The notes beneath the pieces are model-generated. The model worked only from the letters and a program-made list of their open reading frames with translations, did no database searches and was not told where the DNA came from. DNA of 64,000 nucleotides from Gammaproteobacteria bacterium (GTDB taxonomy: Bacteria; Pseudomonadota; Gammaproteobacteria; Ga0077536): the NCBI GenBank assembly GCA_016191285.1, contig JACPPA010000053.1:1-64000 (forward strand), in the 5' to 3' direction. Positions 1 to 64,000 of this stretch are shown piece after piece (position 1 is the first letter of the stretch; each line of letters opens with the position of its first letter). The translations under genes and the position numbers were made by a program.

Positions 1-153
1 GGCGGCGCTTAGGTGTTTTAGGCATTGGCAAATCATGCCAGATTTATCCTTACCTCAAATATGCAGCGAACCCTATGAAAATAGGCTTTACAACTTGAGC
101 ATCTACTCATTTTTACCCACACTCAAACCGGAAGAGCCAAATAATTGATGCAC

Positions 154-183
154 CCTTGACTCGCGCGCGAGTGCGAGTCAAGG
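154..183. repeat. Perfect 11-bp inverted repeat
   Basis: CCTTGACTCGC and its exact reverse complement GCGAGTCAAGG flank an 8-nt GC-rich loop. No T tract follows on either side, so a simple intrinsic terminator is not supported. It could be a transcript-end hairpin or a protein-binding palindrome. Confidence 0.6.
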
Positions 184-289
184 CCTAAAGCTCGCCCTGT
201 AACTTAAGACCAACGCAGACTTCGAGGCGGTGTCGACACCGGATGCTGCCTACCCCGTCAGCCCGGAACGTGCGCAGCGCTTATAGACG

Positions 290-323
290 TCACCCCGGAA
301 TTCGCGCAGCGAAACTCCGGGGC
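290..323. repeat. Dispersed palindrome CCCCGGA..TCCGGGG
   Basis: A CACCCCGGAATTCGCGCAGC arm faces an ACTCCGGGG arm. A related inverted copy lies at about 50886-50925 (CCCCGATATTCGCTGTGCGA ... CCGGGGTGACGGG), which shows it is a dispersed element. Confidence 0.55.
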
Positions 324-504
324 GGGAGCCCGCTGGTAGTTCAGGCGCCCCTGGCTCCCGGGTCGGCGCGGCTGACGTGGCTTCGCCCTGGATGACCGAC
401 TTCACCATTTAAGTCGGGTGTGAATGGCCCTACTTAAGTGCGGTTTGCGCCGTCACCCTGTGCGCCGAGCACTGGGTCCAGTGAGGAATGAATTCATTGT
501 TTGA

Positions 505-537
505 CTGGATTCCGGCGTTCGCCGGCATGACGAAGGG
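505..537. repeat. Dispersed palindrome ATTCCGGC..GCCGG(A/C)ATGACG
   Basis: GGATTCCGGCGTTCGCCGGC is followed by ATGACGA. The same short palindrome recurs at about 12709-12733, 50625-50645, 50757-50783 and 50988-51013, always ending in ATGACG. Confidence 0.6.
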
Positions 538-628
538 CCGGGACTGCACACCTGTCCCGGCATTTCAGCTTTTGTAAGTGCCGGTTGGGTGCCTCGTCTT
601 GAGCCCATGGCAATGCGGGCTATTTAGC

Positions 629-1114
629 CTAGATCGCCGCGTTCGCGGCCACATCCCAGCCAAACGCAAAACTTTTGGGGGTCCCCGCGCCCCCATCAGA
701 GCCGACATCCGCATACTGGTGATATTCGTATTTGATCTTGCCGAAACACAGCGTAAGGTTCTCGCGAAAGAAACTCTCCTCGGCGCTGCCCCCGGTGGTG
801 ATCGATTTGATCAGGACGTCTTCCAAGGTAATCGCGACGTATTTTTGCTGGGCATCCCGTTTGCCAACCACGGGCACGATACTGAGATCGACTTGCTTGA
901 TCGGCTTACCCTCGGCGAACGCGGTCATCATCGCGGGACTCTCGACGCCGATAGCTTTGATCAACGAGAGTTCATTCATCCGCATGTTGCCGGTGGCGCC
1001 GTGCACACGCTCCAAGCCCCAACTCCACGACAGCACGTCAGCCCAGCCCTTATGATAATAATTACGAGATCCACCGGTGATCCCGTCCAGCCTCACGAAC
1101 ATTTCTACAGCCAT
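629..1114 (-). CDS. hcp: Hcp family type VI secretion system protein
   Basis: The 161-aa protein matches the Hcp family, which forms the hexameric rings of the T6SS inner tube and is exported as carrier or effector. The N-terminus MAVEMFVRLDGITGGS, the central GKPIKQVDL and VGKRDAQQKYVAITLEDVLI strands and the total length are typical. An AAGGAA Shine-Dalgarno lies just upstream of the ATG at 1112-1114. No other T6SS component (TssB/C, VgrG, ClpV) is present nearby, so this is an orphan hcp whose apparatus must be encoded elsewhere. The family call is firm; whether it is a structural or effector Hcp cannot be told. Confidence 0.9.
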   Translation of the reverse strand: MAVEMFVRLDGITGGSRNYYHKGWADVLSWSWGLERVHGATGNMRMNELSLIKAIGVESPAMMTAFAEGKPIKQVDLSIVPVVGKRDAQQKYVAITLEDVLIKSITTGGSAEESFFRENLTLCFGKIKYEYHQYADVGSDGGAGTPKSFAFGWDVAANAAI

Positions 1115-1230
1115 GGTATTTCCTTAATTGTGCGGAGCCACTGTATACCAAACCTCGGCATCGGGAGTGGCGACGCTAGAAATTGCATGCTAGAAACCAT
1201 CCGAAACCCGATAGCTAACGGCTGAACAGC

Positions 1231-2184
1231 ATGCTTGCGAACCCACTGCACGCGCTCCGCGATCCGCAGACGATTTTCTTCTGGCCCTATATCGTGAGTG
1301 CACTGGTGGTGGCCGTGGTTTGGCAAATGCTGCGGCAACGCTGCACGCTGCATCGCGCGCTCTCGCGACTTGGCGCGCGAACGGTGTGGATTACGCCGTC
1401 ATCGCGCGCGGATGCCCTGTTGTGTCTCGGCTATCTCGCGGTTCTCCACGGGCCGATTCTCGCGCTTCAGAACGCCACGTTTTTGACCATGCTTAATGTT
1501 GCCGGAAATCTTTTTGAACGCGCGCTGCCTTCGCCGGTGAGCTGGCATTTACCGCAGTGGTTTGAAGCTGTGCTAGCGACAGCGGTGACGATGGTGGCGA
1601 TCGATTTAGCATCGTATCTAGTGCATCGCCTAATGCATAACGTGGGTCCGCTGTGGGCCCTGCACGCGGTGCATCACTCGGCGAGCGGTTTGACCCCGCT
1701 AACCACCTACCGCCAACATCCCTTCGAACCCCTGATCTTGAACATGGCGCGTGGACTGGGCGCCGCCGTCGGCCTCAGTCTGTTTCATGCCGTGTTCCCG
1801 CAACACACGCCAGTAATCACGATTTACGGGCTCGGCGCCGGCTTTTTTATCTACATGTTCACCGTGAACTTGCATCACGCACCAGTGCCGGTGCGTTACC
1901 CGCGATGGCTACGGGTGCTATTCGTCAGTCCGCACATTCATCATCTGCATCACAGTGCGTCGCCACGTCACGCCGCTTGCAATTACGGCGTGGTGTTTGC
2001 GGTGTGGGATCGCCTGTGTGGGACCTATGTCGATGAGTCGGCGCTCGCCGCTTTGACCTTTGGCTTGGCGAGTGGCGATCGGTATGCGCATTCAGTCCGC
2101 CGCTGCCTGTGGCAACCGTTGGCGGACTGGGCTACGCCGCGTGCGATTCTACCAACCGCCACCACCGCCCGAACTTTGCCGTGA
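1231..2184 (+). CDS. Sterol desaturase / fatty acid hydroxylase family protein
   Basis: This 317-aa integral membrane protein has the histidine boxes of the fatty acid hydroxylase superfamily: HRLMH at 132-136, HAVHH at 145-149, LHH at 214-216 and HIHHLHH at 235-241. These ligate a di-iron centre that hydroxylates or desaturates lipids. Hydrophobic segments lie at about 15-35, 63-95, 112-130 and 172-212. The 3' end overlaps the convergent small gene at 2149-2382 by 36 bp. The start has no strong Shine-Dalgarno, so it is provisional. The lipid substrate is unknown. Confidence 0.85.
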   Translation: MLANPLHALRDPQTIFFWPYIVSALVVAVVWQMLRQRCTLHRALSRLGARTVWITPSSRADALLCLGYLAVLHGPILALQNATFLTMLNVAGNLFERALPSPVSWHLPQWFEAVLATAVTMVAIDLASYLVHRLMHNVGPLWALHAVHHSASGLTPLTTYRQHPFEPLILNMARGLGAAVGLSLFHAVFPQHTPVITIYGLGAGFFIYMFTVNLHHAPVPVRYPRWLRVLFVSPHIHHLHHSASPRHAACNYGVVFAVWDRLCGTYVDESALAALTFGLASGDRYAHSVRRCLWQPLADWATPRAILPTATTARTLP

Positions 2185-2382
2185 TACCGGCGGGTCGCTT
2201 TTGATTTCTGACCACATGCCGCCTTGTTGCTGACAACTCGCCTTTTGCTCGGTTGCGGAATTTCCGGTGACGGTGAGTTCCTGGCTGCCTTTGGTACATT
2301 GCCCGTGCATGTCTTCCGCCTGGGTTAGCGGTGCACCGAATGCGCTGCACGCGAATACCACGCCAATAAGTTTCCGTTTCAT
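2149..2382 (-). CDS. Small secreted protein of unknown function
   Basis: The 77-aa product has a clear signal peptide (MKRKLIGVVFACSAFGAPLTQA, probable cleavage before EDMHG) and a mature part with two cysteines (C28 and C50), ending in SSGGGGGW. An AAGGAG Shine-Dalgarno at 2392-2397 supports the start. It follows the peroxiredoxin gene by 13 bp on the same strand, so the two are probably co-transcribed, and its 3' end overlaps the convergent desaturase gene. The paired cysteines and the peroxiredoxin neighbour hint at a periplasmic redox context, but no family was recognised. Confidence 0.65.
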   Translation of the reverse strand: MKRKLIGVVFACSAFGAPLTQAEDMHGQCTKGSQELTVTGNSATEQKASCQQQGGMWSEIKSDPPVSRQSSGGGGGW

Positions 2383-2395
2383 CTTTAAATTCTCC

Positions 2396-2935
2396 TTAGG
2401 GTTGGTTGGCCACGAGCCCGGTCAAGTCAGCAATGATTTCGTCCGAGTGGCGTGACGTATCAACGCTTAGATAAGTCTTCCGAATGATCCCTTTAGGATC
2501 GATCAGAAAGGTGTAGCGCTTCGCAAATTTTACGAGCTTGAAGTCGGTGATCGCGCCATAGGCGCGCGCGACGTCGGCCTGATCATCCGCCAGCAAGGGG
2601 AATGGGAGGTGATATTTTTGCGCGAACGCGAACTGTGCCGCCGTATCGTCCACGCTGACCCCGATGACCTGCGCGCCCAGATGCGTTAATTTTGCCAAGT
2701 CATCGCGAAAGCGGCAGGCCTCTTGAGTGCAGCCGGGTGTATCCGCCTTGGGATAGAAATAGAGGACGACCCAGCGCCCGCGAAAATCGGCAAGTTTGAC
2801 GGTTTTGCCGTTTTGATCCGCCAATGCAAAGTCCGCGGCCTTGGCCCCGGCTTTGGGAATATCGGCCTCGGCAATTGTCGGTATCCACAATAGCAGTGCC
2901 AGGGTTAGATTCAGGCCGCGGGTGAGTCGGTTCAT
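2396..2935 (-). CDS. Periplasmic PrxQ/Bcp-type peroxiredoxin
   Basis: This is a thiol peroxidase of the AhpC/TSA superfamily that reduces peroxides. The DTPGCTQEAC motif places the peroxidatic Cys at 69 and the resolving Cys five residues later at 74, the alpha-type PrxQ arrangement. An N-terminal hydrophobic segment (about 6-23, ending IAEA) indicates export, which is unusual for cytoplasmic Bcp. The start at 2935 is chosen because AAGGAG sits 9 nt upstream; a longer reading frame to 3091 lacks such a site and would bury the signal peptide. It probably heads a two-gene unit with the small secreted protein. Confidence 0.9.
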   Translation of the reverse strand: MNRLTRGLNLTLALLLWIPTIAEADIPKAGAKAADFALADQNGKTVKLADFRGRWVVLYFYPKADTPGCTQEACRFRDDLAKLTHLGAQVIGVSVDDTAAQFAFAQKYHLPFPLLADDQADVARAYGAITDFKLVKFAKRYTFLIDPKGIIRKTYLSVDTSRHSDEIIADLTGLVANQP

Positions 2936-3099
2936 ACGCCTAAGCTCCTTAATCGCAAGGTTCGCGAGTTGCGGGTGATTGTAGCGCCGAGTAAGACGTT
3001 TAAGCGCATTGCGCCTAAAGCGTGATTGGGCGCACGATCCGTGTCCAGTTACGTTGGTGCGCGCAGGCGCCCCGTTCATTTTGATGGCCAACAGCGAGA

Positions 3100-3897
3100 A
3101 TGCTCATGATTGTGGAACAGATCTGGACCGGTAACGCCTATCGCAATTTCAATTATCTGATTGTGAGCCCGAGCTCCGGCGAAGCCTTGGCCATCGACCC
3201 GCTCGATCATCAAAAATGTCTGGAGCTCGCCACGCGCAAGGGCTGGCAAATCACTCAGGTCCTGAACACCCACGAGCACCACGACCACACCGGCGGCAAC
3301 GCCGCCGTGGTGGCGGCCACCGGCGCCAAATTGCTCGCGCATGCCAACGCTAAAAACGCGATCCCCGGCATGGATCGTGGTCTCCAGGCGGGCGATGTGA
3401 TCAAGATTGGCCGTGATGTCGAACTCGAGGCCCTAGATACGCCCGGCCACACCCTGAGTCACGTATGCTTGCTATCGCGTACCGCGACACCAGCGCTGTT
3501 TTGCGGCGATACGCTATTCAATGCGGGTGCCGGGAACTGCCACCACGGCGGCCATCCCGCGCAACTGTATGACACATTCGCGGCGCAATTGAGCAAGCTG
3601 CCCGATCACACGCTCATTTATCCAGGGCATGACTATCTCGCGAATAACCTCGGCTTCACGCTCGATCGCGAGCCCGACAATGCGCGCGCGCCACAATTGC
3701 TGGCGCAGGCCAAAACTCAGGATCCCAATACGCCATTGGTTTCGACCATGGCCTTGGAAAAGGAAATCAACACATTTTTCAGGCTGCGGAGCCCAAGTGT
3801 AATCGCGACGCTCCGCGACGCTTTTCCGGATCTGCCGGAAGACCCAGAGCCTAAGCTCGTATTTTTAAAGCTTCGCGAATTGCGCAACAACTGGTGA
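3100..3897 (+). CDS. gloB: Hydroxyacylglutathione hydrolase (glyoxalase II)
   Basis: The 265-aa metallo-beta-lactamase-fold hydrolase converts S-lactoylglutathione to lactate and glutathione. The dinuclear metal motif THEHHDHTGG is present (H58, H60, D62, H63), along with a downstream GHT (DTPGHTLSH), GDTLFNAGAGNC and YPGHDY. The C-terminal helical domain with KEINTFFRLRSPSV and the final FLKLRELRN is typical of GloB and binds glutathione. A second ATG two codons in (3106) is an equally possible start. It is divergent from the peroxiredoxin operon. Confidence 0.93.
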   Translation: MLMIVEQIWTGNAYRNFNYLIVSPSSGEALAIDPLDHQKCLELATRKGWQITQVLNTHEHHDHTGGNAAVVAATGAKLLAHANAKNAIPGMDRGLQAGDVIKIGRDVELEALDTPGHTLSHVCLLSRTATPALFCGDTLFNAGAGNCHHGGHPAQLYDTFAAQLSKLPDHTLIYPGHDYLANNLGFTLDREPDNARAPQLLAQAKTQDPNTPLVSTMALEKEINTFFRLRSPSVIATLRDAFPDLPEDPEPKLVFLKLRELRNNW

Positions 3898-3962
3898 GCA
3901 ATTAAACGCGACGCTGCCCGGTAGTATTCCCCTCTATTTAATTCTCCCGGAGATCCGGATCC

Positions 3963-4757
3963 ATGGCGTATGAAACCATCTCAGTAACTCACGATGGCGC
4001 GATCGATTGGCTGTGCTTGAACCGCCCTGAGCGGCTCAACACGATCAATCCCCGCATGTGCGACGAGTTGCAAGACTATTTCGGCGGCTTACAAACTCGT
4101 CATGCGACGCGCGTGGTGATGCTGCGCGGCGCCGGTCGCGCGTTTTGTGCGGGCTATGATCTAAAGGACGCGGATCGCGTTAGCGCAGGTCCGATCATCG
4201 GCATGAACGTGCAGCGCCAAGTTAGTGAGGTATTCATGCGCATGCGGCGCTGTCCGCAACCGATCATTTGCCTTGCACATGGCGCGACCACGGGCGGTGG
4301 CTTCGCGTTTGCGCTGGCGAGTGATGTCCGCGTGGTGGCGCGCGATGTCCGAATGAATGTCGCGATGATTAAAGTGGGACTCACCGGCTGCGATGTAGGG
4401 ATCAGCTATTTTCTGCCGCGCGCCGTGGGGCAATCGATTGCCGCGGAACTCATGATGACGGGTCGCTTTATCGGCGCCGAGCGCGCGCTGGCGGTGGGTT
4501 TGGTGTCGGAAGTCGTCGACCTCGACGGACTCGAAGCCGCGGGCCGCGCGCTGGCGGACGACATGTTGAAGACTTCGCCGATGGGCTTGCGGCTGACCAA
4601 GGAGGGTTTGCGCCTCGCCGTCGATGCGCCTAGCCTCGAAGCCGCGGCGGCGCTCGAAGATCGCGGCCAGATTCTGTGCGCGAGCGCAGGGTTTTTCGAA
4701 GAGGGAATTGCCGCGTTTCGCGAAGGGCGGGCGCCGAACTACGCCGACGAATTGTGA
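3963..4757 (+). CDS. Enoyl-CoA hydratase/isomerase family protein
   Basis: This 264-aa crotonase-fold protein has the oxyanion-hole regions GRAFCAGYDLKD and HGATTGGGFAFALASDVRV. The usual second catalytic Glu region reads MIKVGLTGCDVG. It lies directly upstream of BadH-like and BadI-like genes on the same strand (51-bp and 70-bp gaps), so it may hydrate a cyclic enoyl-CoA in the same pathway, the position BadK holds in Rhodopseudomonas palustris. That role is inferred from context; the sequence alone supports only the crotonase family. Confidence 0.85.
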   Translation: MAYETISVTHDGAIDWLCLNRPERLNTINPRMCDELQDYFGGLQTRHATRVVMLRGAGRAFCAGYDLKDADRVSAGPIIGMNVQRQVSEVFMRMRRCPQPIICLAHGATTGGGFAFALASDVRVVARDVRMNVAMIKVGLTGCDVGISYFLPRAVGQSIAAELMMTGRFIGAERALAVGLVSEVVDLDGLEAAGRALADDMLKTSPMGLRLTKEGLRLAVDAPSLEAAAALEDRGQILCASAGFFEEGIAAFREGRAPNYADEL

Positions 4758-4807
4758 TGCTTACGTCACCAAGGTTCTTTATTAATCAACACGCAGGATA
4801 ATTCATC

Positions 4808-5605
4808 GTGGATCTCCAACTTAAAGATAAATCTGTAATCGTTACCGGCGCGGGCTCGAATATCGGGCGTGCCATCACGCTTGGTTTCGCGCGGGAAGGC
4901 GCCAAAATCACGCTCGCCGACATCGACGCCAAACAAGCCGATGCGGTTGCCACTCAGGCACGAGCCATCGGTGCGCCGAGCACGGAAGTCGTGCGCTGCG
5001 ATGTGACGCAACTCGATCAGGTCCAGGCGATGTTCAAGCGCGCCGTCGAGCGCCACGGCACGGTTGATGTGCTCGTCAATAACGTCGGTTGGGATCAGCT
5101 CATGTTCTTTGCGCAAACCACGCCGGAGCTGTGGCAGAAGATTATCCAGATCAATTTTGTCGGCATGTTGAATTGCACGCACACCGCGCTCGGGATCATG
5201 GCGTCGAAAAATAGTGGCGCTATTGTCTCGATCAGCTCGGACGCCAGTCGCCAGGGAGAACCACGCGAGGCGGTTTACGGCGGCATGAAGGCGGGCATCA
5301 ACAGCTTCATGAAAACCATCGCCAAGGAAAACGGCCGCAATGGGATTCGCTGCAATGTGGTATGTCCTGGTGTCACGATTCCAGAAGACGATGAAGAGGT
5401 CGGTGCCAACAGCATGTGGGTTAACAAAGACACCATGTTCACGGCTGAGCAATTGGCCGCGATTGCCAAAGCGCTGCCGCTTAAAAAAGTCGGCCGTCCG
5501 CGCGACATCGCCAACGCCGTGGTATTTCTCGCCTCCGACGCAGTTGCCGGTCATGTCACCGGCCAAGTATTGAGTGTCAGCGGCGGCTACAGCATGGTTG
5601 GATGA
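4808..5605 (+). CDS. SDR oxidoreductase, BadH-like hydroxyacyl-CoA dehydrogenase
   Basis: This classical short-chain dehydrogenase (265 aa) has the cofactor motif TGAGSNIGRA (13-22), NNVG at 91-94, catalytic Ser143/144, Tyr157 and Lys161 (YGGMK), and a C-terminal LSVSGGYSMVG. D38 after the second strand favours NAD. The sequence resembles 2-hydroxycyclohexanecarboxyl-CoA dehydrogenase (BadH), and the next gene is a clear BadI relative, the order found in cyclohexanecarboxylate degradation. The start is a GTG preceded by AGGA. General SDR function is firm; the BadH assignment rests partly on context. Confidence 0.78.
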   Translation: MDLQLKDKSVIVTGAGSNIGRAITLGFAREGAKITLADIDAKQADAVATQARAIGAPSTEVVRCDVTQLDQVQAMFKRAVERHGTVDVLVNNVGWDQLMFFAQTTPELWQKIIQINFVGMLNCTHTALGIMASKNSGAIVSISSDASRQGEPREAVYGGMKAGINSFMKTIAKENGRNGIRCNVVCPGVTIPEDDEEVGANSMWVNKDTMFTAEQLAAIAKALPLKKVGRPRDIANAVVFLASDAVAGHVTGQVLSVSGGYSMVG

Positions 5606-5674
5606 GCGCCACCTCGATTCCAAATTTCATCGTTGCGCCAGGTTTCATTGCAAAAATCCCAGGAGAGTTCGTTC

Positions 5675-6472
5675 ATGAGTACGTATGAAGACATTATTTT
5701 AACCCGCGAAGGACGCACCGCCACGGTGTCCATCAACCGACCCAAAAAGTACAACGCCTTTCGTCCGCGCACGGTGGTTGAATTGCTCGATGCATTTTTG
5801 AAAGTCGGGTGGGATAAGGACATCGGTTCGATTGTATTAACCGGCGCTGGCGAGAAAGCTTTTTGCACCGGCGGCGATCAATCCGATCATGCCGGCGGAC
5901 AGTATGGCGATAACGACGCGCGCGGTACGGTCGGCATGCCGATCGAAGAATTCCATTCAGTGCTCCGCGATGTGCCGAAGCCGGTGATCGCGAAAGTTCG
6001 CGGCTTTGCGATCGGTGGCGGTAATGTGCTCGCTACTTTGTGCGATTTAACCATCGCCGCCGAGAATGCAGTGTTTGGCCAGGTGGGACCCAAGATGGGA
6101 TCGGTCGATCCCGGCTTCGGTACGGCGTATCTCGCGCGGGTGGTGGGGGAGAAGAAGGCGCGGGAAATTTGGTATATGTGCAAGCGCTATTCGGCGGCGG
6201 AAGCGCTGGCGATGGGTCTCGTCAATGCGGTGGTGCCGGACGATCGCCTGGACGCCGAAGTCACGGCCTGGTGCGATGAACTGAACAAGCGCAGCCCCAC
6301 CGCGATTGCGCTCGCCAAGAAGAGCTTCAATGCCGATACCGAATCCATCCGCGGCATGGGTGGTGTAGCGATGCAGGCGTTGCGGCTCTATTACAACACT
6401 GAAGAATCGCAGGAAGGCGTGAAGGCGCTCAATGAAAAGCGCGAGCCGGACTTCATGAAGTATTACAAATAA
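5675..6472 (+). CDS. BadI-like 2-ketocyclohexanecarboxyl-CoA hydrolase
   Basis: This 265-aa crotonase-superfamily protein of the MenB/BadI branch cleaves a cyclic beta-keto acyl-CoA to a dicarboxyl-CoA (pimeloyl-CoA in the known pathway). Hallmarks recalled from BadI are AFCTGGDQS, GRGFAIGGGNVLATLCDL-like spacing, GQVGPKMGSVDPGFG, KAREIWYMCKRY, and the C-terminal EGVKALNEKREPDF. The start at 5675 is supported by AGGAG at 5661-5665; a longer frame to 5633 is not. It follows the BadH-like gene and completes an alicyclic ring-opening pair. The true ring substrate could be a substituted or terpenoid ring. Confidence 0.82.
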   Translation: MSTYEDIILTREGRTATVSINRPKKYNAFRPRTVVELLDAFLKVGWDKDIGSIVLTGAGEKAFCTGGDQSDHAGGQYGDNDARGTVGMPIEEFHSVLRDVPKPVIAKVRGFAIGGGNVLATLCDLTIAAENAVFGQVGPKMGSVDPGFGTAYLARVVGEKKAREIWYMCKRYSAAEALAMGLVNAVVPDDRLDAEVTAWCDELNKRSPTAIALAKKSFNADTESIRGMGGVAMQALRLYYNTEESQEGVKALNEKREPDFMKYYK

Positions 6473-6475
6473 TGG

Positions 6476-6505
6476 TGAAGATTCGCGGATAAATCCGCTC
6501 CCATG
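6476..6505. repeat. REP half-element
   Basis: GATTCGCGGATAAATCCGCT followed by CCCATG is one arm of the REP family found throughout the window (complement of the GGGAGCGG-TTTATCCGCGAATC form), immediately after the badI-like stop codon. Confidence 0.7.
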
Positions 6506-6549
6506 GGCGCTCGGCAACTTGTCTTATGGAAGCCTTGTGGAAGTCGCTT

Positions 6550-6713
6550 TAGGGAACCTCTGAATAAGTCCATCCTGGACTTATTCAGAGTACGGGAAGC
6601 AAAAAGTATGATTTTTGCTTCCCTTCATTTTCAATGGTTTGAAACCATCGAAAATGGCGGCACCTCCTGTGCCGCGGGAAGCTCTGCCTTTTGCAGAGCT
6701 TCCTTAGCGACGA
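6550..6713. repeat. Composite multi-hairpin repeat element
   Basis: Five consecutive hairpins occur: CTCTGAATAAGTCC/GGACTTATTCAGAG (6558-6590), GGGAAGCAAAAA/TTTTTGCTTCCC (6594-6623), an ATGGTTT/AAACCAT hairpin (about 6627-6655), GCGGCAC/GTGCCGC and GGAAGCTCTGC/GCAGAGCTTCC. Modules one, four and five recur in reverse order and orientation at 48560-48651. It is therefore a dispersed modular element and not a gene. Confidence 0.75.
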
Positions 6714-6747
6714 ATCATTACCCTGGCAAACGCAGGAGATAAGCAGC

Positions 6748-6966
6748 ATGAAAATTCGCATCGAATATTGCATGCAGTGAAACTACGAACCCGCCGCTCT
6801 CCGTGCGAGAGCGAGATTGCAAAGCCACGGCACACACGAAATCGAACTGGTGCCGGGATCAGGTGGGGTGTTTGAAGTGAGTGTTAATGGCGTCGCTCGC
6901 TTCTCGAAACGAGCGCTTGGACGCTTTCCAACCGATCCAGAAATCGATTCCTGGGTTAAGTCCTAG
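6748..6966 (+). CDS. SelW/Rdx-family selenoprotein with in-frame UGA (Sec11)
   Basis: Reading through TGA at 6778-6780 gives 72 residues: MKIRIEYCMQ-U-NYEPAALRAR..., then FEVSVNGVARFSKRALGRFP and a terminal DSWVKS. This is the compact thioredoxin-like SelW/SelT/SelH (Rdx) fold: beta strand, C-x-x-U redox motif (C8, U11), NYxP-A helix, G-x-FEV-V-x-G strand, and SK-x2-G-x-FP. The TGA is exactly where selenocysteine sits in SelW. AGGAG at 6734-6738 is spaced 9 nt from the ATG. A 7-bp hairpin with a CGTGC loop follows the TGA at SECIS-like distance. A pseudogene is unlikely, because the rest of the frame is intact and the stop falls precisely at U. It is presumed to be a redox protein; its partner is unknown. 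Decoding needs SelABCD, not seen in this window. Confidence 0.88.
6781..6813 (+). promoter_or_regulatory. Candidate bacterial SECIS hairpin of the SelW-like gene
   Basis: A 7-bp stem CGCTCTC (6795-6801) pairs with GAGAGCG (6807-6813) around the pentaloop CGTGC (6802-6806). The loop G at 6803 has 22 nt between it and the TGA, and the GU in the loop fits the bacterial SECIS pattern recognised by SelB (stem 4-16 bp, G among the first loop bases). The same loop recurs after the second in-frame TGA at 7466. Confidence 0.8.
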
Positions 6967-7009
6967 CGTTGTCCCGACATAAACGTCAATGAGTTGGCGC
7001 GTAGTAACC

Positions 7010-7074
7010 GTGGGAGCGGCTTTAGCCGCGAATTGGGCTTGAAGAAGAATCGAAGCTCATAGCGATTCCCACAA
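7010..7074. repeat. REP-type inverted pair
   Basis: GTGGGAGCGGCTTTAGCCGC, a short spacer, then TCGAAGCTCATAGCGATTCC and CACAA form an imperfect inverted pair of the REP family. It lies between the two selenoprotein genes. Confidence 0.75.
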
Positions 7075-7183
7075 AGTGCATCCAGTAACAGGTAAAGTAT
7101 GAACGCTCGTACGGGCCCGCACATTGGCGGCGCGAAGTACGCTGGTTACCCAGTCTTAAATGCAAAATTGCGAGGAGTTCGCG

Positions 7184-7711
7184 ATGAATGTTCAATATCA
7201 TGATCCCCGTGCCGCGCCACTAAAACCTCCTGAACCTTATGTGCTCAGTGCGGACTTGTCGCAGCCCGTGACGATTGGATTACTCGCGAACGGTTTCCCC
7301 GATTCAGTGGCCTTTCTCGAAGCGCTCGAGCAAGCGCTAGCGCCGGTCTTGCCGCGCGCCCGCTTTCGACATTACAACAAAGGCAATCCCTCGATCCGCG
7401 TCACCGAGTCCCTGCTCGCGACGATCGCGGGCGAATGCGCGGTGGTTGCCACCGCCTACGGTCACTGAGGCAGCTGCACTTCCGGCACCGTGCGTGACGG
7501 CATTGCAATCGCCAGACGAGGGTTACCGGCAGTGACGTTCGTGACCGACGATTTCTGGCCGCAGGGTGATTTCGTCGCCCAGGCGGAAGGCATGCCGACG
7601 ATTCCGCGCGTGCGCCTGCCGCATCCCGTCGCCGGCATTGGCAAAGTCGCGATGGCCGAACTCGCCCGCGATATTCGAGACGAGGTGCTCGCGCGCTTCG
7701 CGCGGTCATGA
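7184..7711 (+). CDS. UGSC-family selenoprotein with in-frame UGA (Sec95)
   Basis: The frame from ATG 7184 (GAGGAG at 7172-7177) runs to TGA 7466-7468 and continues without another stop to 7711, giving 175 residues. Around the TGA it reads VVATAYGH-U-GSCTSGTVRDG, the signature of the UGSC family, whose members carry Sec or Cys before GSCTS. Downstream, IAIARRGLPAVTFVTDDF and GMPTIPRVRLPHPVAGIG also fit. There is no Met start for the downstream half, so the two halves are one gene. A hairpin with a CGTGC loop follows the TGA. Sec95 and C98 form a U-x-x-C redox pair. The 3' end overlaps the next start (ATGA). The biochemical role of the family is not known to me. Confidence 0.87.
7469..7500 (+). 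promoter_or_regulatory. Candidate bacterial SECIS hairpin of the UGSC gene
   Basis: The stem CCG-G-CAC (7482-7488) pairs with GTG-A-CGG (7494-7500), six pairs with one G-A mismatch, around the pentaloop CGTGC (7489-7493). The loop G at 7490 has 21 nt between it and the TGA. The loop sequence is identical to, and its distance within one base of, the hairpin after the SelW-like TGA. Confidence 0.75.
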
Positions 7712-8784
7712 ACGCGCGTGCGGAGGCCTTGCTAAGCGCGGCTGACGAAGAAGCCGCACTCGAACTATTACACAACGCGCGTTGCACGGATGGCCTGCCG
7801 GTCGTGATCCCCACACCGGCGCGCGTCGCCCGCATGGTGCTCGCGAGCGGCCTGGACGGCGATATCGTGTTGGGTGAGATGGGGCCGCTCGGCGGCGCGG
7901 CCACGGTCGAAAAAATCGCGGTGGCGGCAGTCATGGCGGGTTGCTTACCCGATCACCTGCCGGTGGTGATCGCGGCGGTGCGCGCGATCTGTCAGCCCGC
8001 GTTTGATCTCTCCGAAGTGCAAGCGACTACGCACTGCATCGCGCCGCTCATCATCGTCAACGGTCCAGCCCGGCAGGCCTGCGGTGGGCTGGCCTCGGGA
8101 TTTGGTGTCATGGGCCCGGGTCATCGCGCGAACGCCTCGATTGGTCGTGCGCTCCGACTCGCCATGTTGAACATCGGAGGGGCACGGCCCGGCGAATCGG
8201 ATATGGCATTGCACGGCTCGCCCGCCAAGTTCACATTTTGTATTGCGGAGGACGAAGAGGCCTCACCGTTTCCACCGTTCCATACCAGTCTCGGTTATCG
8301 CGCGGAGCAGAGCGTGGTCACCGTCATCGGCGTGGAAGGGCCGCACTCTACTTTTTTCACCGGTGACGCGGATGATCCGAAGAGCGCCGAGCGATTATTG
8401 AACACGCTCGCCGCCGTGATCGCGAACCCCGGCAGCAATAACTCGCATCTCGGTGGCACCGCGGCGGTAACCGTCGTGCTCAATCCGGATCATGCAAGAG
8501 TGCTGGCGAGCGCGGGTTTCACGCGCGAGCCTATTCAACGAGAATTGAGCGCGCGCGCAGTGACGTCGCGCGACACGCTTGCTGCACTTAACACGAAAAT
8601 GTTGATTGGCCAGGAAGCATTGATTTCAGCGGTGCGCAATCCCCAAAACATCCACCTGCTGACCGCGGGTGGCTCTGGGCTCTATACGATGATCATGCCG
8701 TCATGGTGCGCGGGACCACACGGTAATATCGCCGTCCATCAGGAGATAGAAATAAACCATGTGTGCGCGATGCCAGCGCTTTAG
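7708..8784 (+). CDS. Conserved protein translationally coupled to the UGSC selenoprotein
   Basis: This 358-aa cytoplasmic protein shows no signal peptide or transmembrane segment. Its ATG overlaps the stop of the UGSC gene by 4 bp (ATGA), a strong sign of co-translation and a shared role. Visible features are a Gly-rich GPARQACGGLASGFGVMGPG segment, IGGARPGESDMALHG, NPGSNNSHLGGTAAVTVVLNP, and a Cys-containing C-terminus (SWCAGPHG, HVCAMPAL). I do not recognise a characterised enzyme family. The pairing suggests a two-component enzyme in which the UGSC protein supplies the redox centre; that is inference. Confidence 0.7.
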   Translation: MNARAEALLSAADEEAALELLHNARCTDGLPVVIPTPARVARMVLASGLDGDIVLGEMGPLGGAATVEKIAVAAVMAGCLPDHLPVVIAAVRAICQPAFDLSEVQATTHCIAPLIIVNGPARQACGGLASGFGVMGPGHRANASIGRALRLAMLNIGGARPGESDMALHGSPAKFTFCIAEDEEASPFPPFHTSLGYRAEQSVVTVIGVEGPHSTFFTGDADDPKSAERLLNTLAAVIANPGSNNSHLGGTAAVTVVLNPDHARVLASAGFTREPIQRELSARAVTSRDTLAALNTKMLIGQEALISAVRNPQNIHLLTAGGSGLYTMIMPSWCAGPHGNIAVHQEIEINHVCAMPAL

Positions 8785-8857
8785 CGTTGTGCTTGATCCC
8801 GCAACAACGTCCTTGCGCGGGACTTTAATCAATGACGCGTTGTTATCGTGGGGCCAT

Positions 8858-8922
8858 TGTGGGAGCGGCTTTAGCCGCGAAGGGGGTTCAATTAAGATTC
8901 GAAGCTCAAAGCGGCTCCCACA
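8858..8922. repeat. REP-type inverted pair
   Basis: TGTGGGAGCGGCTTTAGCCG ... TTCGAAGCTCAAAGCGGCTC CCACA forms a near-perfect inverted pair with a 10-15 nt spacer, between the UGSC partner gene and the PIN-like gene. The rest of 8785-9019 shows nothing recognisable. Confidence 0.8.
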
Positions 8923-9019
8923 ATGCGGCCCTACAAAGGGCCGCCAGCAGCACGCGAATGATGCAGGTTAGACGTGGAACAGACCCCAGCAGGTAATTCG
9001 GAATCGTCGAGAGAACCCG

Positions 9020-9679
9020 TTGCGAAAAAATTACGTCCTCATCGACTATGAAAATGTTCACGTAAAAACGCTATCGCTGCTGCACAGTGAACAATTTTGG
9101 GTGTACGTCTTCTTAGGACCCAAGAACACCAAACTCCATCGCGAATTAGTGCTCGCGATGCATGAATTCGGCAGCCGCGCGACCTATGTTGAATTGCATT
9201 CACCAGGTTCGAACGCGTTGGATTTTCATCTTGCGTATTATCTAGGCGCGCTCGTCCGGGATGATCCCGAAGGGTTCTTCCACATCATTTCTAAAGACAC
9301 CGGATTCGATCCGCTGATCGGCCATTTGAAATCCAAGAAAATTTCGGCCGCACGCTCAGTCGCCATCGAGGATATGCCGTGCTTCCGCCAGCAAGGCGAG
9401 CTGTCGACCAATTTGAGAGACGCGACTCCAATCGAATTGATTGCGCCGCATAAAATCGACGCGTTAATTAAACTCGCGATTGAAATTTTGCGCGGGCAAA
9501 AAAAAGCCAAGCCGGGAACCGAGAAAACGCTCCGCAGTACGCTCCGCGCCAAGTTGTCCAAGGACGTGAGCGACCCTGAGGTTGATTTGGTCCTGCGCCA
9601 GTTGCAGGAAGGTGGATGGGCGAAGCTTGAGGGTAAGAAAATGACTTATCCGTTGCTGGAGGGATCCAGCCAATCCTGA
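9020..9679 (+). CDS. PIN-like (NYN-type) domain protein
   Basis: This 219-aa protein begins YVLIDYENVH, with the first acidic residue of a PIN/NYN nuclease fold; further conserved acids are in NALDFHLAYYLG and IISKDTGFDPLIGHLKSK. Such proteins bind a divalent metal and cleave RNA. The C-terminal 70 residues (after KKAKPGTEKTLRSTLRAKL) look like a small helical winged-helix-type domain. The start is TTG, with no upstream Met in frame; the protein begins right at the conserved strand, so little is missing. Adjacent genes give no functional hint. Confidence 0.75.
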   Translation: MRKNYVLIDYENVHVKTLSLLHSEQFWVYVFLGPKNTKLHRELVLAMHEFGSRATYVELHSPGSNALDFHLAYYLGALVRDDPEGFFHIISKDTGFDPLIGHLKSKKISAARSVAIEDMPCFRQQGELSTNLRDATPIELIAPHKIDALIKLAIEILRGQKKAKPGTEKTLRSTLRAKLSKDVSDPEVDLVLRQLQEGGWAKLEGKKMTYPLLEGSSQS

Positions 9680-9720
9680 GTAGTCAGCGGATAAGCACTT
9701 GCACCCGGTGGCGATTGTCG

Positions 9721-11403
9721 TTAAGCGCTACCTCCGCGCAGTACCTGTCCCGCGCGCGCGCCGGTATCGCGACCGTGTTCAAACAGCACCTGACCATTGA
9801 CGATGGTGTATTCGACGCCTTGCGCCGGCATCACCAGGCGGCGCCCGCCACCGGGCAAGTCATGGCGCATCTCACCGCGTTTCTGCGAACCGACGCGCGC
9901 CAGATCAAAGATCGCGAAATCCGCGGCCAAGCCAGGGGCGAGCCGCCCGCGTTGCTGAATGCCAAACAAGGCAGCGGGTTCGGACGTAATCCGGCGTACC
10001 GCGTGCTCCAAGCTCATCACTTCACGCTCGCGCACCCATGTCCCCAGCAGATAAGTGCAATAGCCGGCGTCGCAGAACATGTCGACATGCGCGCCGCCAT
10101 CGGACAGCCCGATCATCGTCCGCGAATCGGTGATTAACTCCGGAATGCGGCTTTCATCCGAGTTGAATAATTCATAGGTGAATTGCATCGCCAAGCCATC
10201 TTCGATCGCGAGATCGAGAAAGGTATCGACCGCATCGTGGCCGCATTCGCGCGCGATCTCGGCGACATTGCGTCCGAGCAGCGGGCGCAGCGCCGCGTTC
10301 CCGACTTCGTGAATCACCGCGCGCACCCAATCGCCCCCAAAGATCATCGGCGTCTTCAACGCATCGCGAAAAGCGTCGCGAAATTTTTGCTCGCGATAAA
10401 TCGCTATCTGTTCTTCAGGTGTGCGATTGAATACCGGATTCCAACACGCCATGTTGGCGAATATGAACGGTTTGCGCAGATCGATTTGCACGATTAACGG
10501 GCGGCAGGTCACTTGCGGGATGGCGCCGCGCGCGAGCAATGGCGCGGTGCGGATTAGAGTGTCCTGCGGGGCGCTGGGCTGATCTTCGCGATTGAGCAAC
10601 GCCAACCACGTCACGGGGCGACCACTTTCGCGCAGTAGCATATCGAGCAATTCGTATTCGCTGTCGTCCACCACCGACACTTCATTCGTCAACGCGAGTT
10701 CGATAGTGCCGCGCCCCGCGTCGCGCAGCACATTGGCATAGCTGATGAGTTCCTCGCGACTGGCGTTGCGGCAGGCCAGCGGCCGGCCCTGATAGCCGAT
10801 GTGTTGCGCGACATTGGTGGTCGTGAATCCCATCGCACCGGCCGCCATCGCCTCGCGCAGGAGTTGAGTTATCTGTGCGGTTTCGTCGACAGTCGCCGCG
10901 CGTTCCATCGAAGCGTCGCCGAGCACGTAGTGGCGAAACGGCGTGAGCGCCGCCAGAAAACCGAGATTCAACCCCGAGCCGCGGCGCGCCGCGGCGTCCA
11001 TATATTCCGGAAAGGTTTCCCAATCCCAGGTGACGCCTTGGTTCAGGACATCGAAGGGGATGGCTTCCACGTTGACTAAATCCCAGGCCGCGATCGCGCG
11101 CGTTTCTGGCCGGCACGGCGCGAGGCCGACGCCGCAATTCCCCATCACCACGGAGGTAACGCCATGCCAGCAGGAGGGGGTGGTGATGTCGTCCCAACAG
11201 ATCTGCGCGTCGTAGTGCGTATGCGGATCGACAAAGCCGGGGGCGACAATTAAATCCGTGGCGTCGATGGTCTGTCTGGCGTGGCCCGAGACTTTGCCGA
11301 TTTCGACAATTTGCCCATTATTTACCGCGATATCGGCACGAAAGCGCGGCGCGCCGGTGCCATCCACCACCGTCCCATTTCGGATCAGAAGGTCGTAAGC
11401 CAT
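9721..11403 (-). CDS. N-acyl-D-amino-acid deacylase family amidohydrolase
   Basis: This 560-aa metal-dependent amidohydrolase of the D-aminoacylase/dihydroorotase superfamily has the N-terminal small beta domain (YDLLIRNGTVVDGTG), the metal-binding PGFVDPHTHYDAQ (H61, H63), GVTSVVMGNCGVGLAPCRP, and the late SDGGAHVDMF with the catalytic Asp. The C-terminus returns to the composite beta domain (GLAADFAIFDLARV). Family members hydrolyse N-acyl-D-amino acids or related amides. The start is well placed relative to the family. It stands alone between genes on the opposite strand. Confidence 0.88.
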   Translation of the reverse strand: MAYDLLIRNGTVVDGTGAPRFRADIAVNNGQIVEIGKVSGHARQTIDATDLIVAPGFVDPHTHYDAQICWDDITTPSCWHGVTSVVMGNCGVGLAPCRPETRAIAAWDLVNVEAIPFDVLNQGVTWDWETFPEYMDAAARRGSGLNLGFLAALTPFRHYVLGDASMERAATVDETAQITQLLREAMAAGAMGFTTTNVAQHIGYQGRPLACRNASREELISYANVLRDAGRGTIELALTNEVSVVDDSEYELLDMLLRESGRPVTWLALLNREDQPSAPQDTLIRTAPLLARGAIPQVTCRPLIVQIDLRKPFIFANMACWNPVFNRTPEEQIAIYREQKFRDAFRDALKTPMIFGGDWVRAVIHEVGNAALRPLLGRNVAEIARECGHDAVDTFLDLAIEDGLAMQFTYELFNSDESRIPELITDSRTMIGLSDGGAHVDMFCDAGYCTYLLGTWVREREVMSLEHAVRRITSEPAALFGIQQRGRLAPGLAADFAIFDLARVGSQKRGEMRHDLPGGGRRLVMPAQGVEYTIVNGQVLFEHGRDTGARAGQVLRGGSA

Positions 11404-11587
11404 GACAGCGTGCTCCGCTTATGATTGTCGTTTAATCATAGCAGTGTGGACCGGTGATGGTCGCTGTCAATTATGCCCGGTGCAGCGTTGCTTTATTGCG
11501 GTGCGCCAACCGGATGCAATGCGCCCTGCTACTTAGTTGATACCGCCATGGGCTATGCTCCGGACCTCATCTCGAGGTTCGGATTAC

Positions 11588-12550
11588 GTGAACACTAAAG
11601 ACCTTCACAAGTTTCTGTTCGATGGACTTCCCGTCCGCGGCGCGTTGGTACGGTTGACCGATAGCTGGCGCCAGGTGCTCGCGCGGCGGGCGAACGTCGG
11701 CGCGTTCTCGCCGCCGGTCCGCGCGTTGGTGGGCGAAATGGCCGCCGCCGGGGTGTTGATGCAATCCAGTCTTAAATTCGACGGCGTGTTGTTACTGCAA
11801 GTGCACGGTGATGGGCCGGTCAAGCTCGCGGTTGCCGAAGTGAAGTCGGATTTAAGTTTCCGCGCGACTGCGACACTGGTCGGGGAGGTTGGCGTCGAGG
11901 CGCGTCTCCAGGAAATGGTCAATGTGCACGGTAAGGGTCGCTGCGCCATTACCTTGGACGCGAAAGACCGGCAACGCGGCACGCAACCGTATCAAGGGGT
12001 GGTGCCGTTACATGACGATCAACGCCTGCCGCTCAACGCCTTTTCGCAGGTGCTCGAGCATTACATGCTGCAATCCGAACAGCTCGACACACGACTGATG
12101 CTGGCGGCGAACGATGACGTCGCCGCCGGTCTGTTGATCCAACGGATGCCCATCAGCGAAGCAGCAAAGCGCGCCGGTTTCAGCAACGAAGACGAAATCG
12201 GAATCAACGACGCGTTTAATCGGATTGCACACCTGTGCGCGACCGTGACGCGCGAGGAGTTGCTGGCGCTCGATGCGGGCACCTTACTGCAGCGGTTGTT
12301 TTGGGAGGAACCACTGCAGTGTTTCGAACCGCGGACGGCGCGCTTTCGTTGTTCCTGCTCGCGCGATCGTGTACGCCACATGCTGGTGGGACTGGGGCGC
12401 GCCGAGTTGGAAGACATTATCGTCGAACGGAATATGGTCGAAGTTGGCTGCGAATTTTGTGGTCAGCAATTTCAATTCGACGCGGTGGATGTCGGCGAGA
12501 TGCTGACTCCGGAGCGCGATCATCCCCCGACTTCGCGGGCGCTGCAGTAA
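11588..12550 (+). CDS. hslO: Redox-regulated chaperone Hsp33
   Basis: The 320-aa holdase chaperone is activated by oxidation. The N-terminal domain (NTKDLHKFLFDGLPVRGALV, LKFDGVLLLQVHGDGPV) and the C-terminal zinc site CSCS ... CEFC (CxC and CxxC) match Hsp33. Oxidation of these four cysteines releases zinc and unfolds the linker. I chose the GTG at 11588 because it aligns with the family N-terminus; upstream ATGs at 11537 and 11555 would add 11-17 unconserved residues. Confidence 0.93.
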   Translation: MNTKDLHKFLFDGLPVRGALVRLTDSWRQVLARRANVGAFSPPVRALVGEMAAAGVLMQSSLKFDGVLLLQVHGDGPVKLAVAEVKSDLSFRATATLVGEVGVEARLQEMVNVHGKGRCAITLDAKDRQRGTQPYQGVVPLHDDQRLPLNAFSQVLEHYMLQSEQLDTRLMLAANDDVAAGLLIQRMPISEAAKRAGFSNEDEIGINDAFNRIAHLCATVTREELLALDAGTLLQRLFWEEPLQCFEPRTARFRCSCSRDRVRHMLVGLGRAELEDIIVERNMVEVGCEFCGQQFQFDAVDVGEMLTPERDHPPTSRALQ

Positions 12551-12558
12551 TTAAAACT

Positions 12559-12590
12559 GGATAGACGAGTATTAATACCAACCAGGTTAA
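12559..12590. repeat. Dispersed repeat GACGAGYATTRATACC
   Basis: The sequence GGATAGACGAGTATTAATAC followed by CAACCAGGTTA recurs at 50648-50680 (AGATAGACGAGCATTGATAC) and, shorter, at 19840-19862 (GAGCATCAATACCGACCAGG). It is a conserved non-coding motif with no obvious hairpin. Confidence 0.6.
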
Positions 12591-12705
12591 GGTGCTGTGT
12601 TGGGTGATGTGGATAGGGCTTTCCGTCCCGGCGTGTTCTCGGCTTTCGCCGGGAAGGACCCAGTCAGGTCAGGCGTCCGCGCACGGCGCGGACAGCATTT
12701 CTTCA

Positions 12706-12733
12706 CTGGATTCCGGCGTGCGCCGGAATGACG
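12706..12733. repeat. Dispersed palindrome ATTCCGGC..GCCGGAATGACG
   Basis: GGATTCCGGCGTGCGCCGGA plus ATGACGATG is the same palindrome as at 505, 50625, 50757 and 50988. Confidence 0.65.
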
Positions 12734-12760
12734 ATGATGGCAATTTAAAAGGACACGCGC

Positions 12761-14035
12761 ATGTGGTCATTTGAAACCGATCCGGATTTTCAACAACAAC
12801 TCGACTGGATTGATGACTTCGTCAAGCGCGAAGTCGAACCGCTCGATCATCTATTGGGAAGCCAGTGGAATATCGGCGATCCAAATTTCAAACGCCTAGT
12901 GCGACCCTTGCAAGCCAAGGTTCGCGCACGTGGCCTTTGGGCGTGTCACCTCGGGCCGGAGCTTGGTGGCAAGGGCTACGGCCAGGTGAAACTCGCGCTA
13001 ATGAACGAACTTTTTGGCCGTGCGCGCTTTGGGCCGATCGTCTTTGGCGCACAAGCGCCAGATACCGGGAACGCGGAAATTCTGGCCCATTACGGCACAC
13101 CCGAGCAGAAAAAGCGCTTTCTTGAGCCCTTGTTGGCCAATGAAATCGTCTCCTGTTTCTCGATGACCGAACCACAGGGCGGCGCCGATCCACTGGTCTT
13201 TAAGACCACTGCGGTGCAAGACGGCGAGCATTGGGTGATCGACGGCGAGAAGTGGTTTTCGTCGAACGCGCGCTACGCCGCCTTTTTTATCGTCATGGCA
13301 GTGACTGATCCGGACGCGGCGCCGTATCGACGGATGTCGATGTTCATCGTGCCGGCCGACGCCCCGGGCGTTGAAATTAAACGCAACCTGACATTCTACG
13401 GGGAGCCCGAGGCAACCCACGCCTATATGCGTTACCACCAAGTGCGAGTTCCGGGTGAGAATTTACTCGGCGCGCGCGGCGACGCCTTCGTGGTGGCGCA
13501 AACCCGCCTCGGCGGTGGCCGACTGCACCATGCCATGCGCACCGTGGCGCAAGCGCGGCGCGCGCTCGAGATGATGTGTAAACGCGCGGTGTCGCGCGTG
13601 ACCCAGGGTGAAATCCTCGGGCGCAAACAAATGGTCCAAGAAAAGATCGCCGATTCGTGGGTGCAACTGCGGCAATTTAGACTGCTGGTATTGGAAACCG
13701 CGTGGCTGATCGACAAACAGCACGACTACAAAGCCGTGCGCAAGAATATCGCCGCGGTCAAGGCCGTGATGCCACAGGTGTTGCATGACATCGCGGCGCG
13801 TGCGCTGCATCTCCACGGCTCGCTTGGGATCTCGACCGAGATGCCGTTCGCCGATTGGGTCATGAATTCCTTCCATGTGGGGCTCGCCGACGGTCCGACC
13901 GAAGTGCACAAGGTCACCGTAGCGCGCGAAGTGTTGAAAGATTTCGCGCCGGCGGCGGATTTATTTCCCGAATATCACGGCCCAGCCGAGGCCGCGCGCG
14001 CCCATGCCCTCTACGATGATCTGATGGAAGGTTAA
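12761..14035 (+). CDS. Acyl-CoA dehydrogenase family protein
   Basis: This 424-aa FAD enzyme oxidises an acyl-CoA to the 2-enoyl-CoA. The N-terminal helical domain is followed by SCFSMTEPQGGADP and WVIDGEKWFSSNARYA, which contact FAD and substrate in the ACAD middle domain, and a C-terminal four-helix domain with LHGSLGISTEMPFADWV near the catalytic-base region and GPTEVHKVTVAREVL. It is longer and more divergent at the N-terminus than the short-chain enzymes and resembles the ACAD10/11-like or FadE-type branch. Substrate is unknown; an alicyclic or terpenoid acyl-CoA would fit the window. No ETF gene is nearby. Confidence 0.9.
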   Translation: MWSFETDPDFQQQLDWIDDFVKREVEPLDHLLGSQWNIGDPNFKRLVRPLQAKVRARGLWACHLGPELGGKGYGQVKLALMNELFGRARFGPIVFGAQAPDTGNAEILAHYGTPEQKKRFLEPLLANEIVSCFSMTEPQGGADPLVFKTTAVQDGEHWVIDGEKWFSSNARYAAFFIVMAVTDPDAAPYRRMSMFIVPADAPGVEIKRNLTFYGEPEATHAYMRYHQVRVPGENLLGARGDAFVVAQTRLGGGRLHHAMRTVAQARRALEMMCKRAVSRVTQGEILGRKQMVQEKIADSWVQLRQFRLLVLETAWLIDKQHDYKAVRKNIAAVKAVMPQVLHDIAARALHLHGSLGISTEMPFADWVMNSFHVGLADGPTEVHKVTVAREVLKDFAPAADLFPEYHGPAEAARAHALYDDLMEG

Positions 14036-14046
14036 CGCTTAACGCG

Positions 14047-14086
14047 GTGCATTCCCCCTCTTCCCTCGCGGGAGAGGGCCGGGGAG
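14047..14086. repeat. CCCCCTCTTCCC palindrome
   Basis: CCCCCTCTTCCCTCGCGGGA and AGAGGGCCGGGGAGAGGGGG fold on each other. Related palindromes occur at 33159-33195 and 59693-59728. It sits between two convergent genes and could act as a bidirectional transcript-end structure. Confidence 0.6.
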
Positions 14087-14120
14087 AGGGGGCAAAAAAT
14101 TAGCAACAATCAAATGCTCC

Positions 14121-14918
14121 TTAACGTTTCGTCGCCCGCGTCATCAAAAAATGTTGACGCACGATGTTATGCCGGAAGTAGCGTTTGATTAAGGTCTCGA
14201 ACTCGGCGCGAAATGTTGCTAATCGCGGCTGATCGTTCGCCAACGACTGGACCAGTTTAACGATGGGCGCGGCAGTGGCCTCGAAGGTGTTGCGATAGTG
14301 TTGTGGGCTTAACGCCGATGTTGCCATCAGCTCGCGCTCAAACGCGAGATCGGTGACCGCCGCGCCGAGCCGCTCGCGAACCACCTGCGGATCGCCCCAC
14401 AACGTGGTCGGTGGCACGCCGGGCGGCGGTGCCAGGTATCGATTGACGAGCGTGAATAATTCTCCCGTGAAGAGTTCCGGCGGCCAGGTCGAGAAAGCGA
14501 TAGTCCCGCCTGGTTTCAACACGCGCAGCATCTCGGCGATAGTGACTTCGGGTCGCGGACCAAACATATGCCCGAATTGGCTTACGACGAAATCGAACGA
14601 TTGATCCGCGTATGGCAGCGCTTCGACATCGCCTTCGGTGAATTCGATGTCGACGTCCGCCATGCGTGCATTGAAACGCGCGCGTTCGAGCAGCGCCGGC
14701 GCTAAATCCAGTGCTTTGACGCGCGCTCCCAGGCGCGCCGTGGATACCGCTACCACACCGGTGCCGCACGCGACATCGAGCACGGCAGCCCCTGGCTTGA
14801 TGCCAGCGAAATTGACCAGCAAACCCGCCGGCGGCGTGGTCACCGCTTCCAGCGGCGCGAACAATGCCCAACCTTCACGTTGGGCTGCTTTGAAATTCGC
14901 AAAGGGATCTTTTTCCAT
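14121..14918 (-). CDS. Class I SAM-dependent methyltransferase (UbiE-like)
   Basis: This 265-aa Rossmann-fold methyltransferase has motif I VLDVACGTGVVAV (45-57), an acidic motif II residue at KALDLAPALLERAR, motif III-like EGDVEALPYADQSFDFVVSQFG, and motif IV LRVLKPGGTIAFSTW, all typical of the UbiE/Methyltransf_11 group acting on small molecules. The substrate is unknown. An ATG follows a GAGGTGCCCC sequence. It is convergent with the acyl-CoA dehydrogenase and divergent from another methyltransferase. Confidence 0.88.
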   Translation of the reverse strand: MEKDPFANFKAAQREGWALFAPLEAVTTPPAGLLVNFAGIKPGAAVLDVACGTGVVAVSTARLGARVKALDLAPALLERARFNARMADVDIEFTEGDVEALPYADQSFDFVVSQFGHMFGPRPEVTIAEMLRVLKPGGTIAFSTWPPELFTGELFTLVNRYLAPPPGVPPTTLWGDPQVVRERLGAAVTDLAFERELMATSALSPQHYRNTFEATAAPIVKLVQSLANDQPRLATFRAEFETLIKRYFRHNIVRQHFLMTRATKR

Positions 14919-15050
14919 GGGGCACCTCGTTGGGGGAATTCACCCCTACCTTAGCCATAAGCGAGGATTTGGACTAGTGTGCGGTAATGATCCAGGTTCA
15001 TCGTGGGGCAGTTCGTCCACGCTTCACCGCTAACGGGAAGGACGAGCACG

Positions 15051-15701
15051 ATGCGCGGCTACTCAGTCAAAGTGGAATCAGTTTTCATCGGACGTGTGAA
15101 TTTCCGTATTCGCTCGTTGCTCAATGTTTCGCAGTTCTCGGACCCTAAAGGCGAGGCCGCTGCCGTCGGCATCTCGTCGACGGCGTGGCCGTTGTTTGGC
15201 GTGATCTGGCCGTCTGGACGCGTGTTAGCCGACGCGATGAGCCGCTTCGAATTCGAAGGCAAGCGCATTCTTGAGCTGGGCTGCGGAATCGGCTTATCGA
15301 GCTTGGGCCTGCATCGCCGTGGCGCCAATGTCGTCGCCACCGATCGGCATCCGTTGGCCGAGGCGTTTTTGATTGAAAATATGGTCTTGAACGAGCTTGG
15401 TCCGATTAAATACCGCACTGCGGATTGGCGCACTGCAGACAGCACACTCGGTGAGTTCGATGTCATTATCGGCAGTGACGTGTTATACGAACGCGAGCAC
15501 CCAGCGCTGGTGGCGGATTTCGTGGCGCGCCACGCCGCATCGCGCGCGGAAGTCCTTATTGTCGATCCGAGCCGGGGTTTCCATAATCAATTTAGCCGTC
15601 GCATGCAGGCGCAGGGCTTTGTTTGCTCGCAACAGCAGTTGACGGGCGCGCTCACCGGCGGCTATATGTCCAAGGGACAGACGCTGACCTATCTGCGATA
15701 A
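15051..15701 (+). CDS. Lysine methyltransferase-like (METTL-type) SAM methyltransferase
   Basis: The 216-aa protein has ILELGCGIGLSSLGLHRRGA as SAM motif I and VVATDRHPLAEAFLIENMVLN next, the pattern of the Methyltransf_16/NNT1 group that often modifies protein lysines. Further motifs are FDVIIGSDVLYEREH and VLIVDPSRG. The upstream VGISSTAWPLFGVIWPSGRVLA matches the W-P-x-G element of that group. The start at 15051 is chosen for the GGAAGGA Shine-Dalgarno upstream; 16 extra upstream codons look non-conserved. Substrate is unknown. Confidence 0.8.
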   Translation: MRGYSVKVESVFIGRVNFRIRSLLNVSQFSDPKGEAAAVGISSTAWPLFGVIWPSGRVLADAMSRFEFEGKRILELGCGIGLSSLGLHRRGANVVATDRHPLAEAFLIENMVLNELGPIKYRTADWRTADSTLGEFDVIIGSDVLYEREHPALVADFVARHAASRAEVLIVDPSRGFHNQFSRRMQAQGFVCSQQQLTGALTGGYMSKGQTLTYLR

Positions 15702-15846
15702 AAGACGGTGCTGCGCGCCCTTGGAAGATCTGGGGTGCGTGGTGGACGAAATGGCGCTCACAAAAACCGCACTTCGATTTTCAAATGGCATGCTCTACCA
15801 TGCGTCCGCGAACCGGAAAATCTTCCACTCAAATCGAGACTCGATA

Positions 15847-16179
15847 ATGATTGACCATCAACTGGGCACTGGCACGCTCGCGGAACACGGCAAGGACGTG
15901 GTAGTGCATTACACCGGCTGGTTATTCGCGGCCGCGGCGCCCGAAAATAAAGGCCAGAAATTCGATAGCTCGCGGGATCGCGGCCAGCCGTTTCGATTTT
16001 CGTTGGGCGCTGGCCATGTTATCGCCGGTTGGGATCGCGGGGTCGCTGGGATGCGGGTTGGTGGGCAACGGACCTTGATTATTCCGCCCGAACTCGGCTA
16101 TGGCGCGCGCGGTGCGGGTGCCGTTATCCCACCTAACGCGAGCTTGGTCTTCGATGTTGAACTCCTTGAAGTTGGCTAA
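15847..16179 (+). CDS. FKBP-type peptidyl-prolyl cis-trans isomerase
   Basis: This minimal single-domain FKBP of 110 aa has the conserved [47 protein letters not shown] and the final [10 protein letters not shown]. All main active-site aromatic residues (Y, F, W) are visible. The start at 15847 fits family length; upstream Mets would add unrelated residues. Without a signal peptide it acts in the cytoplasm. It precedes the aminotransferase by 23 bp. Confidence 0.93.
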
Positions 16180-16202
16180 GCGTTCGCGCTTCGAATATTG
16201 CC

Positions 16203-17402
16203 ATGATGAATTTCGAGAAATACCCCACGCACGCACTGATGAACATCACCGCGCGGCCGGAGATTGTCTTTACGCACGGTGCCGGGAGTTGGCTTTGGGA
16301 TCACACCGGCAAGAAATATCTCGATTTCGTGCAAGGCTGGGCCGTCAATGCGTTGGGTCATTCGCCGCGCTGTATTGTCGATGCCCTGACCGCGCAAGCC
16401 CCTAAGCTCATTACGCCGAGCCCGGCGTTTTACAACGAACCGTCGCTAATTCTCGCGAACCTGCTCACTGCTAACTCGTGTTTTGATCAGGTGTTCTTCA
16501 CCAATACGGGCGCCGAAGCGAACGAAGGCGCGATTAAACTCGCGCGCAAATGGGGCCGCGTACATAAGAATGGCGCGTTTGAGATCATCACCACGGTCAA
16601 CAGCTTCCATGGTCGAACCTTGGCGACGATGTCGGCTTCCGGGAAGCCAGGGTGGGACACGATCTTTGCGCCGCAAGTACCCGGCTTTCCCAAGGCGAAT
16701 TTCAACGATCTCGCGGCGGTTGCCGCGCTCGTCAACGCCAACACGGTTGCCATCATGCTTGAACCCGTGCAGGGCGAGGGCGGCGTCAATTGCGCCACGC
16801 CGGCGTTCATGCACGGGCTGCGCGCGCTTGCCGATAAACATCGCCTGCTGCTCATTTGTGACGAGGTGCAGACCGGCATGGGCCGCCTCGGGACCCTGTT
16901 CGGTTATCAGCATTTCGGCGTCGAGCCCGACATCATGACCCTGGGTAAAGGGATTGGCGGTGGCGTGCCGCTCGCGGCGCTGCTCGCGAAAGCCGAAGTC
17001 TGCGTGTTCGAACACGGCGATCAAGGCGGAACCTACAATGGCAATCCGCTGATGACCGCGGTCGGAATAGCCGTGTTACAAGAAATGCTTAAACCCGCTT
17101 TTCTCCCGCAGGTGCAGGCCACCGGAAAGTATCTTGCCGAATGCTTGACGGCCTTATCGAAGGATCTAAATCTCGGCGAGGAGCGCGGCATTGGATTGCT
17201 GCGCGCGCTGGAACTTAATGCCGAGCGAGGCGGCGCGGTCGTCGCGTTTGCGCGCGATCAACTCGAGACGGCGCCTGGTTGGAACAACATGGGTTTATTA
17301 CTCAATTCTCCGCGCCCGAGTGTGTTGCGCTTTATGCCGGCGCTTAATGTCTCGCGTGAAGAGATCGATTTGATGCTGGCGGGGTTAAGGATCGCGCTTT
17401 AG
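16203..17402 (+). CDS. argD: Class III aminotransferase, acetylornithine aminotransferase-like
   Basis: This 399-aa PLP enzyme has the fold-type I features of the ArgD/GabT group: [73 protein letters not shown] and the PLP Lys in TLGKGIGGG, ending NVSREEID. It transfers the amino group of N-acetylornithine or a related omega-amino acid to 2-oxoglutarate. No arginine-biosynthesis neighbours are present, and the next gene (LLM) overlaps by one base, so a catabolic omega-transaminase role is also possible. Confidence 0.85.
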
Positions 17403-18733
17403 TGACCAGTCCCAATCGGCAGTTAAAGTTGGGCGCATTCATGCGCCCCGTGAGCATCCATACCAGCGCCTGGCGTTATCCCGGCGCGTTTGCCGACGCC
17501 AATTTCAACTTTGCGCACTACAAGCGCTTTGCCCAGACCCTCGAACGGGGGTTGTTCGATGCTTTTTTCATGGCCGATCACTTGGCGGTGCTCAACATGC
17601 CCGCCGCTGTCCTCAAACGCAGCGCCACCGTCACATCATTCGATCCCCTGACTTTATTGCCGGCGCTGGCCGCGGTCACCGAACATTTAGGCTTGATAGC
17701 GACAGCCTCGACTTCGTACAACGAACCGTACCATGTCGCGCGCAAATTCGCGTCGCTCGATCATTTGAGCGGCGGGCGCGCGGGGTGGAACGTGGTCACG
17801 TCGGCGAATCCGCACGAGGCGATGAACTTCGGCCGCGACGAACATCTCGATCATGCGGAGCGTTATCGCCGTGCGCGTGAGTTCTACGAAGTCGTGACCG
17901 GCTTGTGGGACAGTTGGGCCGACGACGCTTTCGTGCGCGATGTGGAAGCCGGCGTGTATTTCAATCCCGAGCGCCTCCATGTGCTCAATCACCAGGGAAC
18001 GTATTTTAAAGTGCGCGGACCGCTCAACGTCGCGCGACCCGTGCAGGGCTGGCCGGTCATCGTCCAAGCCGGCGCATCGGAAGACGGCCGGCAACTCGCC
18101 GCCGAAACCGCCGAAGCGGTGTTCTCGGCGCATCACACGCTCGACTTGGCGCGCGAGTTTTACGCGGATGTGAAAGGACGGGCGGTGAAACTCGGACGCG
18201 ATCCCGCGCATTTGAAAATTCTGCCGGGCGCTTTCGTTGTGATCGGTGAGACTGTCGCCGCGGCGCGCGCGAAACAGCAGCATCTCGATAGCCTGGTGCA
18301 TCCGGATAGCGGGATCTCTTCACTCTCGATTTTGTTGGGACACAACGTCGCGGGCTATGACCTCGACGGCCCGTTGCCGCAAATCCCAGAGACCAACGCG
18401 AGCAAAAGCTCGCGCGAGAAAATCATCGAACGCGCGCGCCAGGAGCACCTGACCATCCGGCAATTGGCACAATGGATCGGCGGTAGTTTCGGGACGCTCG
18501 AAATCGTCGGCACGCCACAAACCATCGCCGACGAGATGGAAGCCTGGCTGCTCGGCGATGCCTGCGATGGTTTCAACATCATGTTTCCGTTTTTGCCCGC
18601 CGGCCTCGATGACTTCGTGAATCTGGTGGTGCCAGAGCTCCAGCGTCGCGGGATCTATCGCCGCCGCTATGAAGGCGCAACCTTGCGCGAGAATCTAGGA
18701 CTGCCGCGGCCGCGTAATCAGTTCTTCGAATAA
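17402..18733 (+). CDS. LLM flavin monooxygenase of the NtaA/SnaA/DszA family
   Basis: The 443-aa luciferase-like TIM-barrel monooxygenase uses reduced FMN and O2. The start LKLGAFMRPVSIHTSAWRYP, FDAFFMADHLAVL, SGGRAGWNVVTSANPHEAMNFG, QAGASEDGRQLAAETAEAVFSAH and the late IADEMEAWLLGDACDGFNIMFP are hallmarks of the DszA/NtaA/DmoA subgroup, which oxidises sulfur, nitrogen or alkane compounds. The GTG start overlaps the TAG of the aminotransferase by 1 base, so the two are co-translated. It is one of six LLM genes in this window. Confidence 0.9.
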   Translation: MTSPNRQLKLGAFMRPVSIHTSAWRYPGAFADANFNFAHYKRFAQTLERGLFDAFFMADHLAVLNMPAAVLKRSATVTSFDPLTLLPALAAVTEHLGLIATASTSYNEPYHVARKFASLDHLSGGRAGWNVVTSANPHEAMNFGRDEHLDHAERYRRAREFYEVVTGLWDSWADDAFVRDVEAGVYFNPERLHVLNHQGTYFKVRGPLNVARPVQGWPVIVQAGASEDGRQLAAETAEAVFSAHHTLDLAREFYADVKGRAVKLGRDPAHLKILPGAFVVIGETVAAARAKQQHLDSLVHPDSGISSLSILLGHNVAGYDLDGPLPQIPETNASKSSREKIIERARQEHLTIRQLAQWIGGSFGTLEIVGTPQTIADEMEAWLLGDACDGFNIMFPFLPAGLDDFVNLVVPELQRRGIYRRRYEGATLRENLGLPRPRNQFFE

Positions 18734-18756
18734 GCCATGAGCCCAAGCTGAAATAT

Positions 18757-18870
18757 TGTGGGAGCGGCTTTAGCCCGTGAATGAGAAATTCCCACAAGAT
18801 TCGAAGCTCAAAGTGGCTCCCACCTGGTCACTCGGCATTGCGCTATTGTGGGAGCGGCTTTAGCCGCGAA
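18757..18870. repeat. REP pair plus REP half
   Basis: One inverted pair (18757-18823, with a degenerate first arm TTTAGCCCGTGAA) is followed by a single arm TGTGGGAGCGGCTTTAGCCG at 18847-18870. The single arm abuts the 5' edge of the broken monooxygenase remnant. Confidence 0.7.
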
Positions 18871-18964
18871 TGAGATCTCAATCTGCTCCTCCATCAACGC
18901 ACGGCGAATTGGGTGGTGCCAAAGGGCAACACGCCCTACACGACGGCCGAATTTGGCGGCGATC

Positions 18965-19389
18965 GACGTCACCGGTCGTCGCGGTCAAGGCATCAACGAC
19001 GCCTGGAGCGATGGCGCACAAGCCTATTTTGGGATCACGACCGCCGGCTTTCCGAATCTCTTCATGCGCTATGGCCCAAACACCAATCAGGTTGCATCCT
19101 GGTCATGATCGAACGACAGGTCGAATACATCATTCGTCAACTGCAGCGCATGGATGCGGAACGCTTGGCGTGGATCGATGTGCGTCCGGAGGTGATGGCG
19201 AGATTTAATGCACAGTTGCAAACCGAAGTCGGTAAAGTGGCGGTCTGGCAGGCCGCCTGCGGCGGCGATTTCTACTATCGCTCGCAATCCGGTCGCTTCG
19301 TCACCAATTGGCCGGGAGACATGGATGATTTTAAAGCGCGTACCCGGCAGCGTGACACGGAAGCGTTTGAAGTCGCACACGCGACGTAG
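18965..19389 (+). pseudogene. C-terminal remnant of a Baeyer-Villiger/FMO-type monooxygenase
   Basis: The first frame (18965-19108) reads DVTGRRGQGINDAWSDGAQ, AYFGITTAGFPNLFMRYGPN and TNQ, the late GFPNLF-x2-GPNTN signature of flavoprotein Baeyer-Villiger monooxygenases. After a frameshift near 19095 the next frame continues MIERQVEYIIRQLQRMDAER ... VWQAACGGDFYYRSQSGR ... TNWPGDMDDFKARTR, the end of the same family. The N-terminal FAD and NADPH Rossmann domains are missing, and a REP arm sits just upstream. It is a decayed gene, not a functional short ORF. Confidence 0.82.
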
Positions 19390-19420
19390 CGGAACTCGTT
19401 AATTCATCCGGGGGAACGCG

Positions 19421-19822
19421 ATGGCCGACGTCCACTATTTAAATCCAGGCAATCTGCCTAAACCGGGTCAATACTCGCATATCGCGCGTACTGCGGCGAC
19501 TGAACTGCTGTTCATCGCCGGGCAGGTGGCGAATGGTCTAGATGGCGCGATTGTCAGTCGCGAGTTCGATGCGCAGTGCGCGCAGGTGTTCGCTAACATC
19601 GCCGCCGCACTCGCGTCGCAAGGCGCTGCGTGGCGCGACATCGTGCAGTTCACGACTTATCTGATCGACAGCGCCGATATCGCCAAGCTGCGTGAATTTC
19701 GCACTCGCGAATTTCCGCAGCTCTTTCCCGAGGGAAATTATCCGCCGAACACCCTGCTGATTGTCAGTGCGCTCGCCCATCCGGATTATCGCCTTGAAGT
19801 GCAGGTCGTCGCGGCGCTTTAG
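19421..19822 (+). CDS. RidA/YjgF family protein
   Basis: The 133-aa trimeric RidA-fold protein has the family pattern YSHIARTAATELLFIAGQVA, FDAQCAQVFANIAAALASQG and PPNTLLIVSALAHPDYRLEV. Members hydrolyse reactive enamines/imines or act in catabolic pathways; the canonical catalytic Arg equivalent lies before the C-terminal strand but is not clear here (the sequence has NTLLIV where RidA has R-x-x-V), so enzymatic activity is uncertain. GGGGGAACG precedes the ATG. Confidence 0.88.
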   Translation: MADVHYLNPGNLPKPGQYSHIARTAATELLFIAGQVANGLDGAIVSREFDAQCAQVFANIAAALASQGAAWRDIVQFTTYLIDSADIAKLREFRTREFPQLFPEGNYPPNTLLIVSALAHPDYRLEVQVVAAL

Positions 19823-19839
19823 AAAATTCGCGTGTAAAA

Positions 19840-19862
19840 GAGCATCAATACCGACCAGGTCG
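19840..19862. repeat. Short copy of the ATTRATACC dispersed repeat
   Basis: GAGCATCAATACCGACCAGG matches the repeats at 12559 and 50648 but lacks their outer flanks. Confidence 0.5.
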
Positions 19863-19942
19863 CGGCGAGGCGTCAAGTCATGAAGATTGCGCAGCCGTCG
19901 TCCCGGCGCTGATGCGCCAAGAACTCCGCAATCAATCGTCGC

Positions 19943-20203
19943 CTATTTGCCATTATTGGTGTAGCAACGCGACTGGCCGGTGAAACTCATATCGACCACG
20001 GCATGGCCGCTGCCCATATTCTTCTTGTCCATCACCCACGATTTTTTGAAGATCTTTTCAATCGGGGAGTCCACCGGCGTCGGACCCAGCGGCAGCGCTT
20101 TTTTCGCGCACAGTTCGCCCCACGTGGCGATGGTCTCATGCATTTTGAGCATGACTTCGATGGTCTCGCCGTTGGCGGCACAATGAAAATCAAAAGACGG
20201 CAT
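19943..20203 (-). CDS. Small protein, degenerate FmdB-like N-terminus
   Basis: The 86-aa cytoplasmic protein starts MPSFDFHCAANGETIEV, reminiscent of FmdB-type zinc ribbons (MPxYxYxCxxC-G), but only single cysteines (C8, C32, C80) remain and there is no CxxC pair, so zinc binding is doubtful. It has a basic stretch KIFKKSWVMDKKN. The ORF is intact, with ATG at 20201-20203. Function is unknown. Confidence 0.55.
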   Translation of the reverse strand: MPSFDFHCAANGETIEVMLKMHETIATWGELCAKKALPLGPTPVDSPIEKIFKKSWVMDKKNMGSGHAVVDMSFTGQSRCYTNNGK

Positions 20204-20321
20204 AGTGTTCTACCTAACGTTGAATCGACGTCAATTATTTTGGATGCGTATCGGGCGGGTCAAGTGCCGCCCGCTTAACGTACGCCGCTGCCGGCTGGGT
20301 GCCGTTGGCGGCGGCTTTAGT

Positions 20322-20759
20322 TCAATGACCACCCGAGGCTTTCTTATTTGGCGGACGCTTAACTCGGGTTAATAGCGAAACATAGCTGATCCCAGGCCGG
20401 TTGTCGGTAGTTGTCATCAATCCGGCGGCGCGCCATGCCTCGAAACCGCCCTTTAATACCGCTACGTTCAGATACCCGGCGGTGACTAGAGTCGCCGCCG
20501 CCGCATCTCCGCGCGAACCAGTTTGGCTGCCCACGATGAGTTCGGCGTCTTTGGGATACAGGGCTTCAATGACCAACCGGAAACTCGCGTTTAAGAGGAT
20601 TTCCCGGGTGGTCGGATGAGTAAAGGACCACGGTACGTTGACGGCATTCCCTTTCGGCCGGCCCTTGGCGAATTCGGCGACGGTGCGCACATCAAGGTAC
20701 AAGGCGGGCGGCATTGCGGCCAGACGGGTTTGGGTCTCCGCGGGAGTAAGGGTTTGCAT
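20322..20759 (-). CDS. Rhodanese-like domain protein lacking the catalytic Cys
   Basis: This single rhodanese domain (145 aa) has YLDVRTVAEFAKGRPKGNAVNVPW and YLNVAVLKGGFEAWRAAGL as the typical N- and C-terminal signatures. The active-site loop, normally C-x4-R, reads GSQTGSRG, so Ser replaces the catalytic Cys while the closing Arg is kept. Sulfur transfer is therefore unlikely, suggesting a binding or regulatory role or a decayed enzyme. It is transcribed divergently from the AOR operon; an upstream small gene is 11 bp away on the same strand. Confidence 0.82.
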   Translation of the reverse strand: MQTLTPAETQTRLAAMPPALYLDVRTVAEFAKGRPKGNAVNVPWSFTHPTTREILLNASFRLVIEALYPKDAELIVGSQTGSRGDAAAATLVTAGYLNVAVLKGGFEAWRAAGLMTTTDNRPGISYVSLLTRVKRPPNKKASGGH

Positions 20760-20770
20760 GGCCGCCGGTC

Positions 20771-21010
20771 CTAAAACTCACGCGTCCGCGGCGGAATAAT
20801 CCGGCAGCGTTCGCGACCCGTGGCGGGCGGTGTTTGCAGTAAGTGGTAACGCAATCCCGCGGGTGCGTCCTCTGACCGTAGCTCTTCGATATGGTGGTGC
20901 AAGATGGTGCCGGTGGGACTCAACGCGAACACACAATCGAGTACACGGCGGGCTGGCAACTCACCGTGGGCCGGGTGAATAAGATAGGTCCGTGGTTTTG
21001 AATCGGCCAT
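20771..21010 (-). CDS. Hypothetical protein upstream of the rhodanese-like gene
   Basis: The 79-aa product (MADSKPRTYLIHPAHGELPA...) has no signal peptide, a HHHIEEL motif near the middle and one Cys near the end (RERCRIIPPR). The ATG at 21008-21010 is preferred to an earlier one at 21037 because it is closer to the conserved-looking region. It probably forms a two-gene operon with the rhodanese-like gene (11-bp gap). No family was recognised. Confidence 0.5.
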   Translation of the reverse strand: MADSKPRTYLIHPAHGELPARRVLDCVFALSPTGTILHHHIEELRSEDAPAGLRYHLLQTPPATGRERCRIIPPRTREF

Positions 21011-21098
21011 GACATTGCAACTGTTGAGTCGCGCCATTGTCGGCGGAACTCGACGGCTTGCCCATCCCCGTGTACCCGCGGCGAGTAAGACAATTCCC

Positions 21099-21127
21099 TT
21101 GACAGGGACAGTAGAAGCGGATTAATT
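21099..21127 (+). promoter_or_regulatory. Predicted sigma70-type promoter of the AOR operon
   Basis: TTGACA at 21099-21104, a 17-bp spacer, then TTAATT at 21122-21127. The -35 is a perfect consensus and the -10 has TTAATT for TATAAT. It lies in the divergent gap between the rhodanese pair and the ferredoxin gene, whose chosen ATG is at 21156. Confidence 0.55.
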
Positions 21128-21155
21128 GCAATGCGCCAGCAGCGAGGCCGTGCGG

Positions 21156-21809
21156 ATGTCCAATTTCCCCCAGAAAGAACTCGTCACCGGTGCGACCTGG
21201 TACGCCGCGGGTGAGGAAATCCCGGACGTCGATCGGAAACTCTATGCGCTGCAAAATCAGTGCACCGATTGCAATGTCTGCGAGGTGGCGTGCTCATTGA
21301 TTCATTCGCCGGTGGGCGAACTCAACCCGTTATTGTCGCGCGTCCGCATCAACCACGCGCCCTCGGTGAATTCACGTAAAGCAGTGCACGACTTTGGTTT
21401 TGTGGCGGCGATTTGTCATCATTGTGGGAACCCGCCGCCGTGTGCTGAAGTCTGTCCGACCGACGCCTTCTATTACGATCCCAAAACCTTCGCTGCGATC
21501 ATCGCGCAAGACAAATGCGTGCAGTGCATGGAATGCGTGCCGGCGTGTCCGTTCGACGTAGTCTTCGTCGCGCCCGACGGCGAGCTATTGAAATGCGATC
21601 TGTGTGGTGGTGAGCCGGCCTGTGTCAAAGCATGCGCGACCCGGCCCGAGATGAATAATGCGGGCAAGCAGTACTCGCGCGCCGCAGTGTTGTTTTATGA
21701 AGATACCAAGACCTTTCGAGGCATCGTGCAACAGAAACCTCAAAAGCAGGACGAAGTGGGCATCATGCAAGCCATGCTCGACCGCGGCGAAATTTCGAGC
21801 GCGGCGTAA
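21156..21809 (+). CDS. Polyferredoxin (4x[4Fe-4S]-type) subunit of an AOR system
   Basis: This 217-aa iron-sulfur protein of the DmsB/HycB/AorA type has four cysteine groups: CTDCNVCEVAC, CHHCGNPPPCAEVCP, CVQCMECVPACP and CDLCGGEPACVKAC. Such proteins shuttle electrons between a pterin enzyme and a partner. It lies 24 bp upstream of the AOR-family gene, so it is the likely electron-transfer subunit (AorA- or BamC-like). The ATG at 21156 is chosen over a TTG at 21126, which would lie on the predicted -10 element. Confidence 0.86.
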   Translation: MSNFPQKELVTGATWYAAGEEIPDVDRKLYALQNQCTDCNVCEVACSLIHSPVGELNPLLSRVRINHAPSVNSRKAVHDFGFVAAICHHCGNPPPCAEVCPTDAFYYDPKTFAAIIAQDKCVQCMECVPACPFDVVFVAPDGELLKCDLCGGEPACVKACATRPEMNNAGKQYSRAAVLFYEDTKTFRGIVQQKPQKQDEVGIMQAMLDRGEISSAA

Positions 21810-21833
21810 CTAACCCGAGCGAAGGAGCTGACC

Positions 21834-23801
21834 ATGGAAAGTCGCCTACTGCGGGTCGACCTAACCACCGGCGAGATGCGCGATGAGCTTCTGCCGCATG
21901 CGTTGTTTGAGCGCTGGATCGGGGGCTCTGGTGTCAATAACTGGATCATGTGGGAGCATTTTTTAACCCACGATATCGACTGCGATCCGCGCGGCCCGGA
22001 TAACATCTTTGTCTTCGGCGTGGGTCCCCTGGCCGGCACTGGCGCGGGCAGCGGCGTGAAGGGCCGGATTACATTCAAGAGTCCTTGCTACGGCATTTTT
22101 GGCGATTCCGCGGCGGGCGGTAAATTTCCGTACATGGTCCGCTTCGCGGGCTACGACCACATCGCCATCACCGGTAAAGCGCCGGCGCCGGTGTATCTCT
22201 ATATTTGCGACGGTAACGCGGTCATTTGCGACGCCCGGCATTTGTGGGGTAAGAATTCCGCCGAAACACATGAGATGCTGCGCCACGAACTCGGCGACTA
22301 TCCGTCGGCGGCACACACGTTAACGATCGGCCTGGCCGGCGAAAACCAGGCGGGGATCGCGTCGGTGGTTTCCGATGCCTCGCGCATCCACGCCCGTGGG
22401 GGTGGCGGTGCGGTACTGGGCTCGAAGAATTTGAAGGCGATTGCGGTACAGGGCAGCGGCGGCATCAAGATCCACAACCCGCCGGGATTGCTCAAGTGGT
22501 CGGATGGCTTTCGTCAGAAGATCGATTCGAATGAAGCGATCTACGGCTTCAAGCGCCGCGGTACCTTGGGCGCCGTTGAAATGTATCAACACATTGGCGG
22601 CCATTTCTGGCGCAACAACCAGGGCTGTCTGTTTCGCGGCGAGGAAGTGCGTTCGGATAACTGGGTCAAGAAATATCACAAGTATTCCGAAGTGTGTTCG
22701 GCCGATTGCTTCATTGCCTGCGATGGCCGTTACAAGATCGACGGCACCGAATCCGAGAAGTCGAAAAAATACGCCGGCGAAACTTTTCGACGGCCCGAAT
22801 ATTTGACGACCGCGAGTGCCGCTGGCGCGCTCGATGTCCGCGATTGGTCGGAAGTCGCCCACTGGGGCAAGGTGACCAACGACTACGGCATCGACAACCA
22901 AGACCTGAGCTGCGCCATTAGTTTCGTCATGGAGTTGAAGCAGAAGAATCTGATCTCGGCGCACGATGTGGCCGAACTCTTTGGTAAGCAGCAGCGCCTC
23001 GAGTGGGGCAACATGGAGGATATCGAGGCCTTGCTTCGTAACGTGTCGTTGCGCGACAACCTCTTCGGTCAGCTATTTCATGACGGCCCGTATTGGGGCG
23101 CCTTGCGCTACTCCGAAATGAAGGGGCAAAACTTCATGAAGTATGCAATCTACGGCAAGGGCGGGGCCGCGTTCACGGAAGAAATGCGACCGTTCCCAAC
23201 GTGGATGAATAACATGGCGGTGGCCTCGCGCGGAGCCGATCATCTAAAAGGGATTGGGCTCATCGAAAAATTCCAACGGCGTGATTTGTCGAAGCGCTAC
23301 TTCAACGGCCGCACCGAAGCCGCCGATCTCAGCATTCCCGACCTCAAGGGTGCATCCACCGCATTGCTCGAAAATCAGGTAGCGTTGATCAACTCTTATG
23401 GCGTATGTCTGTTTCATTGGATGCTCGATCCGGCGGGTTTCGCTCCCGAAGAGTATTACGGTCCGGCTTACGCGAATATCACCGGGATTTCACGCACGCC
23501 GCAAGAACTCATGCAGAATGGCGAGCGCATCTGCAATCTCGAGAAAGCGTTTAATTCGCGCCTGGGGTTGCGACGCGAGCACGATACAATTTGCGAACGC
23601 TGGATGCATGAACCAACCACCGAAGGAATGTATCCCGGCAAAGTCGCGGCGGATATGTTCGAGACGGTGTTGGATGAGTATTACGAGTGGCGTGGCTGGG
23701 ATAAAACCACGGGCTTGCAAACACAATCGAAACTGACCGAACTCGGCATGGGCGATGTCGCCGAGGTGCTGGCGGCGGATGGAGCTTTGGCGCGCGCTTA
23801 A
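21834..23801 (+). CDS. Tungsten-type aldehyde:ferredoxin oxidoreductase family protein
   Basis: The 655-aa catalytic subunit has the AOR N-domain (LLRVDLTTGEM, WIGGSGVN, FGVGPLAGTG), ASRIHARGGGGAVLGSKNLKA as the cofactor-binding domain, and [4Fe-4S] ligands C288, C292, C296 and C525 (VCSADCFIAC and YGVCLFHW). AORs oxidise aldehydes to acids with a bis-pterin W cofactor; benzoyl-CoA reductase subunit BamB is the same family and about this length. The family's usual first-Cys spacing is C-x2-C; here it is C-x3-C. Substrate (aldehyde or aromatic thioester) is not decidable. It is in an operon with polyferredoxin and MoaD-like genes. Confidence 0.86.
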   Translation: MESRLLRVDLTTGEMRDELLPHALFERWIGGSGVNNWIMWEHFLTHDIDCDPRGPDNIFVFGVGPLAGTGAGSGVKGRITFKSPCYGIFGDSAAGGKFPYMVRFAGYDHIAITGKAPAPVYLYICDGNAVICDARHLWGKNSAETHEMLRHELGDYPSAAHTLTIGLAGENQAGIASVVSDASRIHARGGGGAVLGSKNLKAIAVQGSGGIKIHNPPGLLKWSDGFRQKIDSNEAIYGFKRRGTLGAVEMYQHIGGHFWRNNQGCLFRGEEVRSDNWVKKYHKYSEVCSADCFIACDGRYKIDGTESEKSKKYAGETFRRPEYLTTASAAGALDVRDWSEVAHWGKVTNDYGIDNQDLSCAISFVMELKQKNLISAHDVAELFGKQQRLEWGNMEDIEALLRNVSLRDNLFGQLFHDGPYWGALRYSEMKGQNFMKYAIYGKGGAAFTEEMRPFPTWMNNMAVASRGADHLKGIGLIEKFQRRDLSKRYFNGRTEAADLSIPDLKGASTALLENQVALINSYGVCLFHWMLDPAGFAPEEYYGPAYANITGISRTPQELMQNGERICNLEKAFNSRLGLRREHDTICERWMHEPTTEGMYPGKVAADMFETVLDEYYEWRGWDKTTGLQTQSKLTELGMGDVAEVLAADGALARA

Positions 23802-23803
23802 CG

Positions 23804-24085
23804 ATGATCACTGTTCACACCCAATATCAAGCGCGATTCCGCGAGATCACACGGATCGCGGGCGAGTCTTTCGAACTCGCGGCGCCGCTGGTGGCGGAGC
23901 TCGCCACCGCCATCGCCAACAAATACGGGCCACAAATGGAATCTTTATTGATTGACCGGAAGACTAACGAGCTTAATGCCAGCGGCACGATGTACTTGGA
24001 TTCGAAGGGACGCCGCATCTACATGGAAGACACGCTGGCGGATGGTGAAACGATCGCGTTTCTGGTCGGAATCGCCGGCGGTTAG
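23804..24085 (+). CDS. MoaD/ThiS-like small protein
   Basis: This 93-aa protein starts 2 bp after the AOR stop. Its C-terminus is VGIAGG, the di-glycine tail that MoaD and ThiS proteins use as a thiocarboxylate sulfur carrier, after a LADGETIAFLVGI element typical of the beta-grasp fold. MoaD-like genes often accompany AOR genes because the tungsten cofactor needs a dithiolene. Sequence similarity is too thin for certainty, but the tail and location agree. No MoaE is nearby. Confidence 0.72.
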   Translation: MITVHTQYQARFREITRIAGESFELAAPLVAELATAIANKYGPQMESLLIDRKTNELNASGTMYLDSKGRRIYMEDTLADGETIAFLVGIAGG

Positions 24086-24109
24086 CGGGCAGCTTGCGAT
24101 TACATCAAG

Positions 24110-24175
24110 TGGGAGCCGCTTTGAGCTTCGAATCTTTTGCGAATTTCCGATTCGGGGCTTTGGCCGCTCCCACAA
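24110..24175. repeat. REP-type inverted pair (divergent)
   Basis: GTGGGAGCCGCTTTGAGCTT ... GGGGCTTTGGCCGCTCCCAC: the arms are more diverged than in other copies. It separates the AOR operon from the hotdog-like gene. Confidence 0.65.
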
Positions 24176-24237
24176 TAATCCAAGGTTTACTGCGATACGG
24201 CGCAAGGCGTGTAGCGCGGGGAGGGAACTAGTACTGC

Positions 24238-25140
24238 ATGCGCTTTACATCGCTTCACATTGATGTCGCGCGTCACGCCACCGATGACTTCAATCCGTTT
24301 CACGACAAACACAAATGGCGACAAATCGCCGGCAATCCCTTCCCCGGTCCAATCGTTCTAGGTTTTCAATTGACGGCTTTTGCCGCCTACGCCGTACGCG
24401 CGCGGCGCGCGCAAGAGCCCGCGATCGACTTAAGCACTTTCAAATTCAGCCAATTGCGCGTGACGTTCGCGAACGCGGTGTGTGTTGACTCCGATGTTAC
24501 GGCGAACATCAATTCGACCCATCGCGATCGCGCCACCGGGATTTTAAGTAACCGCTTGCGGTTGCGTGCGGAGCAGGGTTTGGTCTTAACCGGACACGCA
24601 CGTTTGCATACCGCGGCGCCGCAGGTTGGGCGCGGTTTTGCCGGCCGTCCACGCACACTGAACGGCATTACCGATCGCAGCGTTGTTCCGGGCACCGAAT
24701 TTTTCTTGAAGCGCAAATTCATGACCACGGCCAATGCGAAAAATTTCCTCATTGGCTCGGGTGTCGATCCGTTGCATTACATCGACGAACTGGAAGATCG
24801 CGTGCATTTTCCCGAGCTCTATCCTGTCAGCCTGATTTCATGTGCACTGCTCGAGCGCGGAAAGCTCCGGAACTACGATTTTATCGCCGCCCCAATGGTC
24901 TATACCTATCACGACATCACCACCGATCTGGACGTTCTCGCGCGCCTAAAAAGTAACGACGCGGTGAACATTCTGGTGTCGGCCGAGCACGCGAGTCCGA
25001 TCTTTGGCGCCGAATCGTCCTTGCGTCGCGGACAGCAGACGCATTACTGCCTGGGTTTTACCGGACAGGGCGAGCAGCTCTTTGGAGGTGAGATTGGATT
25101 GGTGCCGTTGGCGGCCTTGGCTCGCCTGGGCGAAGGTTAG
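24238..25140 (+). CDS. MaoC/hotdog-like protein (tentative)
   Basis: This 300-aa protein has the N-terminal segment DDFNPFHDKHKWRQIAGNPF followed by PGPIVLGFQLTAF, which resembles the hydratase motif of MaoC-type hotdog enzymes (D-x4-H with a following F-x3-I-x-G-F). The rest shows mixed alpha/beta character with no transmembrane segment. If correct it would act on a CoA or ACP thioester. It may form a transcription unit with the AOR genes, but a 152-bp REP-containing gap separates them. Confidence is moderate because the match is from one motif. Confidence 0.5.
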   Translation: MRFTSLHIDVARHATDDFNPFHDKHKWRQIAGNPFPGPIVLGFQLTAFAAYAVRARRAQEPAIDLSTFKFSQLRVTFANAVCVDSDVTANINSTHRDRATGILSNRLRLRAEQGLVLTGHARLHTAAPQVGRGFAGRPRTLNGITDRSVVPGTEFFLKRKFMTTANAKNFLIGSGVDPLHYIDELEDRVHFPELYPVSLISCALLERGKLRNYDFIAAPMVYTYHDITTDLDVLARLKSNDAVNILVSAEHASPIFGAESSLRRGQQTHYCLGFTGQGEQLFGGEIGLVPLAALARLGEG

Positions 25141-25157
25141 CGGATCCCCCGGGCAAA

Positions 25158-27098
25158 TCAGCGCTCGGCGCGCGCTTCGTTCAGCGCTCGCTCGGCTTCT
25201 TCCAACGCCGTACCCTGAGCGAGCCACTCGGCTTCGACATCGGCCACGCGGCGCTCGAGGCGCGCCTTGTCGGCTAACAGATCGCGCAGGGTTGTTCGTT
25301 CCTCCGGCGTATAGAGCGTGGGGGCAGCGAGCCGCGCCGCTAGCGCGGCCTGTTCGGCATGCGCGCGTTCCAGTTGCGTTTCCGCACGTCGCACCGCCTC
25401 GCGGAGCGGTCTGATCTGCTCTCGCGCTTGACTCGCCAGTTGGCGTCGCTCACGGTCGGTGGCACGCGGCGCCCTGTCGATCACCGTCACGGCTTCGCGC
25501 TCGCTGGCATTTTTCGCATTCAACTCACGGCGGCCACCGGCTAGCCACCGCGCGTAGTCATCGAGATCGCCGGTCCACGGTTCCACCATCCCATCGTGAA
25601 CCAGCAATAGCGTATCCGAAGTAGTCCGCAGCAAATGACGGTCGTGCGACACGACAACCAACGCGCCGGTGAATTCCTGCAGTGCCACGGTCAACGCGTG
25701 CCGCATGTCGAGGTCAAGGTGATTGGTCGGCTCATCGAGCAGCAGCAGATTCGGTCGCGCGTACATCAGGAACGCCAAGACCAAGCGCGCTTGTTCGCCA
25801 CCCGAGAACGAGCCCACCGGGCGCGCCACCATCTCGCCGTGAAAATTAAAACTGCCGAGGAAGCTGCGTAGATCCTGGTCACGTGCCTTACCATCCACGC
25901 GTTGCAAATGCGCCAGCGGCGTTTCGTCGCCGCGTAATTGTTCAAGTTGATGCTGCGCGAAATAGCCGATTTTTAAGTCTTTTGCGCGCTGGACTTGGCC
26001 GGCTGAGGGCGCCAGCTCGTCGGCCATTAATTTGATCAGGGTCGACTTGCCGGCGCCGTTCGCGCCGAGCAAGGCCAAGCGATCGCCCGGCATGATGGCG
26101 AGTTTTACGCCATTTAACACCGGTCGCAAATCATATCCCGCACTGGCGTCGTCGATCGCGAGCAGCGGTCGCGGCAGTTTCCGCGGTTCACGAAACGCGA
26201 ACGTAAACGGCGAATCGACATGGGCTGGGGCGATGAGTTCGAGGCGTTCAAGCGCTTTTAAGCGACTCTGCGCCTGGCGGGCTTTACTGGCTTTGTAGCG
26301 AAAGCGATCGACGAACGAGCGCATGTGCGAGACTTCACGCTGTTGCTTTTCGTAAGCCGCTTGCTGACCTGCGAGTTGTTCGGCGCGCGCAAGTTCGAAT
26401 TCGCTGTAGTTGCCGGTGTAGAGTTTGATTCCACCGCGCTCCATGTGCGCGATCACGCCGACCACTCGATCGAGAAAATCGCGATCATGTGAAATTAATA
26501 ACAGCGTGCCTTGATAGCTCAACAGCCACGCTTCGAGCCAGATCACCGCATCGAGATCGAGATGATTCGTCGGCTCATCGAGCAAGAGCAAGTCGGAGCG
26601 ACAGACCAGCGCACGCGCGAGATTGAGCCGCATGCGCCAACCACCGGAAAAGGTGGCGACTGGTTGCAGTTCTTCGCCCGGTACAAAGCCGAGGCCATGT
26701 AATAAACGCGCGGCCCTGGCGCGCGCGGCATAGCCATCGATCACGGCGAGATGCGCGTGGAGCTCGCCTAAACGCACGCCGTCATCGGCTTCTTCCGCGG
26801 CAACGATGGCGGCTTCGATTTCGCGGAGTTCTTGATCGCCGTCGAGCGCATATTCAAGCGCCGGCCGCGTGTCCGGCGGCGTTTCCTGCGCCACATGCGC
26901 CAGCGTCAATCCGCTCGGTAGTTCGATCGCACCAGATTCCGGTACGAGTTCGCCGCGCACCATGGCGAACAGGCTCGATTTGCCGACGCCATTCGCGCCC
27001 GTGATGCCGACTTTCTGTCCAGCATGAACGGTAAATGTCAGACCGGTGCATAGCATCCGGCCGCCGCGCAGTAGGCTTACGTCTCTAAACGACAACAT
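25158..27098 (-). CDS. ABC-F family ATP-binding protein (YheS/Uup-like)
   Basis: This 646-aa protein has two ABC cassettes without a membrane domain. Walker A motifs are GANGVGKSS and GANGAGKST; signature motifs FSGGWRMRLNLARAL and FSGGEQARLVLAFL; Walker B LLLLDEPTNHLDLD appears twice. The linker (YEKQQREVSHMRSFVDRFRY...) and the charged C-terminal coiled coil (about 555-646) match ABC-F translation factors that act on stalled or antibiotic-bound ribosomes. Start and length are typical. It is convergent with the hotdog-like gene. Confidence 0.93.
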   Translation of the reverse strand: MLSFRDVSLLRGGRMLCTGLTFTVHAGQKVGITGANGVGKSSLFAMVRGELVPESGAIELPSGLTLAHVAQETPPDTRPALEYALDGDQELREIEAAIVAAEEADDGVRLGELHAHLAVIDGYAARARAARLLHGLGFVPGEELQPVATFSGGWRMRLNLARALVCRSDLLLLDEPTNHLDLDAVIWLEAWLLSYQGTLLLISHDRDFLDRVVGVIAHMERGGIKLYTGNYSEFELARAEQLAGQQAAYEKQQREVSHMRSFVDRFRYKASKARQAQSRLKALERLELIAPAHVDSPFTFAFREPRKLPRPLLAIDDASAGYDLRPVLNGVKLAIMPGDRLALLGANGAGKSTLIKLMADELAPSAGQVQRAKDLKIGYFAQHQLEQLRGDETPLAHLQRVDGKARDQDLRSFLGSFNFHGEMVARPVGSFSGGEQARLVLAFLMYARPNLLLLDEPTNHLDLDMRHALTVALQEFTGALVVVSHDRHLLRTTSDTLLLVHDGMVEPWTGDLDDYARWLAGGRRELNAKNASEREAVTVIDRAPRATDRERRQLASQAREQIRPLREAVRRAETQLERAHAEQAALAARLAAPTLYTPEERTTLRDLLADKARLERRVADVEAEWLAQGTALEEAERALNEARAER

Positions 27099-27175
27099 AG
27101 GGTGATAACGAAATCAGGATGGTTAGGTGTCGTTGTACCGCGCCGTTCGGCGCGTCAACGACGCGGACTGGCGAC

Positions 27176-27934
27176 TTAGATCTTGCGGGCGCCGCCTTGT
27201 TCCGCGGGCACGGCTAAGTCGAGTTTGAAGCGCGCCGGATGCAGACTCACGTCGGCGAGACTAAACGTCCCCGAAACCGGGTAGTGCGGCGCGAGTGTCG
27301 CATCGCCGAGCGCCGCTCCGTTATAGACGCTAGCCATTGGTTGCCCTCGACTGACACGGTGAAATTCGAAACTTGTTTCCATCTGCACCAGGGCGGAGTC
27401 AGTACCGAGCGTGGCGGCATTCAGAATGGGTGAATACTTGACCGTCGCCCCACGCCCCACCAGCTGCTGCGGACCGTGCGTGACTAAATCCAGGATCGTC
27501 CTGCCATTGAGATCCACACGACTATGAATGCGATCGTAGGTTTCCAGGTTATGAATACGCGCGGTCTGACAATGGAGGCCGTAGCGAGCGCTTAGCCAAG
27601 TGCCGACCTGCGGCGAATCGCAGAACGCACCATGTATAAAGTGACGCGGCTTGATCCCGGTTCGACACGCGAGTCCTAGATAAGCGAGTGAAAATGCGCC
27701 GAGCGGGCCATCGACGCAACGCCACACGGTGATCCCAAGTATTGCCGGAATGCTCGGATGCAAACTCGTGGGCAGACGCGGCAGCGCGCTCGCCATCGGG
27801 AGTTCGAACAAGCAGTAATGAATTTCAACCTGCTTGAGCACGACTTCATCGCGGGCCGCGAGATCGAGCGCGGGCGCGGCGGCGCCGAGCGTGTTGGCCG
27901 CGCGATTACCGTAAAGCAATTCCACCATCCTCAT
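27176..27934 (-). CDS. Acetoacetate decarboxylase-like fold protein (tentative)
   Basis: The 252-aa protein shares the pattern of the acetoacetate decarboxylase superfamily: LPTSLHPSIPAILGITVWRC, GPLGAFSLAYLGLACRTG, IKPRHFIHGAFCDS and a C-terminal beta-barrel-like half. No lysine equivalent to the catalytic Schiff-base Lys could be aligned by eye, so decarboxylase activity is uncertain. Its ATG overlaps the stop of the LLM oxidoreductase by 4 bp, so both are co-translated and probably act on the same compound. Confidence 0.5.
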   Translation of the reverse strand: MRMVELLYGNRAANTLGAAAPALDLAARDEVVLKQVEIHYCLFELPMASALPRLPTSLHPSIPAILGITVWRCVDGPLGAFSLAYLGLACRTGIKPRHFIHGAFCDSPQVGTWLSARYGLHCQTARIHNLETYDRIHSRVDLNGRTILDLVTHGPQQLVGRGATVKYSPILNAATLGTDSALVQMETSFEFHRVSRGQPMASVYNGAALGDATLAPHYPVSGTFSLADVSLHPARFKLDLAVPAEQGGARKI

Positions 27935-29034
27935 TCCCCCACGGCCCGCGCGCGAGGCACGTTATTAAAGTGCGGTAACACCTCGCGCCCAAAGAGGCGC
28001 AGGCTGTCGAGGACGTCGGCCTGGGCCAGGTGTTCACGGGCTTGAATCATGAACACCAGTTGATCCGCACCGGCAGCCTCCCAGCGTTTGCAGGTATCGT
28101 GCACGGTCGACGGATCGCCAAAACACAACCCGCTGGAGAGCGGTTTCTGATCGCCTGGCGCGTTGGGATCGGCGCGCAACGAACCTAATAAACCGAGCGC
28201 AGTGTAATTGCTGGCGGGGTAGGCTTCCGATACTTCGACGGTTTGGCCCGCCATGTAACCGAAAGTCCCGACCATCTCCTCGCCGCGCTGCTTGGCCAAG
28301 GTGTTATCCGGATGACAGTAGAGCCAATTCGCGATCGCGATTTGATCGTTTACAAAGGCGCCCACTGGATTGCAATGCTTAATTCGTTCGCGATACGCCG
28401 CGATACGCGGCACATTGCGTTCGACATCGGAGATGCTGAGGATTAACGCGCCCATGCCGCGATCCGCCGCATCGAGTTCCGTGCCGGTGGCGGTCACCGC
28501 CACCCACATTGGCGGATGCGGCTCCTGCCACGGTTTTGGCAACACATTGCGCTCCGGCATTTTGTGATATTGGCCGTGGTAGCCGAAGCGCTCGTTCATC
28601 CACATCTGCGGGATGACGCGAATGTATTCGTCCCAGGTTTTCTTGGTGTCGTCGACAATCGCGTCGAAGCCGCCGAGCTCATTCCAGGTCGATGAACGAC
28701 CGGTGCCAAATTCGACCCGCCCGCCCGATAGAATATCGAGAAATGCCGCTTTTTCCGCCCACCGAATCGGGTGGTGAAAGGTCGGCACGCAGGTCGCAAT
28801 GCCAAACCCCACGCGAATTTTCGAGGTGGCGCGCGCCACCGCGGTCAAGAACATTTCGGGGCAACTCGAGTGGCTGTACTCTTCCAGGAAATGATGCTCG
28901 ACACACCACACACTGCTAAACCCGAGTTGCTCGGCAAGAACGACTTGCTCGATGGCGTTGTCGTAGACCGCTTTTTGAGTCTCGCGCGTGAAGGGCCGTG
29001 GCGTCGAAAGCTCGTAGATCAAACCGAACTGCAT
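27931..29034 (-). CDS. LLM class flavin-dependent oxidoreductase
   Basis: This 367-aa luciferase-like monooxygenase has MQFGLIYELSTPRPF, LGFSSVWCVEHHFLEEYSHSS, IRVGFGIATCVPTFHHP and FLDILSGGRVEFGTGRSSTWNE. These bind FMN and form the active site of the bacterial-luciferase-like superfamily. The start at 29034 is chosen because a frame to 29112 would add 26 residues without family similarity. It overlaps the downstream ADC-like gene by 4 bp (ATGA). It probably oxygenates a hydrophobic substrate with FMNH2 supplied by another reductase. Confidence 0.86.
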   Translation of the reverse strand: MQFGLIYELSTPRPFTRETQKAVYDNAIEQVVLAEQLGFSSVWCVEHHFLEEYSHSSCPEMFLTAVARATSKIRVGFGIATCVPTFHHPIRWAEKAAFLDILSGGRVEFGTGRSSTWNELGGFDAIVDDTKKTWDEYIRVIPQMWMNERFGYHGQYHKMPERNVLPKPWQEPHPPMWVAVTATGTELDAADRGMGALILSISDVERNVPRIAAYRERIKHCNPVGAFVNDQIAIANWLYCHPDNTLAKQRGEEMVGTFGYMAGQTVEVSEAYPASNYTALGLLGSLRADPNAPGDQKPLSSGLCFGDPSTVHDTCKRWEAAGADQLVFMIQAREHLAQADVLDSLRLFGREVLPHFNNVPRARAVGE

Positions 29035-29213
29035 GGGGATTCCCCGGACTGGGCTGACAAGCCCCGCACCATACCCGAAACCGCGCGGACGCGGAACTCG
29101 AACTGTTAGCAAATTTCCCGTGAGTGCCTTATCGTTAGTGAACTAAATAGGGGCCCGCCAGCGTGATGTCCCACGCCGAATCTGCATAATTCGCATGCCA
29201 GTGGCGACCGCAC

Positions 29214-29286
29214 CGTGGGAGCCGCTTTAGCGGCGAATCTTGATATTGATTGAAAGGCCCATTCGCGGCTAAAGCCGATCCCACAA
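29214..29286. repeat. REP-type inverted pair
   Basis: GTGGGAGCCGCTTTAGCGGC ... TTCGCGGCTAAAGCCGATCC plus CACAAC, in the divergent gap between LLM and BKACE genes. The remainder of 29035-29334 shows only a strong AAGGAGGAG Shine-Dalgarno at 29323-29331. Confidence 0.75.
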
Positions 29287-29334
29287 CGACAGAACGTTCC
29301 TAAAGCGAAAGCCCAAGAAATTTAAGGAGGAGAC

Positions 29335-30258
29335 GTGCGCAAAGTCATCATCACCTGTGCCATTACCGGTTCGATTCATACCCCGACCATGTCGCCTTAC
29401 CTACCGATTACGCCGGAGGAAATCGCGGCCGGTGCGCTGGGCGCGGCCGCGGCCGGTGCGTCGATCGTCCATTTGCACGCGCGGAAACCCGAGGATGGCA
29501 GTCCCACCCAAGATCCGGCGTTGTTCATGAAATTTTGCCCGGTCATTAAAGCCGCCAGCGATGTGGTCATTAACCTCACCACCGGCGGCGCGCCGACGAT
29601 GTTGGTGCAAGAGCGCTTGCAACCTGCCTTACAGCTGAAGCCCGAAGTCGCGTCGCTCAACATGGGCTCGATGAATTTCGGGCTGTATGAAATGCTCGGG
29701 CGTTACAAAGATTTCAAATACGATTGGGAGCGTCCGTATCTTGCGAATAGCGACGATCGGGTGTTCAAGAATACGTTTAAAGACATCGCTTACATCTTGG
29801 AATCTTGCAGTGAGAACCACACGCGCTTTGAGATCGAGTGTTACGACATCAGCCACCTGTATACGGCGGCGCATTTTGTCGATCGCAAGCTCATCAAACC
29901 ACCGTTATTAATTCAATCGGTCTTTGGCCTGCGCGGTGGCATCGGTGCGCATTTCGAGGATGTCATCCATATGCGGCGCACCGCCGATCGTTTGTTCGGC
30001 AACGACTACCTGTGGTCGGTGTTAGGCGCGGGGCGCAATCAGATCCCGATCGCCACGATGTCGGCGGCGATGGGTGGCATGGTACGCGTGGGGTTGGAGG
30101 ACTCGTTGTGGGACGGTCGCGGCACCTTGGCCGAGACCAATGCCGCGCAGGTGCGCCGGATCCGGACCGTCATCGAAGCCTTGTCGCTGGAAGTCGCGAC
30201 ACCTGATGAGGCACGGGAGATGTTGAAGTTGAAGGGCCGGAACAACGTTGGGTTCTAA
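29335..30258 (+). CDS. BKACE family protein (3-keto-5-aminohexanoate cleavage-type)
   Basis: This 307-aa TIM-barrel Zn enzyme of the BKACE (DUF849) family condenses a beta-keto acid with acetyl-CoA or reverses it. The N-terminus VIITCAITGSIHTPTMSPYLPIT and the zinc motif HLHARKP (two His) are clear, as are ASLNMGSMNFG, FGLRGGIGA and GNDYLWSVLGAGRNQIP. The GTG start has an exceptional AAGGAGGAG Shine-Dalgarno, spaced 3-5 nt. Members differ in substrate, so the pathway is open. It is 59 bp upstream of the RuBisCO-like gene on the same strand. Confidence 0.9.
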   Translation: MRKVIITCAITGSIHTPTMSPYLPITPEEIAAGALGAAAAGASIVHLHARKPEDGSPTQDPALFMKFCPVIKAASDVVINLTTGGAPTMLVQERLQPALQLKPEVASLNMGSMNFGLYEMLGRYKDFKYDWERPYLANSDDRVFKNTFKDIAYILESCSENHTRFEIECYDISHLYTAAHFVDRKLIKPPLLIQSVFGLRGGIGAHFEDVIHMRRTADRLFGNDYLWSVLGAGRNQIPIATMSAAMGGMVRVGLEDSLWDGRGTLAETNAAQVRRIRTVIEALSLEVATPDEAREMLKLKGRNNVGF

Positions 30259-30317
30259 GCAGCGAAACTTGTCGCAGCACCGCGCCGCCCGCGTGGGCGG
30301 CGTCGCCACGCTCCGGT

Positions 30318-31445
30318 ATGATCGCGGCCATGGAAACCGTGGCCGCGATCTACCATCTGAAAAGCACCGCGCACGAGATTGCGTCGCGTGCTACCGACTT
30401 GGCGCTCGAACAAAGCGTGGAGATGCCGGCGGAGGCGATCCACAGCGACTACGTTCGACGCCATACCCTAGCCAAAGTCGCTGACATCACTGAAATCGAT
30501 TCCGGCACCTTTCGCGTAACGCTCAATCTCGCGGCTGCAACCACGGGTTTCGAGACTGGGCAGCTGATGAACATGCTGTTCGGCAATTGTTCGCTGCAAG
30601 ACGATGTAACCCTGGTCGATGCCGAATTCCCAGGGTCGTTATTATCCGCATTTTCTGGCCCACGGTTCGGTGTAGCGGGGATCAGACGCCGCCTCGGCGT
30701 CTTCGACCGCGCACTAACGTGCACGGCATTGAAACCTCAAGGGCTTGCGCCAGCGGAGCTGGCCACGCTGTGCGCCACCTTTGCGCGCGCCGGAGTCGAT
30801 GTCATCAAGGACGATCATGGTCTGGCGGACCAAAGTTACGCCCCGTTTGTGGCACGCGTGCGCGCGTGTCAGCAGGCGCTCGGCATAGTCGCGCGGGAAA
30901 CTGGGCACCGCGCGTGCTATGCGCCGAGTCTCTCCGGTGGGCCAAAGGTCTTGCGCGAACAAATTAAAATCGTAGACGGCGAAGGCGTGCCCATGGTGTT
31001 GGCGGCGCCGATGGTGATGGGGTTGCCGGTGTTTCAAGAGTTCGTCGCTGAGCTGCTGCGGGTGCCGGTACTCGCGCACCCCGCGTTGAGTGGCGCGTTG
31101 CGAATCGCACCGCCGTTGTTCTACGGCAAGTTGTTTCGACTGTTCGGCGCCGATGCCGTGATCTTCCCCAATTTCGGCGGGCGTTTCAGTTTCACCCGTG
31201 CGATCTGTGGCTCCCTCGTCAGCGCGGCGCGTGCGCCACTCGGTGAATGTCTTGCGGCGCTGCCGGTGCCGGCCGGTGGCATGAGTATCGAGCGGGTGCC
31301 AGAAATGATCGAAGCCTACGGCTTGGACACGATGTTGCTGATCGGCGGTGCGCTTCTAAGTGCGGGCGATGCGTTGCTCACTCGGAGCCAAGCGTTCGTA
31401 ACCACAGTCGCAGCGTCGAGTCACGACCGGGCGCAAGTCGATTAA
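30318..31445 (+). CDS. RuBisCO-like protein (form IV)
   Basis: The 375-aa protein has the RuBisCO large-subunit barrel. RALTCTALKPQGL gives the conserved first active-site Lys (K139). GVDVIKDDHGLADQ keeps the carbamylated-Lys and Asp positions (K164, D166) but has His167 in place of the usual Glu. The loop-6 Lys region and other carboxylase residues are not conserved (GGMSIERVPEMIEAYG, LLIGGALLSAGD), so it is a RuBisCO-like protein that enolises or isomerises, not a carboxylase. It lies between BKACE and cupin genes. In Rhodospirillum rubrum an RLP and a cupin act in sequence in methylthio-sugar recycling; whether that applies here is open. Confidence 0.86.
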   Translation: MIAAMETVAAIYHLKSTAHEIASRATDLALEQSVEMPAEAIHSDYVRRHTLAKVADITEIDSGTFRVTLNLAAATTGFETGQLMNMLFGNCSLQDDVTLVDAEFPGSLLSAFSGPRFGVAGIRRRLGVFDRALTCTALKPQGLAPAELATLCATFARAGVDVIKDDHGLADQSYAPFVARVRACQQALGIVARETGHRACYAPSLSGGPKVLREQIKIVDGEGVPMVLAAPMVMGLPVFQEFVAELLRVPVLAHPALSGALRIAPPLFYGKLFRLFGADAVIFPNFGGRFSFTRAICGSLVSAARAPLGECLAALPVPAGGMSIERVPEMIEAYGLDTMLLIGGALLSAGDALLTRSQAFVTTVAASSHDRAQVD

Positions 31446-31456
31446 GCGAGAATGTT

Positions 31457-31912
31457 ATGGAAGCGGAATACCCAGTCCTTCATCGACCGGCGGACCAGGC
31501 GACACAATGGCCGAGTGTCCCAATACTGGCCTACAAACAGGATGCCGCCGCGCCTTATAAAGACGTGACGCGGCAAATCCTGTTTGATGATCCTAAGCTC
31601 AACTGCCAGCTGCGCTATTTCGAGGTCGCGGCTGGTGGGCACACCACGCTCGAGCGTCATCAGCATGTACACGCGGTGATGGTCGTGCGCGGCAGCGGGC
31701 GGTGCCTGGTCGGCGAACAGGTGTTTGAATTGGCATTGCATGATCTCATCACCGTGCCTCCCCTCACCTGGCATCAATTCCGCGCCGGCGCGCAAGAACC
31801 ACTGGGCTTTTTATGCATGGTGAATAGCGAACGCGATCGCCCGCAATTACCGAGCGAAACCGAAGCCGCGGCGTTGCGTGCCAGCGCGGCGATCGCCGCG
31901 TTCATGGGATAA
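31457..31912 (+). CDS. Cupin domain protein
   Basis: The 151-aa single-domain cupin has the first metal motif as FEVAAGGHTTLERHQHVHAVMVVRGSGR, giving conserved His and Glu ligands, and the second motif near VPPLTWHQFRAG. The start at 31457 is supported by the position, 11 bp after the RLP stop, and by its length; upstream frame is RLP-shadow sequence. Its placement behind an RLP recalls the cupin of the R. rubrum methylthioxylulose pathway, which removes methanethiol; that is only an analogy. Confidence 0.8.
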   Translation: MEAEYPVLHRPADQATQWPSVPILAYKQDAAAPYKDVTRQILFDDPKLNCQLRYFEVAAGGHTTLERHQHVHAVMVVRGSGRCLVGEQVFELALHDLITVPPLTWHQFRAGAQEPLGFLCMVNSERDRPQLPSETEAAALRASAAIAAFMG

Positions 31913-31949
31913 ATACGCTCGAAGCTAATTAGAAGCTATCTCAAAAGAT

Positions 31950-32810
31950 TCATGCGACCGTGCGGCTACGTCGCGTCATCCGAGTCAGGGATCCGAGCGC
32001 ACCCTGCATCAACCACACCGCGGCCGGCACCGGTACAGGCGCCGGCGACAGTGCTTGCAGCACGTGCAGTTTCACATCGTTAGCGACGTGGGCGTAAATC
32101 ACGTCGACTGCGGCGCCACTGCCGAAACCGAAAAAGAGGACTTCGCTGAACGTCCCGCTCAGCGTGCCGACGCCGTTTAAGATCGTCAGTTCATCGCCCA
32201 CCCCAAAGTTGCAGTTACCGGAGCAATGCAGCGCCAACTTGCCGGCGAGGGTGGTGGTGCCCGACACGGTGAATAGACCCGCGCTGCTCAAGGATTCGAG
32301 CGCGATATCGAGCGTACCGCTAGCGGTTTGCGTGTAGTTGCCGTTGAGTGCCGTTGAGGGTCAGGGTTCCCGGCGTAGCGCCGCCCGGTGCCACGTGACC
32401 GTTGTTCGTGAGTGCGTTCGTGGTGAACGCACCGGCGCCCATCAGAGTGCCGGCGTTGTCGAAATTGGTCGGCAATTGGATGGTACCGCTCCGCACGTCG
32501 ATCACCCCTTGGTTATCGAAGCCGAGATTGTTGCCGATCGTCGTGGTGGCGGAACCGGCCGACTTAACGAGCAAGCCGGCGTTGACGAAGGTGCCGACTG
32601 CCCCGCCATTAAAGACTACTGCGTTGTCGGCTTGGAAGTCGATCGTACCCTGGTTTGAGATGTGGCTGTCGCTCTGCAGGAACAAGGTGTCGGTGGTCTG
32701 CCAACTCAACGTGCTCTTATTGGTCAGGGTCGCGCCGCTCAGGAATTTATTGCCACCCGCCCGCGCGGTGAGGGTTTGGCCGGGCGCTAATTCCCAGGAG
32801 GGAGTGTCTA
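31950..32810 (-). pseudogene. Frameshifted surface/extracellular protein with VP-sorting C-terminus
   Basis: Two frames of one gene are separated by a 10-bp tandem duplication at 32339-32358. Removing one copy restores LTLNGNYTQTASGTLDIALE across the join. The upstream part reads WELAPGQTLTARAGGNKFLS, STLSWQTTDTLFLQ, then NQGTIDFQADNAVVF-type repeats typical of passenger beta-helix or filamentous proteins. The downstream part ends VPVPAAVWLMQGALGSLTRM plus basic RRSR, an exosortase-type sorting tail. No start codon with signal peptide lies upstream; the 5' end is truncated at about 32810. Confidence 0.75.
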
Positions 32811-32892
32811 GAGGACAGCCGCTTTTTTCCCGGAACTATTACCTGGTTATAGTTTTGAAACAGTGAACTTTAATAATTCAATGCGAAGTCAT

Positions 32893-32956
32893 GGTGGGAG
32901 CGGCTTTAGTCACGAATAAGTCTACGTAAAGATTCGCCGCTGAAGCGGCTCCCACA
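32893..32956. repeat. REP-type inverted pair
   Basis: GTGGGAGCGGCTTTAGTCAC ... GATTCGCCGCTGAAGCGGCT plus CCCAC. The rest of 32811-33253 shows no gene; a CCCTCTCCCTTTGCGGAAGA palindrome lies at 33159-33195. Confidence 0.75.
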
Positions 32957-33158
32957 CTAGCTGGCAGATACACCGGAAGTTCGAGACCTTTCACGTGCAT
33001 CGCAAAGCTGGGATCGCCGGCCCAGCGGCATTTGCCGTCGTCCGATTTAATTCGAACCGTTCAACGGACTGTACGCGCGCAAGCCGGTCATCGTCGGCGC
33101 GACGAGAATTCAAGGTCGGATCAAACATGGCTGTGAGCAGGGCGCGCGGCGAAGCAAT

Positions 33159-33195
33159 TTTCTCCCTCTCCCTTTGCGGAAGAGGGAGAAAATTC
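33159..33195. repeat. CCCTCTCCC palindrome
   Basis: TTTCTCCCTCTCCCTTTGCG followed by GAAGAGGGAGAAAA folds into a hairpin downstream of the leftward LLM gene and may serve as a terminator-like structure. Relatives are at 14047 and 59693. Confidence 0.6.
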
Positions 33196-33253
33196 GAGTT
33201 TGGTTTCTGCACCCTGGTCGCTATTTATGCGCTTCTATTTAGTCTGGTGCGTT

Positions 33254-34483
33254 TTAGGCTTGCGCGACCAGCTTCGCGGCGGGCCGGGTCTTGCCAACGT
33301 TCTTGCTGAAGTTCGGCCACACCTTGGTGGTTAGCAATTCCAAGCTCCGCATGCACGCCTTATGCGGCATGTGGTTGTAGATGAACATCCAGAAATAATC
33401 GACTGGCAGTTCTTTCAACAGTTTTTCCAGTTTGCGATTGACGGTATCCGGGCTGCCGTAAATCACCAGGCCGCGCTCGGCCAATGCCTCGAACGTTGCT
33501 GGTGGATCGAACGGGCCTTCGCCCGGATTCGCAATGGCCGCGTTGAAGCCGAACGGCACGAAGAAGTTGTTCCAGATAAACGAACCGGCCTCGCGCGCGA
33601 TGGCTTCCGCTTCGGCATCCGTATCCGCGACAATGAGTTCGCGGCTCATCGCCATGTTCTGACCGAATTTGAGATTCATTCCCACCTTGTTCGCTGCTTC
33701 TTGGCCGGCGCGGAAATGGCCTTTGACGATTTCCGGATGGGTCATGATGGTGACCGGCACGATGCCGCGTTCCATGCCCCATGCAATCGAACGCTCCGAA
33801 GTCGCGAACGGCATGAAGATTTCGGGGATTGTCTTGTTGAAGGTTGGCGGCGCGATCCCGATCTCAACGATTTCGTTATTGTCGTTAAGACCTTGACCGT
33901 ACTTGCGGGCCACTTCATGCGCCATCCATTTGATGGGTTTGCGCGGGATCTGCCAATGTTTGCCTTGAAAACTGAAGGTATCGTTCTGCCACGCCTTCAT
34001 GATGATTTCGAAGTGTTCCTCGAACAATGAGCGCTTGAGCTCTTCGTAGTCCGCGCCGTCGCCGGGCTCCGCTAGCCCCACTTGCTGACCAATAATATTC
34101 ACCCACCGTGGTTGATAACCTCGCGCAAATCCCGCGAACACGCGGCCTTGCAACATCTGCGACACCATCGCGATGTTCTCCGCGAGATTAATGGGGTTTT
34201 GCGAGGGCAACACGTTGCCGAGTTGGCCGAATTTCATGTGCTTGGTTTGCATGCCGAAGTAGAGGTCGAGGATCACCGGATTGGTTGAAACCTCTTCGCC
34301 TTCGATATGGAAATGGTGCTCGGTGAAACCGGCGCCGTAGTAACCGTTGCCATCCATGTAACCGATTTGTTCGCTCAGTTCCTTGAGCATGCGTTGATAA
34401 AGATCAGTTCGCTTGCCAGCCATTCCCTTGGAAATTTCTTCCTTATTTCCTACAGAGGGCAGGTAAAAAGCGCCTACTTCCAT
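33254..34483 (-). CDS. LLM class flavin-dependent oxidoreductase
   Basis: The 409-aa luciferase-like monooxygenase has MEVGAFYLPSV, YYGAGFTEHHFHIEGEEV, MVSQMLQGRVFAGFARGYQPRW and TFSFQGKHWQIPRKPIKW. Its C-terminal half carries YGSPDTVNRKLEKLLKELPVDYF, a typical substrate-gate region. It is the longest of the two-His (EHHF) LLMs here. No reductase neighbour is present. The start is taken at the first Met because it begins with the beta-1 strand and sits close to the end of a short promoter region. Substrate is unknown. Confidence 0.86.
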   Translation of the reverse strand: MEVGAFYLPSVGNKEEISKGMAGKRTDLYQRMLKELSEQIGYMDGNGYYGAGFTEHHFHIEGEEVSTNPVILDLYFGMQTKHMKFGQLGNVLPSQNPINLAENIAMVSQMLQGRVFAGFARGYQPRWVNIIGQQVGLAEPGDGADYEELKRSLFEEHFEIIMKAWQNDTFSFQGKHWQIPRKPIKWMAHEVARKYGQGLNDNNEIVEIGIAPPTFNKTIPEIFMPFATSERSIAWGMERGIVPVTIMTHPEIVKGHFRAGQEAANKVGMNLKFGQNMAMSRELIVADTDAEAEAIAREAGSFIWNNFFVPFGFNAAIANPGEGPFDPPATFEALAERGLVIYGSPDTVNRKLEKLLKELPVDYFWMFIYNHMPHKACMRSLELLTTKVWPNFSKNVGKTRPAAKLVAQA

Positions 34484-34688
34484 AACAGTCTCCTGGCTGA
34501 ATGCGCCTGTTTAGCGCTGAATTGACAAATTCCGCACGCGTTCCGCACTGCGCAAAAGCGGGCACGGCAAGCGTACTACGGGCTTGAACACGCGTCCACG
34601 CGCGGCGAGACTTCAGTATCGGCTGACGTTGAATTGTTCAACTATCTCTGACTACACTTCATCGACACGTTCGAATTCGGAGACCGCG

Positions 34689-34991
34689 ATGAAACCCAAC
34701 CGCATCATCTTCCCTGCCCTCGCCTGCACCCTCGCGCTCAGCCACACCTTCGGCGAAGACGCACACTCCATGACCGGCTGCCTCGCCAAAGGCGCCCACG
34801 AAGGCACGTTCGTGCTGAACAACGTGGAAGGCCCGGTGAGCACCGTCGTGCTCGCGCAATCCACCGTGGATCTCGGTATGCATGTGGGACACAAGGTCGA
34901 GATCACCGGCACCACGATCGCAGGCGCGGATCCGAAAGTGCATACGATGCAGGTGACGGGAATGAAACACCTGACGGCAAGTTGCCCATGA
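34689..34991 (+). CDS. Small secreted protein with OB-like beta fold (hypothetical)
   Basis: This 100-aa product has a signal peptide (MKPNRIIFPALACTLALSHTFG) and a mature part SMTGCLAKGAHEGTFVLNNVEG ... LGMHVGHKVEITGTTIAG ... MKHLTASCP, with the GCL-x(n)-G-x-F-x-L pattern seen in short periplasmic OB-fold domains. Two Cys (in GCLAKG and SCP) could form a disulfide. GGAG at 34679-34682 precedes the ATG. Function is unknown. Confidence 0.62.
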   Translation: MKPNRIIFPALACTLALSHTFGEDAHSMTGCLAKGAHEGTFVLNNVEGPVSTVVLAQSTVDLGMHVGHKVEITGTTIAGADPKVHTMQVTGMKHLTASCP

Positions 34992-35436
34992 CAATTCGGG
35001 GACGTGACAATTGGTTTTGGGATGTTCAGAGCATGCCTTTTGCCTTCCAGCGCCGGGCGCATAGTTCACCGATACGTACATGGACAGGAACGTTATAAAA
35101 GCGGTGCGGTGACGCATTCGATGAAGCGGAATGTCCCGGCCGCTCAGGATGCAATACGTCGGCGCGTTTCACCATGTCACATCACGCCGATCAACATAGT
35201 GCGATTTTTCTCAGCGACCGCTTGGGATTTCTGACGACGCTAGCCCTTGGAGTCAAGCTCTCCGGTTGGTGGGTGCACGCTCGGTGCCCGATGACCAGCT
35301 ACTACTTCGCGCGCTCCAGGCAAAAAGCAAGCTCAGACACCCCTGACAAGCTGACATCCGCGCCAGCAAAACTTACGCAAACTCACCGGCCGCGTGCTTT
35401 ATACTCGCCGCCGGGATTGGTCGTGGAGGATTGTGC
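34992..35436. other. Intergenic region, no gene recognised
   Basis: The longest open frame here (35174-35440, MSHHADQHSAIFLSDRLG...) has no Shine-Dalgarno, runs into the next gene's leader and resembles nothing I know. A TATACT hexamer at about 35400 followed by GGAGGA at 35425-35430 belongs to the downstream LLM gene. Confidence 0.5.
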
Positions 35437-36690
35437 ATGAAGTTAATGTGGTTTCATCTAATGCCGTATACCGAGCTGCCGGAAGATTTTCGCACCCGCA
35501 GCCCGTCGGTGTGGATCGACATCGATCCGAAATTGTTCGACCCGGCGCGCGGACATCTCATGTACAACGATTTCATGGATGAACTTGAGTACGCGGCAGA
35601 ATGCGGTTTCGACGCCATCTGCGTCAATGAACACCACGCCAATGGCTACGGCCAAATGCCCTCGCCCAATCTCATCGCCGCCTCGCTCGCCCGCAATACC
35701 CAGAAATCTGCTCTGTGCATCATGGGCAATTCGGTCGCGCTGTATAACCCGCCGACCCGCGTGGCTGAAGAAATGGCGATGATCGACTGCATCTCCGGCG
35801 GGCGCGTCATTGCCGGCTTTCCGGTGGGGAGTCCGCAAGATACCTGTTTCGCCTATGGGCAGAATCCAAGCATGCTCCGCCAGCGTTACTACGAAGGCAT
35901 CGATTTCATTCGTCAGGCGTGGACCCGCGATGAGGTCTTTGCCTTCGATGGTCGCTTTAATCAGCAACGGTATGTGAATGTGTGGCCGCGGCCGGTGCAA
36001 AAGCCGCATCCGCCCATTTGGATCCCCGGCGGCGGCTCGGTCGAGACCTGGCATTACTGCGCCGAGCAAGATTACGTGTACTGCTTCCTGTCCTATTTCG
36101 GTTACAAAGTCGCGCGCGAGCAAATGCACGGCTACTGGGCCGAGATCAGACGCCTGGGTAAGGAACCGAACCCGTACCGCGCCGGCTTCTTGCAGTTTGT
36201 CGGTGTGGCCGAGACGCGCGCCGAGGCGATGAAGCTGTATCGCGAACCGGCTGAATATTTCTATGGGCGCTGCTTGCATGTGGATCCGCGCTGGGTCGTG
36301 CCTCCGGGTTATATGACCGAGGCGACCATTCGCGCCCGCGTCGAGAGCCAAATGCAAATCGCGGCCAAGGTCTCGGCCGGCGGTGGGCCGTCGGTTAATC
36401 AGAACGCGACCGACTTCGAAGGCATTGTCGACAACGGGTATGTGTTGGTCGGCTCGCCCGATGAAGTTGCCGAGAAACTGCGTGAAGTCGCGCTCGATTT
36501 GGGCGTGGGTCATCTGATGCTGCTGCTGCAATTCGGCAACATGAACAAGGACCTCACCAAGTACAACACCAAGTTGTTCGCGGAAAGGGTGATGCCGCAA
36601 ATCAAAGATCTCTTCGACGACCAATGGGAAGACAAATGGTGGATCAAGCCAATGCCGCGCGCGCAGCTCAGCTCGAAGGCGGCGGCATGA
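35437..36690 (+). CDS. LLM class flavin-dependent oxidoreductase
   Basis: The 417-aa enzyme begins MKLMWFHLMPYTELP and has FDAICVNEHHANGYGQMPSP, DCISGGRVIAGFPVGSPQD, HPPIWIPGGGSVETWHYC and EKLREVALDLGVGHLMLL, a conserved LLM subtype often clustered with an alpha/beta hydrolase. GGAGGA at 35425-35430 gives the start at 35437. It overlaps the hydrolase by 4 bp (ATGA), and a further LLM follows, so the three genes form one unit. It probably carries out an FMNH2-dependent monooxygenation of an alicyclic or heterocyclic compound, then hydrolysis. Confidence 0.88.
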   Translation: MKLMWFHLMPYTELPEDFRTRSPSVWIDIDPKLFDPARGHLMYNDFMDELEYAAECGFDAICVNEHHANGYGQMPSPNLIAASLARNTQKSALCIMGNSVALYNPPTRVAEEMAMIDCISGGRVIAGFPVGSPQDTCFAYGQNPSMLRQRYYEGIDFIRQAWTRDEVFAFDGRFNQQRYVNVWPRPVQKPHPPIWIPGGGSVETWHYCAEQDYVYCFLSYFGYKVAREQMHGYWAEIRRLGKEPNPYRAGFLQFVGVAETRAEAMKLYREPAEYFYGRCLHVDPRWVVPPGYMTEATIRARVESQMQIAAKVSAGGGPSVNQNATDFEGIVDNGYVLVGSPDEVAEKLREVALDLGVGHLMLLLQFGNMNKDLTKYNTKLFAERVMPQIKDLFDDQWEDKWWIKPMPRAQLSSKAAA

Positions 36691-37466
36691 GCAAGCCGGA
36701 AGCATCGACGATTTTAGTCAACGGCCTGCCGTGCCGGGTGTGGGCCAAGGGCGAGGGCGCGCCGCTCGGCTATTTGCCAGGGATTGGCGGACTCCCACGT
36801 TGGACGCCATTTCTCGATCAACTGGCGGCGACGCGGCGGGTGATCGCGCCATCGCTCCCGGGTTTTCCCGGGGGAATCGGTCACGATCACCTGGATACGC
36901 ATTTCGATTGGTTACTCGCGACGCATGATCTGCTAACCGCGGCCGGACTCGCTGGCGCGGATGTGATCGCGAGTTCTGTTAGCGGTGCCTTGGCGGCCGA
37001 CGCCGCTGGCGTCTGGCCACTGCTGATTAAACGACTGGTCTTGATCGCGCCATTTGGATTGTTTGATGCTAGCGACCCACCGACCGACATCTGGGCGCAA
37101 CGCCCCGGCCATTTGAACGGTTTGTTATGCAACGACACCCAGACCTACAAGGATTTTGTCGCACAACCCGATTCAGTCGATGCCATCGAATGGAAGGTCG
37201 AGCAAATGCGCGCGCAGGAAACGAGCGCGCGATTTTTATTTCCATTGGGGAATACCGGACTGGCGAAGCGCCTACGACGGATCACGTGTTCAACATTGTT
37301 GCTATGGGGCGAACGCGATCGCGTGATGCCGTTTACGTATGCCGAACGCTTTGCCAGCGGTATTGCCGGTAAATCCGAGATCGTGAAGATCGCGACGGCT
37401 GGCCATTTGGCTGAGTTGGACGCCCCGACGAGTGCGGCCGATGCGGTGTTGACGTTTTTGCAATGA
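36687..37466 (+). CDS. Alpha/beta-fold hydrolase
   Basis: The 259-aa serine hydrolase has an oxyanion-loop LGYLPGIGGLPRW, a nucleophile elbow ADVIASSVSGALAAD (pattern small-x-Ser-x-small-small), an acid in LLWGERDRVMPF and the catalytic His in ATAGHLAELDAP. The ATG overlaps the LLM stop (ATGA). It may hydrolyse an ester or lactone made by the adjacent LLM monooxygenases, such as a Baeyer-Villiger product; this is inferred from the operon. Confidence 0.84.
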   Translation: MSKPEASTILVNGLPCRVWAKGEGAPLGYLPGIGGLPRWTPFLDQLAATRRVIAPSLPGFPGGIGHDHLDTHFDWLLATHDLLTAAGLAGADVIASSVSGALAADAAGVWPLLIKRLVLIAPFGLFDASDPPTDIWAQRPGHLNGLLCNDTQTYKDFVAQPDSVDAIEWKVEQMRAQETSARFLFPLGNTGLAKRLRRITCSTLLLWGERDRVMPFTYAERFASGIAGKSEIVKIATAGHLAELDAPTSAADAVLTFLQ

Positions 37467-37564
37467 TCTCAAGGCACGCTTTCACGCGCACTTAGTGGGG
37501 CAGAAAAGCGCGGCGAACTCGCGGCCGTGGTCCCGTATCGGCATTGATTTACGAAAGGCTACGC

Positions 37565-38485
37565 ATGACCCAACCCCGTCTCCGTTTCGGCACTGCGCTG
37601 CGCTCACCTTATGACGTGGCGGCTTCGGCACGGCGCATCGAGGCATTAGGCTTCGATGTGCTGGGGTGCGGCGAGCACGTCAGTTTTCACGGCGATACCG
37701 CGAATGGCTTCGTGTCGCTAGGGGTCGCGGCTGGCGCCACCACGCATATTCAATTGATGAGCGCGATTACGCTGGTGCCTCTCTATCCGGCCGCGTTGCT
37801 GGCCAAGCTCGGGGCGGCGCTCGATGTGGCTTCCGGTGGCCGTTTTATGTTGGGGGTGGGTGTCGGTGGCGAATTCCCGAATGAATTCGAAGCCTGTGGG
37901 GTGCCGGTCAAACAGCGCGGGTCGCGTACCGATGATGCGCTCGAGGTGATTACCCGGACCTGGACTGAAACCAACGTGACGTATCACGGTCGCTATACCA
38001 CGTTGAACGACTTCAGTTTGAAGCCGCTGCCGATCCAGAAACCGCGTCCACCGATTTGGGTGTCCGGGCGCAAAGAAGCGGCCATGCGCCGCGCGGCGCG
38101 TTATGCCGATGGTTGGCTGCCGTACATGTACACCCCCGAGCAGCTGGCCGAAAGCATTGCCAAGGTCAAGCAATTCGGCTCGGAGTACGGGCGCGATATG
38201 AGCCAGTTCACGCCCGGTATTTTTCTGTTCACGGCCGTACACGAGGATCGGCAGACCGGTTTTGACATGGCCAACGACAAGCTCAGCGTGCAATACGCGC
38301 AGGATTTCAGCAAACTAGCGCCCAAGTACGCGCTCGCTGGCGATCCCGCGCAGTGCCGGGCACGGCTTAAGGAATACATCGAGGCCGGCGCGCGATTCGC
38401 CTTTTTGTCGACCGCGTGCCCGGACGGCTACATCGATCGCAATCTCGAATTAATCTCGTCAGAGATCGTGGCGCATTTCCGCTAA
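37565..38485 (+). CDS. LLM class F420/FMN-dependent oxidoreductase
   Basis: The 306-aa shorter LLM protein has RLRFGTALRSPYDV, LGFDVLGCGEHVSFHG, GRFMLGVGVGGEFPNEF and NDFSLKPLPIQKPRPPIWVS, with the VGVGGEFPNEFEA motif of the TIGR03619-type group. The start at 37565 has AAAGG upstream; seven codons further up are not conserved. It follows the LLM-hydrolase pair by 98 bp on the same strand and may be the third oxidative step of the same pathway. Confidence 0.84.
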   Translation: MTQPRLRFGTALRSPYDVAASARRIEALGFDVLGCGEHVSFHGDTANGFVSLGVAAGATTHIQLMSAITLVPLYPAALLAKLGAALDVASGGRFMLGVGVGGEFPNEFEACGVPVKQRGSRTDDALEVITRTWTETNVTYHGRYTTLNDFSLKPLPIQKPRPPIWVSGRKEAAMRRAARYADGWLPYMYTPEQLAESIAKVKQFGSEYGRDMSQFTPGIFLFTAVHEDRQTGFDMANDKLSVQYAQDFSKLAPKYALAGDPAQCRARLKEYIEAGARFAFLSTACPDGYIDRNLELISSEIVAHFR

Positions 38486-38514
38486 CGCGTTAGCGCTGCA
38501 GCGAAGGAGGGCTG

Positions 38515-38841
38515 ATGGCCTGTTGCATGGTGGGATTGCTGATGATTTATCAGCTCATCGATGCGTGGCAGCGCTGCCGGCAGTGGGTGCGTCAACCGTT
38601 GCCGTGGTTGCCAATGCGTGTTGCACCGATGTCCATCGCCCCAGCCACGCCGCGACGCAGAATGCGTGGGCGCCTGCTGCTCGCCTTGTTCGTTTTTCAA
38701 GTTGGATTTGGGACTACATTCGCGTTCACGCATCGTTCGCTACTGAGTGAAGATATCTCTAGCATAGTGAGCGCCGCACAGAGCATGTGCCGAACGGTCG
38801 GTGTGACTTCTAGTTTGCTGTCCCGGAATAAAATTTCATAA
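38515..38841 (+). CDS. Small membrane-associated protein of unknown function
   Basis: The 108-aa ORF has a strong AAGGAGG Shine-Dalgarno (38504-38510), with an N-terminal hydrophobic segment MACCMVGLLMIYQLID and a second one around residues 54-68 (LLLALFVFQVGFGTTFA), separated by a basic Arg-rich stretch. It ends in an unremarkable hydrophilic tail. The strong ribosome site argues it is translated. No family was recognised. Confidence 0.55.
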   Translation: MACCMVGLLMIYQLIDAWQRCRQWVRQPLPWLPMRVAPMSIAPATPRRRMRGRLLLALFVFQVGFGTTFAFTHRSLLSEDISSIVSAAQSMCRTVGVTSSLLSRNKIS

Positions 38842-38857
38842 ATCGATGCGCTACTGT

Positions 38858-39150
38858 TGTGGGAGCGGCTTTATCCGCGAATCTTTCGGGGCTTTTGTGG
38901 TTGTCGACGATTCGCCGCTGAAGCGGCTCCCACAAGAGGAGGACCCGGTGCTGGGTCAGTATTGTGGGAGCGGCTTTATCCGCGAAACTTTCGGGGCTTT
39001 TGTGGTTATCGACGATTCGCCGCTGAAGCGGCTCCCACAAGAGGAGGACCCGGTGCTGGGTCAGTATTGTGGGAGCGGCTTTAGCCGCGAAACTTTCGGG
39101 GCTTTCGTGGTTGTCGATGGTTCGCCGCTAAAGCGGCTCCCACAGGAGCG
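38858..39150. repeat. Three-copy tandem REP array, 105-bp period
   Basis: Each unit has TTGTGGGAGCGGCTTTATCC, CGCGAA, a TCGGGGCTTTTGTGGTT spacer, GATTCGCCGCTGAAGCGGCT, CCCACAA and a GAGGAGGACCCGGTGCTGGG link. Unit starts (GGGAG) are at 38861, 38966 and 39071, exactly 105 bp apart. The third unit has TTTAGCC for TTTATCC. A single dispersed copy of the same composite lies at 44275-44354. Confidence 0.85.
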
Positions 39151-39201
39151 AATCTAGGCAGATTCGTCGTGAAGCGGCATAAGGCACAAGGAAAAGAGGT
39201 C

Positions 39202-41142
39202 ATGGCAGTCATCGAAAGCGAAGTACTAGGCCAGGCGAGTGGATTCCACAGTGCGCCGACGGGCCCGATCACCGCCGCGCGTCATCGGCGTAATTACCTC
39301 TTCTATGGACTATTGTGTTTCTGCGGGCTGCTGCCGGTTCTATTTGACGCGGCCCCCGGTTGGAAGGCGTTCGGACTGGGCCTGTTGGTGCCGGGTGGTG
39401 GTTTCTATGCGCTGGGCGCTTGGGGCTTTCTCGCGGTGGCCTTCGTCCTATTTTTGTTCTGGTTGTCGCTTATCGTCTGGTTTTGGTGCGGGATGGTGGT
39501 CGCACCGCTGCTGGTGTGGTTCGGCGCCGCGCTATTGGCGGGCGCGCTAAGCGGCTCCACCCTTTGGCTGCCGGCATTTTTTTTCGCGCCGTTCACCGCG
39601 CTCGCGATCTATGCGTATCTGCACCGGCGCACGTCCGCGCGTCGCGTGGCTGACCATGCGCGCTTCACTCAACGCCAGAGTTTCATTCGCGAATCCTTGT
39701 CCGAAGTCAAAGCCCAGATCCGTGAAGTGCCCACTACGGCGACGCGCGAACTCACGCCGGATCAATTGACGGCGGTCCGCTATGCCTTCGATCGTGCGTT
39801 GCAGCCGGTCGGTGAATACGCGGGCTACACCGTCATCGATCAATTTCAACCGGCGGCCTTGCGCTACCAGATCAATCATTTGGGCTACGCGTTGGGGATG
39901 GTCCAGTGCCATTACACGCCAAGCTTTCATGGCTATCTCGGACAGGCGCAACGTAATTTGATCGAAACGTATCTGCAGCGCCGCGTGTGGGATTACTGGG
40001 TGCTCGAATCGATGTGGGGACATTTCAATTTCACGAATTTCGATCCCGCGGCCAAGGACAACATCATGTTGACCGGCTACTTCGGCATGCAGGTCAATCA
40101 GTACATGTTGAACAGCGGCGATCGACGCTACGCCGCGCCCGGCAGTCTGACGTTTCGGCTCAACGAGCGTACCGCCTATCCACATGATGCGCACACGCTG
40201 ATCGATTCGGTACGCAACAATCATCAGCGCTCGGATTTCTGTTTGTTTCCGTGCGAACCGAATTGGGTTTATGCCGTATGCAATATGTACGGCATGAGCG
40301 CGCTGGCCGCGCACGATGCGGTGTTCGGTACGCAGTACGTCAAAGCCATCCTGCCGCACTGGCAGCAGATGATCGATACCGAATTTACCGATAGCAAAGG
40401 CTCGCTGGTCGCACTGCGTTCGTATTGGACCGGGCTCGAGGTGCCGTTTTACGCCGGCGAAGCCGGGTTCGCCTTCTTCGCCAATGTGTTCTCACCGACG
40501 CTGGCGGCGCGCCTGTGGGCCGTGGGTCGCAAAGAACTTGCGTTCTGCATCGCCCCGGATGCGGCGGGGTTACCGCGGCTGTCGATTCCGCCGGAGGCTT
40601 TAACCCTGCTCGATACGATCGATCCCGGCAATTATCGACGCGGCGCCTTGTTCGCTTACGCGGCGGTCGCGATGTGCGCCCGCGAATTTGGCGATGATCG
40701 ACTAGCGGAAGCGGCGTTGCGCTCGATGGATCAAGACTGCGGCCGAGTGGTTGAAAACGGCGTGGCGCACTACACGGGTGGTTCGGGCTGGGCGAATATC
40801 TGGGCGCTCGATGCTCGCCTCATGCAGACCGGTGATTTTCGTAATTCCTTCGTCACCGGGCCGCCTGAGTCGGTGTTCCGCGGTCCGCTGCTAAGCACCG
40901 CCACCTATCCGGAAGTTCTTGTCGCCAAAGCGTTTAGTCACGGTGAAGATCTGGAACTCGTGCTCTATCCAGGCACGAGTGCGCAAACCGCCAGCTTGGG
41001 ACTTTCACGCCTGCGCCCCGGTGCGCGCTACGTGAATCGTGGCGCCTCGGCTTGCGCGGACGTGATCGCCGACGCCGAGGGCTGCGCTACTTTCACGGTC
41101 GCGCTGAATGGCCGGACTGAGCTTACGTTCGTGCCGGCCTAA
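39202..41142 (+). CDS. Membrane-anchored linalool dehydratase/isomerase (LDI)-like protein
   Basis: The 646-aa protein has four or five N-terminal transmembrane segments (about 31-49, 56-74, 76-98, 100-117, 122-140), then an LDI-type (alpha/alpha)6-barrel domain. [17 protein letters not shown] places two cysteines at C351 and C360, nine apart, the spacing of catalytic Cys171/Cys180 in Castellaniella defragrans LDI. Other shared stretches are [18 protein letters not shown] and [16 protein letters not shown] reversibly hydrates myrcene to linalool and isomerises it to geraniol; here substrate is unproven. The start at 39202 has AAGAGG upstream; a GTG at 39169 is alternative. Downstream lies an FAD hydroxylase, then a Rieske oxygenase. 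Confidence 0.78.
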
Positions 41143-41173
41143 TTCGCGTCAAAGTTCAACGTACACCTTGGCG

Positions 41174-42991
41174 ATGAGCACTCCCCAGCCGCCGCAGGGC
41201 ATGGTCGGCTTTACGCTGCCGGTGTACGAATTCCACGCACCACCGGAACTGCGCGGCCTCGCTCCGCGCGAGTATCCCGTGGTGATCGTCGGCGCGGGCC
41301 TCGCGGGGTTGACGGCAGCACTCGAACTTGGCAGTCGTGGGATCAATACCGTGGTGCTCGACGACGACAACACGGTGGGCGCCGCGGGCCTCTCCTCGCG
41401 CGGCATCTGCTATGCGAAGCGCACGCTCGAAATCTTCGATCGCTTTGGCGTGGCGGATCGTATCCGCGCCAAGGGCGTGACCTGGAACGAAGGCGAAGTC
41501 TATCGCGGCGAGCAGCTGCTCTATCGCTTTAACTTGCAGCCGGAAGCCGATCAAAAATTCCCGGCGTTCGTGAATCTGCAGCAATTTTACGTCGAGCAAT
41601 ATCTGGTCGAACGATTGCAGACGATGCCGGCGGTCGATCTGCGGTGGCTGAGTAAAGTGGTTGGGATCACGCAGAATGATGACAGCGTGACGCTGCACGT
41701 CGAGACCCCCGCGGGTAACTACGCCACCACTGCCCGCTACGTGATCGCGGCCGATGGCGGTCACAGCGCTGTGCGCACGCTCATCCAAGCAGAAGACGAG
41801 GAGCGATCGTTATCGGACGATCGCTGGTGCATCGCGGATGTGAAGATGGATACCACGGAAGAAGCCGTGCGCAAGGCTTATCTCGACGGTGTGCCGACCG
41901 AAGGCGGGGCGATCTGGTATCACCAAATGGCGGACGGTGTGTGGCGCACGGATTGGCAAATCGGCCATTTGGCCGATCCCGACGCGGAGGTGACTCCCGC
42001 GCGGGCCGCCCTGCGCTTGCGCAAACTGGTTGGACCAGCGGTTAACTTCGAGCTGGTGTGGGTAGGGCCGTGGCGCTTCAAGAAGCGATTGTTGAAGCGT
42101 TTTGTGCACGGCCACGTACTTTTCGTCGGCGACGCCGCACACGAGCATTCGCCGTTCGGCGCACGCGGCGGCAACTCCGGCGTGCAGGACGCGAACAATC
42201 TCGCGTGGAAGCTCGCGTGGGTACTCACCGGCAAAGCCCATGCCGATCTGCTCGAGACCTACCACGAAGAGCGCTACTTCGCCGCGCGCGACAATCTTGA
42301 AAACGCGACGCGGAGCGCGACCTTTATCGGGCCACAGACCGATGGCGAGCGATTGATCCGCAATGCCATTCTCGATCTCGCGCAGCAACACGATTTCGCG
42401 CGCCCGCTGGTGAACGTCGGACGCTTGTCGGTGGCAACGGTCTATCGCAATTCTCCGCTCAACCGTGAGCGCGGCGTGTTCGCGCAATCACTCGCGGGCT
42501 CCGGCGCAGCGGCCCCGGACAGTCGCTATCGCGAAGGTTTTTTCGTCGATCAACTTAAGGGCGATTTCCTCGTCGCCTATTTCGGCGGCGAAGGATCTCC
42601 GCTCGACGTGCACACCATCAGCCTCCAACGCGAAGGTCACGAGACGTTTTTCGATCGCTATGGCGTGCCGGCGGAAGGGGCGACTTATGTCTTTCGCCCG
42701 GACGGCCACGTTCTCGCGCGCTGCACTGGGATTGATGCGGCGTTCGCGCGCGATGCGATTACGGCGGTGTTGAATTATCGCAGTGGGCAACGCGGAGACG
42801 CAGCCGCCGAGATCACTGGCGAAAAACTCACCGAGCAGGAAATCGATCGCCTCTACGACGCCCTCGCGCGTCTCGTCGATGACACGCCGAGCGCCGAGCG
42901 AGAGCGAATCCTTGCGCGTCTGGTGGTGACACTTGCCACCCGCCTCGGCAATTACGCGCAGGTGCTGGAAGCGATTCAGCTATCGAAATGA
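41174..42991 (+). CDS. FAD-dependent aromatic-ring hydroxylase (MhpA-like)
   Basis: This 605-aa class A flavoprotein monooxygenase has VVIVGAGLAGLTAALELGSR (GxGxxG) for FAD, a middle ADGGHSAVRTLI (DG motif) and the late VGDAAHEHSPFGARG (GD motif). A C-terminal thioredoxin-like extension of about 150 residues completes the PheA/MhpA type. It hydroxylates a phenolic or related ring using NADPH. The start at 41174 is preferred; frame upstream to 41108 overlaps the LDI-like gene. It is 31 bp downstream of that gene on the same strand and 33 bp upstream of the Rieske gene. Confidence 0.88.
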   Translation: MSTPQPPQGMVGFTLPVYEFHAPPELRGLAPREYPVVIVGAGLAGLTAALELGSRGINTVVLDDDNTVGAAGLSSRGICYAKRTLEIFDRFGVADRIRAKGVTWNEGEVYRGEQLLYRFNLQPEADQKFPAFVNLQQFYVEQYLVERLQTMPAVDLRWLSKVVGITQNDDSVTLHVETPAGNYATTARYVIAADGGHSAVRTLIQAEDEERSLSDDRWCIADVKMDTTEEAVRKAYLDGVPTEGGAIWYHQMADGVWRTDWQIGHLADPDAEVTPARAALRLRKLVGPAVNFELVWVGPWRFKKRLLKRFVHGHVLFVGDAAHEHSPFGARGGNSGVQDANNLAWKLAWVLTGKAHADLLETYHEERYFAARDNLENATRSATFIGPQTDGERLIRNAILDLAQQHDFARPLVNVGRLSVATVYRNSPLNRERGVFAQSLAGSGAAAPDSRYREGFFVDQLKGDFLVAYFGGEGSPLDVHTISLQREGHETFFDRYGVPAEGATYVFRPDGHVLARCTGIDAAFARDAITAVLNYRSGQRGDAAAEITGEKLTEQEIDRLYDALARLVDDTPSAERERILARLVVTLATRLGNYAQVLEAIQLSK

Positions 42992-43024
42992 GCAAAACTA
43001 GTGAACCTGATTAAGGTAACTTAA

Positions 43025-44221
43025 ATGAGAGCCTCGGCAGTAATTGAACAACCGAACATGAACGAGCCACTGGCCCAGCTATTCCAACGCCTGTTGGATG
43101 AATTGGAACAGCCGGAGAGTGTCGAATGGGACGCGCAGGAGAGCACGCTTAATCCGGCGATTTACAGCGACCCGGCGATTCTCCAAAAGGAAATCGACCG
43201 TATCTTCCGTCGCGTGCCGCTGTGCTTGGGCCATGCCGATCAATTGCGCGAACCGGGCAGCATGCTCGCGCGTGATCTTTTTGGCTTGCCGTTGTTGTTG
43301 GTGCGCGACCGCGCCGGTGAGATCAACGTGTTTCTCAATGTTTGCCGTCATCGCGGTGCGCGCTTGGTGGCTGGCGAGGGGGAGGTTTGTCGCGCGAGTA
43401 CGTTGTCCTGTCCGTACCACGCCTGGACTTACGATCTGAACGGCGCTCTGCGCGTGGTGCCGGGCGCCGAGGCGTTCCCGACCCTTGATAAAGCGACCCG
43501 TGGCTTGCGCCGACTACCAGCGACGGTGCGACACGGATTGATCTGGGCGCTGATGGACCCGCAACAAAGCGTTATCGATGTCGCGGGATTTCTCGGTGGC
43601 CTTGATGAGGATCTGGCGGCGCTCGATCTGAAGTCGCATTGCTTCTATCGCCAGCATGCGCGGAAGCGGAAGACCAACTGGAAATTGATGATGGATGCCT
43701 TCCAGGAGGTCTACCACATCAAACGCTTGCACGCGCGAACCATCGCGCCGTTTTTTCTGGAGCGGAAAGCGGCTGGTGAGGGCGTGGGTCCGCATACGAG
43801 GATCCTGGTCGGCCGCGATCGCTTCGCCGAAGCGCGCGATCTGCCACCGCAACAATGGGATCTACGCCGCCACGCGACATTAACCCATGTCATCTTCCCG
43901 AATTCGTTGATCATCTATCATCCGGACTCGACGAGTCATATGGGCATGTTCCCGACGGCCCCCGACGAAATTTTGTTCGTGCACACTTTGTTCATTCCGC
44001 ATGAACCGCGTAACGATAAGGAGCGCGGCCATTGGGCCCGGAATTTCGCGATGATCGATGAGGGTGTGTTTGGCGCGGAGGATCTATTTATCTCCGAGCA
44101 GATCCAACTCGGGGTGCGGTCTGGCGCTAATGACAGTTTTGTATTAGGGCGATTCGAGCAACACCTGCGGCGCTTCCATGAGCATATTGAAGCGATGCTG
44201 CGCGGTAATGACGATAGTTGA
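43025..44221 (+). CDS. Rieske oxygenase alpha subunit (ring-hydroxylating type)
   Basis: The 398-aa Rieske non-heme iron oxygenase has the [2Fe-2S] site CRHRGARLV ... CPYHAWTYD and the mononuclear-iron facial triad region KLMMDAFQEVYHIKRLHARTI (Asp, His, His). It belongs to the two-domain alpha subunits of the phthalate or p-cumate family and is in a likely operon after the FAD hydroxylase. No ferredoxin, reductase or beta subunit lies nearby, so electron supply is encoded elsewhere. Substrate is unknown. Confidence 0.9.
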   Translation: MRASAVIEQPNMNEPLAQLFQRLLDELEQPESVEWDAQESTLNPAIYSDPAILQKEIDRIFRRVPLCLGHADQLREPGSMLARDLFGLPLLLVRDRAGEINVFLNVCRHRGARLVAGEGEVCRASTLSCPYHAWTYDLNGALRVVPGAEAFPTLDKATRGLRRLPATVRHGLIWALMDPQQSVIDVAGFLGGLDEDLAALDLKSHCFYRQHARKRKTNWKLMMDAFQEVYHIKRLHARTIAPFFLERKAAGEGVGPHTRILVGRDRFAEARDLPPQQWDLRRHATLTHVIFPNSLIIYHPDSTSHMGMFPTAPDEILFVHTLFIPHEPRNDKERGHWARNFAMIDEGVFGAEDLFISEQIQLGVRSGANDSFVLGRFEQHLRRFHEHIEAMLRGNDDS

Positions 44222-44354
44222 AGATTCGCCGCTAAAGCGGCTCCCACAAGCGGGGCACCCGGAGCTGGGTCAGTATTGTGGGAGCGGATTTATCCGCGAA
44301 TCTTTTGGGGCTTTTGTGATTGTCGACGAGTCGCCGCTGAAGCGGCTCCCACAG
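44222..44354. repeat. REP half plus full REP composite
   Basis: A first arm GATTCGCCGCTAAAGCGGCT plus CCCACAA is followed by GCGGGGCACCCGGAGCTGGG and a full unit at 44275-44354 that matches the 105-bp tandem unit at 38858. It lies between two convergent Rieske genes. Confidence 0.8.
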
Positions 44355-44404
44355 TAATTTTTTTCGAGCCGCCGTCATTGCGAGTGTGGCGAAGCAATTC
44401 AGAT

Positions 44405-45562
44405 CTAACGCGTCACGCCGGTTCCTTCGCCTAATCGCTGCGTAATACAGTGATGATAATGCGCCAACCCCGGCTCATTGCGGCCAAACAGCGTGTGCGT
44501 CTGCGCGGCGCTGTGCATGCCGCCTTGGATCCCTTCGCCGACTGGAAAATCTTCGTTCTCCACCACGTGTAGCACCAAGTCGAGATTTTTATCCCAATGC
44601 CGCTTAGCACTATCGGTGAGCGCGGGCTCCGGCGAATACAGTGTCAAGCGGAAACGCGATTCATCTGGCGTGGGGCCGGGATAAATCTGCCACAGCTCCA
44701 CTTGTGCGCCCTGCCAGACCAAAACCGTATTCGGGAACAACACGTAAATGACGACGATATGCGGCAGCAAGCGCCAGTCCTGTTCAGTCTGGCCCGCGAG
44801 GTCATGAATGGTTTTACGCGGCGACACCAACCGGAAATGTTCGCCATAGGCATCGAAGGTGGCGAGGTTGTGATGGAAGATCGAACAGATCGACTGCTTA
44901 TGCAGCACGCAGAAATGGTACGACTCAAGAAACGTGTCGATCACGAGCTTCCAGTTCATGTCGCGCTTTAGATCACGCGAGGCGTAATGCTGAAACGCGC
45001 TCAAGTGGTAGCTCGCGAGCTCGTCGCCAAGCGGCCCCAGCCAAGCATCGATATCGAAATTTCGGCCGGGCGTTGGGCACACCCACAGCAGGCCGTGTTG
45101 CTCCGCTGCCGGCAGTTCGCGCAGGCTCAACGTGGCGCGCTCGACGTCAACGAAGGAGGGTTCGTCCGGCCGGTTGATGAGCACGCCGTCCATGCCATAA
45201 ACCCACGCATGATAGGGACAGGTGAAGCCGCGGCTGGTACCGCAGCCTTCGGCGACGCGCGCGCCGCGATGCCGACATACGTTCAGATACGCTTTGAATT
45301 TTCCGTCGGCGGTGCGCACCAACAAGAGCGGGACGCCGGTCAGATCGTGAGTGCGGAAGCTATTCGGTCCCGGTAGATCGTGGCTCAATCCCACACAGAG
45401 CGGTTGCTCACGAAAGAAGGTTTGCGCTTCATGTGCGGCAATTGCCGAGCTGGTGTATTCGGCGATTGGCTGGCGATAGACCTCGGCGCCAAGCGCGGTA
45501 GTTTCGGTGTCGATAAACCGGAGTAATTGTTTCGCAACGGTGATTTGTTCAGCGTGCCGCAT
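44405..45562 (-). CDS. Rieske oxygenase alpha subunit
   Basis: A second Rieske oxygenase, 385 aa, has [2Fe-2S] ligands in NVCRHRGARV ... GFTCPYHAWVYG and an iron triad in KLVIDTFLESYHFCVLH. Only moderate similarity to the Rieske gene at 43025 is seen, so they are not simple duplicates. The start at 45562 skips 11 upstream residues (MVCLRIRGLAD) that do not fit the family. It is on the opposite strand and follows the molybdopterin oxidoreductase gene (57 bp), so the two may share a transcript. Confidence 0.88.
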   Translation of the reverse strand: MRHAEQITVAKQLLRFIDTETTALGAEVYRQPIAEYTSSAIAAHEAQTFFREQPLCVGLSHDLPGPNSFRTHDLTGVPLLLVRTADGKFKAYLNVCRHRGARVAEGCGTSRGFTCPYHAWVYGMDGVLINRPDEPSFVDVERATLSLRELPAAEQHGLLWVCPTPGRNFDIDAWLGPLGDELASYHLSAFQHYASRDLKRDMNWKLVIDTFLESYHFCVLHKQSICSIFHHNLATFDAYGEHFRLVSPRKTIHDLAGQTEQDWRLLPHIVVIYVLFPNTVLVWQGAQVELWQIYPGPTPDESRFRLTLYSPEPALTDSAKRHWDKNLDLVLHVVENEDFPVGEGIQGGMHSAAQTHTLFGRNEPGLAHYHHCITQRLGEGTGVTR

Positions 45563-45618
45563 ATCGGCTAATCCTCGAATTCGTAAGCAGACCAATGAAG
45601 ACAGATTCTATTTTCGTG

Positions 45619-47697
45619 TCAGACCGGCCGGATCCACACCCGGTTGTCGTGAAACGCGGCGCCGCCCAGCGGGCCTGCGGGATCGGCGCCAGTTAAAACG
45701 TTAATCCCGAGGCCTCCGGCGAACGCGCGATTCGGCCAAATGCTCTCGCTGATGACGACGCCCGTTTGAACGCCATCGAAGATCTCGACTACGAGTTCAA
45801 GCTCACCGCGCGTGTTACCCAGACGCACCCGCGCGCCATCCGCGAGGCCGAGGCGCGCCGCGTCAGTGGGATGCAGCATAACGGTCGGTTGTCCTTCGCG
45901 CCGCTGCGAAGTGGGCGTCTCGGTGAAAGTCGAATTCAAATAATGGCGCGACGGCGCGGTAACCAGGCGGAACGGAAACTCCGCCGTTGATTCCTCGATC
46001 ACCGCATGATGATCGGGCAACCGCGGCTGCGGAACGTCAGGGGTTGCGCCATGGCCCTGCGGCGGCAAGGTCGACCACTCTGGCGCAAAGTGGAATTTCT
46101 TATCGGCGTGTGCAAATCCGTTCACGTAATGGGCGTCCGCGAACGACGGCTGAACGTCGAGCCAACGCTGTGCTTCCAAGTTCGCCAGATCGCCCCAGCC
46201 CGAGTTTTGTAAGGTCCAGTCGATGATCTCGCGCGAAGTCAGGGTGAAACCGGGATGATTCGCGCCCAACCGTTTCGCCAATTCGCAGATCACGTAATGA
46301 TTGCTCTGGCACTCGCCAGGCGCTTCGATCGCCTTGGGGCCCAGCATAATATGTTGGTGACCGCCGCCTTGATAGAGATCGTCATGCTCGAGAAACATCG
46401 TCGCCGGCAGCACGATATCGGCGACCGCCGCGGTCTCGGTCATGAATTGTTCGTGGACGCAGACGAACAAATCGTCACGCAAGAAGCCGCGCTTAACACG
46501 GTTCAAATCCGGCGCGACCGACATGGGGTTGGTGTTTTGAATCAACATGGCGGTGACCGGGGGGCCGCCGCGCAGTGCGTCCGCATCATCCGTTAATACT
46601 GCGCCGATCCGCGATTGATCGAGTAATCGGATTTTGGGATCGCGGAGGTCCGAGCCTTCGATGAGGCTGCGGTCCCAATGGAAAATCGCGCCGTTGGTAT
46701 GAAACGCCCCGCCGCCTTCGTTCAGCCACGCACCGGTGATGGTGGGAATGCACGCCGCGGCGTGCATGTTCACCGCACCGTTTCGCTGTCGCGAAAAACC
46801 ATATCCCAAACGGAAAAAAGTTCGCGGATGTTGTCCGATCAACTTAGCAAAGGCCTCGATGGTCGCCACCGGCACGCCGCTGATCGCGCTCGCCCACTCC
46901 GGCGTTTTGGTTTTGAGATGGGCTTCCAATTCGCGCGGACAATCGGTGTAGCGCTCGAGATAATCCCAATTAGCGAAGCCATCGCGGAACAGGCAGTGCA
47001 TCACGGCGCACGCCAGCGCGCCATCCGTGCCGGGTCGCACGCAGACGAATAAATCGGCTTGTTCGGCGGTGGCATTGCGGTAGGTATCGATTACCACCAG
47101 TTTGGCGCCACGTTCGCGTTTCGCGCGCAGCGCGTGGGTCATCACGTTAACTTGGGTACTCGCGGCATTGGTGCCCCAGATCACGACCACATCGGCCTTG
47201 GCCATTTCGCGCGGATCAGCGCCCGCCAGCTTGCCGGTGCCGGCGAGAAAACCGCTCCAGGCGAGCGTCACGCAGATGGTCGAGTGCTGGCCTGAATAGC
47301 GTTTGGCGTGACGCAGGCGATTGATGCCGTCGCGCATGACCAAGCCCATGGTGCCGGCGTAAAAGTAGGGCCATACCGTCTCGCTGCCGTGCTTTTGTTC
47401 GGCGCGTACAAAGGCATTGGCGACTTCATCCAAGGCCGCGTCCCAGCTGATGGGTTCGAACGCATTGCTCCCTTTGGGGCCGCTCCGCCGGAGCGGCTTC
47501 AATAGGCGATCCGGATGATGGATACGCTCGGCATAGCGCGCCACCTTGCTGCAGATCACGCCTGCGGTATAAGTGTTGTCGCGGGCGCCACGCACCTTGC
47601 CGATGTGGTGAGAATCGAGGCATTCCACTTCAAGCGCACAGGTCGACGGACAGTCATGCGGACAGGCGCTGAATTTGATGGTGGGTGCGATGCCCAT
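45619..47697 (-). CDS. Molybdopterin oxidoreductase (DMSO-reductase family)
   Basis: The 692-aa catalytic subunit starts SACPHDCPSTCALEV with a Cys-rich [4Fe-4S] N-terminus and continues through the Mo-bis-MGD domains (DVVVIWGTNAASTQVN, NTNPMSVAPDLNRV, ADIVLPATMFLEHDDLYQGG). The C-terminal dinucleotide-binding domain is LNSTFTETPTSQRREGQPTV ... VRLGNTRGEL. No twin-Arg signal is present, so it acts in the cytoplasm. Homologues include formate dehydrogenase-like and polysulfide/thiosulfate reductase-like enzymes; the substrate cannot be fixed. It heads a unit with the Rieske gene at 44405. Confidence 0.86.
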   Translation of the reverse strand: MGIAPTIKFSACPHDCPSTCALEVECLDSHHIGKVRGARDNTYTAGVICSKVARYAERIHHPDRLLKPLRRSGPKGSNAFEPISWDAALDEVANAFVRAEQKHGSETVWPYFYAGTMGLVMRDGINRLRHAKRYSGQHSTICVTLAWSGFLAGTGKLAGADPREMAKADVVVIWGTNAASTQVNVMTHALRAKRERGAKLVVIDTYRNATAEQADLFVCVRPGTDGALACAVMHCLFRDGFANWDYLERYTDCPRELEAHLKTKTPEWASAISGVPVATIEAFAKLIGQHPRTFFRLGYGFSRQRNGAVNMHAAACIPTITGAWLNEGGGAFHTNGAIFHWDRSLIEGSDLRDPKIRLLDQSRIGAVLTDDADALRGGPPVTAMLIQNTNPMSVAPDLNRVKRGFLRDDLFVCVHEQFMTETAAVADIVLPATMFLEHDDLYQGGGHQHIMLGPKAIEAPGECQSNHYVICELAKRLGANHPGFTLTSREIIDWTLQNSGWGDLANLEAQRWLDVQPSFADAHYVNGFAHADKKFHFAPEWSTLPPQGHGATPDVPQPRLPDHHAVIEESTAEFPFRLVTAPSRHYLNSTFTETPTSQRREGQPTVMLHPTDAARLGLADGARVRLGNTRGELELVVEIFDGVQTGVVISESIWPNRAFAGGLGINVLTGADPAGPLGGAAFHDNRVWIRPV

Positions 47698-47825
47698 TTA
47701 ATCGTCCTCGTCAGGTGCGGGGGCAGGAACCAGCTTAGTGTGCAGCCGACCGCGAATTACGGCAATGCCGCCGCGCTTTGCGTATTATGCGGCCTTCCGG
47801 GTCCATCAAGGAGTTCGAGTTTCCA

Positions 47826-48551
47826 ATGAAAAAATTTGGCTGCGTAATCGTTTTACTGGCCCTTGCGGGTTGTCTTAATTTCAAAGAGGCGCGGGTCACG
47901 CCCGAACATCGTCAACTCTTGAACAAAGCGGCGGTGGTGGTGTTCCTGGATGCCGATCCCATCCTTCAGCACCTGCAATTGTCGGTGAAAGAAACAACCG
48001 CCACCACGGCGCACGTGGAAGGTTGGAACGCGCGGCAGTTAACGGAGGACTTCCTGCTCAAGCGCATGAAGGGCATGGGCTTGTCAGTCAAGTCGGTGCC
48101 CTATACCACGAAGGATTTTCCGTCGCCGTATGATTCCCGCTGGACCTATCCCAATCCGCCGCGCATGCGGCAAGCTTTGGCCCACTGGGGTGCGGTGCAT
48201 GACGTCAACATGGTGGTCGCGGTCTATCGCCAGGTCGATCAGGATTTCATCGGCCATTCAATCGAGAACCTAAATGGCTATGGCATCGTCAAGCATGAGG
48301 AAGAGCGCATAGATGCCTATACCGATGTGTATATGGAAGTTATCAATAGCGATGATGGTGGCGTGATTGGCAACGTCGATTCGAAAGAGACGGTGGCGCT
48401 CGATCCGTCACTTTGGCGTGCGACCTATGACGTGGATAAGACGCCGGTCGCCATTACTGGCGCCGAGGCACAAGCTGTGGTCGGCAAGCTAACCGAGGTG
48501 CTGACCAAGGCCTTGCAAACCGCGGCCCAAGAAGTAGGCCTGTCGCGCTGA
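47826..48551 (+). CDS. Lipoprotein of unknown function
   Basis: The 241-aa protein has a lipoprotein signal MKKFGCVIVLLALAGC, with the acylated Cys at 16 (LAGC lipobox), followed by N/F, so it is probably outer-membrane or periplasmic. The mature part is mixed alpha/beta without recognised domains. AAGGAG at 47808-47813 supports the ATG at 47826; the upstream frame to 47778 is not conserved. No clear operon partner is seen. Confidence 0.7.
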   Translation: MKKFGCVIVLLALAGCLNFKEARVTPEHRQLLNKAAVVVFLDADPILQHLQLSVKETTATTAHVEGWNARQLTEDFLLKRMKGMGLSVKSVPYTTKDFPSPYDSRWTYPNPPRMRQALAHWGAVHDVNMVVAVYRQVDQDFIGHSIENLNGYGIVKHEEERIDAYTDVYMEVINSDDGGVIGNVDSKETVALDPSLWRATYDVDKTPVAITGAEAQAVVGKLTEVLTKALQTAAQEVGLSR

Positions 48552-48559
48552 CTGGAGTT

Positions 48560-48651
48560 AAGGAAGCTCTGCAAAAGGCAGAGCTTCCTTAAGGCACAGG
48601 GAGGTGCCGTACTCTGAAAAGTCCAGGATGGACTTATTCAGAGGTTCCTTA
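48560..48651. repeat. Composite hairpin repeat (partial copy of the 6550 element)
   Basis: In order it holds GGAAGCTCTGC/GCAGAGCTTCC, GGCAC/GTGCC and CTCTGAAAAGTCC/GGACTTATTCAGAG hairpins, which are modules five, four and one of the element at 6550-6713, in reverse orientation. Modules two and three are missing. Confidence 0.75.
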
Positions 48652-48680
48652 ATTCGAGCCGGCGGGCGAGGAGTAAATCG

Positions 48681-49625
48681 ATGCATTGTGTAATTCTCGG
48701 TGCCGGCGCGCTCGGCGCCTTGCTCGCGGGACATCTCAGTCAGGCGCAGCATCGGGTGCAACTGATTGCCCGTGGCGCGCGCGCCGACCACCTTGAAGCC
48801 CACGGCGTTGCAATTCACGGTCTGAGCGAGATCACGGCACGCTGTGAAGTAGTGCGCGGCCCCGCGGACGTTACCGACGCCGATCTCTTCATCAACACCG
48901 TTAAGACCTACGACAGTGTCGCGGCGCTGGCGAGTTTGCGTCATCTGCAACCGAGGGTCGCTTTGTCCGTGCAGAATGGCGTGGTCAAGGAAGACGAGCT
49001 TTGTGCGCGCTTCGGCCGGACAGCGGTACTCGGCACGATGGCGGATTTCAGCGGCGAAGTGACCGACGATGGCAGCGTGCTCTTCACGCGCAACATTTAT
49101 TTTCATTTGGGCGAACTCGATGGCAGCATGAGCGCGCGCGCCATGTCAATTGCGACCGCAATCAATAGCGCCGGCATCAACACCCGCGCGGTCGACAATA
49201 TCCAAAGTATCGCGTGGTCAAAGTACACCGGGTGGGTGGCGCTGATGGTGCTGGCCGTGCTCACGCGCAAGACCACCGGCGTGTATTTGAGCGATCCCAA
49301 TATTGCCCGGCTCACCGCGCAAATAGTGCGCGAGATGGCGCAGCTCTCGGCAGCTTTACACATCCCACTAATCGATGCCTCGCCAATCCCCGTGGCGCGC
49401 GTGCTTGCCGCCAGCGACGACGATGCAGTGACGGTTGTTCAAGCAACCGGCGCGCGCATGCATGCGGCAGCCCCGACGCACCGCATGTCGAGTCTGCAAG
49501 ATCTGTTGCGCGGCCGCCGTTTGGAGTTAGAGGAGACGGTAGGGCACGCGCTACGCAAGGCCGCGGAACTCGATCTTAAACTGCCAACGCTTGAGACTTG
49601 TTATCGACTAGCCAGTGCTGTTTGA
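48681..49625 (+). CDS. Ketopantoate reductase (PanE/ApbA) family protein
   Basis: The 314-aa NADPH-dependent reductase has CVILGAGALGALLAGHLSQA (GxGxxG), NTVKTYD, SVQNGV, and a C-terminal helical domain with the conserved YTGWVALMVLAVLTRKTTG (K-x-N-like substrate Lys region) and THRMSSLQDLLRGRRLELEE. In CoA biosynthesis it reduces 2-dehydropantoate; many paralogues act on other alpha-keto acids, and this start differs from the usual GNxLxxS motif, so a paralogue is plausible. The upstream repeat element lies in its leader. Confidence 0.84.
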   Translation: MHCVILGAGALGALLAGHLSQAQHRVQLIARGARADHLEAHGVAIHGLSEITARCEVVRGPADVTDADLFINTVKTYDSVAALASLRHLQPRVALSVQNGVVKEDELCARFGRTAVLGTMADFSGEVTDDGSVLFTRNIYFHLGELDGSMSARAMSIATAINSAGINTRAVDNIQSIAWSKYTGWVALMVLAVLTRKTTGVYLSDPNIARLTAQIVREMAQLSAALHIPLIDASPIPVARVLAASDDDAVTVVQATGARMHAAAPTHRMSSLQDLLRGRRLELEETVGHALRKAAELDLKLPTLETCYRLASAV

Positions 49626-49674
49626 GGGGAATCGCCAATCATCCGCAATTACGGGGTCAGCAAGCGTAGGGCAA

Positions 49675-49741
49675 TGGGATGAGCCCGCAGGGCGTTATCC
49701 GCCGAAGGATGGTGGATAACGCGGCTCCGCCCTCATCCCCC
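49675..49741. repeat. Long palindrome GGGATGAG..GCGTTATCC..GGATAACGC..CTCATCCC
   Basis: Outer arms GGGATGAG/CTCATCCC and inner arms GCGTTATCC/GGATAACGC form an extended hairpin between the PanE-like and TonB genes. It resembles a bidirectional transcript-end structure or a dispersed palindrome. Confidence 0.65.
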
Positions 49742-49802
49742 TACCGTTACTCAAGTTGCGCGACCGCCTTTAAGGTAAACGGCATCGAATAGAATTCGGC
49801 GA

Positions 49803-50483
49803 ATGAGAACGACAAGCGGGGAATATCAGGGCTCGTCCCCCATTATTGGCTATAGCCTCCTTGCGGCGATTTCGGTGTTGTTACACCTCTGCATGTGGCT
49901 GTGGTTCCAACACCCGTCGACATCCGCGCCAACCCTGATCCCGCCCAAACTGGTCACGCTCACTTTCGTCACGCCGAGCGCGCCGCCCGTGGTCCAACCG
50001 CTACCGCCGCCGATTCCGGTCACGGCGCCAAAACCTATCGCGAAACCGGCCAAACCGGTGCCCCAGCCGAAGCCGCGACTCATTCCCAAGCGCGAACCAA
50101 TACCGCTTGAACCGGCGCCAGCGGCGTCCACACCCGAACCCGCAGTGTCGACTGTGAACACCTCACCAGTCACGGCGCCTCCCGTCCCCGAACCCGAAAT
50201 CATCCCAGCGAACACCAAGGCCACCGCACGCCGCAATCCGAAACCTGACTACCCCGCAGTGGCCAAGCGTCGCGACTGGGAGGGGAAGGTGATACTGGCG
50301 ATCGAGGTTTTGACTGATGGCACGCCCGGCAAGATCTCCGTGGCCGAGCCGAGCGGGCACGAAATACTCGACAAGGCCGCGCTTGAGACGGTAAAACGTT
50401 GGTTGTTCGAACCGGCGCGCCGTGGGGACACCGCAGTCGTCAGTACTTTAAGATATTCAATCGTGTTCAAAATCGAGCAATAA
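49803..50483 (+). CDS. tonB: TonB-family energy-transducing protein
   Basis: The 226-aa protein has a single N-terminal transmembrane anchor (about 17-36), a proline-rich periplasmic linker (PLPPPIPVTAPKPIAKPAKP and following PKPRLIPKREPI) and a C-terminal TonB domain with YPAVAKRRDWEGKVILAIEV and LETVKRWLFEPAR. It couples inner-membrane proton motive force to outer-membrane receptors together with ExbB and ExbD, whose genes lie about 600 bp downstream after a repeat-rich gap. The start fits; an alternative within the anchor is unlikely. Confidence 0.9.
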   Translation: MRTTSGEYQGSSPIIGYSLLAAISVLLHLCMWLWFQHPSTSAPTLIPPKLVTLTFVTPSAPPVVQPLPPPIPVTAPKPIAKPAKPVPQPKPRLIPKREPIPLEPAPAASTPEPAVSTVNTSPVTAPPVPEPEIIPANTKATARRNPKPDYPAVAKRRDWEGKVILAIEVLTDGTPGKISVAEPSGHEILDKAALETVKRWLFEPARRGDTAVVSTLRYSIVFKIEQ

Positions 50484-51085
50484 GCCCAACCTAAATAGGC
50501 GGGCGTAATTAGCGTCCAGGTAGCTGAGAGGCGACGGGACTGAGACTACACTGCCGTCCCGGCGAACCAGGTCGTGTAAAAACTCCAGTGAATTGGGGCA
50601 GGGAACAAGAACCCAGCCCATGCCATTCCGGCGGACAGCCGGAATCTAGATAGACGAGCATTGATACCGACTAGGTTAATAGGATGCGATAGGCGATATG
50701 GATTGCGCTATCTCGTCCCGGCGAACGCCGGGACCCAGTGAAATAAAGACCACTTCATGGATGCCGGCTTACGCCGGAATGACGACAAGTAAACTTTGGC
50801 GCACTTCGGGTGGTCGGTATTTCCGGTTCGTTATTTAGTAAAAAGGCGGGTCCGCGCGCTGCGCGGACACCTATTCTGACTGGACCCCACCCCCGATATT
50901 CGCTGTGCGAATTCCGGGGTGACGGGCGGCGATTCGAGTTTTTACACGTCCTCGAAAACCGAGACCCAGTCAAATAAATCTTGTTCTGGATTCCGGCTTA
51001 CGCCGGAATGACGATACGCCAGAACCTGGCACCCGTGGGGTGACCGGTATTTTTGTTTCGCCAATTAGTACAAGAGGTCGACTGA
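50484..51085. other. Repeat-rich intergenic region
   Basis: No gene is seen in this 600-bp gap between tonB and exbB. It holds a GACGAGCATTGATACC repeat (50648-50680), ATTCCGGC..GCCGGAATGACG palindromes (about 50625-50645, 50757-50783, 50988-51013), a GTCCCGGCGAACGCCGGGAC palindrome near 50718 and a CCCCGATATTCGCTGTGCGA palindrome near 50889 related to the one at 290. Dispersed repeats are clustered here. Confidence 0.7.
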
Positions 51086-51742
51086 GTGCTATCTGCCCTG
51101 ACTTCCGATTCGATCGTGACGTGGACCTTGTACGTACTCGTGGCTTTTTCGATCACTACATGGACCGTGGTGTTTATCAAAGTCTTCCAACATACGCGCG
51201 CGGAAATCAGCAATCGTCGCTACACACGTGCCTTCTGGGCGGCGCCGAGTTTAGCGGCGGCGATGGATCAACAAAACGTTGCCGGCCCCGCGGCGCGCAT
51301 TGCGCGCGCGGGCTTCGAGGTGCTGCGCGATCAAAGTGAAGGCACCGATCTCGCGCATTCGGGTGAACGGCGCGAGTTATTGGAACGCTGCTTGCGCCAG
51401 CAATTACAGAAAGAGCGGCGCGCGCTCGATGGGGGGCTTGCCTTGCTCGCGAGCATCGGCAGCACGTCGCCGTTCGTCGGCTTGTTTGGCACGGTGTGGG
51501 GCATCATGCACGCGTTGAAAGACATCACCAAAGCCGGTTCGGCCACGCTCGATGTGGTCGCTGGCCCGATTGGCGACGCGTTGATCGCAACCGCTATTGG
51601 TATCGCAGTGGCCGTGCCCGCGGTGCTTGCGTACAACTTTTTTCTGCGTCGAATGAAATCCGTGGTGGCGGATCTCGATGACTTTGCCACTGATTTTTTA
51701 AATCTCGCCGCGAAATCCGCGTGGCGACCGGGAGTGCGCTAG
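51086..51742 (+). CDS. exbB: ExbB/TolQ-family proton-channel protein
   Basis: The 218-aa MotA/TolQ/ExbB family membrane protein has three transmembrane segments (about 10-30, 120-140, 165-188) with the conserved STSPFVGLFGTVWGIMHALK and GPIGDALIATAIGIAVAVPAV. It forms the proton channel that energises TonB. The GTG start at 51086 has AAGAGG upstream. The next gene, exbD, begins immediately after the stop. Confidence 0.92.
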   Translation: MLSALTSDSIVTWTLYVLVAFSITTWTVVFIKVFQHTRAEISNRRYTRAFWAAPSLAAAMDQQNVAGPAARIARAGFEVLRDQSEGTDLAHSGERRELLERCLRQQLQKERRALDGGLALLASIGSTSPFVGLFGTVWGIMHALKDITKAGSATLDVVAGPIGDALIATAIGIAVAVPAVLAYNFFLRRMKSVVADLDDFATDFLNLAAKSAWRPGVR

Positions 51743-52150
51743 GTGGCACTGCTTACGCCCGGGGATCACGACGAGGTCATGAGCGAGATCAATGTCACGC
51801 CGTTGGTCGATGTGATGTTGGTGTTGCTGGTAGTGTTTATCGTCACAGCGCCGTTGCTCACCAATGCGATTCACGTGACCCTGCCCAAAACGGAGAAAAC
51901 GGCCGCGCCGGATGAGCCGCAAGCGGTAACCGTAAGCGTGGACGCCAGCGAAAAGATTTTTATCGAGAAGCGCCAGATTGCAGTAACGACGCTGGAATCC
52001 GAGCTCCGGACTCTAAAAGACCGGCACAAGGATCTCACCCTGTATCTGCAGGCCGACGACGCCTCGCACTACGGCATCGTCGCCAAGGTCATGGCCGCGA
52101 TCGAGCGCTCAGGCGTCGCCAAGGTCGCGGTGATTACCGAGGCCCACTAG
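51743..52150 (+). CDS. exbD: ExbD/TolR-family protein
   Basis: This 135-aa single-pass membrane protein has the family pattern [21 protein letters not shown], with the proton-path Asp in the transmembrane helix, and a periplasmic domain. The GTG start at 51743 directly follows exbB; an ATG at 51779 is an alternative that would drop 12 residues. The 3' end overlaps the convergent DEAD-box helicase gene by 17 bp. Confidence 0.9.
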
Positions 52151-53462
52151 GACGCGGCCCACGTCCGCCGCCCGGGCGACGGTTGCCGCTATTCGCCTGC
52201 CGCGTATTCCCATTACCGCGGTTATGCGCCGGCTGACCACCGGGTCGTTGATGGTGACTGGCCGGCCGTGCCGTCGGCTGGCGTCGCTCGTGGGCCGGCG
52301 CCGCGTTGGCAGCGGCGATCGCGCGCTCGCTGAGATCGAAGCCGGGCACGGTGATGCGCGGAATCTTGCTGCCCAACAGGCGCTCAATGGCCGCGAGTTG
52401 GCCCAATTCATCCGCGCCAACTAACGCATGCGCCGTGCCTTCCACGCCGGCGCGTCCGGTACGCCCAATGCGGTGAACATAATCTTCGGGGATCTGGGGT
52501 AACTCGTAGTTGATCACATGTGGCAGCTCGTTGATGTCGATACCACGGGCCGCGATATCAGTCGCGACCAGCACTTGCAATTCGCCGGCCTTGAATGCCG
52601 CCAGCGCACGCGTCCGCGCGTTTTGGCTCTTGTTGCCGTGAATCGCCAGCGCCGGGATGGCGGATTTTTCGAGCTGCTCGGCCAATCGATTCGCGCCATG
52701 CTTGGTGCGCGTGAAAACCAGCACCTGAAACCAATTACCTTCCTTGATCAAGTGAACCAGGAGGTCGCGTTTCAAGCCTTTGTCGACTAGGCATACATGC
52801 TGTTTTATCAGCGTCGGGCTCGCCCCATTGCGCGCCACTTCAATGCGCGTTGGACGGTTGAGCAGGCCGTTTGCGAGATCGGTGATTTCGGGCGGGAAAG
52901 TGGCCGAGAACAGCAAATTTTGACGTTGCTTCGGCAGTAGCGAGATCACGCGCCGGAGGTCGCGGATAAAACCCATGTCGAGCATCCGATCCGCTTCATC
53001 GAGAACGAAGGTTTCGATTTTGTCCAAGGCGAGGGCGCGTTGGCCGGCTAAGTCGAGTAAGCGTCCTGGCGTTGCGATCAGAATGTCCACACCACGCCGA
53101 AGTTTTTCGATCTGCGGATTCTGACCGACGCCGCCGAAGATGACGAGTGACGTGAGCTTGGTGTAGCGCCCATAATGCCGGACTGATTCTTCAATCTGCG
53201 CGGCGAGCTCGCGCGTCGGTGTGAGGATCAAAGCGCGGATCGGGTTGCCTGCTGGCCGTGGCACCGACGCTAAGCGCGCGAGAATCGGCAGCATGAAGGC
53301 CGCGGTTTTGCCGGTGCCGGTTTGCGCCGCGCCGAGCAAATCGCCGCCGGTCAACACGGCGGGGATGGCTTGGGCTTGAATCGGGGTTGGCGTGTCGTAG
53401 CCACGTTCTTGCACGGCACGGCATAAGGCCTCGGGAAGGCCCAATAATGAAAATTGAGACAT
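52134..53462 (-). CDS. rhlE: DEAD-box RNA helicase (RhlE type)
   Basis: The 442-aa ATP-dependent RNA helicase has the Q motif, [11 protein letters not shown] (motif I), PTRELAAQ (Ia), [11 protein letters not shown] (II), FSATFP (III) and [10 protein letters not shown] (VI). The C-terminal 70 residues form a basic, glycine/arginine/proline-rich tail ([20 protein letters not shown] and following), typical of RhlE-like enzymes that remodel RNA. AGGAG precedes the ATG. It is convergent with exbD. Confidence 0.93.
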
Positions 53463-53668
53463 AGTGCTCCTGCTAGGAGGAATCGGCCGGTCGCGAGGGG
53501 TGTAGAAGTGAATCTAGTCGCGTCAGTCAGAGGCAGATTGGAAAAATATTCGACCTTGGTCGGCGAAGAACGGAAGACTGATCAGTTGTACGCGTCGGGA
53601 ACTCTAGCAGAGTGCAGTGGATTTGTCGCCCGCACCAAACGCCAAACGTTGTTAATCATTGCGGGGCC

Positions 53669-54484
53669 TTAGCGTGCGCCGTGCAAATACTGATTCAAGT
53701 TCATCGCGAGTTCATTTGTCGCAGTATCGATTTCAGCTTGCAACGCGGGAAGCGCCAGCGTTGGGTCGCGTGACAACTGCACTGGCGGACCGAGATAGGC
53801 CAAGCGCCGCTCGCTTGGCGGAAGATCGCTGCCGCATAAGGTCGTGCGAACGCGCGTGACCACGGTTAAGCGGACCTGATAACCAGGCTCGAACTCCACT
53901 TCGAGGGCGACGAGATCGAGATCTGCCGCGGCGTGCGGTAAGGCGCCACCGACTGGGGTTGTGCAGGCCACGTTCGCGGCGAGTTCGGTCGGCGCCGCAC
54001 GTTGTCCGTGTTGCCCGGCATTCGTTACCGCCGCAGTGACTATGCGCGCGCTCAGTGCATTTAATGTGGGCTTATCGACGAGTATTTCGCGCGCCTGATC
54101 AGTGTCGGCAGCACCGCGAAGGGCTTGTTCGGCGCTGTAAATGACACTGTTCGTGATACCGGCAACCGCAAATAGCCCAGTCATGATCCCAATGCAAGGT
54201 CCGGCGGCCGGTCCCGCACCACCGCACAAATATAACGAGGATTGCAACGGGCCTTCGTATTCGGCCGCGGCGCGGCGGGTATTGCTGACCAGATAGTTGG
54301 GACCAAAGATCCCGGCGGTTTTGATTTTAAGTTGGGGTGACGGCACGGCGCGCAGCACGGCCAGCGCCTCGGGCCCTAGACTGACCTTCGGGCCGCGGCT
54401 ACGCGGAGCAGTGCTACACGCACTTAGCAGCAGTGCGGCGCCGGCGACGAGGCCGGCATACGCCGGGAGCAACTTAAGATTCAT
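53669..54484 (-). CDS. Lipoprotein of unknown function
   Basis: The 271-aa protein has a lipoprotein signal MNLKLLPAYAGLVAGAALLL followed by SACSTAP, giving the acylated Cys at 23. The mature part contains a glycine-rich, partly hydrophobic region (about 85-118, YLCGGAGPAAGPCIGIMTGL), then a mixed beta-rich C-terminal region. No known family was recognised. The 53463-53668 gap downstream holds nothing recognised. Confidence 0.65.
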   Translation of the reverse strand: MNLKLLPAYAGLVAGAALLLSACSTAPRSRGPKVSLGPEALAVLRAVPSPQLKIKTAGIFGPNYLVSNTRRAAAEYEGPLQSSLYLCGGAGPAAGPCIGIMTGLFAVAGITNSVIYSAEQALRGAADTDQAREILVDKPTLNALSARIVTAAVTNAGQHGQRAAPTELAANVACTTPVGGALPHAAADLDLVALEVEFEPGYQVRLTVVTRVRTTLCGSDLPPSERRLAYLGPPVQLSRDPTLALPALQAEIDTATNELAMNLNQYLHGAR

Positions 54485-54581
54485 CGGTGGAGCTTAGGCG
54501 GTTCCGGTCCATCGATACAATCCGGTGTACGCCTTTCGGCTTCATGCGATGATCAATCTTCACTGAACGAGTTGAAGCAAC

Positions 54582-55565
54582 ATGGCCAGCGATCCTTCTA
54601 ATCCGACGAATGATTCAACGTCGCCCTTTCACGCCGGCGAACGTGAATTGCAGACCCGTGCTGGCGTACGCGATCGCATCGAACAAATTGGCCGCAGGGT
54701 GCTGCGTGATCATCTGATCGATCAGCATCGGGAGTTTTTTGCGTTGTTGCCGACGCTGATCCTGAGTGGGCTGGATGCGGCCGAACAGCCGTGGGCTACG
54801 ATGCTCGCCGGCCCGCCGGGGTTCGTGAACTCGCCAGACGTCCGGAGTTTGCGTGTCGAAGCGGTGCGAGCGCCCCAGGATCCTGCGCTGGCCGAACTTG
54901 CGCTTGGCGCGCCCGTCGGTCTTCTTGGTCTGCAAGCGCACACGCGACGGCGCAATCGGCTGAATGGCGTTGTCACCGCGCTCGATGACGCCGGGTTTGC
55001 GATTGCGGTTCGACAGAGCTTTGGCAATTGTCCGAAATACATTCTAGGACGCGAGCCCGAACGTCGCATGGCGACCTCCGAGACACCCGCGGTGCATGGC
55101 GGGAAGATCCTGGACGCTGTTGCTCGACGCCTGATCGCCAACGCCGACACGTTCTTCGTCGCCAGTCGATCGCCAGCGCCTAAGGACTCGCGTCAAGCGC
55201 AGGGCTTGGATGTATCGCATCGTGGCGGCAAACCCGGTTTCGTGCGCATTGACGACGAGCGCGAAGCCAGCGTGGTGACGATTCCGGATTTCGTCGGCAA
55301 TGACTATTTCAACACGCTGGGCAATCTGTTGCTCGCACCCGCCTGCGGCCTGCTGTTTGTCGATTACGCCACTGGCGGCTTGCTGCATCTCGCGGGCGAC
55401 GGCGAATTGTTGTGGAGCGGCGCGGATCTAGAAGCCTATGCGGGCGCGCAACGCTTCTGGCGCTTTCACGTGCGCGCCAGCGTGTGGCGCCCAGGCGTGC
55501 TGCCGTATCGTTGGACGACGCCCGATCTAGCCCCGCAGTTAGTCGAAACCGGGAATTGGTTATGA
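54582..55565 (+). CDS. Pyridoxamine 5'-phosphate oxidase-like flavin protein
   Basis: The 327-aa protein has the split-barrel flavin-binding fold: HREFFALLPTLILSGLDAAE, PWATMLAGPPGFV, LGLQAHTRRRNRLNGVVTAL, VRQSFGNCPKYILGRE and HRGGKPGFVRIDDERE. This two-repeat PNPOx-like type binds FMN or FAD; substrate is unknown. Its stop overlaps the following DUF2130 start by 4 bp (ATGA). Confidence 0.85.
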   Translation: MASDPSNPTNDSTSPFHAGERELQTRAGVRDRIEQIGRRVLRDHLIDQHREFFALLPTLILSGLDAAEQPWATMLAGPPGFVNSPDVRSLRVEAVRAPQDPALAELALGAPVGLLGLQAHTRRRNRLNGVVTALDDAGFAIAVRQSFGNCPKYILGREPERRMATSETPAVHGGKILDAVARRLIANADTFFVASRSPAPKDSRQAQGLDVSHRGGKPGFVRIDDEREASVVTIPDFVGNDYFNTLGNLLLAPACGLLFVDYATGGLLHLAGDGELLWSGADLEAYAGAQRFWRFHVRASVWRPGVLPYRWTTPDLAPQLVETGNWL

Positions 55566-56842
55566 GCGATCCCACCATTACTTGTCCGCAATGCCACACC
55601 GAAATTCGCCTTAACGAATCATTGGCCGCGCCCTTAATCGCCGCGACGCGCGCGCAATTCGAGGAGCAGATTAAACAGAAAGACGCGGCCGTGGCCGTGC
55701 GTGAGCAGCAGCTGCGTGAACAAGAGCATACCCTGGTCGCGGCCAAGCGCGCGCTAGAGGTCGAGGTCGCCGATCGCGTCACCGCGCAATTGACGCAGGA
55801 ACGCACGCGCGTCACCGCGGAGGAAGTGAAAAAGGCACAACTTGCGAGCGCGGCGGAAATCGCGGCCAAGGCCCGCGAAGTGAGTGACTTGCAGGAAGTC
55901 CTAAAGTCGCGCGAAGCCAAGCTTGCCGAGGCGCAACAAGCACAGGCTGAACTCATCAAGAAGCAGCGTGAATTGGATGACGCCAAGCGCGAACTGGATT
56001 TGACGGTGCAAAAGCGTGTGCAAGTCGAACTCGAAACGGTACGCGTGCAAGCCAAGCGCGACGCGGAAGATGGCTTGAAGTTGAAAGTGTTGGAGAAAGA
56101 TCAAACGATCACGGCCATGCAGCAGACCATCGAGGAATTGCGCCGGCGCTCCGAGCAAGGTTCGCAACAGCTGCAAGGCGAGGTGCAGGAGCTCGAGTTG
56201 GAAAATCTGCTGAGATCAAAATTTCCATTTGATTTCATCGAGCCAGTCGCGAAAGGCGAATTTGGGGGCGATCTCTTGCATCGCGTGGTCGGCCCCGCCG
56301 GACAACCGTGCGGCGTCATCCTTTGGGAATCTAAACGAACTAAACATTGGAGCGATGGCTGGCTTGCCAAATTGCGTGACGACCAGCGCGCCGCGAAAGC
56401 CGATCTCGCCCTGTTGGTCACCCAAGTCCTGCCGAAGGGCGTGGAGACGTTTGAAGTGATCGACGGTGTGTGGGTCACGAGCGCGCGGGCCGCGCTGCCG
56501 TTGGCTTCGGCGTTGCGGCATACCCTGGTGCAGGTGGCGGGCGCGCGGCAACTGGCGGACGGGCAGCAAACGAAAACCGAGATGGTCTATGACTATCTTA
56601 CTGGGCCGCGTTTTCGGCAGCGTGTGGAAGCGATTGTCGAAGCTTTCTCGTCGATGCAGGAAGATCTCGACCGCGAGCGCAAGGCGATCATGAAGCAATG
56701 GGCGAAGCGCCAAGAACAGATTGAGCGGGTCATGGCCGCGACGGTGGGCATGTATGGAGATCTGCAGGGGATCGCGGGTAAATCTCTGCAAGAAATCGCG
56801 GGCCTGGAGTTGCGCGCGCTGGAGTTGCTTCTTCCACCATGA
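55562..56842 (+). CDS. DUF2130 domain protein
   Basis: The 426-aa protein starts MSDPTITCPQCHTEIRLNES, a zinc-ribbon-like CxxC segment, then a long charged coiled coil (about 30-205), and a C-terminal DUF2130 domain with FIEPVAKGEFGGDLLHRVVG, GVILWESKRTKHWSDGWLAKLRDDQR and VEAFSSMQEDLDRERKAIMKQW. The ESK-type core resembles a nuclease-like fold. The ATG overlaps the PNPOx-like stop, so both are co-translated. Function of the family is unknown. Confidence 0.87.
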   Translation: MSDPTITCPQCHTEIRLNESLAAPLIAATRAQFEEQIKQKDAAVAVREQQLREQEHTLVAAKRALEVEVADRVTAQLTQERTRVTAEEVKKAQLASAAEIAAKAREVSDLQEVLKSREAKLAEAQQAQAELIKKQRELDDAKRELDLTVQKRVQVELETVRVQAKRDAEDGLKLKVLEKDQTITAMQQTIEELRRRSEQGSQQLQGEVQELELENLLRSKFPFDFIEPVAKGEFGGDLLHRVVGPAGQPCGVILWESKRTKHWSDGWLAKLRDDQRAAKADLALLVTQVLPKGVETFEVIDGVWVTSARAALPLASALRHTLVQVAGARQLADGQQTKTEMVYDYLTGPRFRQRVEAIVEAFSSMQEDLDRERKAIMKQWAKRQEQIERVMAATVGMYGDLQGIAGKSLQEIAGLELRALELLLPP

Positions 56843-56925
56843 AGATTCGAAGCTCAAAGCGGCTCCCACATGAGGAGCGTTCGGCACTGGGTCGATGTTG
56901 TGGGAGCGGATTTATCCGCGAATAG
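56840..56925. repeat. REP arms with conserved link
   Basis: GATTCGAAGCTCAAAGCGGC TCCCACATG then GAGGAGCGTTCGGCACTGGG TC and TTGTGGGAGCGGATTTATCC. The inter-arm GAGGAG..CTGGGTC link matches the one in the 38858 tandem array. Confidence 0.75.
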
Positions 56926-57037
56926 GGTTTGGCGCCATACTTGACGCCGACCGTTCGCTTTCCGTAGTTTTCCATTTTCTTAAGTCAGCATTTTTCGTCA
57001 ACGCTGACTCGTTACCAACTGCCGAGGCTTAAAATTC

Positions 57038-57760
57038 ATGGGACGCATCTTCGAAACGCGCAAGCACGTCATGTTCGCCCGTTGGAATCGCATGGCAAAA
57101 CAATTTACCCGCATCGGTAAAGACATCACCATCGCGGTCCGCGGTGGTGGGCCGGATCCCGCGCATAATCCGGCATTGCGCCGCGTGATTCAGAACGCGC
57201 GCGCCGTCAACATGCCCAAGGACAAAGTCGACGCCGCGATCAAACGCTCGGTGAGCAAGGACGCGGCCAATTACGAAATCGTCATCTACGAAGGCTATGC
57301 GCCCCATGGCGTGGCACTCCTCATTGAAACGGCCACCGATAATCCCACGCGCACCGTGGCGAGCGTGCGGCATATCTTCAGCAAGTACGGCGGCAACATC
57401 GGGATCTCGGGCAGCGTGGCTTTCATGTTTAAACGCATGGGGGTATTTCGTTTGAACCCGACAGGTATCGATCAAGATGATCTCGAACTTTACTTAATCG
57501 ACCACGGCCTGGATGAAATGGGCGAGGGTCGTGGGGAGAAGGACGAGCCGCAATTGGTGGTGCACTGTAATTTTCCGGATTTCGGCCAGGTGCAGAAGGC
57601 GCTCGAAGAGCGCAACCTTGCCGTGCTCTCCGCTCAGCACGAATATATTTGTCTGACGCCGGTTGAATTGCCGGAAGACCAAGCCAAGGAAGTTCTGGAA
57701 TTGATCGACAAACTTGAGCAGGACGATGACGTGCAGACGGTTTATCACACGCTCGCATAG
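57038..57760 (+). CDS. YebC/PmpR-family protein, YeeN-like paralogue
   Basis: The 240-aa protein of the YebC/TACO1 family, implicated in translation of difficult nascent chains or transcriptional control, opens [20 protein letters not shown], the form of the YeeN-type paralogue and not the MAGHSKWANTKHRK of classical Yeb[34 protein letters not shown] and [14 protein letters not shown] are conserved. Length is normal. The upstream GCATTTTTCG region may hold its promoter. Confidence 0.9.
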
Positions 57761-57811
57761 GCGCCGGGCTTACTTAAGCTGATCAATACACCATCGACAA
57801 GGGGAGGCCTC

Positions 57812-58789
57812 GTGCACAAAGTAAAATTCGGAGTATTCATCCTGCCCGCCGACATGGCCGCCGCCAAAACCGCGGCGCGGCGCGCGGAAAGCGACGGATT
57901 CTTTTCGATCTCCGTCAACGATCATTTCTACTCGCCGCTCGGCACCGCGCAATCACCGCAATTGGAATGCTTCACCGCGTTGACGGCGATGGCTGGGGTC
58001 ACGAGCAAAATCCGGCTGGCGCCGGCGGTTGCCGCGGCCTCGTTCCGGACGCCGCCGATGCTAGGAAAGATCATTTCCTCGGTCGATTTAGCCAGCGAGG
58101 GACGGTTGATCGTCGGCCTGGGCGCCGGGTGGCAGCCGACCGAATATCACGCACACAACTATCCCTTTCCGCCGTTAGCCGTGCGCTTGGAGCAGTTGGA
58201 CGAAACGATTCAAGTACTGAAAGCGATGTGGACGCAGGCCGAGCCCACCTATCGTGGCAAGCACTTCTATGTCGAGAAGGCTTATAACAATCCGCGACCC
58301 TGGCAGCAGCCGCATCCGCCCCTCATGCTCGGCGGCTCGGGCACCGGTCTCCTTAAAATCGCCGCGCGCGAAGCGACTATCTTGAACATCATTCCGCCGA
58401 CCGGCAACGGCAAGGATTTTGTGAACGATCCGGTGGCTACCGTGAGGTTCGATATGGCAACCTTGAAGCAGCGGATTGCGGTGCTGCATAAACTCATGCG
58501 GGAAGCAGGTCGCGATCCGGCGGAAATGGAATTGGGCGGCTTGTTATTGCTCGGACTCTCGCGCAAGGCCAACGATCCGGCATTGCGTGACATGGCGAGT
58601 CGCCTCGGGTTTCCGAGTTATGAGTCGGCGCAGGCCGCGCCGGTCGCGATCTTGGGCACGCCGGACGAAGCGAAGCGCGAAATCCATAAGCGCGTCAAGG
58701 AAACCGGCGTGACCTATTTCATGTTCGTGGTGTCGTCCGAAGAAACTCAAGCGTTGTTTGTTAAGGAAGTCATGCCAGAATTTCTGTAA
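57812..58789 (+). CDS. LLM class F420/FMN-dependent oxidoreductase
   Basis: The 325-aa LLM protein has VKFGVFILPADMAAAKTAAR, FFSISVNDHFYSPLG, EGRLIVGLGAGWQPTEY and NPRPWQQPHPPLMLGGSGTG. The GTG start has GGGGAGG upstream at 57799-57805. It is of the same broad type as the protein at 37565 and precedes the metallophosphoesterase by 18 bp. It is the sixth LLM in the window. Confidence 0.86.
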   Translation: MHKVKFGVFILPADMAAAKTAARRAESDGFFSISVNDHFYSPLGTAQSPQLECFTALTAMAGVTSKIRLAPAVAAASFRTPPMLGKIISSVDLASEGRLIVGLGAGWQPTEYHAHNYPFPPLAVRLEQLDETIQVLKAMWTQAEPTYRGKHFYVEKAYNNPRPWQQPHPPLMLGGSGTGLLKIAAREATILNIIPPTGNGKDFVNDPVATVRFDMATLKQRIAVLHKLMREAGRDPAEMELGGLLLLGLSRKANDPALRDMASRLGFPSYESAQAAPVAILGTPDEAKREIHKRVKETGVTYFMFVVSSEETQALFVKEVMPEFL

Positions 58790-58807
58790 CGCGCGCCGCG
58801 GTCATCG

Positions 58808-59632
58808 GTGAAAATTCAACTCTTAAGCGATCTCCATTTGGAGGTCGATCCCTTCTTCATCCCGCAACCGGCGCCTGACGCCGATGTGCTGGTCTTGGCC
58901 GGCGACATCGGCGCCTTGCCGGATACGCCAATGGCGCGTCACGGCGCGCCGGATTGGGGACTCGCGCGCTTCTCGCCGCGACTTGGCGCGTGGCCCGTGC
59001 CCGTGCTCTACGTACCCGGCAACCACGAATTCGATGGGCAGGATCTTGACACCAGTCGTGCGGCGCTGCATGCGTTAGCGAATGATCTTGGCATCGTGTG
59101 GCTGGATCGCGAATTCGCGATCATCAAGGACGTACGCTTCGTCGGCACCACGCTATGGAGCGATTTCGATTGCTTTTCAGATCGCCCAAGTTATGTGCCG
59201 GGCGCCATGACCTACAACCTCCGCCAGCGGGAGAAGGCGTATCGCGCCGCGAATTACTATCTCGAAAAAGCGTTGACAATGCGCGAGGGAGAACTCTTCG
59301 ATGCCGATCGCCTGCGCGAGGAATCGTTGGTGTGCCAGACCTGGTTGCGCGCGGCACTGGCCATGCCGCATGACGGCAAAACCGTGGTGGTGACCCATTT
59401 TGCACCGAGTTTGAAAAGTCACGATCCGCGTTTTGGGTTGACCCCGGGTACCGCCGGCTTCTGCAATGCGCTCGACGATCTCATCGATTCGGCCGATGTG
59501 TGGCTGCATGGTCATCTGCATTGCCCCAGTGATTACCGCGTGGGCAAATGCCGCGTGGTGGCCAATCCGCTCGGTTACGCGGAACAGGGCGAGCAAGCGG
59601 CGTTTAATGCGCAATTGGTGGTTGAAGTTTAG
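58808..59632 (+). CDS. Calcineurin-like metallophosphoesterase
   Basis: The 274-aa protein has the dinuclear metal motifs LLSDLHLEVDPF, LVLAGDIGA, YVPGNHEF and, near the C-terminus, VVVTHFAPS and WLHGHLHCPSDY. It may hydrolyse a phosphoester or nucleotide; substrate is unknown. The GTG start at 58808 is 18 bp after the LLM stop. An ATG later in frame would remove the first metal motif. Confidence 0.88.
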   Translation: MKIQLLSDLHLEVDPFFIPQPAPDADVLVLAGDIGALPDTPMARHGAPDWGLARFSPRLGAWPVPVLYVPGNHEFDGQDLDTSRAALHALANDLGIVWLDREFAIIKDVRFVGTTLWSDFDCFSDRPSYVPGAMTYNLRQREKAYRAANYYLEKALTMREGELFDADRLREESLVCQTWLRAALAMPHDGKTVVVTHFAPSLKSHDPRFGLTPGTAGFCNALDDLIDSADVWLHGHLHCPSDYRVGKCRVVANPLGYAEQGEQAAFNAQLVVEV

Positions 59633-59692
59633 CGTCGGCGGATTACTCTGGACTTGCGCACGTCTCATGTGACTCTTCGACTTCGAGATGTC

Positions 59693-59728
59693 TCGTCCCC
59701 TCTCCCGCAAGGGGAGAGGGAGAAAGAT
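59693..59728. repeat. CCCCTCTCCCGCAAGGGGAGAGGG palindrome
   Basis: TCCCCTCTCCCGCAAGGGGA followed by GAGGGAGAAAG folds into a strong hairpin with a GCAA tetraloop, 61 bp after the metallophosphoesterase. It may act as a transcript-end structure; relatives are at 14047 and 33159. Confidence 0.6.
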
Positions 59729-59803
59729 TGTGTCACTTAGAATTGTTATCGGGTTTTAATCGCCGCGGATTCGTAAGATACTTAGTCTGCGTCGCAATCT
59801 TTA

Positions 59804-59818
59804 GAGAGGAGGTGATCC
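59804..59818 (+). promoter_or_regulatory. Extended Shine-Dalgarno complementary to the 16S 3' end
   Basis: GAGAGGAGGTGATCC contains AGGAGGTGATCC, exactly complementary to the terminal bases of 16S rRNA (GGATCACCTCCT). It sits 7 nt (from GGAGG) upstream of the ATG at 59820. It is the strongest ribosome site in the window, in front of a 26-codon ORF. Confidence 0.75.
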
Positions 59819-59819
59819 A

Positions 59820-59900
59820 ATGTCTAGTGAGATAAACATGGTATCTGTACAGCCTTTGGATCTTGGCTTGGAGACGACCACGGGGTTCGTCTTAAGCTAA
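59820..59900 (+). CDS. Short peptide ORF (26 aa) with very strong SD
   Basis: The frame encodes MSSEINMVSVQPLDLGLETT followed by TGFVLS. It is preceded by a perfect 16S-complementary Shine-Dalgarno and followed by a hairpin-forming region (GTCTT/AAGAC around 59889) and a Rho-independent terminator at 59950-59977. It has no Cys, is hydrophobic only at the end, and has no radical-SAM or lanthionine genes nearby. It could be a leader peptide, a small regulator or a RiPP-like precursor. No known family was recognised. Confidence 0.6.
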   Translation: MSSEINMVSVQPLDLGLETTTGFVLS

Positions 59901-59949
59901 TTTCAACGAAGACTTAAGGGTCCAGAGGTTGACGATAATCAATCTCACG

Positions 59950-59977
59950 AAAGGCCGCCGCAAGGCGGTCTTTCTTT
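59950..59977 (+). terminator. Rho-independent terminator
   Basis: AAAGGCCGCC, GCAA tetraloop, GGCGGTCTTTCTTT: a seven-pair GC-rich stem with one G-U pair and flanking A/U pairing, followed by a T-rich run. It ends the transcript of the short peptide ORF. Confidence 0.8.
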
Positions 59978-59987
59978 GAGGCTGCGG

Positions 59988-60093
59988 TATTCGCGGATAA
60001 AACCGCTCCACGGAAATCGCGCTGCATGTGAAATGCCTTCCAGCATGTTCGTGGGAGTGACCACTCTTGTGGGAGTCGCTTTAGCGGCGAATC
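59988..60093. repeat. Two REP-type half elements
   Basis: TATTCGCGGATAAAACCGCT plus CC at 59988-60009 and TTGTGGGAGTCGCTTTAGCG plus GCGAATCC at 60067-60093 are single degenerate arms flanking the gap before the SirB1-like gene's 3' end. Confidence 0.6.
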
Positions 60094-60094
60094 C

Positions 60095-60862
60095 TCAATG
60101 CAGCGTAGGGCGTTGCTCGGCGAGTTTGTTCAGCGCGGTTTGCAGCTCGGCGCGTGCCTTGGCATTCGGCGCCAGCGCAATCGCCGTTTCGAGTTCGCGT
60201 TGCGCCATGCCCGTTGCGCCCATCGCCACCCACAGTTCGACCCGCGCCAGATGCACGGCGTAGGCGCGCGGCGCGAGAATCAATTGATAATCGGTGAGTT
60301 CGATGGCGTGCGCGAAATCGCGCACGGCGATCGCGAGCCCGCATAGATTGTTCAACATCCGTAACGTGACATCGACGGGCGTCGCGGGCTTTAACGCTTC
60401 CGCCGCGGGCACGCCGCAGGCGTCGAGGCGCGCGCGACGCTCGGCGTCGTCGATCAATTTCAAGCTATAAGGGTCGATCAATTGCGAGTCGACTTCGACC
60501 AGGAAATGCCCAGGGAAATTAATCCCAACCGCGGGCAGGTTTAGACATTCCCCAACGCCGAGTACCACCATCGCCATACTAATCGGAATACCGCGGCGCG
60601 CGCGGAGCACGATTTCAAGCGCGCTATTGCTACGCGCGTAATAGTCCGTGGCGCCGGCAAAGCCCGCGGTTCGCAAGGCGGCGACCACGGCGGCAGGCGC
60701 CGCGGCCGCACCAATCGTATCGGCTAGCCGCCGTAGTTCCGCCCTACACCACGCCGCGTCGGTTGCTGGATGGACCACCCGCGAGATCAGCAACGCGCCG
60801 TCGATCGCGTTCACGGGATCGGCTGCGAAGCGCTCAAAGTCGAGAGTGAGGTTGCTGGTCAT
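60095..60862 (-). CDS. SirB1-like transglutaminase-core/TPR protein
   Basis: The 255-aa protein matches the SirB1 (Transglut_core2) family: DFERFAADPVNAIDGALLIS at the start, then RARRGIPISMAMVVLGVGEC and VGINFPGHFLVEVD with a conserved core, and a C-terminal TPR-like helical part (LELTDYQLILAPRAYAVHLA). The family Cys of canonical transglutaminases appears to be absent (no obvious C-H-D triad), so activity is doubtful. In E. coli SirB1 is of uncertain role. The ATG is at 60860-60862. Confidence 0.8.
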   Translation of the reverse strand: MTSNLTLDFERFAADPVNAIDGALLISRVVHPATDAAWCRAELRRLADTIGAAAAPAAVVAALRTAGFAGATDYYARSNSALEIVLRARRGIPISMAMVVLGVGECLNLPAVGINFPGHFLVEVDSQLIDPYSLKLIDDAERRARLDACGVPAAEALKPATPVDVTLRMLNNLCGLAIAVRDFAHAIELTDYQLILAPRAYAVHLARVELWVAMGATGMAQRELETAIALAPNAKARAELQTALNKLAEQRPTLH

Positions 60863-60921
60863 GTTGCGATCTGCATTTTCTCCTATGATAAGGCCAACCC
60901 TAACGCGCGTGGAGGAATGCC

Positions 60922-62571
60922 ATGTCTCAAATCGACGGCCGTACGGTCATTGCTCGCAGTCTTAAGCAGCAAGGCATCACCCAGGTGTTTGGGGTGGTTG
61001 GGTTTCCAGTTTTCGAGCTCGCTCAGGTCATGCAGCAGCACGGCATTCAATTCTACGGCTTCCGCAACGAACAGGCCGCGAGTTATGCCACCGGGGCCGC
61101 CGGCTATCTGACCGGACGCCCAGGGGTGTGTTTGACTGTTTGTGGTCCGGGGATGGTGCATGCCATTGCCGGTCTCGCCAACGCGTGGGCAAATTGTTGG
61201 CCGATGATCCTGCTAAGCGGCGCGCCGGATACCTATCAAAATGAACAGGGCGCATTTCAGGAAGCGCCGCAGATCGAAGCGGCGCGACCCTTCGTGAAAC
61301 TTTCAACGCGGCCGGATCGCGTCATGCGGATCCCGGCCTATCTCGAGAAGGCCGTACGCACCGCAACCTATGGCCGTCCCGGCCCCGTGTACGTCGATCT
61401 CCCCAATGATTTGCTGACGGGGCAAGTGGATGAAACCAAGCTCGAATGGCCGCGAGCTTGTCCGCCGGCGCCGCAGACCTGCGCACCCGCGGCGGCGATC
61501 GAATCGGCGCTCGCCGTGTTGCGCGGCGCCGAGCGGCCATTGGTCGTGGTGGGGAAAGGCGCGGCTTACGCACGGGCTGAAAACGAAGTCCGTGCCTTCA
61601 TCGAAGCCACCCAATTACCGTTTCTAGCGTCACCGATGGGCAAGGGCGTGGTAGCGGATGACCATGTCTTATCCGTCGCACCTGCGCGTTCGCATGCCCT
61701 GCAAGAAGCCGATGTGGTGTTTCTGCTCGGCGCGCGGCTTAACTGGATCATGCATTTCGGCCTGCCACCGCGCTTCGCCAAGGATGTCCGCATCATTCAG
61801 CTGGATGTCGCCGCCGATGAAATCGGCACCAATGTCGCGACCGAAGTGGCGTTGGTCGGAGATAGCCAAGCCGTCATGGCGCAGATGAATGCCGCACTCG
61901 CCGCGCGGCCGTGGAGCTACGCCAAGAGCACACCGTGGTGGCAGGCACTGCGCGGCAAGATCGACGAAAACGAAACGCTGGTCACCGCGATGATGAACGA
62001 CGACGCGGTGCCGATGGGTTATTACCGCGCGCTCCGTGAAGTGCGCGATGCCACGCCACGCGACGCGATTATTTGCAGCGAAGGCGCGAACACGATGGAT
62101 ATCGGCCGCAGCGTGTTGTTGAATCACTCGGCACGGCATCGCCTGGATGCGGGCACCTTCGGCACGATGGGCGTGGGGCTGGCTTTCGCCATCGCCGCCG
62201 CGATCATCCACCCTGACAAGAAAGTGGTTTGCGTGGAAGGCGACTCGGCGTTTGGGTTCAGCGGCATGGAAGTCGAAACCGCGTGCCGTTATCAATTGCC
62301 GATAACCTTTGTGGTCATCAATAACAACGGCATTGCGTCCGGTGTAGAGCAGCTTGGCGATCCAGTACTGCCGCACGTGTACACGCCGAATGCACGCTAC
62401 GACCAGGTGATCGAAGCGTTCGGCGGCAAGGGTTATTACGTCACGGCGCCAGATGCCTTAAGGCAGGCGATGCGCGAGGCCGTGGCGCATCGCGGACCCA
62501 CCTTGGTCAATGTGATGATCGATCCCAAGGCGACGCGCAAGCCACAGAAATTCGAATGGCTGACGCGTTAG
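60922..62571 (+). CDS. ThDP enzyme of the oxalyl-CoA decarboxylase / 2-hydroxyacyl-CoA lyase family
   Basis: The 549-aa thiamine-diphosphate enzyme has N-terminal Pyr domain FYGFRNEQAASYATGAAGYL with the catalytic Glu50, a middle domain GRPGPVYVDLPNDLL, and ThDP-binding GDSAFGFSGMEVE ... INNNGI in the C-terminal domain. It resembles oxalyl-CoA decarboxylase and HACL-type 2-hydroxyacyl-CoA lyase, with glyoxylate carboligase and acetolactate synthase as more distant relatives. The ATG has GGAGGA upstream at 60911-60916. Substrate unproven. Confidence 0.86.
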   Translation: MSQIDGRTVIARSLKQQGITQVFGVVGFPVFELAQVMQQHGIQFYGFRNEQAASYATGAAGYLTGRPGVCLTVCGPGMVHAIAGLANAWANCWPMILLSGAPDTYQNEQGAFQEAPQIEAARPFVKLSTRPDRVMRIPAYLEKAVRTATYGRPGPVYVDLPNDLLTGQVDETKLEWPRACPPAPQTCAPAAAIESALAVLRGAERPLVVVGKGAAYARAENEVRAFIEATQLPFLASPMGKGVVADDHVLSVAPARSHALQEADVVFLLGARLNWIMHFGLPPRFAKDVRIIQLDVAADEIGTNVATEVALVGDSQAVMAQMNAALAARPWSYAKSTPWWQALRGKIDENETLVTAMMNDDAVPMGYYRALREVRDATPRDAIICSEGANTMDIGRSVLLNHSARHRLDAGTFGTMGVGLAFAIAAAIIHPDKKVVCVEGDSAFGFSGMEVETACRYQLPITFVVINNNGIASGVEQLGDPVLPHVYTPNARYDQVIEAFGGKGYYVTAPDALRQAMREAVAHRGPTLVNVMIDPKATRKPQKFEWLTR

Positions 62572-62610
62572 CCTTGGGTACTTGGGTAAATCGACGCTGA
62601 GTTATGTTTG

Positions 62611-62675
62611 GTGGGAGCGGCTTTAGCCGCGAATTGGGCTTCAATAAAGATTCGAAGCTCAAAGCGGCTCCCACA
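62611..62675. repeat. REP-type inverted pair
   Basis: GTGGGAGCGGCTTTAGCCGC, GAATTGGGCTTC spacer, TTCGAAGCTCAAAGCGGCTC plus CCACAT. The same spacer as in the 7010 copy shows a common origin. Confidence 0.8.
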
Positions 62676-62804
62676 TCGAGTGTCGACACTGTCGCTGCAA
62701 TCGGGACCGATCGATCGCGCCACATGTGCAGGTGCAAAAAGCGCTTTCGAGCGGCGAGATAGTGATACGCTTCGCGCACGAGAAAAAGCATCGGAGGGAA
62801 GACC

Positions 62805-63779
62805 ATGGCACTAGCTTTATCGCGCGAAGATCTGCTCGAAGCCTATCGCCGGATGAAAACCATTCGCGAGTTCGAAGAACGGGTCCATGTGGAATTCGCC
62901 AAGGGTGGCATACCCGGTTTCGTGCACCTGTATGCGGGCGAAGAAGCGTCCGCGGCCGGGGTCTGCATGAACTTGAACGACGACGACAAGATCGCGAGCA
63001 CCCATCGCGGTCACGGGCATTGCATCGCCAAGGGTGTCGACGTCAAAGGTATGATGGCCGAGATCTACGGCAAACGCACCGGCACCTGCCACGGCAAGGG
63101 CGGCTCGATGCATATCGCCGATCTCGATACCGGGATGCTGGGCGCGAACGGCATCGTCGGTGGCGGACCGCCGCTGGTCTGCGGCGCCGCGCTCGCCGCG
63201 AAGTTCAAGGGCAAGGGTGGCGTCGCCGTCGCTTTTTTCGGCGATGGCGCCTCGAATCAGGGGACTACCTTCGAAAGTTTGAATCTCGCGGCGGCGTGGA
63301 AATTACCCGCCATCTTTGTCGCGGAAAACAACGGGTACGCGGAAGCGACCGGTGCTAAATTCTCAGTGGCGTGTGGAGATGTTTCGACTCGCGCCGTGGG
63401 CTTCGGCATGCCTGGCATCACGGTTGATGGGCATGATTTCTTCGCCGTCTATGAAGCCATGCAAACCGCGGTACAGCGCGCGCGGCGGGGCGATGGGCCG
63501 TCGCTAGTCGAAGTAAAACTCGATCGCTTCTTCGGCCACTTCGAAGGCGACAACCAAAGTTATCGCGCCCCGGACGAAGTTAAAAATGTGCGCGCCAACA
63601 AAGATTGTCTCAAGCGCTTCTCGGAGCGCGCCAGTCAGCAGTACAACATTTCCGCGCAAGAACTCACGACGATCGACCACGAAGTCGCGAAATTGATCGA
63701 CGAGGCGGTGGCCGCCGCCGTGGCCGCACCCGAACCGGCGCCGGAAGATCTGTTGACCGACGTCTACATCAAGTATTGA
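62805..63779 (+). CDS. ThDP-dependent dehydrogenase E1 alpha subunit (AcoA/PdhA-like)
   Basis: The 324-aa protein has RMKTIREFEERVHVEFAKGG, GFVHLYAGEEASAAGVC, THRGHGHCIAKGVDVKGMMAEIYGK, GGSMHIADLDTGMLGANGIV and ThDP motif GDGASNQGTTFESLNLAAAW with PAIFVAENN. It is the alpha subunit of a pyruvate, acetoin or branched-chain 2-oxoacid dehydrogenase E1. GGAGGGAAG precedes the ATG. The beta gene follows 12 bp later; E2 and E3 are outside the window. The TGTGGGSMH-type layout favours the acetoin/pyruvate group. Confidence 0.88.
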   Translation: MALALSREDLLEAYRRMKTIREFEERVHVEFAKGGIPGFVHLYAGEEASAAGVCMNLNDDDKIASTHRGHGHCIAKGVDVKGMMAEIYGKRTGTCHGKGGSMHIADLDTGMLGANGIVGGGPPLVCGAALAAKFKGKGGVAVAFFGDGASNQGTTFESLNLAAAWKLPAIFVAENNGYAEATGAKFSVACGDVSTRAVGFGMPGITVDGHDFFAVYEAMQTAVQRARRGDGPSLVEVKLDRFFGHFEGDNQSYRAPDEVKNVRANKDCLKRFSERASQQYNISAQELTTIDHEVAKLIDEAVAAAVAAPEPAPEDLLTDVYIKY

Positions 63780-63791
63780 GGAGCGAGTGAC

Positions 63792-64000
63792 ATGGCGCGA
63801 AAAATTTCATTTCAACAAGCGATCAACGAAGCCCTCGATCAAGAAATGGCGCGCGATCCCACGGTCATCCTCATGGGCGAAGATGTGGTCGGGGGCACCG
63901 GATCCGACGGCGAGATGGATGCCTGGGGTGGCGTGCTCGGCGTGACCAAGGGGCTCTACGGCAAGTACGGGAACCGCATCATGGACACGCCGATTTCCGA
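63792..64000 (+). CDS. Dehydrogenase E1 beta subunit, truncated at window end
   Basis: The frame begins [20 protein letters not shown] and [18 protein letters not shown], the N-terminus of transketolase-like E1 beta subunits (AcoB/PdhB) and continues in frame to the last base. GAGGAG at 63777-63783 precedes the ATG, 12 bp after the alpha stop. Sequence beyond 64000 is missing. Confidence 0.85.

Follow-up and report, generated by a model that had tools for sequence, protein, structure and literature searches.

Does the in-frame TGA at 7466-7468 of the window, by which we mean the whole 64,000-nucleotide stretch analysed here, end a short gene, or is it read as selenocysteine (Sec) inside a longer one, and what might the product of such a gene do? 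An earlier note on this DNA had proposed that 7184-7711 is a single gene of the UGSC family of selenoproteins, split by this TGA at codon 95. The UGSC-containing family is already known (Pfam PF24696, NCBIfam NF041046; Zhang and Gladyshev 2007/2008, PMC2398784). In aquatic metagenomes it ranked among the most abundant families of selenoproteins, with 255 genes in GOS, and its fusion to a domain named 'Unknown_1' was reported in 2008 (PMC2398784). A review from 2026 counts UGSC among the selenoproteins that are largely uncharacterised (PMC13188914), and our literature search for a UGSC function found no paper. The analysis adds to the earlier note a near-obligate partner gene, a predicted fold other than thioredoxin and a weak match to GrdB/PrdB.

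A TGA codon inside a UGSC-family gene

The coordinates in the earlier note proved correct. On the + strand, the frame is open from ATG 7184 to the final stop TGA at 7709-7711 (175 codons), and TGA 7466-7468, codon 95, is its sole interruption. For the Shine-Dalgarno sequence that the note had ascribed to the upstream half, there is a Shine-Dalgarno-like GAGGAG at 7172-7177 (+), 6 nt 5' of the ATG. A mechanical ORF caller started at the in-frame ATG 7160 and stopped at 7468, giving an ORF of 102 aa (7160-7468); by default, annotation cuts the UGSC gene after codon 94. Around the TGA the translation reads ...VATAYGH-U-GSCTSGTVRDG..., and the GH-U-GSCTS stretch, which the note took for the family signature, carries the [U/C]GSC motif in which Sec or Cys occupies one column. 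With the TGA read as Sec, the product matched Pfam UGSC (PF24696) with an E-value of 5e-39 and 134.6 bits (curated cut-off 25) over residues 21-172, spanning the TGA. Because this single match covers residues 21-172, both gene halves form one domain; the upstream half, which would have to be unrelated for the note's reading to fail, thus belongs to the same UGSC family. Against the NCBIfam equivalog NF041046 (UGSC_fam), scored with C written for Sec, the product reached 101.6 bits, below the cut-off of 125.

Standard translation ends at TGA 7466-7468, as it would if this were a real stop and the gene truncated, a pseudogene or the result of a sequencing error, with its downstream frame untranslated. 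Comparison with relatives speaks against such a stop at several levels. Of 58 genomes sampled around the host, 31 carried UGSC genes, with exactly one in-frame TGA in every match listed. When the window gene was aligned with 20 relatives, the TGA column was invariant across all 21 sequences, as were G96, S97, C98, S100, D105, H147 and P148. Constraint at the protein level persists past the TGA, amino-acid identity to 12 relatives being 58-74% past it versus 53-69% before it, and in the same comparison the third codon positions were far less conserved than the protein. Homologues with Cys in the Sec column, with which the earlier note had suggested aligning the gene, do exist: scanning 84,980 species genomes under a Cys reading brought up 35 such proteins, with the motif DCGSCTS, in Actinomycetota, Alphaproteobacteria, Gammaproteobacteria, Bacteroidota, Binatia and others. 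In the subgroup of the window gene, His precedes Sec (GH-U-GSCTSG), and no Cys form of this subgroup was found among the same 84,980 genomes.

A real stop is also difficult to reconcile with the full Sec machinery of the host genome (5.1 Mb). It encodes selA and selB, recognised when their operon was translated, with a tRNA-Sec, identified by Rfam and ARAGORN, immediately after them, and selD lies on the same contig (283.6 bits, cut-off 125). In four relatives, the UGSC gene and its partner directly adjoin selA-selB-selC, and in three of these they are co-directional.

The predicted SECIS hairpin and the SelW-like gene

A predicted bacterial SECIS hairpin lies at 7482-7500 (+), with its stem at 7482-7488/7494-7500 and the loop CGUGC at 7489-7493. 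It reads CCG-G-CAC / CGUGC / GUG-A-CGG, shows one G.A mismatch, and its loop starts 20 nt past the TGA. Published limits for bSECIS elements are a loop of 3-9 nt, a stem of 4-16 bp, a G in the first two loop positions, a spacing of 16-37 nt and an MFE <= -7.5 (PMC13188914). The UGSC hairpin fits this model, with a 5-nt loop, G in second place, 6 bp plus one mismatch and a spacing of 20 nt; the predicted MFE was -15.3 kcal/mol over 50 nt. Its stability was not above that of shuffled sequences (z 0.16 for the window gene), a point in favour of a real stop, and with z-scores of 0.16 to 1.3 stability was dropped as evidence for the SECIS of the window. Because stability is ordinary, the case for the hairpin rests on conservation, on a loop match with a neighbouring gene and on agreement with the published limits.

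Conservation is most pronounced in the codon choice of the hairpin, which is nearly frozen and argues for a translated, recoded frame. Across 13 genes of the window subgroup, the eight hairpin codons (+5 to +12) showed 98% synonymous agreement versus 45-56% over the remaining codons, and a second UGSC subgroup displayed the same local peak (86-92% vs 39-50%). In other UGSC subgroups, the helix pairs in 95% of cells, including a swap from C-G to G-C in 9 sequences.

The loop match comes from a SelW-like (Rdx family) selenoprotein gene just upstream of UGSC, at 6748-6966 (+), with a Pfam PF10262 match (E 1.6e-15), a CMQU motif and its own TGA at 6778-6780. Its hairpin at 6795-6813 (+) repeats the CGUGC loop, and the spacing from the TGA is almost that seen in UGSC. 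Among the 1,814 TGA triplets in the window, such a hairpin follows two only, those of UGSC and the SelW-like gene; the pattern was defined from these two, and the count is therefore a consistency check and not an independent test. A viral scan for the SECIS of the window subgroup found nothing. Homologues of the SelW-like gene with one in-frame TGA occur in 16 relatives from the host's family, and the gene was rejected as a conserved neighbour of UGSC, lying on other contigs in relatives. The DNA near it holds a pair of 26-nt REP-like inverted repeats (6481-6506 and 7008-7033), a hairpin of 15 perfectly paired bp and a 12-bp stem that runs into T-rich DNA and may be a terminator (6558-6590; 6594-6623).

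Recoding of UGA 7466-7468 as Sec is thus strongly supported by comparison: SelB, directed by the hairpin 20 nt downstream, would insert Sec at this codon. A real stop is already contradicted by these comparisons and seems very improbable, and we regard it as close to certain, judging from sequence, that 7184-7711 is a true selenoprotein gene from a known family. The central claim of the earlier note therefore stood, carried by the PF24696 match, the conserved TGA, the Cys homologues, the Sec machinery and the SECIS-like hairpin.

A partner gene next to UGSC

The stop of UGSC shares an ATGA overlap with the start of a second gene, 7708-8784 (+), which encodes 358 aa and is a near-obligate neighbour of UGSC. 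Its product had no match in Pfam (up to E 10), NCBIfam or PDB sequence searches and stands in annotation without a family name; UGSC and this partner showed no relationship to each other. For 56 of 57 UGSC genes (24 genomes), a same-strand partner was found within 400 bp, 35 times downstream and 21 times upstream, and the sole exception lies on a contig without any partner match. The partner also adjoins every one of the 35 Cys-form UGSC genes, and of 398 genomes sampled from the phylum, UGSC was present in five, the partner in those same five and no others. One relative has the two fused into one reading frame that contains one TGA. Because UGSC is almost always accompanied by this gene, we propose a two-part enzyme; the pairing and the fusion suggest that the two products probably work as one unit.

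Some further arrangements were seen among the relatives. Genome G006 (2.2 Mb, 62% complete) has 13 UGSC genes, and those read are fusions to the partner, for example at locus L105, 3500-5305 (-), and also at L106 and on other contigs; one of the fusion products starts with a signal-peptide-like stretch. At the actinobacterial locus L074, about 2.5 kb separate a UGSC-partner pair from a second partner-like gene (289-1353, -), beside which no UGSC gene was seen.

Only Cys79 and Cys178 are conserved in at least 95% of the partners: both occur in 81 of 85 sequences and neither in the other 4, all from the genome with the UGSC-partner fusions. One partner subfamily carries a fused thioredoxin-like domain, containing CETC, at the N-terminus. 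Structure searches with the partner model (pLDDT 81.5) gave weak matches throughout. Class I fumarase alpha subunits were the best Foldseek match (E 2.6e-5, but TM 0.29-0.34); with a Z of about 5 and 8% identity the similarity is weak, partial and too low to establish membership. Cyclic amide hydrolases (Toblerone-like) followed at a likewise weak Z of 5-6.

Such faint likenesses would suit a non-redox pair, a lyase, hydratase or hydrolase that uses Sec as nucleophile or metal ligand. Class I fumarases have a three-Cys 4Fe-4S site, whereas only two Cys (79 and 178) are widely conserved in the partners, and the U-x-x-C motif of UGSC together with the fused thioredoxin domain points to redox cycling. 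Given also that the structural matches are weak and partial, we consider a non-redox enzyme unlikely.

Predicted fold, proposed reaction and known systems

The UGSC model (pLDDT 92.7) is a Rossmann-like alpha/beta domain of five strands, and in it Sec95 begins the helix that follows strand 3. Its best structure matches were flavodoxin-like and B12-binding-like (Foldseek E 2.6e-5; VIA-align Z 11.5 over 131 residues), with no thioredoxin among the matches listed by Foldseek and VIA, an absence that is not in itself decisive against that fold; a PDB sequence search gave nothing meaningful. The predicted fold is at odds with the Trx-like fold suggested for the family (PMC2398784). That suggestion, the U-x-x-C motif and the thioredoxin domain that one partner subfamily carries would fit a generic thiol/selenol oxidoreductase or peroxidase whose targets are disulfides or peroxides, with the partner merely its regulator or substrate. 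Besides the predicted fold, the tight one-to-one pairing tells against this, as it suggests a shared enzyme and not a stand-alone redoxin, and we hold a generic oxidoreductase to be possible but doubtful.

A redox role as such is favoured because the U/C-x-x-C motif is invariant, being conserved in the alignments of both Sec and Cys forms, because a CETC thioredoxin-like domain is fused to some partners, and because Cys79 and Cys178 of the partner occur as a pair. The reading that we hold most likely, with a probability of roughly 55%, is a Sec-dependent reductase of two components whose recycling runs through a Sec95-Cys98 bridge and thioredoxin. The partner would hold the substrate, which is probably a small organic acid or a metabolite of that sort; the Sec95 selenolate would attack it, and the substrate would be reduced or cleaved. 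Sec95 and Cys98 would then form a selenenylsulfide, to be reduced by a thioredoxin-type donor, a reaction logic that would resemble that of GrdB and PrdB, the Sec subunits of glycine and D-proline reductase. The complex itself, its chemistry, its electron donor and its substrate class are what we infer from the data above. Some observations speak against this mechanism: the Cys79/Cys178 pair is absent from the fused forms, gene neighbours vary between lineages, the profile match to GrdB/PrdB is weak, and the fumarase-like match of the partner does not itself suggest a reductase.

The pair is flanked in the window (3963-6472 and 12761-14035) by two enoyl-CoA hydratase/isomerase genes, an SDR gene and an acyl-CoA dehydrogenase gene, a hint of acyl-CoA catabolism nearby. 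Recurrent neighbours of UGSC, several of them named by eye, include enoyl-CoA hydratase, SDR, CoA-transferase, dicarboxylate-carrier and beta-keto-acid-cleavage-like genes. Their recurrence is inconsistent; conserved neighbours beyond the partner and selABC were therefore rejected, and organic-acid metabolism is a loose hint.

When the UGSC and GrdB/PrdB profiles were compared with hhalign, the two Sec columns fell on each other and the score was 35-37; the highest score among 150 column shuffles was 26.7, and masking the motif left 31.4 in the same register. The match is weak (probability 45-63%, about 60-70 columns), and the UGSC product itself had no significant match to PF07355 (GrdB/PrdB), hmmscan listing UGSC only; a distant kinship is suggested by these profiles. 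GrdB/PrdB-like selenoproteins with the motif APV-U-P-x-C, reached via the GRDB profile, are found in the host's bacterial family (loci L146-L154), and it was with such proteins that the UGSC profile aligned. More tentatively, and with less confidence than in the reductase as such, we suggest that UGSC and its partner form an undescribed two-component selenoenzyme of Proteobacteria and scattered phyla, with a Sec subunit distantly akin to GrdB/PrdB, which may cleave a metabolite reductively, in a thioredoxin-dependent reaction, in hosts not known for Stickland-type amino-acid reduction. The near-constant partner, the fusions, a partner common to Cys and Sec forms and the likeness to GrdB/PrdB turn a catalogue entry into a probable enzyme pair that can be expressed together and assayed.

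With the UGSC family as known, the family of the window gene has in common the Sec-G-S-C motif, Cys homologues and abundance in aquatic bacteria; the window gene differs in the His before Sec, in scoring below the NF041046 cut-off and in belonging to a two-gene module with a nameless partner. Thioredoxin-fold selenoproteins (Trx-like, Prx-like, SelW-like) resemble UGSC in a U-x-x-C type motif and a probable redox role, but differ from its predicted flavodoxin/B12-binding-like fold. In GrdB/PrdB (PF07355), Sec, U-x-x-C and the GIPT and HP stretches align with UGSC. The UGSC partner is without any Pfam match, and hence without one to the GrdE/PrdA-type subunit, and UGSC-bearing relatives also encode separate PrdB-like selenoproteins. 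GrdB/PrdB works with a second protein, and it is to this arrangement that we liken UGSC and its partner.
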